This document shows, in pieces, positions 1 through 23,841 of a stretch of 23,841 nucleotides of DNA. The position numbers and the translations under genes were made by a program. This stretch comes from a virus. Numbering within the stretch: position 1 is the stretch's first letter; each line of letters begins with the position of its first letter. The notes below the pieces were generated by a model. The model did not search any database and was not told where the DNA came from. It worked only from the letters and a program-made list of their open reading frames with translations. Location of the stretch: IMG/VR virus record IMGVR_UViG_3300013126_003009, positions 1 to 23,841 of that record. The stretch is one strand, 5' to 3'.

Positions 1-438
1 AGCATAACTGGCAGCAAAAGCATTAGGTTTAACCAAAGGAACAACATTACAGACACCCTTAATGTAGCCAATTGCTTGAGACAGAACAATACTGCTGTTA
101 TGTTCTTCGTTAGGATTAATGTCAAGATGAACTTCTACCTCTCTATCTTGCAAAACATCGGCAAGTTTCAAGTAAAGTTCTGAGATTTTGTAAACTTCAT
201 TCATAAGTCTGAAAGATGGTTTGCTTGCTTTTTGATCGTAATCACGTTCAGTTTGGATTTCTCCAAAAATCTTACATCCATGTTTACCATCAATATGAAC
301 TACAACAACTAATGTGTAGTCTGCATACCAAATTCCATTGTTTCTGAAACGTTCGGAGTCTCCTCCTATGTATATTTTCGTTTCAGCACTTTGACTTTCT
401 ATAAACTCCTTGACTTTTTGTATGTCTAACTTTTTCAT
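1..438 (-). CDS. RNase H-like protein of the DUF458 type (3' end off window)
   Basis: The reading frame is open from an ATG at 438 to the left edge (146 codons), so the C-terminus is missing. The start is supported by AGGTGAT just upstream and lies 15 bases beyond the tRNA 3' end. The protein reads IYIGGDSERF near residues 22-31, followed by hydrophobic strands (YTLVVVVHI) and later HLDINPNEEHNSS. A strand carrying GGDS followed by a second strand with an acidic patch is what I associate with the DUF458/YkuK RNase H-like family found in marine T4-like phages. Substrate and role are unknown. The family assignment is by recognition of motif and layout only. Confidence 0.62.
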   Translation of the reverse strand, partial: MKKLDIQKVKEFIESQSAETKIYIGGDSERFRNNGIWYADYTLVVVVHIDGKHGCKIFGEIQTERDYDQKASKPSFRLMNEVYKISELYLKLADVLQDREVEVHLDINPNEEHNSSIVLSQAIGYIKGVCNVVPLVKPNAFAASYA

Positions 439-453
439 TTATCACCTAAGTTG

Positions 454-531
454 TGGTGCCCCCTCCAGGAATCGAACCTGGGACCTATCCGTTATGAGCG
501 GAGTGCTAACTTACCACTGAGCTAAGGGGGC
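454..531 (-). tRNA. tRNA with CAT anticodon (Ile2-like or elongator Met)
   Basis: The minus strand folds as a cloverleaf. The 7-bp acceptor GCCCCCT/AGGGGGC is perfect, with discriminator A and an encoded CCA (454-456). The D arm is GCTC/TAGC with one mismatch. The anticodon stem CTCCG/CGGAT (outer pair mismatched) holds loop CTCATAA, so the anticodon CAT is at 494-496. The T stem CCAGG/CCTGG encloses TTCGATT. The paired G1-C72 excludes an initiator tRNA. The 5' half (CCCCTTAGCTCAGTGGT) resembles E. coli tRNA-Ile2, whose CAT anticodon is converted to lysidine and reads ATA codons. An Ile2 identity is therefore as likely as, or likelier than, elongator Met. Confidence 0.93.
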
Positions 532-540
532 ATGTTTTAT

Positions 541-569
541 ATTGTATAGAAGACTAATAAAAAAGTCTA
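541..569 (-). promoter_or_regulatory. candidate host-type promoter for the tRNA
   Basis: On the minus strand TAGACT (564-569) and TACAAT (541-546) are separated by exactly 17 bases. They match the sigma70 -35 and -10 consensus at 4/6 and 5/6 positions. Initiation about 7 bases downstream would fall almost at the tRNA 5' end. The region is AT-rich, so a chance match is possible. Confidence 0.35.
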
Positions 570-575
570 CTATAC
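544..575 (-). repeat. inverted repeat between the small membrane gene and the tRNA
   Basis: GTATAG (544-549) pairs with CTATAC (570-575) and AGACT (551-555) with AGTCT (564-568). One opposed A/A (550, 569) interrupts the stem and an 8-base A-rich loop closes it. The repeat overlaps the stop codon of the upstream gene. No T-run follows on either strand, so it is not a standard intrinsic terminator. It may be an RNA processing or stability element for the tRNA precursor (inference). Confidence 0.55.
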
Positions 576-893
576 ATTCATACTTAGTCCAATTTCCTTA
601 GCTTTTTCTTTAGGAATGTAAAATTTAGTATTTGGATAGCTTAAACTACATTTGTCAAAAATTTCTTCTATGTCTTTACCTTGTGCTAAGAAAACACCAC
701 TTTCCTCGTTCCAAAAATAAATTTGGTCACCTTCTTTGGTAATTTCAACTGTAATTTCTTTTGGAGGAGGTTGAAAGTATTCAGGCGAATAAGAATCGTT
801 ATTTCTTTGGCGTAGTATTGTGATTACTGTGACACAAAAATGAAATAATACAATCCATCCTATCATTGAAACAATTGTGTTAATTATGTCCAT
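570..893 (-). CDS. small single-pass membrane protein of unknown function
   Basis: This 107-residue protein has one strong hydrophobic segment at about residues 4-26 (SMIGWIVLFHFCVTVITIL) followed by a basic RQR, which suggests an N-out/C-in single-pass membrane protein by the positive-inside rule. The C-terminal 75 residues are soluble and mixed-charge and contain a QIYFWNEESGVFLAQGKDIEE stretch resembling a small beta domain. The start ATG at 893 overlaps the end of the metalloprotease gene by 14 bases, and no strong ribosome binding site is seen, so translation is probably coupled. I do not recognise the family. Confidence 0.7.
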   Translation of the reverse strand: MDIINTIVSMIGWIVLFHFCVTVITILRQRNNDSYSPEYFQPPPKEITVEITKEGDQIYFWNEESGVFLAQGKDIEEIFDKCSLSYPNTKFYIPKEKAKEIGLSMNV

Positions 894-1407
894 GTTGTTC
901 TTTGTAAAGGTTATATAAAATATACTCTAACATTCTTGCTTCTTGTTCCCAAGGGAATTCATAATAAGATTTTTCTGAATAATCTACACCATCCCACAAG
1001 TAATTAAATTCAGATAACCTACCATAAGCATATTGTTGAGCATGGACTAATTCATGAGCTAGAGTACATAAAAAAGACTTTTGTTTTAAACTTTTCTTGA
1101 TGGTTATTTCAAACATTCTAGGTTTTCTGTGAATGTACTCTTGAATCTCAATCATTCCATGATCTTTGATATTTAAAACATTAAAATGAATACTAATGTA
1201 TGGTTTTATCTTGTTTGAAAACAAATAATCACCAAAAAACTCTAGACCATGCTTGATTAGCTTTTTATGCTCATAGCTAACTTTTTTATCAAACGTGCAA
1301 CTAATGGAAGTCTTTAAACGTGCTTTTGTCGAACTTGCCTGAGGGCGTTGAGTCGAACGATGGTGTGTCGTCAATGATGTCGTTTTGTGCGTGTTGTTCA
1401 ACGTCAT
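880..1407 (-). CDS. SprT-like zinc metalloprotease (HELVH)
   Basis: Residues 118-122 read HELVH, preceded by a hydrophobic helix (FLCTLA) and followed by AQQ. This is the HExxH zincin core seen in SprT/DUF45-type proteins. An acidic WEQEA segment near residue 155 may supply the third ligand. The likely role is processing or removal of a DNA-associated or virion protein, but the substrate is unknown. The only ATG that keeps the domain whole is at 1407, which overlaps the 3' end of the helicase gene by 107 bases. AAGGA lies 9 bases upstream of it. Residues 1-35 are low-complexity and look like a shadow of the helicase frame, so the true start could be a non-ATG codon near 1310. Confidence 0.75.
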   Translation of the reverse strand: MTLNNTHKTTSLTTHHRSTQRPQASSTKARLKTSISCTFDKKVSYEHKKLIKHGLEFFGDYLFSNKIKPYISIHFNVLNIKDHGMIEIQEYIHRKPRMFEITIKKSLKQKSFLCTLAHELVHAQQYAYGRLSEFNYLWDGVDYSEKSYYEFPWEQEARMLEYILYNLYKEQHGHN

Positions 1408-2665
1408 AAAGTTTCATCCTTGCTCTATCAACACCAATGACAAACTTCCTGTTGATCGATGGATCGTTGTAACGATTCTTCAACTGTTTCACCATCAATT
1501 GGTTCAGGTCTTGGAGTTCTTCTGAACTGATCAGGGCAAACATGATGTCTGCTGTTGCCGGCAATCCGAACGATTCTGATGTATCTTCCAACCCTAAATT
1601 AGTATTTGTATAGCCACTTCTTGTAGTTTGGGTTGCCGAAACAATCGGAACATTGAACTCGCCCGCCAAACCCCGTAACTCTTCTGCAATCGCTTTAACA
1701 TACGTATAAGAATTAATATTAGATCCGTGTTTGAATCTTGAAGACATACAAATATTTAGGTAGTCAATATAAAGAATATCTGGAACAAAACCTTTCTTAA
1801 CTTTCAGCTCATTTAATAAATGTCTAAAGTTTGCAGACCCTGCTGATGAAGTAGGATATTCTTTAATAATCAACCTACCTGTCGTTTTACCTCTAACACG
1901 ATCGATCTTTTTCTGATATGCATCTCGAGGAAGCATGGAAAGCTCATCAATCGTTACATTGAGAAGATTAGCATCAATCCTTTCAGCAATCTTCTCTTCT
2001 GCCATCTCTAACGTAATGTATAGAACATTGAGTCCTTTAGTGAGGTTAGATGCAGCACAATGGCACATAAAGAGAGATTTCCCAACATTGGTGCCCGCAA
2101 GAGCAATATTAAGGGTTTTGCGTGCAAGGCCACCTTTTGTAATTTTGTTGAAATAGTCGAGATCAAATGGAACCTTCTCTTCTTTTCTATGGTAGAAGTC
2201 ATATCGTTGTTCATAGTCCTCTAAAAAGTCATGCCCAATGTGTGTATCAAACGACACAGCGAGAGCATCTGAAAGTATCTGAGGAATAGCACCTTTTCCT
2301 TTGTCACCTTTACCATCTAAAATCTGGATGCTATTCATAATAGCATTGTACACAGCTTTGTCTTGACAAAACTTTTCTGTCTGATCAAGCAGCCATTCTT
2401 TATCCTTAATAGGTTCACTATCAAGGTTATCTACAAATTCCTTGACGTTCTTTACTTCATCCTGTGAAAGAGTAGTCTCTTCAAGATCTATCAAAAGAGC
2501 TTGCGTAGAAGGTTGATTGGAGTACTTCTTTACATACTGATCAATCAACTTAAACGTAGCTTTATGAGTTTGATCGTGAAAGTATTCGTCTTTTATAAAC
2601 GGGATTGTTTTTCTGAAGTATTGTTCGTCAATGATTAGATTAGAGATTATACTCTTTTCGATCAT
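1301..2665 (-). CDS. 41: replicative DNA helicase, T4 gp41 / DnaB family
   Basis: This 454-residue hexameric 5'-3' helicase would unwind DNA ahead of the gp43 polymerase and bind the primase. The N-terminal helical domain covers about residues 1-150 and the RecA-like motor follows. The P-loop GTNVGKS is at 191-197, the Walker B ILYIDY at 297-302, and SATQTTR at 343-349 is the switch-glutamine region of DnaB-type motors. The length is close to T4 gp41. The start ATG overlaps the uvsX stop as ATGA (2662-2665), so translation is coupled to the recombinase gene. Confidence 0.96.
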   Translation of the reverse strand: MIEKSIISNLIIDEQYFRKTIPFIKDEYFHDQTHKATFKLIDQYVKKYSNQPSTQALLIDLEETTLSQDEVKNVKEFVDNLDSEPIKDKEWLLDQTEKFCQDKAVYNAIMNSIQILDGKGDKGKGAIPQILSDALAVSFDTHIGHDFLEDYEQRYDFYHRKEEKVPFDLDYFNKITKGGLARKTLNIALAGTNVGKSLFMCHCAASNLTKGLNVLYITLEMAEEKIAERIDANLLNVTIDELSMLPRDAYQKKIDRVRGKTTGRLIIKEYPTSSAGSANFRHLLNELKVKKGFVPDILYIDYLNICMSSRFKHGSNINSYTYVKAIAEELRGLAGEFNVPIVSATQTTRSGYTNTNLGLEDTSESFGLPATADIMFALISSEELQDLNQLMVKQLKNRYNDPSINRKFVIGVDRARMKLYDVEQHAQNDIIDDTPSFDSTPSGKFDKSTFKDFH

Positions 2666-4071
2666 TCACCTAGTCCATATTTAAATTCTTTAGCTGCAGC
2701 TAATTCAAGCTGCTCCATTACTTCCGTTGTGTAATATTTTTCTGGATTGTTATTAATTTGTTTACCAAATGCTGTTGATCCATCAGGTAGTTCATATCTT
2801 GTAGACACCTTCTTGAAAATACCGTGCTTCTCAGCAAGTTCTAATAAACCATAATATCGATCTAATCCTTTGTCGAAAGTAAGAAGCACTTCGACTCTTG
2901 AGTGCTCTTTAGTAAACCTTGACTTTTGCATCGCCACTCGGATAATGTTTCCAATGACGTCTCCGTCTCCATCTTTCTCTTTCTTTTTACCGAGGAACGC
3001 AATAGTGCTGGCAGCATATTTGAGTCCTGAGTTGTGAGTGACGACACCGTTCTCAAGGATGTAATGATGTTGTTCTTTGACTGTAATGTCATAAACTCTC
3101 TCTTTTTCAACTTTTTTTATATAAGATATCCTCACCGAGCTCCCATGTATTTTATGTACTACAGGAAAATGTGAATTGTCAATCATTTCTTTAACAGATA
3201 CCCAGTTACCATCTGATAAAAACCTATGATCTGCTGAACATCTGACAAAAGTACCATCCTCAAATCCTACTTCAAATACATCTTTATCATCAAATTCAAA
3301 AGTATTTGTTACTTCACATTCACCATCCAGTGTTAAAACCTTATCACCTATCTTTACATCTTGAATTTCAACTAAACCACTATTTGTACGAATCTTGGTT
3401 CCTTTAACTAAGCAACCACCACCCATCTCTTTTGTTGGTACATATGATCCTACAAGTTCGTAAACGTGATTGGTAACTAACATTGGTACACCGACTTGTG
3501 CTAACTTTAATGTTAGTACTCTAAAGGCGCCTTTGATCACTTGTGACTTAGTCATATCGCGAACATCTTTGCCTTCAGTAGTATCTTCAACTTCTTTAGT
3601 TGTAGACAACAACCCTAATGAATCCAAAACCATCATCATAGGTGGTCTTGAATCTTTTGGTTGTTTCTCATAAGATTCCAAAACCTTCATTGCATGTGTA
3701 CGAAACTTTTGAATAGTATCTGGTTCTGCAATCACCACTCTTTTAGTATCGACGCCACGCTTAGACATCATTTCCTTTGTTACTGCTGCTTCAGTGTCAT
3801 AATAGATCACACCACCAGTTGGATTGTCTTCTAAAAACTGCTTAACAACTCCAAGAACAAAGAATGTTTTGCCAGTAGCGGACTCACCAGCAAAAGCTGT
3901 AATTTTGTTATTTGGAACCCCTCCATAAAGGCTACCAGATAACACAGCATTTAGGATATAAGAGCCTGTATCTATACAACCACTAAACTCAGCAGATGAT
4001 TCACCATCTTCTAAAATAGAAGTGTTTGGATCCTTAAGTTCTTTTACTAATGATTTGAAAAAATCACTCAT
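2662..4071 (-). CDS. uvsX: UvsX recombinase interrupted in frame by a mini-intein
   Basis: UvsX is the T4-type RecA/RadA homologue that coats ssDNA and drives strand exchange in recombination-dependent replication. The P-loop GESATGKT is at about 62-69 and the Walker B MMMVLDSLG at about 145-153. NHVYELVGSY leads to the glycine-rich DNA-binding loop (EMGGG...SGLKYAAS). A 128-residue intein (residues 220-347) sits inside that loop; the spliced protein would be 341 residues, typical of marine T4-like UvsX. The longest ORF begins 12 bases earlier at a TTG (4083). I prefer the ATG at 4071, which overlaps the upstream stop as TAATG and has GGGGAG just before it. The gene overlaps the helicase start by 4 bases. 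Confidence 0.95.
   Translation of the reverse strand: MSDFFKSLVKELKDPNTSILEDGESSAEFSGCIDTGSYILNAVLSGSLYGGVPNNKITAFAGESATGKTFFVLGVVKQFLEDNPTGGVIYYDTEAAVTKEMMSKRGVDTKRVVIAEPDTIQKFRTHAMKVLESYEKQPKDSRPPMMMVLDSLGLLSTTKEVEDTTEGKDVRDMTKSQVIKGAFRVLTLKLAQVGVPMLVTNHVYELVGSYVPTKEMGGGCLVKGTKIRTNSGLVEIQDVKIGDKVLTLDGECEVTNTFEFDDKDVFEVGFEDGTFVRCSADHRFLSDGNWVSVKEMIDNSHFPVVHKIHGSSVRISYIKKVEKERVYDITVKEQHHYILENGVVTHNSGLKYAASTIAFLGKKKEKDGDGDVIGNIIRVAMQKSRFTKEHSRVEVLLTFDKGLDRYYGLLELAEKHGIFKKVSTRYELPDGSTAFGKQINNNPEKYYTTEVMEQLELAAAKEFKYGLGE
3031..3414 (-). other. mini-intein inside UvsX (no homing endonuclease)
   Basis: The insert begins with Cys (codon at 3412-3414) after GGG and ends with His-Asn (Asn at 3031-3033) before a Ser +1 residue. 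These are the nucleophiles of a class 1 intein. Block A is CLVKGTKI; block B is GTFVRCSADHRFL with the conserved His of a TxxH-type motif. Block F is VYDITVKEQHHYILENG and block G is VVTHN. At 128 residues only the splicing (Hint) domain fits, and no LAGLIDADG or HNH segment is visible. Removing it joins EMGGG to SGLKYAAS, a good match to the RecA-family loop 2 consensus, so splicing is expected to restore an active recombinase. Confidence 0.95.
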
Positions 4072-4706
4072 TACACTCCCCAAGTTGAATCAAGTTTAAA
4101 CTTCAAATGAAAGCTGGACTTTCTCGCTATTTCTTGAGGTTCATCTTTCACGAGCTTCATTTTATGCGATTCAAATAAATTAATCCACCATTCTTTATCA
4201 TGAATTGTAACGTGATAACCTTCATCCTCGAAATCAGCAATACCACAAACAAAAAAACCATCTGGCTTGAGATTTTTTGTTAAGTTTTCAATAAGACCAG
4301 GCAATCTTGATTCTGGAATATGTTCTAGTACATCCCATGCGGAAATCACATCAAATAAAACCTTTTGGCTTTGTCCATCTTCATCGTAAGTATAAAATCT
4401 AAACTTTTCTGTGATATCACCAACAAATAAATTTTTAGGAATTATTGGCCAGTTATGTTTACCTTCTTGTTTTTGGATAGGACTACCTTCTATACCATAA
4501 GCAATATGCTTAGCATCTAACATATCCTTAACCAACTGACCTCCAGCACAACCAAGATCTAGAAAATATACTTGTGCATTATTAAATGTTTTATTTACAG
4601 CTTCTACAAAATAGGTGCTTCCATTATTGTCATGGGAAGCACCTTTAGGTTCTGTGAAATCCTTGCTATAAGTTGGAAGTTTTCCTTCAGATTTAAAATG
4701 TATCAT
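4071..4706 (-). CDS. SAM-dependent methyltransferase (class I fold)
   Basis: This 211-residue protein has the SAM-binding glycine motif DLGCAGG at 50-56. An acidic end of strand 2 (YGIEGSP, about 70-76) and the post-motif ISAWDVLEHI (121-130) follow, the latter typical of Methyltransf_11/23 enzymes. NLKPDGFFVCGI corresponds to strand 5. No target-recognition domain and no DPPY-type base-methylase motif is visible, so a small-molecule, tRNA, protein or glycan target is as possible as DNA. Start and stop codons overlap the neighbours as TAATG on both sides, placing it inside the polymerase-uvsX operon. Confidence 0.82.
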   Translation of the reverse strand: MIHFKSEGKLPTYSKDFTEPKGASHDNNGSTYFVEAVNKTFNNAQVYFLDLGCAGGQLVKDMLDAKHIAYGIEGSPIQKQEGKHNWPIIPKNLFVGDITEKFRFYTYDEDGQSQKVLFDVISAWDVLEHIPESRLPGLIENLTKNLKPDGFFVCGIADFEDEGYHVTIHDKEWWINLFESHKMKLVKDEPQEIARKSSFHLKFKLDSTWGV

Positions 4707-4939
4707 TACTTACCTTCGATTATATTTTTAAGTTTAAGTTTAAATTCTTTAATTTTTTTATCCCTGTTTGGCCACTTAATCATTTCTTGGTCAGGATTTT
4801 TTTCTAAGTTGTTTAACAATGGAACAATAGTATTGTACAGTTTTTCCATTCTTGATTTGTAATCGTCTACATCATTTCTTAAAGTAAATGTAACATCTTC
4901 TTCAGTGGTAAAACCAAAATCAAAATCATCTTCTTTCAT
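4706..4939 (-). CDS. small conserved T4-like phage protein between gp43 and uvsX
   Basis: The 77-residue product begins MKEDDFDFGFTTEED and ends with a charged helical part, LYNTIVPLLNNLEKNP then IKWPNRDKKIKEF. I recognise this pattern (FDFGF ... PLLNNL.KNP ... I.WPNR..KI.EF) as a recurrent small protein beside replication genes in marine T4-like phages; its function is not known to me. The longest ORF runs back into the polymerase gene, but the ATG at 4939 has GGAG 6 bases upstream and begins just after the polymerase stop, so it is the likely start. Confidence 0.82.
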   Translation of the reverse strand: MKEDDFDFGFTTEEDVTFTLRNDVDDYKSRMEKLYNTIVPLLNNLEKNPDQEMIKWPNRDKKIKEFKLKLKNIIEGK

Positions 4940-4940
4940 G

Positions 4941-7532
4941 TTAGTCTCCGAAAAAGTCTTCGAGCGTCGAGCTTGCACGTTCTGTTCTCCATCCCATGAC
5001 ACTTACGATTGTTTTGATTGGTTCGACAAATGCTTTATCAAATTGTGTGTCATAGTCAATATACTTGTCTAATCCAAACTGTTTAGGTAGTGACCCTGTT
5101 GTTGCAAATACATTTTCGTGAATCGGGTTAGGAATCATCATGTATGCAAACTTAATCTTATCGCCTTCGTAGATTGGGTTAAGAATAGTATCTAGTTGTT
5201 TCTTTTTCAGAAGATGGTTATACAACAATGCTGCACGAACATGGATTGGAACTCCACTCTTTGATATTTTTCTATAACCAGCTTTTGAGTCATAATACTT
5301 GTTCATATCTTTGACGCTACGAGGAAATGCAACCTCTTCAAATGGTTTAGATTTGAATTCCACTCTCTTCGAATCAATGAACCTCACAAGATCATCTTCT
5401 GTATCACTCATAATGATCTTTAGAGCTTCTTTGATATACTCTCGACATGCGGAAGGTGTAGAACTTCTTACTGCTTCGATCCCTTGTATCTTGAGTTTTG
5501 GCTCTTTATACTGAACACCTTCGAGATTATAAACATTTAAGATGTAATGTTTCTTTGCTGTCCAAATTCCTTTGTCTGCAATAGCTTCACGCTTCATCTT
5601 CATCTTTTGATCGTATGCATTGACGTATAGTGCAAGTTCATCATAGCACTTATCGATAAAAGGTTCTATCTTTTCCTCACAAACCTTATCTAAGAACTTT
5701 ACAATCTTATCAGTATCTTTCTTGTCTTGGAAGACAGTGTTGACCAGTGGTCCCAACCTAATATACATCGAGTCAGTATCACAGGCAATGACATAATCCT
5801 CACCAGTTGATTTGAATAACTTGTTAAGATATTCATTGATCTTCTTTTCCATCCATCTGATGGATAACTGGCCTGCTTTAGTAATTGACTCAGCAAGACG
5901 AGGGTCAAACCAACGAAAATAAACGTTTGACGCCGCTCCGTAAACACTATTCAATTGAATTTTTTTAGCCAATTGAAAGTTATGGCATCTTGCAACTTCA
6001 TTCCGTAGCTCTTCAGTTGGAGTTATTTCATACTTCTTCTTTGCATCGATCATTCGCTTCTTCCACTCAGAACGATCGTTATACATTGTTTCCATCAGCT
6101 TTGGTAAGAACCCTTGATAGTCACGATCAAACATACAACCAGTTGGTGTCATCGTAACATTCTGTTCGACTAACTGGTTCCTAATCGACATATCATCAAG
6201 AGCTCTATCTTCAATAAACATATTGATCGAATCAGTAATTGAAAAGTCAATCAGTCTACCATTATCATCAAACCGTTCCTTATTTGCAAACTTCATGCAT
6301 TGACCAGCCAACGTTTCTGGACTAATGTTGTATTGCATGATCAGATGAGGATATAGACTGTTCAAGTCAAAAGAAACAACCCAATCATACATTCCTGGCT
6401 TAGGATCCTTGACATACGCTCCTTCAATTTGTCGTTGCTTTTCTGTAATCTTTGGATTCTCAACGACAATGTTTCTTTCAAGTAAGTGGTTGTGAATGAT
6501 CATATCCCACATCCTCACTGTCGTTAACGTATCGATAAAGTTTACCTTACCGTCATAAGCCAGTGCAAATACTTGTTCCAAGAGTTTGAGCTTAGCGTCC
6601 AAACGATCAACAAGTTCAACATCTCGGATGTTATAATTAATGTAATTACGAAAATCTTTCTTGTAAAACTCATCAAGAGTTTCATAACCAAGTGCAATAA
6701 AGTCAAGTTTTCTTTCTCCAAGCTCAATAAATGCAATGTGGTCTAGTTTGTAACTTTCTTGTTGTGAAAATGAAAACTTTCTATACAAGCCTAGGTAATC
6801 AAGAATTGTAATACCAACCGGTTGCTCTAGAACTATTCGCTTACCATTGATTTCAAACTCACGAGAAGACATTAGTTCCCATGGAGAAAGTCTTTTAACA
6901 CTATAATCACCAAGAACACGTCTTACACGATTAACGATGTATGGCATGTCAAAGAACTCAACGTTCCAACCTGTAATAATATCTGGATTAAATTGTTTTG
7001 AGCGCCAAACTTGAATAAATCTTTCTAATAGATCCTTCTCGTTATTACAATGAAGATATGTTACATTTTGCTGCTCGGGCTCGTATTCGAAGAGGCCGAG
7101 TACGACCATGTGTCCGTTTTTTGATAAAGTAATGGCTGTAACTGGTTTGTCAGCTTGTTCAATGTTTGGAAAGCCTCCCTCCGACGAGACCTCGATATCG
7201 ATTGTGACAACTGAAATTTTTGACGGGTCATACTTTATCTCTCCTTTGTATCGATCGTTAATGAAAGTATAAGCATAGTTTGTCGAACCGTATATCGGAA
7301 AATTTTCTACTTCTTTGTACTTGGTAACAAACTCACGTGCATCCCTAATGGATTCAAAGTCTAACTTCTTGACTGGAACACCCTTGAGTGTTTTGTAAGG
7401 TGTGTTAGTGTCATGTGATGTCACAAACAAATAAGGTTTGTAGGGAACAGAGACCTGGATCTTTTCTCCAGCTTCATATCCCCTGAGTAGAATTTCATTA
7501 CCACGAATGTGGATGTTAGTGTAAAAGTTCAT
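4941..7532 (-). CDS. 43: family B DNA polymerase with 3'-5' exonuclease, T4 gp43
   Basis: This 863-residue replicative polymerase carries proofreading motifs Exo I (DIE, 112-114), Exo II (GWNVEFFDMPYI, about 188-199) and Exo III (YNIRD, 300-304). Its polymerase motifs are A (DLNSLYP, 389-395), B (KKIQLNSVYG, 523-532) and C (DTDS, 585-588). All catalytic acids are present. It would work with gp45, gp44/62 and gp41, all in this window. The start ATG at 7532 is preceded directly by GAGGTGAT, a very strong ribosome binding site. The C-terminus ends LEDFFGD, a plausible clamp-binding tail (gp43 proteins usually end in such a peptide). The 50-base leader before it is pyrimidine-rich. Confidence 0.98.
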   Translation of the reverse strand: MNFYTNIHIRGNEILLRGYEAGEKIQVSVPYKPYLFVTSHDTNTPYKTLKGVPVKKLDFESIRDAREFVTKYKEVENFPIYGSTNYAYTFINDRYKGEIKYDPSKISVVTIDIEVSSEGGFPNIEQADKPVTAITLSKNGHMVVLGLFEYEPEQQNVTYLHCNNEKDLLERFIQVWRSKQFNPDIITGWNVEFFDMPYIVNRVRRVLGDYSVKRLSPWELMSSREFEINGKRIVLEQPVGITILDYLGLYRKFSFSQQESYKLDHIAFIELGERKLDFIALGYETLDEFYKKDFRNYINYNIRDVELVDRLDAKLKLLEQVFALAYDGKVNFIDTLTTVRMWDMIIHNHLLERNIVVENPKITEKQRQIEGAYVKDPKPGMYDWVVSFDLNSLYPHLIMQYNISPETLAGQCMKFANKERFDDNGRLIDFSITDSINMFIEDRALDDMSIRNQLVEQNVTMTPTGCMFDRDYQGFLPKLMETMYNDRSEWKKRMIDAKKKYEITPTEELRNEVARCHNFQLAKKIQLNSVYGAASNVYFRWFDPRLAESITKAGQLSIRWMEKKINEYLNKLFKSTGEDYVIACDTDSMYIRLGPLVNTVFQDKKDTDKIVKFLDKVCEEKIEPFIDKCYDELALYVNAYDQKMKMKREAIADKGIWTAKKHYILNVYNLEGVQYKEPKLKIQGIEAVRSSTPSACREYIKEALKIIMSDTEDDLVRFIDSKRVEFKSKPFEEVAFPRSVKDMNKYYDSKAGYRKISKSGVPIHVRAALLYNHLLKKKQLDTILNPIYEGDKIKFAYMMIPNPIHENVFATTGSLPKQFGLDKYIDYDTQFDKAFVEPIKTIVSVMGWRTERASSTLEDFFGD

Positions 7533-7582
7533 ATCACCTCGTTCAGAGAGGTTAGCATACTATAAAAAAGAGAAGAAGGCTA

Positions 7583-8200
7583 CTAGCCCATTAATTGAAG
7601 TGCAAGTTGGTAATGGTGCATCCGATCTTGAAGACCAATAGTTCCACCATTTATTCTTTTTGTGAGAGTAACAAAATCACCTTTGTCACATAGATCATTT
7701 AGAAGGTTTACATCCCAAAACCAAGCAGCACTGTAACAAGCGCCTGTTGGTGTTTCGAGGTAAGCAACACATTCATCAAGAGAACATTGAAAATCTGTTG
7801 CCATTCTTTGATAATTGTTCTTACCAGTTAGTTGTATTAAACCACGTCCACAAAACTTATACCCATCACCTGTGGCTTCTTGCCCATTACCCATTCGACC
7901 ACCATAGACACGATTTGCAATCTTTTGAGGGTTTCTTTGATATTGTTCTGCTAACTGTCTGTTTGGAAAGTACTTTGGAAAAACTTTCAGCAATCCATCT
8001 GCTGAATAGTTTAAATTTTCTTTAACAAAATTGAATCCACCAGATTCATGACCTACTTGAGCAATAAATGCAGCAGCTCTTGTAGTTGTATCAAGAATGT
8101 AGTACATTCCAGCTGCTTGATTCAAAGGTTCAACGTATCGATTCAGTACATCAGCTTTTGTTTTGGGAAATAATTGTTGTAATAATTCTATAGAATACAT
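7583..8200 (-). CDS. endolysin, glycoside hydrolase family 19 (chitinase-like lysozyme)
   Basis: This 205-residue protein is a single GH19 domain without signal peptide or wall-binding domain. FIAQVGHESGGF (about 45-56) holds the likely catalytic Glu52. YGGRMGNG...GDGYKFCGRGLIQLTGKNNY (about 99-130) is the conserved second half of the active-site cleft. Phage GH19 enzymes cleave peptidoglycan between MurNAc and GlcNAc, so release of progeny through a holin is expected; no holin is visible here. The start ATG at 8200 has GAGGAG 6 bases upstream, but that site lies in a hairpin loop (8201-8229). Its place between Sm-like and polymerase genes means it would be read through by earlier transcription, which makes separate control useful. 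Confidence 0.93.
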   Translation of the reverse strand: MYSIELLQQLFPKTKADVLNRYVEPLNQAAGMYYILDTTTRAAAFIAQVGHESGGFNFVKENLNYSADGLLKVFPKYFPNRQLAEQYQRNPQKIANRVYGGRMGNGQEATGDGYKFCGRGLIQLTGKNNYQRMATDFQCSLDECVAYLETPTGACYSAAWFWDVNLLNDLCDKGDFVTLTKRINGGTIGLQDRMHHYQLALQLMG

Positions 8201-8229
8201 TAGGGGCTCCTCTAAAGAGTATGCCCCTA
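8201..8229 (-). promoter_or_regulatory. hairpin enclosing the endolysin ribosome binding site
   Basis: On the minus strand TAGGGGC (8223-8229) and GCCCCTA (8201-8207) form a perfect 7-bp, G/C-rich stem. The 15-base loop holds GAGGA of the GAGGAG ribosome binding site, whose last G is in the stem, and the start ATG abuts the stem. Read-through transcripts could therefore be poorly translated. In T4, the lysozyme gene e is known to have its ribosome binding site sequestered in early transcripts and freed in late ones; the same logic is inferred here. Confidence 0.6.
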
Positions 8230-8235
8230 TTTAGG
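8228..8235 (-). promoter_or_regulatory. candidate late promoter of the endolysin gene
   Basis: The minus strand reads CCTAAATA, matching the T4 late -10 octamer TATAAATA at 6/8 positions including the whole TAAATA core. Initiation about 6 bases downstream would fall near 8222 and remove the 5' arm of the hairpin at 8201-8229. The same octamer also occurs by chance inside the helicase gene, so the call rests on position more than on sequence. Confidence 0.4.
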
Positions 8236-8238
8236 ATT

Positions 8239-8538
8239 TCACCTTAAAGCAGAAGCTGAAGCAATTTGAATACCAGATCCAAACATAGAGTTATAACGAT
8301 TGATTAACTCAACAGAGGGAGTGTATTCAGTTACAACCATATTTGATTTGATAGTAAACTCTTTATTATCACTAAATGGAATCCAAGGCATAAGAGCAAC
8401 ACCCATTTGACCGCTAGATGACGAAGGAACTACAGCAACTTGAGCGGGATCTTTAATAAGATAATATGATTCCTGCTTTTCAATAACACCAATCAAATCA
8501 GACCCATTAATTAATTGGATCCCCATTACAATATTCAT
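8239..8538 (-). CDS. Sm-like (Lsm-fold) phage protein
   Basis: The 99-residue sequence starts with a strand-rich part, IQLINGSDLIGVIEKQESYYLIKDPAQVAVV. The conserved LMPWIPFSDNKEFTIKSNMVVTEYTPSVELINRYNSMFGSGI follows. I recognise it as the small protein common in marine T4-like phages for which an Sm-like structure of cyanophage origin has been reported. Sm folds make rings that bind RNA, so a role in RNA handling is possible, but no activity is known to me. The start ATG at 8538 has AAAGGA upstream, overlapping the stop of the preceding micro-gene. Confidence 0.75.
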   Translation of the reverse strand: MNIVMGIQLINGSDLIGVIEKQESYYLIKDPAQVAVVPSSSSGQMGVALMPWIPFSDNKEFTIKSNMVVTEYTPSVELINRYNSMFGSGIQIASASALR

Positions 8539-8540
8539 TT

Positions 8541-8648
8541 TTAAGTCCTTTGGTTGCGAATATACTCTTGAACTTCTTTTTCAACTCTCATTCTACGGCC
8601 TTCAGCCATAGCTTCGAGAAATTTCCAAATAGCGGTAAGAATCGTCAT
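8541..8648 (-). CDS. 35-residue micro-protein downstream of hsp20
   Basis: The product is MTILTAIWKFLEAMAEGRR followed by a charged helix ending IRNQRT. It has an amphipathic, partly hydrophobic N-terminus and a basic C-terminus, as in DUF1127-like micro-proteins. The ATG at 8648 overlaps the previous stop as ATGA and has AAAGGA upstream. The stop at 8541 lies just beyond the AAAGGA site of the Sm-like gene. Good sites at both ends and coupling on both sides argue that it is real; its function is unknown. Confidence 0.65.
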   Translation of the reverse strand: MTILTAIWKFLEAMAEGRRMRVEKEVQEYIRNQRT

Positions 8649-8794
8649 AGGTATCCTTTGTACTTGAGTTTCTGTTCTCTGCGCTCAAAATCTGCACGGT
8701 CTACAGATTGTGAAAGGTAATGCTCTACATCTCTTTTGGAGTTAGAGCACTTACTCACAAAGTCTTTAAGTTTTGCCAATAAGAATGAAATCAC
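8645..8794 (-). CDS. 49-residue micro-protein coupled to hsp20
   Basis: The product starts at a GTG (8794) whose last bases form the hsp20 stop (GTGA), with GAGG 4 bases upstream. The sequence reads MISFLLAKLKDFVSKCSNS, then HYLSQSVDRADFERREQKL. The pattern YL.QSVD.ADFERR recalls a small protein often found beside hsp20 in marine T4-like phages. The ORF fills a gap that would otherwise be non-coding and ends in an ATGA overlap with the next micro-gene. Confidence 0.68.
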   Translation of the reverse strand: MISFLLAKLKDFVSKCSNSKRDVEHYLSQSVDRADFERREQKLKYKGYL

Positions 8795-9267
8795 TTATCC
8801 TCTGCTAGAAATTCTTTTTTGGAACTTTTGCTAGCTTCTTTGACTTCAATTTTCTTTGGCTTTTTGTGCTCTGGAATGATTCTTTCTAGAGCAATTCGTA
8901 ACATTCCATTTAACATAGCAGCATCGTTGATCTCAATGTTATCATCGATTGCAAATGTTCTAGTAAATGCACGATTAGCAATACCCTTGAACAAGAAGTT
9001 TTCATTATCATCCTGAGCTTTGCCTGAGATAATAAGTTTATTGTCTTCTAAAGTGATTTCAACGTCCTGTGTAGAAAATCCAGCAATAGCTAGTTCAATA
9101 ACATATTTGTTAGTATCAACTTTACGGATGTTGTATGGAGGGTAGTTTGGAATGTGTTTAGTAATGTCATCATGTAGTTTTGTTAGTTTGTTATAAGAAT
9201 CGTCAAATCCTACAAAATACTTGTCAAAATCTTTGAACACAGAAGGTAATTGCGTAAGATACGTCAT
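8791..9267 (-). CDS. hsp20: small heat shock protein Hsp20 (alpha-crystallin domain)
   Basis: This 158-residue protein has a central alpha-crystallin domain: YVIELAIAGFSTQDVEITLEDNKLIISGKA, then FLFKGIANRAFTRTFAID and LNGMLRIALERIIPE. It ends in a lysine-rich tail. Hsp20 chaperones hold unfolding proteins and are standard in cyanophage and related marine myovirus genomes, where assembly of capsid or protection of proteins is suspected. A longer ORF begins at 9312, but the ATG at 9267 has AAGGAG 8 bases upstream and gives the usual N-terminus. A consensus late promoter lies at 9384-9391, about 110 bases upstream, consistent with late expression. Confidence 0.92.
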   Translation of the reverse strand: MTYLTQLPSVFKDFDKYFVGFDDSYNKLTKLHDDITKHIPNYPPYNIRKVDTNKYVIELAIAGFSTQDVEITLEDNKLIISGKAQDDNENFLFKGIANRAFTRTFAIDDNIEINDAAMLNGMLRIALERIIPEHKKPKKIEVKEASKSSKKEFLAEDK

Positions 9268-9296
9268 AAAGTTCTCCTTAATTAAGCAAGATAATG

Positions 9297-9356
9297 TTAA
9301 AAACCAACCCAAAAGGCGTCGGCACCAGTGGATATTTTACTAGCCTTCGCTGGCAT
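9297..9356 (-). other. possible 19-codon micro-ORF in the hsp20 leader
   Basis: An ATG at 9354-9356 begins a 19-codon frame (MPAKASKISTGADAFWVGF) ending at 9297. It sits between the stop of the upstream gene and the hsp20 ribosome binding site and is more GC-rich than its surroundings. No good ribosome binding site precedes it. It could be a leader peptide or the remnant of a displaced gene: its sequence resembles part of the ORF at 19135-19395. The stretch also contains ACTAGC...GCTAGT, a 6-bp inverted repeat with a 12-base loop. Confidence 0.22.
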
Positions 9357-9357
9357 G

Positions 9358-9564
9358 CTAGTTCCCAATCAGGGAAGCATTACTATTTATAACGCTATTG
9401 ACATAGGAAAATGCTTGCATTGCATTTCCAAAAGTATAAATTTTGTCATTAAACAACAACTCAAATTTGCAATCTCCATAGTGGCCAACTGCAATTGTTT
9501 CATCCAAATAATTGAAAGCTACATCTAACTTGTTATCATCTAGGAAAGTGTGAGTAAGTTTCAT
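9358..9564 (-). CDS. small protein of unknown function after dCMP deaminase
   Basis: The 68-residue product starts MKLTHTFLDDNKLDVAFNY and looks soluble and mixed alpha/beta (ETIAVGHYGDCKFELLFNDKIYTFGNAMQAFSYV). A longer frame begins with TTG at 9585; the ATG at 9564 is preferred and overlaps the deaminase gene by 29 bases. No convincing ribosome binding site is present, so translation is probably coupled. The late promoter TATAAATA lies within its last codons. I do not recognise the family. Confidence 0.6.
   Translation of the reverse strand: MKLTHTFLDDNKLDVAFNYLDETIAVGHYGDCKFELLFNDKIYTFGNAMQAFSYVNSVINSNASLIGN
9384..9391 (-). promoter_or_regulatory. T4-type late promoter (TATAAATA) upstream of hsp20
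   Basis: The minus strand carries the exact octamer TATAAATA, the -10 element recognised by the T4 late sigma factor gp55. It lies inside the 3' end of the preceding small gene, in codons for V-I-N-S. Initiation near 9378 would give a leader of about 110 bases before hsp20 and could also read the two micro-genes and the Sm-like gene. It is the only exact match I found on this strand. Confidence 0.6.
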
Positions 9565-9973
9565 AGGTAATTCCAGCCTCAGCAAACATTAGTTTAGTGA
9601 CTTTGGGATTATCCTGTGGTCTGTCAATATTTGCAACAGATACCACTCTTTTTATTCCTCGTTGAATGATTGACTTTGCACATTCATTACAAGGAGGAAC
9701 AGTAACATATAGTGTGGCACCTTTTGGACTAACAAAACAATTGTCCAATGCGTTTCTTTCAGCATGAGCTACAAATAACAGCTTTGTTGATCTATCTTCG
9801 TATCTGCTTTCAACGTCTAATACGCCTCTAGGAAATCCATTGTAACCAAGACCAATTACTTGTTTGTCTTCATTAACAACACAGGCACCAACTTTAGTTT
9901 TAGGATCTTTAGACCATTGAGCTACATGTTCTGATAACTTTAGAAACCTCTCATCCCATAATGTAGAAATCAT
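9536..9973 (-). CDS. cd: deoxycytidylate (dCMP) deaminase
   Basis: This 145-residue zinc enzyme converts dCMP to dUMP for thymidylate synthesis. The zinc and catalytic motif HAE is at 70-72 and PPCNEC (Cys95, Cys98) completes the site. The N-terminal WDERFLKLSEHVAQWSKDP and GYNGFPRG match the T4 gene cd family, whose members are larger because of extra insertions. The start ATG at 9973 directly abuts the regA stop (TAAATG). The enzyme pairs with the dUTPase-like gene at 15136-15636 in shifting the nucleotide pool toward dTTP. Confidence 0.94.
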   Translation of the reverse strand: MISTLWDERFLKLSEHVAQWSKDPKTKVGACVVNEDKQVIGLGYNGFPRGVLDVESRYEDRSTKLLFVAHAERNALDNCFVSPKGATLYVTVPPCNECAKSIIQRGIKRVVSVANIDRPQDNPKVTKLMFAEAGITYETYSHFPR

Positions 9974-10369
9974 TTAGTTTTTTCGTCCAATGTTATATTT
10001 TGCTATTAATTCCCAACCGTCTTTATCTTTGTAGGCTAATATTTTTATTTGTGAAAGTGGAGACACAGGAGATGATGATTTGTCTTTAATTACAAGTTTA
10101 ACTAGTCCCCATTCCTCCAACAAATTTGCAATCGTATTTCTTCTTCCTATATCATCATCTGAAAAGTTTGAAGGTTTACCATCTAAAGCAAACAGTTCTT
10201 TAAAATGAACTATGTAATATTTTCCTTGCTTATGCAAAATATGACAAGATTGGTATAATTTTCTATCTTTCTTAGATGCCACACCAATACGAGTTAGTGT
10301 TTCTTTTATCTTTAAAAAATCTTCTTCATTTGGAAGTGTCACCTCCACTAGGCTGTCGATCACGCTCAT
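9974..10369 (-). CDS. regA: RegA translational repressor
   Basis: The 131-residue protein matches T4 RegA strongly: EDFLKIKETLTRIG, KKDRKLYQSCHILHKQGKYYIVHFKELFALDG and ANLLEEWGLVKLV. It ends with an extended strand region and KYNIGRKN. RegA binds translation initiation regions of early mRNAs, including clamp and clamp-loader genes in T4, so it may repress the genes immediately upstream here. The ATG at 10369 is chosen over a GTG at 10378 because AAAGGTGG lies 5 bases before it. It overlaps the end of gene 62 by 44 bases, keeping the T4 order 44-62-regA. Confidence 0.95.
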   Translation of the reverse strand: MSVIDSLVEVTLPNEEDFLKIKETLTRIGVASKKDRKLYQSCHILHKQGKYYIVHFKELFALDGKPSNFSDDDIGRRNTIANLLEEWGLVKLVIKDKSSSPVSPLSQIKILAYKDKDGWELIAKYNIGRKN

Positions 10370-10748
10370 AAGTACCACCTTTAGTCAGTTTATTTTTAAT
10401 TGTAGTTAACTGATCATCAGACAAGATCGACAGTGCTTGGATAGCTTTTTCACGGTTATAACCGAAATATTCCATCACAACATCAATATCGTTATTGTCC
10501 TGCTTCTTCACCCATTTAGCAAACCGCTTGGAGGGTCTTACGATATTTAGAAGGTATGAGTTTTGGAGTTTGTGGTCGACAGTATTGAACAAGTTCATTT
10601 CATTAGCATGAAGAACAGTGTCTGGAAAGTAAGATAAAGCTCTATTAACCATGAAAGGTACATAGAGCTTTTCCAAATTAGGATCTTCAGCAATCAAATC
10701 TTTCTTTGACGTACTATTGATTGCATTAACAAATTCAAAAGGACTCAT
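10326..10748 (-). CDS. 62: clamp loader small subunit, gp62
   Basis: The 140-residue product starts MSPFEFVNAINSTSKKDL. YVPFMVNRALSYFPDTVLHANEMN (about 30-53) and a basic KRFAKWVKK segment follow; this is the signature of gp62 in marine T4-like phages. It is shorter than T4 gp62 (187 residues). With gp44 it loads gp45 onto primer ends. The ATG at 10748 overlaps the dadA stop as ATGA and lacks its own ribosome binding site, so its translation should depend on ribosomes finishing dadA. A longer frame to 10793 would intrude into dadA and is rejected. Confidence 0.9.
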   Translation of the reverse strand: MSPFEFVNAINSTSKKDLIAEDPNLEKLYVPFMVNRALSYFPDTVLHANEMNLFNTVDHKLQNSYLLNIVRPSKRFAKWVKKQDNNDIDVVMEYFGYNREKAIQALSILSDDQLTTIKNKLTKGGTYERDRQPSGGDTSK

Positions 10749-11959
10749 ATAAGTTTCGATACTTTGTAAGCAGAACCACATGCAAGAGTCCATCCTAAAG
10801 TGCCATGTCCTGTATTTAAAACCACATGTTGATTCAATCGTTCCACATACGGGAGGTTTGATGGGGTTGTTGGTCTAAGTCCTGACCAATACATCGCTTT
10901 CGACCAATCACAACCTTCTGGGAACAAACGTCTAGCATGTTGTTCGACCACTTTACAACGGTCAACATTAACGTCAGAATTCCATCCAGCAAGCTCAGCA
11001 GTACCTGCAATACGGAGACGATTACCAAGGCGAGAGTATACAATTTTGTTTTCATCATCAGTCAAACTTATAGTGGTCACTTTAGACTTATCCACGATCG
11101 GAACTGTTACAGAACTACCTTTCGCTGGGTAGATCATCAATTCTTTCCCGTAGTTAATTTTAACAAAAGGATAACTATAACAACCCATTGCTATGACAAA
11201 TTGCTTTGCTTGTAATCCAAACGATCTTGAATCTTCATTATTAACAAACATCTTACATTCTAATAAATTATCTTTTTGAGCAATAGCAGCGGTATCGTAA
11301 AAGAACCGTACACCATTAGATTCTAGCCAATTAGCAAGGTTTTTAGTAAAAAGGTTGCAATCACCAGACTCATCGTTTGGTGCGTAAGTACCACCTAAGA
11401 TTCTATCACAGCTAGTTAAAGAAGGCTCAAGTTCAACTATTGATGATCTAGAGATTTCCTCGATACTGAGTCCGTAAGATCTCATTATCTTTGCCGCTTC
11501 TAGCCCATTCTCATACTCTTCACTTTTAGTATAAAAATGAATAATACCTTTCTTAAGTCTATCATACTTAATTTTAGTTTCTTTAACTACTTTATTCAAC
11601 TCTATCAGTGAGTCTAGTGCTTGAGTGGTTAAAGAAGCTGTATTATATTCACATTTAGAATGATTACAATTCTTTAACCATTCCCACATCCATTTAAGTT
11701 GGTGAAGATCCCATTGAGGTTTGAAGTACAAAGGACTGTTTTTACTGATTAACCATTTCGCTACTTGCCACTGAGCACCAGGATGAGCCCAAGGTTCGGC
11801 GTGTGAAACAGATATCTGACCACCATTAGCAAACGAAGTTTCTTCGGAACTAAATTCGTTCCTTTCAACAACAGCAACTTCTAGACCTTTCTTCCACAAA
11901 TAGTAAGCGGTGGTGATACCAACCACACCACCGCCTATGACTATAACATCATACTTCAT
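10745..11959 (-). CDS. dadA: DadA-like FAD-dependent D-amino acid dehydrogenase
   Basis: This 404-residue flavoprotein of the DAO family has the dinucleotide-binding motif GGGVVG at 9-14 and an ER dipeptide closing strand 2 (VAVVER). SFANGGQISVSHAEPWAHPG is typical of DadA, and the C-terminus reads YWSGLRPTTPSNLPYVERL ... LNTGHGTLGWTLACGSAYK, nearly the DadA signature. Bacterial DadA (about 430 residues) oxidises D-alanine and other D-amino acids to oxo acids and ammonia, passing electrons to the respiratory chain at the inner membrane. All landmarks are intact, so it looks functional. It is embedded between replication genes: it overlaps the AbrB-like gene by 11 bases and gene 62 by 4, with no ribosome binding site of its own. 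I read it as a host-derived auxiliary metabolic gene. Confidence 0.93.
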   Translation of the reverse strand: MKYDVIVIGGGVVGITTAYYLWKKGLEVAVVERNEFSSEETSFANGGQISVSHAEPWAHPGAQWQVAKWLISKNSPLYFKPQWDLHQLKWMWEWLKNCNHSKCEYNTASLTTQALDSLIELNKVVKETKIKYDRLKKGIIHFYTKSEEYENGLEAAKIMRSYGLSIEEISRSSIVELEPSLTSCDRILGGTYAPNDESGDCNLFTKNLANWLESNGVRFFYDTAAIAQKDNLLECKMFVNNEDSRSFGLQAKQFVIAMGCYSYPFVKINYGKELMIYPAKGSSVTVPIVDKSKVTTISLTDDENKIVYSRLGNRLRIAGTAELAGWNSDVNVDRCKVVEQHARRLFPEGCDWSKAMYWSGLRPTTPSNLPYVERLNQHVVLNTGHGTLGWTLACGSAYKVSKLI

Positions 11960-12419
11960 AGTTGATAGTATTAGTAAGTCTTTCTAACTTAAGTTCATCA
12001 CTCCAACTCTTTAGATAACCGTTATCTTGATCACATAACTCCAAAACTTGCTCTCTTGTCAACTTTCTAACAGAAGAGATTGGCTCATCTATATGATGTT
12101 GAGAAAACTCTTTAAAATTTTCTACATCACTCAATTTCATCACTACTTCATCAGTAGCATGTTCAGCACTCTTTGCTTTGACAACATATCTCATACGGTA
12201 TAAGCTAATTGATTCAACAAGATAATAATCCATTTCTTCTCTTGCTTTAGCATCTACATTAGTCATAGAAACTACTCCATCAGAAACTTTCCATTGTATA
12301 CTATCACCAATCTTCCAACCTTGCTCTTCAACAAACTTTTGATCAAACTCAAGAAGTGTTTCTCCAGTTTCTGGATCTTCTACTACTTTTGCAGTGTATG
12401 AATTAGAAAGGGGCTTCAT
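11949..12419 (-). CDS. conserved phage protein with AbrB-like N-terminal domain
   Basis: The first 50 or so of 156 residues (YTAKVVEDPETGETLLEFDQ, then GWKIGDSIQWKVSDGVVSMT) resemble the swapped-hairpin SpoVT/AbrB fold. The rest reads DYYLVESISLYRMRYVVKA, then EFSQHHIDEPISSVRKLTREQVLELCDQDN, which I recall as a conserved hypothetical of marine T4-like phages. A DNA-binding or regulatory role is suggested by the fold only. The ATG at 12419 has GGAG 7 bases upstream and is preferred to a TTG at 12422. It overlaps the upstream gene by 17 bases. Confidence 0.75.
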   Translation of the reverse strand: MKPLSNSYTAKVVEDPETGETLLEFDQKFVEEQGWKIGDSIQWKVSDGVVSMTNVDAKAREEMDYYLVESISLYRMRYVVKAKSAEHATDEVVMKLSDVENFKEFSQHHIDEPISSVRKLTREQVLELCDQDNGYLKSWSDELKLERLTNTINYEV

Positions 12420-12609
12420 CAAATTGCTCCGATAGTTTTTCAGTTACATATTTAAATTGATTACGTTTAAGAAATACATGCTCAGGAAATGGCCAATGTT
12501 TGTTTGGAATACGTATTAAGTGTCCTTGTTCAGTACTCTTAACATAGTATCCAATAGAACCATCAACACACTCAACCATTTTTAATGGTATCGACTTAAT
12601 TACTTCCAT
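12403..12609 (-). CDS. small protein of unknown function after gp44
   Basis: The 68-residue product (MEVIKSIPLKMVECVDGSIG ... HLIRIPNKHWPFPEHVFLKR) is predicted to be mostly beta and soluble. Its ATG at 12609 lies inside the last codons of gene 44 and overlaps it by 10 bases, and its 3' end overlaps the AbrB-like gene. The coupling pattern supports a real gene. I do not recognise a family. Confidence 0.65.
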   Translation of the reverse strand: MEVIKSIPLKMVECVDGSIGYYVKSTEQGHLIRIPNKHWPFPEHVFLKRNQFKYVTEKLSEQFDEAPF

Positions 12610-13541
12610 TCCATGTTCACCATAAGTTCAGCCATACAAGCTGTGGTATTGATCTCTTGATCAGCAACAAACGCAGACTTGTATTGATAGTTTGCAATAA
12701 TCATCACCATTTGTGCAACACTAGCATTGTTTGCTAACATTGTAGAGGCATTATCATATAACTTCCTAAAAAGGACAACTGGATCAATATCGTTGTTCTC
12801 ACCAACCCATTTACGTACACTTGTGAAGTCCTTCCTTTTCATAAATTCTATCAAAGCCTTGAACGATTCATCTGTAAAGTTTGTGAGGATACCACTATCA
12901 ATAGCACCTGTAGCAGCATATCTTTGCAGTTCGTTCAACGTCCTTCTAAAGTCAGGAAAGAACTTCTGAACAACTTCAGCAACGACTTTATCAACAAACT
13001 TAACGTGCTCTTTCTCTAAGATCGTACAAACTCTTTTGAAGAACAGTGAAGCAAGAGATGGTTTCTCTTCTTTAGGAATCTTAAACTCAACAACAGAACA
13101 TCTCGACCACAATGGTTCAATTAGTTTGTTCTTAAAATTACATGTAAGGATGAACCCACAATTTTTACTATACTCTTCCATAAAATTACGAAGAGCAGGC
13201 TGAGTACTATTAGGGTTTAAGTAATCAGCTTCATCAAGAATAACATACTTCCTACCACCAGTAAAACTAACGGTAGAAGCAAAAGCAAGAATATCGTTTC
13301 TAAGAGTATCAATATTACCATGGAGGGACCCATTAATAACAATATAATCACAACCCAACTGATCAAGCATAGCGCGAGCGACTGTGGTTTTCCCCACACC
13401 AGCGCGACCAGTAAGAAGCAAATTAGGAATGTTGTTATCATCAACAAACTGTTGAAATGTAGTCTTTAGCTGCTTTGGTAAGATTGCATCTGCGATAGTT
13501 TTTGGTCTATATCGTTCGACCCATAGAAATTCTTCACGCAT
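12600..13541 (-). CDS. 44: clamp loader large subunit, gp44 (AAA+ ATPase)
   Basis: The 313-residue AAA+ protein has FLWVERYRPKTIADAILP at the N-terminus, then the Walker A TGRAGVGKTT at about 44-53. The Walker B ILDEAD is at 101-106, a sensor-1 region at TCNFKNKLIEPL and the SRC arginine-finger motif at 146-148. It drives ATP-dependent loading of gp45 with gp62. The longest frame starts with GTG at 13556, but MREEFLWVERYRP from the ATG at 13541 matches the normal N-terminus. No ribosome binding site is obvious before either. The overlapping zinc-ribbon ORF covers its first 76 bases and may provide coupling. Confidence 0.96.
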   Translation of the reverse strand: MREEFLWVERYRPKTIADAILPKQLKTTFQQFVDDNNIPNLLLTGRAGVGKTTVARAMLDQLGCDYIVINGSLHGNIDTLRNDILAFASTVSFTGGRKYVILDEADYLNPNSTQPALRNFMEEYSKNCGFILTCNFKNKLIEPLWSRCSVVEFKIPKEEKPSLASLFFKRVCTILEKEHVKFVDKVVAEVVQKFFPDFRRTLNELQRYAATGAIDSGILTNFTDESFKALIEFMKRKDFTSVRKWVGENNDIDPVVLFRKLYDNASTMLANNASVAQMVMIIANYQYKSAFVADQEINTTACMAELMVNMEWK

Positions 13542-13663
13542 GATAATGTAGGACACTTAGCGTCATAACAAGGCCAACCTTTAATATCTTCAATCAACAA
13601 TTTACAAACAGGGCACTTAGCTACCGAAGTTTGAGCTTGATTCTGTTGGTATCCAATACTCAA
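13466..13663 (-). CDS. possible zinc-ribbon micro-protein nested between genes 45 and 44
   Basis: The 75-base gap between the gene 45 stop and the gene 44 ATG is occupied by a frame reading AKCPVCKLLIEDIKGWPCYD then AKCPTLSC. This gives a C-x2-C ... C-x4-C zinc knuckle (Cys17, 20, 32, 37 from the suggested start). I propose a TTG start at 13663, with AAGGAG 6 bases upstream, giving 65 residues. A GTG at 13693 is the alternative. The frame overlaps gene 45 by 47 bases and gene 44 by 76 bases. The cysteine spacing is unlikely by chance, but overlap on both sides makes it uncertain. Confidence 0.5.
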   Translation of the reverse strand: MSIGYQQNQAQTSVAKCPVCKLLIEDIKGWPCYDAKCPTLSCVKNFYGSNDIDQKLSQMQSYQSS

Positions 13664-14279
13664 CGTCGTCTCCTTTGAAGTAACCAAGTCCACGTGAAGT
13701 AATTTTCACATCATAGTCACCTGTAATCAACTTGATGTTTTCTGATTTAAAAATCATACTGAAATGATGTTCGGTATTTCCTACTTCAATGTTGTATGTA
13801 TCTCCAGTAGGATTCTTAGTATCGACAGCACCGACACAAATCTTGCCATCTCGACCAGTAACAGAAAACTCAGTCATTTGAAGGATATTGATTGCTTTGA
13901 TTACAGATTGAAGAACATCTGCTGGCATTGAAAATGAAATCTCAGCATCCTCAGGAAACTTAATTGGTTTATCTGGAGGAGTAACAATCATTTCAGGATC
14001 AGCATAAGTGTAGTTAACAACACGATTGTTTTCAGAGATCACAAGAAATGTTTGTTCCATTTTAATGTCTGGATCATTAAACATCGAAAGAACACCAATA
14101 AATCTAGACAAATCAAAAATAGCATAAGTTTGAGGAAACGATTCTTTGACAGTTGCACGTGCCATTACAGTCTTCATCGGAGACATCGTAGTGATAACAC
14201 TACCAGTCCTGAACAACAATGAAGGATTGATTGTAGAAAAGTTCTTCAACACTTGAAGGGTTCTACTTGACAATTTCAT
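13617..14279 (-). CDS. 45: sliding clamp, gp45 (PCNA-like)
   Basis: The 220-residue product matches gp45 in order and length (T4: 228). The N-terminus is MKLSSRTLQVLKNFSTINPS, followed by ATVKESFPQTYAIFDLSRFIGVLSMF and the interdomain stretch YTYADPEMIVTPPDK. Domain 2 ends with VKITSRGLGYFKGDDVEYWI. The trimeric ring tethers gp43 and, in T4, also activates late transcription with gp33/gp55. The ATG at 14279 overlaps the glycosyltransferase stop as ATGA. It leads the 45-44-(inserts)-62-regA unit. Confidence 0.96.
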   Translation of the reverse strand: MKLSSRTLQVLKNFSTINPSLLFRTGSVITTMSPMKTVMARATVKESFPQTYAIFDLSRFIGVLSMFNDPDIKMEQTFLVISENNRVVNYTYADPEMIVTPPDKPIKFPEDAEISFSMPADVLQSVIKAINILQMTEFSVTGRDGKICVGAVDTKNPTGDTYNIEVGNTEHHFSMIFKSENIKLITGDYDVKITSRGLGYFKGDDVEYWIPTESSSNFGS

Positions 14280-15136
14280 TTGTTTTTAGTCTTTCCACCA
14301 ATTTTGCTAGCATCTGCGGTAGCAGAGGCACCAATAGATGCTAAATCTGCTAGGCTACCACCGAAAACATACATCCCAACGTGTTGTGTTTGCATCCAAG
14401 GACAGAACCAAACTTTCATACCAGCTTTCTGCACATTGTAACAGAACATATAATCCTCAGAAAGATAACGCTTACTTTCTGGATCTATAATACAATCAAA
14501 ATATGCCATGATCTCACGTGACCCATCAAATGCAGCAGTACGGATGTGATCAGGTCTGTAATGAAGTTCAGGAAATATTTCAGTGTATTTTTCAAACGTC
14601 TTACGACGAATCATCATAAACCCTGTACCAATCTCTCGAACTTCTACAGGCTGACCAATTGGTATTTCTTTCTGATCTCCTTTCGGATTGAACACATAAT
14701 CACCAACATATTTTTCTAATTTATTAGGATCTTCATCAGCAATTCCTTTATCAACAGCTTGCTTGACCTTTTCCCAACTAATACATTTCTTAGGATATGG
14801 AGCACCAATCACGTCGTAAGGACTGTCATCATCCTGTAAAGCAAGCAATGCAATGACGTCTTGCGGATTAAAACCAATATCACTATCGAGAAAGATCATA
14901 TGAGTTGCATCACTACGCATAAATTCATCAGCACAATAGTTACGTGCTCGAGTAATCAACGACTCATTGAATAGAAAATATAACTGAAGTGGAATTTGGT
15001 ACTTGGAGCAAATCGCAGCAAGATCTGCTACAGATTTCGCAAACATCCCTGCACATTGTCCTCCATACATTGGTGTTGCTAAGAAGATCTTTCGTTTACG
15101 AAGTTCTTCTATTGATACTTTGATCTCAAAACCCAT
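14276..15136 (-). CDS. glycosyltransferase-like protein (GT-A type fold)
   Basis: The 286-residue protein has KIFLATPMYGGQC at the N-terminus and NESLITRARNYCADEFMRS. A DxD-type motif follows, FLDSDIGF (DSD at 84-86), then VIGAPYPKK and GTGFMMIRRKTFEK. SEDYMFCYNVQKAGMKVW matches the acceptor-side acidic pair of GT2-like enzymes. A nucleotide-sugar transferase acting on DNA, virion protein or host surface is possible; the acceptor is unknown. If the deazaguanine pathway here modifies DNA, a sugar addition is one option (speculation). GGAG lies 7 bases before the ATG, and both ends overlap their neighbours. Confidence 0.8.
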   Translation of the reverse strand: MGFEIKVSIEELRKRKIFLATPMYGGQCAGMFAKSVADLAAICSKYQIPLQLYFLFNESLITRARNYCADEFMRSDATHMIFLDSDIGFNPQDVIALLALQDDDSPYDVIGAPYPKKCISWEKVKQAVDKGIADEDPNKLEKYVGDYVFNPKGDQKEIPIGQPVEVREIGTGFMMIRRKTFEKYTEIFPELHYRPDHIRTAAFDGSREIMAYFDCIIDPESKRYLSEDYMFCYNVQKAGMKVWFCPWMQTQHVGMYVFGGSLADLASIGASATADASKIGGKTKNK

Positions 15137-15636
15137 TATTCAACTCCATATTTTTTATCATGTTGTTTTCCAATCCCATAATCACCATCATATCCATGAA
15201 GCATCTCTGCTTGGAAGGATATGTACTGACCGATCCTTGTGCCCTGTTTGATTTTTGCAATTCCAATACCAACATGAAGAACAGCAGCCATCACTCCATG
15301 ATACATGCTATCATAAAGACCAGACGTCAAGAAGCATCCGTTACGATTAAGTGTAGAACGAGTGATTACCCAACCTGCCTCACCTTCACCTACATGGATA
15401 ATGTTTTCCATGACAACTTCATAATCACCAGGTTCTAGATAGTAGTATCCATCATCAAGTGGAAGAATTTCTCTTGAGCCACGATGTTTCTTGTGGTCGT
15501 TAGAAATCTCAAAAACATGATGTTGTATCTTAAAGACTTTCCCAAGTCTTAAATCTACTGCGTTAGGTTGGGAATCCTCTGGTTGCGTGTTCGTGAGGGT
15601 TGTAGTCGAGTGTTGGCTCAATGTGTGCTTCATCAT
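15136..15636 (-). CDS. dUTPase / dCTP deaminase family protein
   Basis: QPNAVDLRLGKVFKI (23-37) is the strand-1 signature of dCTP deaminase-like proteins. YLEPGDYEVVMEN, RSTLNRNG (93-100, the substrate-binding Arg-Ser motif) and GTRIGQYISFQ near the end complete the jelly-roll fold. The reaction is either dCTP to dUTP or dUTP to dUMP. The deaminase needs a catalytic Glu whose position I cannot settle by eye, so I leave it open. The 166-residue frame starts at the first of two ATGs (15636), with AAGGA 11 bases upstream. The first 20 residues lie in the overlap with the DUF3310-like gene. Confidence 0.82.
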   Translation of the reverse strand: MMKHTLSQHSTTTLTNTQPEDSQPNAVDLRLGKVFKIQHHVFEISNDHKKHRGSREILPLDDGYYYLEPGDYEVVMENIIHVGEGEAGWVITRSTLNRNGCFLTSGLYDSMYHGVMAAVLHVGIGIAKIKQGTRIGQYISFQAEMLHGYDGDYGIGKQHDKKYGVE

Positions 15637-15919
15637 GAATGTTATAATCCTTATTATCTAATAATCCATCAGTATACATCGTAAGCATAATATAATGAAT
15701 AGCTTTGAATAAATCTTTCTTATTCTTACCATATTTTTTACCATAACGCATCATATACTTCAATGCTGTATCAATCGATGTCGTAGAGAGTGTTCCACGT
15801 GCATGCCATACATCTACAACTTGAATCTCTCCATTATTTACGTAATGCTCACCATAAGTTTTATCAATATATTCTCTAAGTTCATTAAAAAATATATCTT
15901 CTTTAAATTTATAATTCAT
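15563..15919 (-). CDS. DUF3310-like phage protein
   Basis: The core is YGEHYVNNGEIQVVDVWHAR, then ALKYMMRYGKKYGKNKKDLF and KAIHYIMLTMY. It fits the DUF3310 pattern (Y.....E.IDV, then a LKY..R.G.K....DL.KA..Y helix pair) common in phages and sometimes annotated as a nucleotide-kinase-associated protein. It has no known activity. The ATG at 15919 has GAGGA 5 bases upstream. Its last 74 bases overlap the dUTPase-like gene, which may place both in nucleotide metabolism. Confidence 0.68.
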   Translation of the reverse strand: MNYKFKEDIFFNELREYIDKTYGEHYVNNGEIQVVDVWHARGTLSTTSIDTALKYMMRYGKKYGKNKKDLFKAIHYIMLTMYTDGLLDNKDYNIHDEAHIEPTLDYNPHEHATRGFPT

Positions 15920-16775
15920 TTCGTTCCTCTAAAAGATTGTTGATGTACTGACAATTATAGATTGCATTGTTTATTTTAGACAACGGTATATCATCTACAT
16001 CAAAATTTACTTCTTTTTCAAACTTACCATGCCTAAGACCTGTAGGTGAATTATCAAAACGGATACCGTTAAATCCAGCCCATATCGCAGCACTTGAATC
16101 CCAACTAAAGATCGTCCAATGGTAATCTTCTAACAATTCAATCTCTCTAGGACCATCAACCATTCCAAGACAATGAAACTTGGCACCATCTACTTTATGT
16201 AGGAGTTTTCTCTTCTCCATTTGTTTAAATACACGCCAACGAGATAAAAAACGTTGCATTTTGTATGCATCATCTCTCTGACCATCATTATGCTTTGTCT
16301 CATTGACACCACAAGCGATTGGACATGAAAGAATAGATAGACCAATCAAATCAATGTCTTTTCTATCCAAAGCCCATTCAATCGATATTAATAGTCCCTC
16401 CATGTCACCAAAATCACTTTGAGGACAATAGAATGTTCCAAATCCAGCTTTCTTGATTGGTTCGATCATCTCACATGCTTTGTTCATCGTCATAGACCAA
16501 TGCTCTCTAGGATAGTCGGTCATCACGATATAATCTGTTTTCACTTCCTTACCAAGGTCAATCAACTTTTCAGAAGGATACATTGGTTCACCAAGTTTAA
16601 ACATCTCAAAAGCTGAGTTGTCCATAATCTTAGGTTTACCATCATCCAAGTTACGGTAGAAGTTTCTATACTGCTCATCGTGTTCGACGAGATGCGCAAG
16701 AATAATATGTGCACCATTAAAGTGCGCGAAAGTCTCCAAATATGGAGTAGGAGAAATATGACAAAAATTAATCAT
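15909..16775 (-). CDS. TGT-like (queuine transglycosylase / DpdA-like) protein
   Basis: This 288-residue protein resembles the TIM-barrel of tRNA-guanine transglycosylases. KIMDNSAFEMF places Asp52 where the base-binding Asp of TGT lies. FYCPQSDFGD and LIGLSILSCP match the two middle strands. KFHCLGMVDGPREIELL then SWDSSAAIWAG places Asp226 as candidate nucleophile. The closest concept is DpdA, the phage/bacterial TGT relative that exchanges guanine in DNA for preQ0-type bases. FolE, QueD and QueE in this window support that. The zinc site of true TGT (C-x-C-x2-C) is not visible. I start at the ATG at 16775, one base after the previous stop; an ATG at 16814 would add 13 residues. Confidence 0.6.
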   Translation of the reverse strand: MINFCHISPTPYLETFAHFNGAHIILAHLVEHDEQYRNFYRNLDDGKPKIMDNSAFEMFKLGEPMYPSEKLIDLGKEVKTDYIVMTDYPREHWSMTMNKACEMIEPIKKAGFGTFYCPQSDFGDMEGLLISIEWALDRKDIDLIGLSILSCPIACGVNETKHNDGQRDDAYKMQRFLSRWRVFKQMEKRKLLHKVDGAKFHCLGMVDGPREIELLEDYHWTIFSWDSSAAIWAGFNGIRFDNSPTGLRHGKFEKEVNFDVDDIPLSKINNAIYNCQYINNLLEERNEL

Positions 16776-16776
16776 G

Positions 16777-17166
16777 CTATTCAAACTCGTAATGTTTGAT
16801 ACATCCATTTTCATTATCTTCGGCTACAGAAATAACCAAACATCTATTAGGATAACGTTTATGGATAATTTCTGCTAAATCGTCTGATATCATTTCACAA
16901 CTTTTATAATCAAGTTGAAGTACTCCATCACTAAACTGATTTTCTAACCATCGTTTAAATTGAATAAACTCGATATCTCTATTGTTATTAAATACATCTA
17001 TTTCCACTTTAAAGAAAAATTTATGTCTATGTGGATATCCTAAAAAACTAACATCATCCCACCCACCTGTTGCTAGATTAGGATCTGTCAGTGCAGCTGG
17101 GTACTTGTGTATTCCTTCTCTTTGAAATGTTACCCAAATTCTATTACGTTTTACTTTTAAAGTCAT
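16777..17166 (-). CDS. conserved phage protein, possibly QueD-like T-fold
   Basis: The 129-residue protein reads KRNRIWVTFQREGIHKYPAA, FLGYPHRHKFFFKVEIDVF and DIEFIQFKRWLENQF. DYKSCEMISDDLAEIIHKRYP and VAEDNENG follow. I recall it as a conserved protein of marine T4-like phages. The order HRH-strand, (D)IEF..FK..LE helix, S.E...DDLA.II helix, final E..ENG strand parallels 6-pyruvoyl-tetrahydropterin synthase/QueD, but the zinc triad is not evident. A divergent T-fold subunit acting with FolE or the TGT-like neighbour is an inference. AAGGA precedes the ATG at 17166, which overlaps the upstream stop as ATGA. Confidence 0.72.
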   Translation of the reverse strand: MTLKVKRNRIWVTFQREGIHKYPAALTDPNLATGGWDDVSFLGYPHRHKFFFKVEIDVFNNNRDIEFIQFKRWLENQFSDGVLQLDYKSCEMISDDLAEIIHKRYPNRCLVISVAEDNENGCIKHYEFE

Positions 17167-17552
17167 GTATATTTCCTTACGATGTGGGTGACTCTTTTTT
17201 TGACTCTTCCAAAAACTTCAACCAATTTATCTTCACTAACTCCCTCTTCAAGAACGAAGAACTCAGTAATCCCAGAAAGACCATCAAAAGTATTTGCTTC
17301 TGTAATAAAATGGTCTTCTAATCTAAATCCTTTTGGAAATACACCTTGTAAAGCTGCTTCTACAAACTCACTACAAAGTCTGGCTACTCGAGCATCTTTG
17401 TGCTCTACGTAAATGTCATCGAGGATTATAACATCATCAAACACATTGTATTCTTCATCCTCAAATCGTTTAATAGATTTAAACCATTTTGTATGGCCGA
17501 TCTTATAAGCAATCTGTTTGTTTTTTACAAACTTGGCTAAGTATACTTTCAT
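17163..17552 (-). CDS. GIY-YIG / T5orf172-like small protein
   Basis: The 129-residue sequence begins MKVYLAKFVKNKQIAYKIGH, a strand pair of the form VYL..F.....YKIG that recalls the GIY-YIG-like MUG113/T5orf172 domain. RFEDEEY, ILDDIYVEHKDARVARLCSE and a C-terminal HF.TEANTF follow. If it is a nuclease the catalytic Arg and Glu are not clear, so activity is doubtful. It starts at an ATG just after folE (5-base gap) with no ribosome binding site, which suggests coupling to folE. Confidence 0.55.
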   Translation of the reverse strand: MKVYLAKFVKNKQIAYKIGHTKWFKSIKRFEDEEYNVFDDVIILDDIYVEHKDARVARLCSEFVEAALQGVFPKGFRLEDHFITEANTFDGLSGITEFFVLEEGVSEDKLVEVFGRVKKRVTHIVRKYT

Positions 17553-17557
17553 TAGTT

Positions 17558-18313
17558 TTATTTTTTTAACAGCTGACGATCGACGTTAGACAAAAACTCT
17601 GCTTTCACTGAATCGTTGTGAAAAAGACCGTGTACAACAGTGGTCTGAGTTAAGCTGGAATGAGCTTCTACACCTCTATTTTCCATACAGCCATGGGTCA
17701 TGTCGAGGTGTACAGCAACATTCTCTGTATCACAACTCTTCATGATCTCTTTTGCAATCTGATTAACAAGATCTTCTTGTAACTGACCACGACGAGCACA
17801 CCACTGTGCAATCCTAACATACTTCGATAATCCAATCACCCTTCCTGTTGGAATAATTCCAATGATAGCAATACCTTTCACGGGTTGGTGGTGATGAGAG
17901 CACATTGATGTTAGCTCTGCTCTGACACAAAGCATACCCTCGAATCTATCTGGTCCTTCATTGGGAAATGAAGTTGATGATGGACGAGGCGTATAACGAC
18001 CATCCATCAGCTCATAGATGTACATCTTAGCTAAACGCCTTGCTGTATCCTGGCTATTAGGGTCGTTCACACGATCGATGATCAATGTATCAAGAACGTC
18101 AGCGAACTTCGTTGTAAGCTCTTCTACGAGCCAATCACGCTCTGATTCGCTGATGTGATCACTGATGTTATCACTTGCAAAGAAACGTACGTTGCCTGCT
18201 CTTAGTCTTTCTCTAATAATGAGACTCAAAGGTTTACCTGTTTCACTAAACACTGCTCCCTCATAACCAGGATGGTAAGGAGCATCTTCTACTAATTTAT
18301 CTTCGTATTCCAT
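17558..18313 (-). CDS. folE: GTP cyclohydrolase I
   Basis: FolE converts GTP to dihydroneopterin triphosphate, the first step of folate and of queuosine/7-deazaguanine synthesis. TSMCSHHHQPVKG (136-147) carries zinc Cys138 and His141; IPTGRVIGLSKYVRIAQWCA and QEDLVNQIAKEI follow. DMTHGCMENRGV (204-215) carries the second zinc Cys209. All active-site landmarks are present; 251 residues is slightly longer than E. coli FolE (222) because of the N-terminus. With QueD and QueE in the same operon direction, a role in deazapurine synthesis is more likely than folate supply alone. Confidence 0.95.
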   Translation of the reverse strand: MEYEDKLVEDAPYHPGYEGAVFSETGKPLSLIIRERLRAGNVRFFASDNISDHISESERDWLVEELTTKFADVLDTLIIDRVNDPNSQDTARRLAKMYIYELMDGRYTPRPSSTSFPNEGPDRFEGMLCVRAELTSMCSHHHQPVKGIAIIGIIPTGRVIGLSKYVRIAQWCARRGQLQEDLVNQIAKEIMKSCDTENVAVHLDMTHGCMENRGVEAHSSLTQTTVVHGLFHNDSVKAEFLSNVDRQLLKK

Positions 18314-18322
18314 ATCAATCCA

Positions 18323-18517
18323 TTAATTATAACCAAGGATTATATTATCCTCTATCGGAGGACTTTTAATCAACGGATTTGGTTTACCATCGAGCTCATA
18401 TAGTCCTAACAGTTGATTAATCCTAACCATTTCATCTAAAGCAAGTTCTCTAGCAAGCCTTACATTCATAGGCTGAAGATCGTGAAAATATTGTTCGAGT
18501 GAATATTCTTCGTTCAT
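18323..18517 (-). CDS. 64-residue protein of unknown function upstream of folE
   Basis: The protein (MNEEYSLEQYFHDLQPMNVR ... ELDGKPNPLIKSPPIEDNII) is acidic and helical in its first half. AGGA precedes the ATG at 18517, which overlaps the upstream stop as ATGA. The stop lies 9 bases before folE. Position and coupling support a real gene; no family is recognised. Confidence 0.65.
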   Translation of the reverse strand: MNEEYSLEQYFHDLQPMNVRLARELALDEMVRINQLLGLYELDGKPNPLIKSPPIEDNIILGYN

Positions 18518-18714
18518 TGAATTGATCCTACGTATTGATCACCAAAAACAATTTTATTTGCTTCAAAAGATTGGTACAGTAATTCGTCTTGAGCTTTGTC
18601 ATATACTTCAATAGCTAAAATATCTAGCTCATCTTGAAATAGTTTAAAGTGTTCTAAATCAATAAGACCATCATAAACGGCCCTAACAAAAGCATCGTTA
18701 AGATTTTTTGCCAT
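18514..18714 (-). CDS. 66-residue protein of unknown function
   Basis: The acidic, predicted all-helical protein reads MAKNLNDAFVRAVYDGLIDL, then FQDELDILAIEVYDKAQDEL. AAGG lies upstream of the ATG at 18714, which is inside the 3' end of the SWIM gene (17-base overlap). It ends in an ATGA overlap with the next small gene. No family is recognised. Confidence 0.65.
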   Translation of the reverse strand: MAKNLNDAFVRAVYDGLIDLEHFKLFQDELDILAIEVYDKAQDELLYQSFEANKIVFGDQYVGSIQ

Positions 18715-19087
18715 GCTTGATACCTTCTATATGTTTGCATTTGTTATTGAACTTAAAACCAACACAAGTACAACTGTATTGGTTTTCTCTGACTGAAACA
18801 ACGTAGACGTCTCCTTTCGATCCTTTGACCTCAAAGTGTTTAGTATCGTCAGTCGATCCTTGTAGGATCTTGATAGACTTGACAACCTTGGATGATATCA
18901 TTGAGATAGGAAATCCAGGTTTGCCAGTCTTAACAGTGAAATAGTCAGACTCTAACCATGCAGGGTTTTTGACTACGATTCCTTGGTGGGTATGCTCAAC
19001 AAAAGGCTGATCCAACATAGTAAAGTAGTTGGTGTTAGCATAAGCGGTAGTAACTTCTACGTGCGAACCAACAGTAGGTAGCTGCAT
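18698..19087 (-). CDS. SWIM zinc-finger protein
   Basis: This 129-residue protein ends with a SWIM motif: C106-x-C108 in YSCTC and C117-x-H119 in CKHIEG, giving CxC-x8-CxH. SWIM domains bind zinc and are linked to DNA or protein binding. The first 100 residues are beta-rich (VGSHVEVTTAYANTNYFTML, then GIVVKNPAWL and SDYFTVKTG) and may form an SH3-like barrel. The ATG at 19087 has GGAG 6 bases upstream. An upstream ATG at 19114 lies within the -10 box of the promoter at 19110-19138 and would not be transcribed from it, so the shorter form is favoured. It is the first gene of the block read from that promoter. Confidence 0.82.
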   Translation of the reverse strand: MQLPTVGSHVEVTTAYANTNYFTMLDQPFVEHTHQGIVVKNPAWLESDYFTVKTGKPGFPISMISSKVVKSIKILQGSTDDTKHFEVKGSKGDVYVVSVRENQYSCTCVGFKFNNKCKHIEGIKHGKKS

Positions 19088-19109
19088 ACAAATCTCCAGT
19101 TTGTCATGC

Positions 19110-19138
19110 AGCATACCATGTTTTTGTTACAATGTCAA
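19110..19138 (-). promoter_or_regulatory. strong host-type (sigma70) promoter
   Basis: The minus strand has a perfect -35 TTGACA (19133-19138), a 17-base spacer, and -10 TATGCT (19110-19115) preceded by TGG, an extended -10. Transcription should start near 19103, about 16 bases before the SWIM gene start, leaving room only for its GGAG site. The TGA of the -35 box is also the stop codon of the upstream ORF. It is a good candidate for an early or middle promoter feeding the block from the SWIM gene through folE and beyond. Confidence 0.7.
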
Positions 19139-19395
19139 CTTGTTTTTGGTCGCGGGGGCATATCAGGATACGTTCCCCACGGTGCTTGCATTGCAGGAGA
19201 AAGCTCACTAGCCTTTGCTGATTGGATCCAAAGCAGGGAAGCTACTTCCACTGCCCTGCCTTCCTTTACCCAATACCTTGTTAAGAATTTCTGGTGGTCA
19301 TAGATACCATCTTCTGCCCAAGGATGAGTCTTGCCATATCTCTCCATCGTTGGTTTAGCTTTTGTTATTTGATCTACACCCAAGATTGTACCCAC
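19135..19395 (-). CDS. hypothetical ORF between queD and the promoter
   Basis: This frame fills the 235 bases between the queD stop and the promoter. It reads ...ERYGKTHPWAEDGIYDHQKF, LTRYWVKEGRAVEVASLLW and ends in a proline-rich MQAPWGTYPDMPPRPKTS. The start is unclear: GTG at 19395 (86 residues, 22-base overlap with queD) or ATG at 19347 (70 residues); neither has a ribosome binding site. The DNA is more GC-rich than its neighbours, and part of it resembles the stretch near 9300-9376. It may be a small gene or the remnant of one. Confidence 0.4.
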   Translation of the reverse strand: MGTILGVDQITKAKPTMERYGKTHPWAEDGIYDHQKFLTRYWVKEGRAVEVASLLWIQSAKASELSPAMQAPWGTYPDMPPRPKTS

Positions 19396-19844
19396 ATAGC
19401 TGAGTTTGAAGGTGTTTCCATTACCTTAACCATACGTAATCTGACTCGTCCATCACCATATCCATTTTCTTCCATCCAAATCTCTTGGATGTAGTCAGCA
19501 AGCCACTTTGAAAGTCCTTCACATCCAGTACGCTCAACAACAACCATTTTGCAAAGTTTCTTTTCATGGAGCATCCTAAAAGTTTCAAACTCCGGATCAT
19601 CTTCAGCTACAAGTAACGTATGATCAAACCAGTCATCAAGTCTTTCTTTCAGAGACTTATAACCACCGAAATCTACTGCCCAATTCCTACGATCCAATTT
19701 ATCTTCATCACACTCAAACTCAAAATGAAATGCTAGTGCATATCCATGAATCCAGTTACAATGTGTGTCAGCACGCCATTGTCTATAGGCAACAGCATAT
19801 CCTCTTTCATGACCGTATGTCTTTGTACTAATAAATTTACCCAT
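19374..19844 (-). CDS. queD: QueD-like 6-carboxytetrahydropterin synthase
   Basis: QueD converts dihydroneopterin triphosphate to 6-carboxytetrahydropterin, step 2 of 7-deazaguanine synthesis. The 156-residue product has THCNWIHGYALAFHFEFE (27-44), WAVDFGGYKSLKERLDDWFDH, GCEGLSKWLADYI and a final KVMETPSNSAMW with the conserved Glu. In standard QueD the first motif is C-x3-HGH; here Tyr35 replaces the second His, so the zinc site would need another ligand such as His12 or His28. I recall the same HGY form in marine phage homologues. The ATG at 19844 has AGGGG 7 bases upstream, and the gene follows queE with a 23-base gap. Confidence 0.9.
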   Translation of the reverse strand: MGKFISTKTYGHERGYAVAYRQWRADTHCNWIHGYALAFHFEFECDEDKLDRRNWAVDFGGYKSLKERLDDWFDHTLLVAEDDPEFETFRMLHEKKLCKMVVVERTGCEGLSKWLADYIQEIWMEENGYGDGRVRLRMVKVMETPSNSAMWVQSWV

Positions 19845-19867
19845 TTATTTCCCCTAAAGTATACATT

Positions 19868-20719
19868 TCACGAATTCCAGGCGTTCTTGAACAACGGTAC
19901 CTGCAAACGATCAGAATATCTCCAACCCTTTTCCATAGCCAACAATGCAACGTTCTTATTATTCAAAGCATAGACAGACTCTACACCACCACAAGGCATA
20001 ATATAAACAGGTCCTTTGAATCCATGATTTCTATATTCATTGACAGCCTGCTCTGCCTCTTCAACATCTTCTTTAGAAGCAACAACAAATTTCAAGTAAG
20101 TATAACCTAAACGTTGATACTCTACAACGACATCTGGCTTGATAGCATCTTCCCACTTCTCTCCTGAGATAGAAAGTTTAGGTGAGACGGAGAATGTAAG
20201 AGCACTATACTTATGACGTTTTAACCATTCAAAATCTAAGAACTGTTTAAACTCTTTTGTTAAGTGCTGGGTTCCGTTGGTTTCGAACGTGAGTTCCTCC
20301 AAATTGACCATATCGGGATGCGAGAGGAGACTAGGATACGACTTTTGCCACCCAAGGAGTGGTTCACCTCCTGTAATAACGAGATGCTCACTTGCCCACT
20401 TACCATGAGGTAGCATACGTAAAATGGCATCAACAATACCATCAATAGACAGCAGAGGGCTAAGATGCTTAAACCTAACATCCCAACTAGCGTAACTATC
20501 ACACCCTGTAGTAACAAGAGGCAAAGATTTATAATCCGTGTACTGATCCGAGTTGATTGCAATGACGTTTCGCTCATTTGATTTTTCTCCTTTGGGCATA
20601 CCAAACCCGTCACATGTGAAATTGCAACCAAATACCCGCAAGAACACGCTGGAAACACCCTGGTATCTACCCTCACCTTGAATACTATAAAATAGTTCGC
20701 TTACTTTCAGTTTTGACAT
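19868..20719 (-). CDS. queE: QueE, 7-carboxy-7-deazaguanine synthase (radical SAM)
   Basis: QueE rearranges 6-carboxytetrahydropterin to CDG using a 4Fe-4S cluster and SAM. FYSIQGEGRYQGVSSVFLR (10-28) is the diagnostic N-terminus. Cys32 and Cys36 lie in GCNFTCDGFGMP, and the likely third cluster Cys is Cys73 in TTGCDSYASWD, after an insertion of about 35 residues. VITGGEP (114-120) is the SAM-binding GGEP motif and FETNGTQ follows. The separated third Cys is unlike the compact bacterial CxxxCxxC pattern but seems to be a phage-type feature. AAGGA precedes the ATG at 20719, which overlaps the deformylase gene by 35 bases. Confidence 0.94.
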   Translation of the reverse strand: MSKLKVSELFYSIQGEGRYQGVSSVFLRVFGCNFTCDGFGMPKGEKSNERNVIAINSDQYTDYKSLPLVTTGCDSYASWDVRFKHLSPLLSIDGIVDAILRMLPHGKWASEHLVITGGEPLLGWQKSYPSLLSHPDMVNLEELTFETNGTQHLTKEFKQFLDFEWLKRHKYSALTFSVSPKLSISGEKWEDAIKPDVVVEYQRLGYTYLKFVVASKEDVEEAEQAVNEYRNHGFKGPVYIMPCGGVESVYALNNKNVALLAMEKGWRYSDRLQVPLFKNAWNS

Positions 20720-21227
20720 TATTTTTCCTTTTCACAATTCTATCATGAGCTTTCTTATTGCGTAAAGCTCGCTCCATATGAATCTTATTAGCTCTAGAAG
20801 TATAAACGATTCCATCTAAATGATCAAGCTCGTGTTGGAATACTCTAGCTGACATCCCCATCAATCTTTCTGTTACTGTCTCACCATTTGGTTTTTGATA
20901 TCGAACTCTAATAGCAGGTGGTCTTTTTATTTTAACATAAAGATTAGGATATGATAAACAACCTTCAGAGAAAAAGATTGAATCGCCTTCATAAGCAACA
21001 ATTCGAGGATTAAAACATACGACAGTTGGACTGCTCCACATAACAAACACTCTGTGCGGGAGACCTACTTGATTCGCTGACAATCCCAAACCTTCATAAG
21101 CAATCATTGTTTCAATAAGATCATTACATATTTTTTGAACTTCTTCTCCGCTAAACTTTTGAAAATCAAATTGTTCTGTTTTGGTACAGAGGATTTGATC
21201 ATCACAATCTACTAAATCCATAATCAT
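20685..21227 (-). CDS. def: peptide deformylase
   Basis: The three deformylase motifs are present in order in 180 residues: GLGLSANQVG (46-55), EGCLS with metal Cys90 (88-92) and QHELDHLDG with the HELDH metal/catalytic site at 132-136. The enzyme removes N-formyl groups from new proteins. Phage deformylases, first noted in marine T4-like phages, are usually smaller than bacterial ones; this one has a normal length with a basic tail (KKAHDRIVKRKNN). It lies between gp46 and queE, coupled to gp46 by an ATGA overlap. Confidence 0.95.
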   Translation of the reverse strand: MIMDLVDCDDQILCTKTEQFDFQKFSGEEVQKICNDLIETMIAYEGLGLSANQVGLPHRVFVMWSSPTVVCFNPRIVAYEGDSIFFSEGCLSYPNLYVKIKRPPAIRVRYQKPNGETVTERLMGMSARVFQHELDHLDGIVYTSRANKIHMERALRNKKAHDRIVKRKNNVKTESKRTIL

Positions 21228-22942
21228 GCTTCTACCACTCTAGAAAAGTTTTTATGTTTTTCAAACTTTAGAACTTTATCAAACTTATCAAGATATGCAT
21301 CAGTTTTGTGGCTAATAACAAACACATTGTTGCCACCAGCAAGTGCATATAAAATTTTCAAGAGCTCATCATTACCTGAGTTATCTAAAGAGCCGTCGAA
21401 TACCTCGTCAAGGATAAGAAGATTAGTGCTAGCACTATTGCGCAGTTTTGCAATTGATCTCCAAGTAAACAACAAAGCCAAATCAAGTCTGGCTTTTTCT
21501 CCTTCAGAGAAAGATCCGTAACTAAACTCATCTCTAAACCTCGACTTTATCTTTTCTTCGAAATTTTCATCCAGCTCAAAGTTGACAAAAAAGTCCATCG
21601 ATGCAAGGTACTTATTAATCAACTTATTGATAACTGGAATGTATTGTTTGATTATTTTAGTCTTTATTCCTGTATCTTTCAACAGAACAGCAGCAACTTC
21701 AAATAATTGTTTTTGTTCTTCTAATGTGATTTTAGTTTGTTCTAGTTCTTGCTTCTGTTGGTATAGTTCATTCAACTCTCTTGTGTTGTCATTATTGCTT
21801 GTATTCTTTGTTTTCAGACCTGCTATCTCTAGTTGTAATTCCTTTATAATATTTTTATGACCTTCAATCACTGTGTTCTTGATTGCAATGTTCTTGTTTA
21901 CTTCGATTAATGATTTGGATATCTCTCTAAAATTTTCTACCTGGTCTATTACATTACCAAGTTCTATTTGCAATTGATCAAGTCCCGTCAACAACTTGTG
22001 CTTTTGACAACTCTTTTCATTAATTTTTTCCAGTTTGAAATCTTCACTGATTCCTTGGTTACATGTAGGACAATTATTATGAAGATCAAAAAATTCTGTT
22101 TCTTTATCTACACGTTTGATCTTATCACCAAGCTGAGATTGTAAAGATATTAATTTGTTATATTTTGATTGTGATTTTTCTTGACCTTGTAGATCATCAT
22201 TAAGCTGGTTTGCTTGGAACAATAGTATTTGAAGATCGTTGGAAGCGTTTGCCAATCCTTGATCGTTCATTGCAATCGTTTGGTTCTTTTCTTCAATCCA
22301 TTTATCAACGTCAATCTTGACACTCTCAATATGCTTTTTATGGATATCTATTTTATCTTCTATCGATTCTAGTTTATACTTTGCTTCAATCAAGTTACTT
22401 TTGTTCAAAGCAATATCGTCTTTCAATAAGCTATTCATCACCGAAAAGATTTGAATATCTAATAAGTCTTCAATGATCTCTCTGCGATGAGCTGCTGATA
22501 GTTGCATAAAAGGAACAAACGAAGCAGATCCAAGTATAACTACTTGGCTAAACGATTTATGGTTTAGTTTAAGGATAGATTTTTCTAAGATCTCTTGATA
22601 GTCTCTTGCATCAGCCGATTGATTGATTAGGTTATCATCACAATAAATTTCAAAGATCGTTGGTTTACTACCTCTCACCACTTTATAATTCTTTTTACCA
22701 ATACTAAACTCAATCTCCACAACCATGTTCTTTTGATTGATCGAGTTGATTAGCTGAGATTTATTAATTTTCCTAAAAGGTTTGCCGTAAAGAACAAACG
22801 ATAGTGAATCGAGAATGCTGCTTTTCCCAGCGCCGTTTTCTCCTACTATCAATGTGTTTTTAAACTTGTTTAATTGTACTTCAGTAAACGCATTTCCTGT
22901 TGAAAGTAGATTCTTCCAACGAATCATTTTAAATTCAATCAT
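21224..22942 (-). CDS. 46: recombination endonuclease subunit gp46 (Rad50/SbcC-like)
   Basis: This 572-residue SMC-type ATPase has the P-loop GENGAGKS at 34-41. Two coiled-coil arms flank a zinc hook CPTC at 291-294. The signature SFSEGEKARLDLAL (about 478-491) and a Walker B LLILDEVFD near 513 follow. With gp47 it resects double-strand ends for recombination-dependent replication initiated by UvsX. The length is close to T4 gp46 (560). The ATG at 22942 overlaps the gp47 stop as ATGA. Confidence 0.96.
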   Translation of the reverse strand: MIEFKMIRWKNLLSTGNAFTEVQLNKFKNTLIVGENGAGKSSILDSLSFVLYGKPFRKINKSQLINSINQKNMVVEIEFSIGKKNYKVVRGSKPTIFEIYCDDNLINQSADARDYQEILEKSILKLNHKSFSQVVILGSASFVPFMQLSAAHRREIIEDLLDIQIFSVMNSLLKDDIALNKSNLIEAKYKLESIEDKIDIHKKHIESVKIDVDKWIEEKNQTIAMNDQGLANASNDLQILLFQANQLNDDLQGQEKSQSKYNKLISLQSQLGDKIKRVDKETEFFDLHNNCPTCNQGISEDFKLEKINEKSCQKHKLLTGLDQLQIELGNVIDQVENFREISKSLIEVNKNIAIKNTVIEGHKNIIKELQLEIAGLKTKNTSNNDNTRELNELYQQKQELEQTKITLEEQKQLFEVAAVLLKDTGIKTKIIKQYIPVINKLINKYLASMDFFVNFELDENFEEKIKSRFRDEFSYGSFSEGEKARLDLALLFTWRSIAKLRNSASTNLLILDEVFDGSLDNSGNDELLKILYALAGGNNVFVISHKTDAYLDKFDKVLKFEKHKNFSRVVEA

Positions 22943-23841
22943 TCTACGCTAAGAGCCTCTCTATAAAGTTCTCTCATCAGACCATCGAGCTTTTGTTTAT
23001 CAACATTAGTTTCTACTTGATCAACATACTTTTTCAATATTGTAAGGGTATCTTCTGCTTGACTTACAATATCATCGTCGCTTTCTAAGTCAAGATGGAA
23101 ATGATCCTCTACTACTTGTAAATCTGCAACCCCTACTTTTTCCAATCGATCAATCAGCAAATCAAACCAATTTGGGTTGATTTTATTCCTTACAATCACT
23201 TTGACGTAACTTCCCTCAAGATCGCTGAGATCGAAACCATTGACATATCCAACTGGTTGATTTATATCATTGTAATGTATTTTGACAAACATTTTAAAGG
23301 GATTAGATATAAATTCTAACTCTCTTGTGTCTAAATCTAGAACATGAAATCCTTTCTGATCGCCATAATCACCCCACATCATTTCATACGGTGTACCAAC
23401 ATATGTTATGTTACCCGATGTAGATCTGTGGTGATAGTGACCTGATAGGACCATATCAAACTTTTCAAACACTTTTCGATCCAAACCAATATCACTGACA
23501 TGTCCTTTGAACATCTCAAAACCAACCATATCAAAGTGACCCATTACAATTTGTGCTCTGGTTTCTTCCAAAGCTTTCATAGTTTGTTGTTGGTTGTCGT
23601 CTGTAATCCAAGGACACAAAAGAATCTTAACATCATTCAATATTATTTCTTTTGGTTTTGAAGTAATCACTTCAATGTTTGGTTTGTTGATCAACAGATT
23701 CAATGAGTTGAGGTTGTTTGTGTTCTTATAGAACACATCATGATTACCAGCAATAATACAAGTTTTATAACCTCCGTGATAGACACGATCAAAAAAATAT
23801 CTATTGCATTCATTGAGTGAAGAAAAGTTTATAAACTTCCT
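22939..23841 (-). CDS. 47: recombination nuclease subunit gp47 (Mre11/SbcD-like), 5' end off window
   Basis: The frame is open to the right edge (23841), so about the first third of the protein is missing; the GTG at 23736 is internal (Val), not a start. Visible motifs are IIAGNHDVF near the edge (metal-binding GNHD), VMGHFDM and VLSGHYHHRS (the late GH-x-H metal motif), then the C-terminal domain that contacts gp46. Together they mark a calcineurin-like phosphoesterase of the Mre11 type. The first metal motif (D-x-H) lies outside the window. Confidence 0.94.
   Translation of the reverse strand, partial: RKFINFSSLNECNRYFFDRVYHGGYKTCIIAGNHDVFYKNTNNLNSLNLLINKPNIEVITSKPKEIILNDVKILLCPWITDDNQQQTMKALEETRAQIVMGHFDMVGFEMFKGHVSDIGLDRKVFEKFDMVLSGHYHHRSTSGNITYVGTPYEMMWGDYGDQKGFHVLDLDTRELEFISNPFKMFVKIHYNDINQPVGYVNGFDLSDLEGSYVKVIVRNKINPNWFDLLIDRLEKVGVADLQVVEDHFHLDLESDDDIVSQAEDTLTILKKYVDQVETNVDKQKLDGLMRELYREALSVE

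What the first reader, a model, noticed from the sequence alone, without database searches (positions are those of the whole stretch)
3031..3414. Endonuclease-free mini-intein in the DNA-binding loop of UvsX
The uvsX frame carries a 128-residue insert with Cys1, a block B His, block F, and terminal His-Asn followed by Ser +1. It sits exactly in the glycine-rich loop (EMGGG/SGLKYAAS) that contacts DNA. Removing it restores a continuous recombinase. Inteins favour such invariant sites in ATPases (established), but a homing-free version kept in a phage recombinase suggests either domestication or slow loss after endonuclease decay. It could also gate UvsX activity through splicing rate.
Basis: partly seen in the sequence, partly recalled or inferred. 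Interest (0 to 1): 0.7.

Follow-up and report, generated by a model that had tools for sequence, protein, structure and literature searches.

The report
Re-fused mini-intein in a phage recombinase
A self-removing protein segment sits inside the DNA-binding loop of a phage recombinase, and its closest relatives at that exact spot come in two separate pieces with a DNA-cutting enzyme gene between them, so this one is most likely a split element that has healed back into one piece after losing its mobility gene.

Summary
Window 3031-3414 (minus strand) encodes a 128-residue class 1 mini-intein (Cys1, S60xxH63, block F, His127-Asn128, Ser+1) in uvsX. Removing it leaves a 341-residue UvsX, the same length as intein-free alleles at 98-99% amino-acid identity in syntenic contigs. 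AlphaFold2 gives a confident Hint fold (pLDDT 95.6) closest to gp41-1.

At this same uvsX site I found about 50 other distinct inteins, almost all naturally split: UvsX-N+IntN ends in a stop, a free-standing HNH or GIY-YIG homing-endonuclease gene follows, then IntC+UvsX-C. The same layout occurs in cultivated T4-like phages. Only four distinct inteins are continuous, each nested among split ones. The window's nearest relatives (L004, L002) are split around a GIY-YIG endonuclease.

The window intein equals their IntN (89 aa) plus a 4-residue linker plus IntC (35 aa). The best explanation is endonuclease loss by re-fusion of a split intein. Another locus shows this route directly: L086 is 396/396 nt identical to split L091 after an exact 661-nt deletion. 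For the window itself re-fusion rests on parsimony; its DNA scar is weak. Purifying selection implies it splices. Regulatory gating is untested.

The parts
2662..4071 (-). uvsX precursor gene (469 codons + stop), ATG at 4071
   Evidence: phrog_97 UvsX-like recombinase E 2e-76
3415..4071 (-). N-extein, UvsX residues 1-219, ending EMGGG
3031..3414 (-). mini-intein, 128 aa, Cys1 to Asn128
3148..3414 (-). part matching IntN of split relatives (residues 1-89), 76% identical to L004 IntN
3136..3147 (-). 4-residue linker HGSS, at the place where relatives have the IntN stop, the endonuclease gene and the IntC start
3031..3135 (-). part matching IntC of split relatives (residues 94-128), 89% identical to L004 IntC over residues 93-128; begins with GTG (Val) where L004 IntC has its GTG start codon
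2665..3030 (-). C-extein, UvsX residues 220-341, beginning Ser+1 (SGLKYAAS)

Best explanation
It is a class 1 cis-splicing mini-intein in the L2 DNA-binding loop of a T4-like UvsX. By the standard chemistry (Cys1 acyl shift, transfer to Ser+1, Asn128 cyclisation) it should cut itself out and join GGG to SGL, giving a 341-residue UvsX; until then the loop is interrupted and the recombinase is expected to be inactive. It belongs to a family that, at this site, is usually a naturally split intein with a free-standing homing endonuclease gene between IntN and IntC. The window copy most likely arose when a deletion removed that gene and re-fused the halves in frame (89 aa + HGSS + 35 aa). Shown: sequence, fold, insertion site, empty alleles, split sisters with endonuclease, purifying selection, and one base-exact re-fusion at another locus. 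Inferred: that this copy splices, that the unspliced form is inactive, and that this particular copy was once split.
For: Intein motifs, profile hits and confident Hint fold closest to gp41-1. Exactly bounded empty sites in the same phage lineage. Nearest relatives L004 and L002 are split with orthologous GIY-YIG endonucleases (60.5% identical full length), SegE-type GIY-YIG/NUMOD3-like by profile, Pfam scores near the cut-offs, and phrog_314 homing endonuclease. Tree of 55 distinct splicing domains: window in a 100/99 group with L002 and L004; continuous state needs 4 changes, all forced by well-supported branches. With isolates and outgroups added, window+L004 is 100/89 inside a 96/87 set of 25 rows, 22 split with endonuclease. 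The endonucleases of L004/L002 share their C-terminal DNA-binding half with HNH enzymes at the same place in other lineages (E 1e-22 to 1e-10). L086/L110: 396/396 nt identical to split L091 with an exact 661-nt deletion, keeping 57 nt of the endonuclease 3' end out of frame. Window-specific changes 16 synonymous, 2 nonsynonymous.
Against: No splicing shown. The window's own DNA scar is weak: match of the linker to the L004 endonuclease 3' end p about 0.03, to the spacer after the IntN stop p about 0.17, none against L002. An AU test cannot reject L002+L004 as a pair excluding the window (p 0.40). Synonymous sites are saturated. Distant continuous inteins occur at equivalent places in jumbo phages, so the deepest state may be continuous. 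The continuous form rests on one contig; no second copy of its linker was found.
Confidence: 0.76

Rival explanations
1. The window intein was never split. It keeps an ancestral continuous form, and endonuclease genes invaded and split its relatives independently at the loop where endonucleases usually insert.
For: Endonuclease insertion in inteins is known to favour this one loop (PMC6801210). Two catalytic types (HNH, GIY-YIG) occur at the site. Order of window, L002 and L004 not firm by AU test. The window's DNA scar is weak.
Against: Needs many independent splits at the same codon range; the endonucleases share a homologous C-terminal half across lineages and L002/L004 share full orthologues and the spacer with TATAAATA. 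L086 proves the reverse direction at the same site.
Confidence: 0.2
2. A domesticated switch: splicing of this intein is triggered by single-stranded DNA or stress and so gates UvsX activity.
For: Precedent: endonuclease-free RadA mini-intein of Pyrococcus horikoshii, whose splicing is activated by ssDNA and tuned by the vestigial endonuclease loop (PMC5790916). The site is a DNA-contacting loop. The intein is under purifying selection.
Against: No direct evidence. Purifying selection is expected for any intein in a needed gene. Close relatives lack the intein with no other change, so it is not required in this lineage.
Confidence: 0.1
3. Dead or artefactual insert: a non-splicing remnant or an assembly error that joined the halves.
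For: Seen in a single metagenomic contig.
Against: All catalytic residues kept, 16:2 synonymous to nonsynonymous ratio, frame intact, linker sequence not found in any split relative, UvsX extein under strong constraint (dN/dS about 0.012).
Confidence: 0.03

Closest known systems
Fractured genes: split inteins with a free-standing endonuclease gene (Dassa et al. 2009, doi 10.1093/nar/gkp095; paper not held here, known from its citation and my own knowledge)
   Same: Same family design at the same gene site in the window's closest relatives: IntN, endonuclease gene, IntC in a phage DNA-metabolism enzyme.
   Different: The window copy is one continuous chain with no endonuclease. I could not check whether UvsX is among the eight enzyme types of that paper.
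gp41-1 intein (6qaz)
   Same: Closest solved fold (TM 0.88); a phage intein of 128 residues when its halves are fused for crystallography.
   Different: gp41-1 is split in nature and sits in the gp41 helicase; sequence identity about 25%.
Fractured uvsX of cultivated T4-like phages (Yersinia TG1, Escherichia HY03, Salmonella SEA1, Proteus PM2, Shewanella Thanatos-1 and others)
   Same: Same insertion site and splicing-domain family, annotated as two uvsX pieces around an endonuclease or hypothetical gene.
   Different: All those inspected are split; none is continuous.
Pyrococcus horikoshii RadA mini-intein (PMC5790916)
   Same: Endonuclease-free mini-intein in a RecA-family recombinase.
   Different: Sits in the P-loop, not in L2; regulated splicing was shown there and is untested here.
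Mycobacterium RecA inteins
   Same: Inteins in the bacterial homologue of UvsX.
   Different: M. tuberculosis RecA intein carries a LAGLIDADG endonuclease (own knowledge). The M. leprae intein is at a different RecA position from the M. tuberculosis one (PMC5874633) and, as I recall, lies in L2; I did not test this.

Membership tests
Intein (class 1) | Cys or Ser at position 1 | tested here: met
   Cys1, invariant in the family
Intein (class 1) | Block B TxxH-type motif | tested here: met
   S60-A-D-H63; His invariant in 21 rows; Ser for Thr as in relatives
Intein (class 1) | C-terminal His-Asn and nucleophile at +1 | tested here: met
   H127-N128 / Ser+1
Intein (class 1) | Hint fold | tested here: met
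   AlphaFold2 pLDDT 95.6; best PDB matches are inteins
Intein (class 1) | In-frame insertion; intein-free homologues exist | tested here: met
   68 of 80 uvsX loci uninterrupted at this site; L006-L008 at 98-99% aa identity
Intein (class 1) | Protein splicing activity | not testable with these tools
   needs expression
Mini-intein | No endonuclease domain | tested here: met
   128 aa; only 4 residues between IntN- and IntC-like parts
Fractured split intein (Dassa type) | Two separate chains with a free-standing endonuclease gene between | tested here: not met
   Window is continuous; L002-L005 and most relatives meet it
Re-fused split intein | Nested among split relatives | tested here: met
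   but order within window/L002/L004 is not firm
Re-fused split intein | DNA scar of the lost endonuclease cassette | tested here: inconclusive
   Window: p 0.03 right side, 0.17 left side, none against L002. Clear only in L086
Conditionally splicing (regulatory) intein | Splicing rate changed by ssDNA or stress in native exteins | not testable with these tools
   bench assay needed

The most novel reading that the evidence does not exclude
Split inteins in phage recombinase genes repeatedly heal into one-chain mini-inteins after losing the endonuclease gene, and the new junction loop in this DNA-binding site makes splicing respond to single-stranded DNA, so the healed element becomes a switch for UvsX.
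Probability: 0.08. Interest if true: 0.85.

Novelty: new variant of a known kind. Interest (0 to 1): 0.6.

Why it matters
The usual account is that continuous inteins became split, for example by genome rearrangement (PMC5874633). At one uvsX site there are now empty, split with endonuclease, split with only a short spacer, and continuous alleles side by side, and one pair (L086/L091) differs only by the deletion that fuses the halves. That shows the split state is reversible and gives a direct system for asking what happens after endonuclease loss, and whether healing is favoured because trans-splicing is costly. It also supplies natural pairs of one-chain and two-chain inteins for protein engineering.

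Tried and rejected
An intein-only scan of viral contigs found nothing because exact peptide patterns were too strict; junction patterns worked. The DNA scar in the window looked convincing by eye but did not hold against shuffles, so I demoted it. The first family alignment with short IntC pieces misaligned and was dropped. A full-precursor AlphaFold model was poor (pLDDT 62, intein region under 50) and is not used. Recent acquisition from near-identical empty alleles was rejected: exteins are 98-99% identical in protein but only 87-90% in DNA, dS 0.65-0.97. No clear co-conversion tract was visible. Two PDB hits to a beta-propeller (Tako8) with better whole-sequence E-values are repeat artefacts with no significant single stretch.

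Full report
Observation. The window is a 23.8-kb IMG/VR virus record with T4-like replication genes. uvsX runs 4071 to 2662 on the minus strand. Positions 3414 to 3031 encode a 128-residue insert from Cys1 to His127-Asn128, followed by Ser+1. Profile libraries call it an intein splicing domain. An AlphaFold2 model from 21 window and locus sequences has mean pLDDT 95.6, and its best solved match is the gp41-1 intein, 6qaz, TM 0.88, rmsd 1.5. Cys1 and the block B His are invariant in the family.

Site. Without the insert UvsX is 341 residues and aligns along nearly its whole length with solved phage UvsX 9gbg (E 1e-132) and with E. coli RecA; the insertion lies in the segment aligned with RecA TTGG/NALKFYAS, which is loop L2 by established knowledge. 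In a scan of viral contigs 68 of 80 uvsX loci are uninterrupted at this site, 6 carry an insert at or near it and the rest are cut off or frame-shifted. L006, L007 and L008 are 98-99% identical in protein to the window exteins, share the neighbouring helicase and polymerase genes at about 95%, and align to the window up to the intein borders on both sides. They are not recent copies: DNA identity is 87-90% and dS 0.65-0.97, with dN/dS about 0.012.

The split family. L002/L003 and L004/L005 have an intein at the same site, but IntN ends in a stop after 89 residues, a GIY-YIG endonuclease gene follows (SegE-type and NUMOD3-like by profile, with Pfam scores near the cut-offs; phrog_314 homing endonuclease), and IntC starts anew. 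Patterns across the splice junctions brought in dozens more loci. Among 55 distinct splicing domains (53 at this site, two at a second site a few residues upstream, VG/SYVPTKE), 42 are split with a long insert, 9 split with a short spacer only, and 4 continuous. Of 44 distinct ORFs between the halves, motif search HNH and 3 GIY-YIG. A 45-residue IntC/UvsX probe hits 25 records of cultivated phages, mostly T4-like; all nine newly fetched ones, plus Yersinia TG1 and Vibrio vB_VmeM-32, are split with a gene between the pieces. So fractured uvsX is already in databases, usually annotated as two recombinase pieces.

Where the window intein belongs. It is 76% identical to IntN and 89% to IntC of L004. 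In the tree it groups with L004 and L002 (100/99), next to L004 (98/79; 100/89 with more columns). The continuous state needs four changes and every continuous member lies among split ones. An AU test does not reject the window as sister to L002+L004 (p 0.40), but either way its clade sits among split, endonuclease-bearing lineages. The endonucleases of L002 and L004 are orthologous (60.5%), and their C-terminal half is homologous to that of HNH enzymes at the same place in other lineages, which points to one old fracture with later exchange of the catalytic domain rather than many independent invasions. The intein shows fewer nonsynonymous differences from L004 (pN 0.077) than the exteins do (pN 0.209), so it moved between uvsX lineages.

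Re-fusion. The window intein aligns as 89 residues of IntN, HGSS, and 35 residues of IntC starting with GTG where L004 IntC has its GTG start. A DNA scar would settle the matter but is weak here: p 0.03 on the right, 0.17 on the left, none against L002. The route itself is shown elsewhere. L086 and L110 carry a continuous 132-residue intein at this site that is 396/396 nt identical to the split intein of L091, L120, L130 and L159 after removal of exactly 661 nt; the fused gene keeps 57 nt of the endonuclease 3' end, its zinc-knuckle tail, out of frame. Since that tail is conserved among the endonucleases, the direction is deletion and re-fusion, not insertion.

Function. The chemistry is inferred from motifs. 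Window-specific codon changes in the splicing domain are 16 synonymous to 2 nonsynonymous, as expected if splicing is needed to make UvsX; some of these may predate the fusion. Gating by ssDNA is known for an endonuclease-free RadA intein whose vestigial endonuclease loop tunes splicing (PMC5790916), but nothing here tests it. The full-precursor model is too poor to use.

Literature. Searches of the held library for intein or split intein with UvsX found no paper describing UvsX inteins and none describing natural re-fusion. The key paper on fractured genes is not held, so whether it includes UvsX is unchecked.

Verdict. A correct observation of a known kind of element, made more interesting by its relatives: most likely a healed split intein. 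Confidence that it is an intein about 0.97; that this copy was once split about 0.75; that it gates UvsX about 0.1.

Noticed in passing
L086 7480-7875 and L110 (same intein); compare L091 9003-10059: Continuous uvsX intein that is base-for-base a split intein with a 661-nt deletion, retaining out-of-frame endonuclease tail; the same uvsX also carries a second, split intein at an upstream site with a minus-strand HNH ORF.
   Followed up: yes
L082 1958-4459 (the L004 contig): gp41-type helicase is also broken at its P-loop by an atypically split intein (IntN about 14 residues) with an HNH ORF in between; the window helicase is intact there.
   Followed up: partly
L025 994-1585 and L080 3095-4119: Split inteins at a second uvsX site (VG/SYVPTKE), upstream of the window site.
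   Followed up: partly
L002 and L004, between IntN stop and endonuclease start: Conserved spacer with TATAAATA (resembles the T4 late promoter -10) and AGGAGGT, suggesting the endonuclease has its own late promoter.
   Followed up: no
Endonuclease ORFs between uvsX halves: GIY-YIG (L002, L004) and HNH enzymes share one C-terminal DNA-binding half at the same site, suggesting catalytic-domain exchange on a common targeting module.
   Followed up: partly
L087, L099/L141, L102/L155, L109/L118, L115, L137, L162, L180: Split uvsX inteins with only a short spacer and no endonuclease-sized ORF: endonuclease lost without re-fusion.
   Followed up: partly
L171 versus L184: Same continuous uvsX intein, but L171 has an extra in-frame stretch of about 58 residues in the splicing domain.
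   Followed up: no
L007 4023-4619, L014 4023-4616: Intein-free relatives carry a methyltransferase-like ORF of about 197 residues between uvsX and the helicase that the window and L006 lack.
   Followed up: no
L164 (Salicola phage SCTP-2) and L166 (Lak-C1): Distant continuous mini-inteins in jumbo phages; in L164 at a similar recombinase-like place, in L166 the host protein was not determined.
   Followed up: partly
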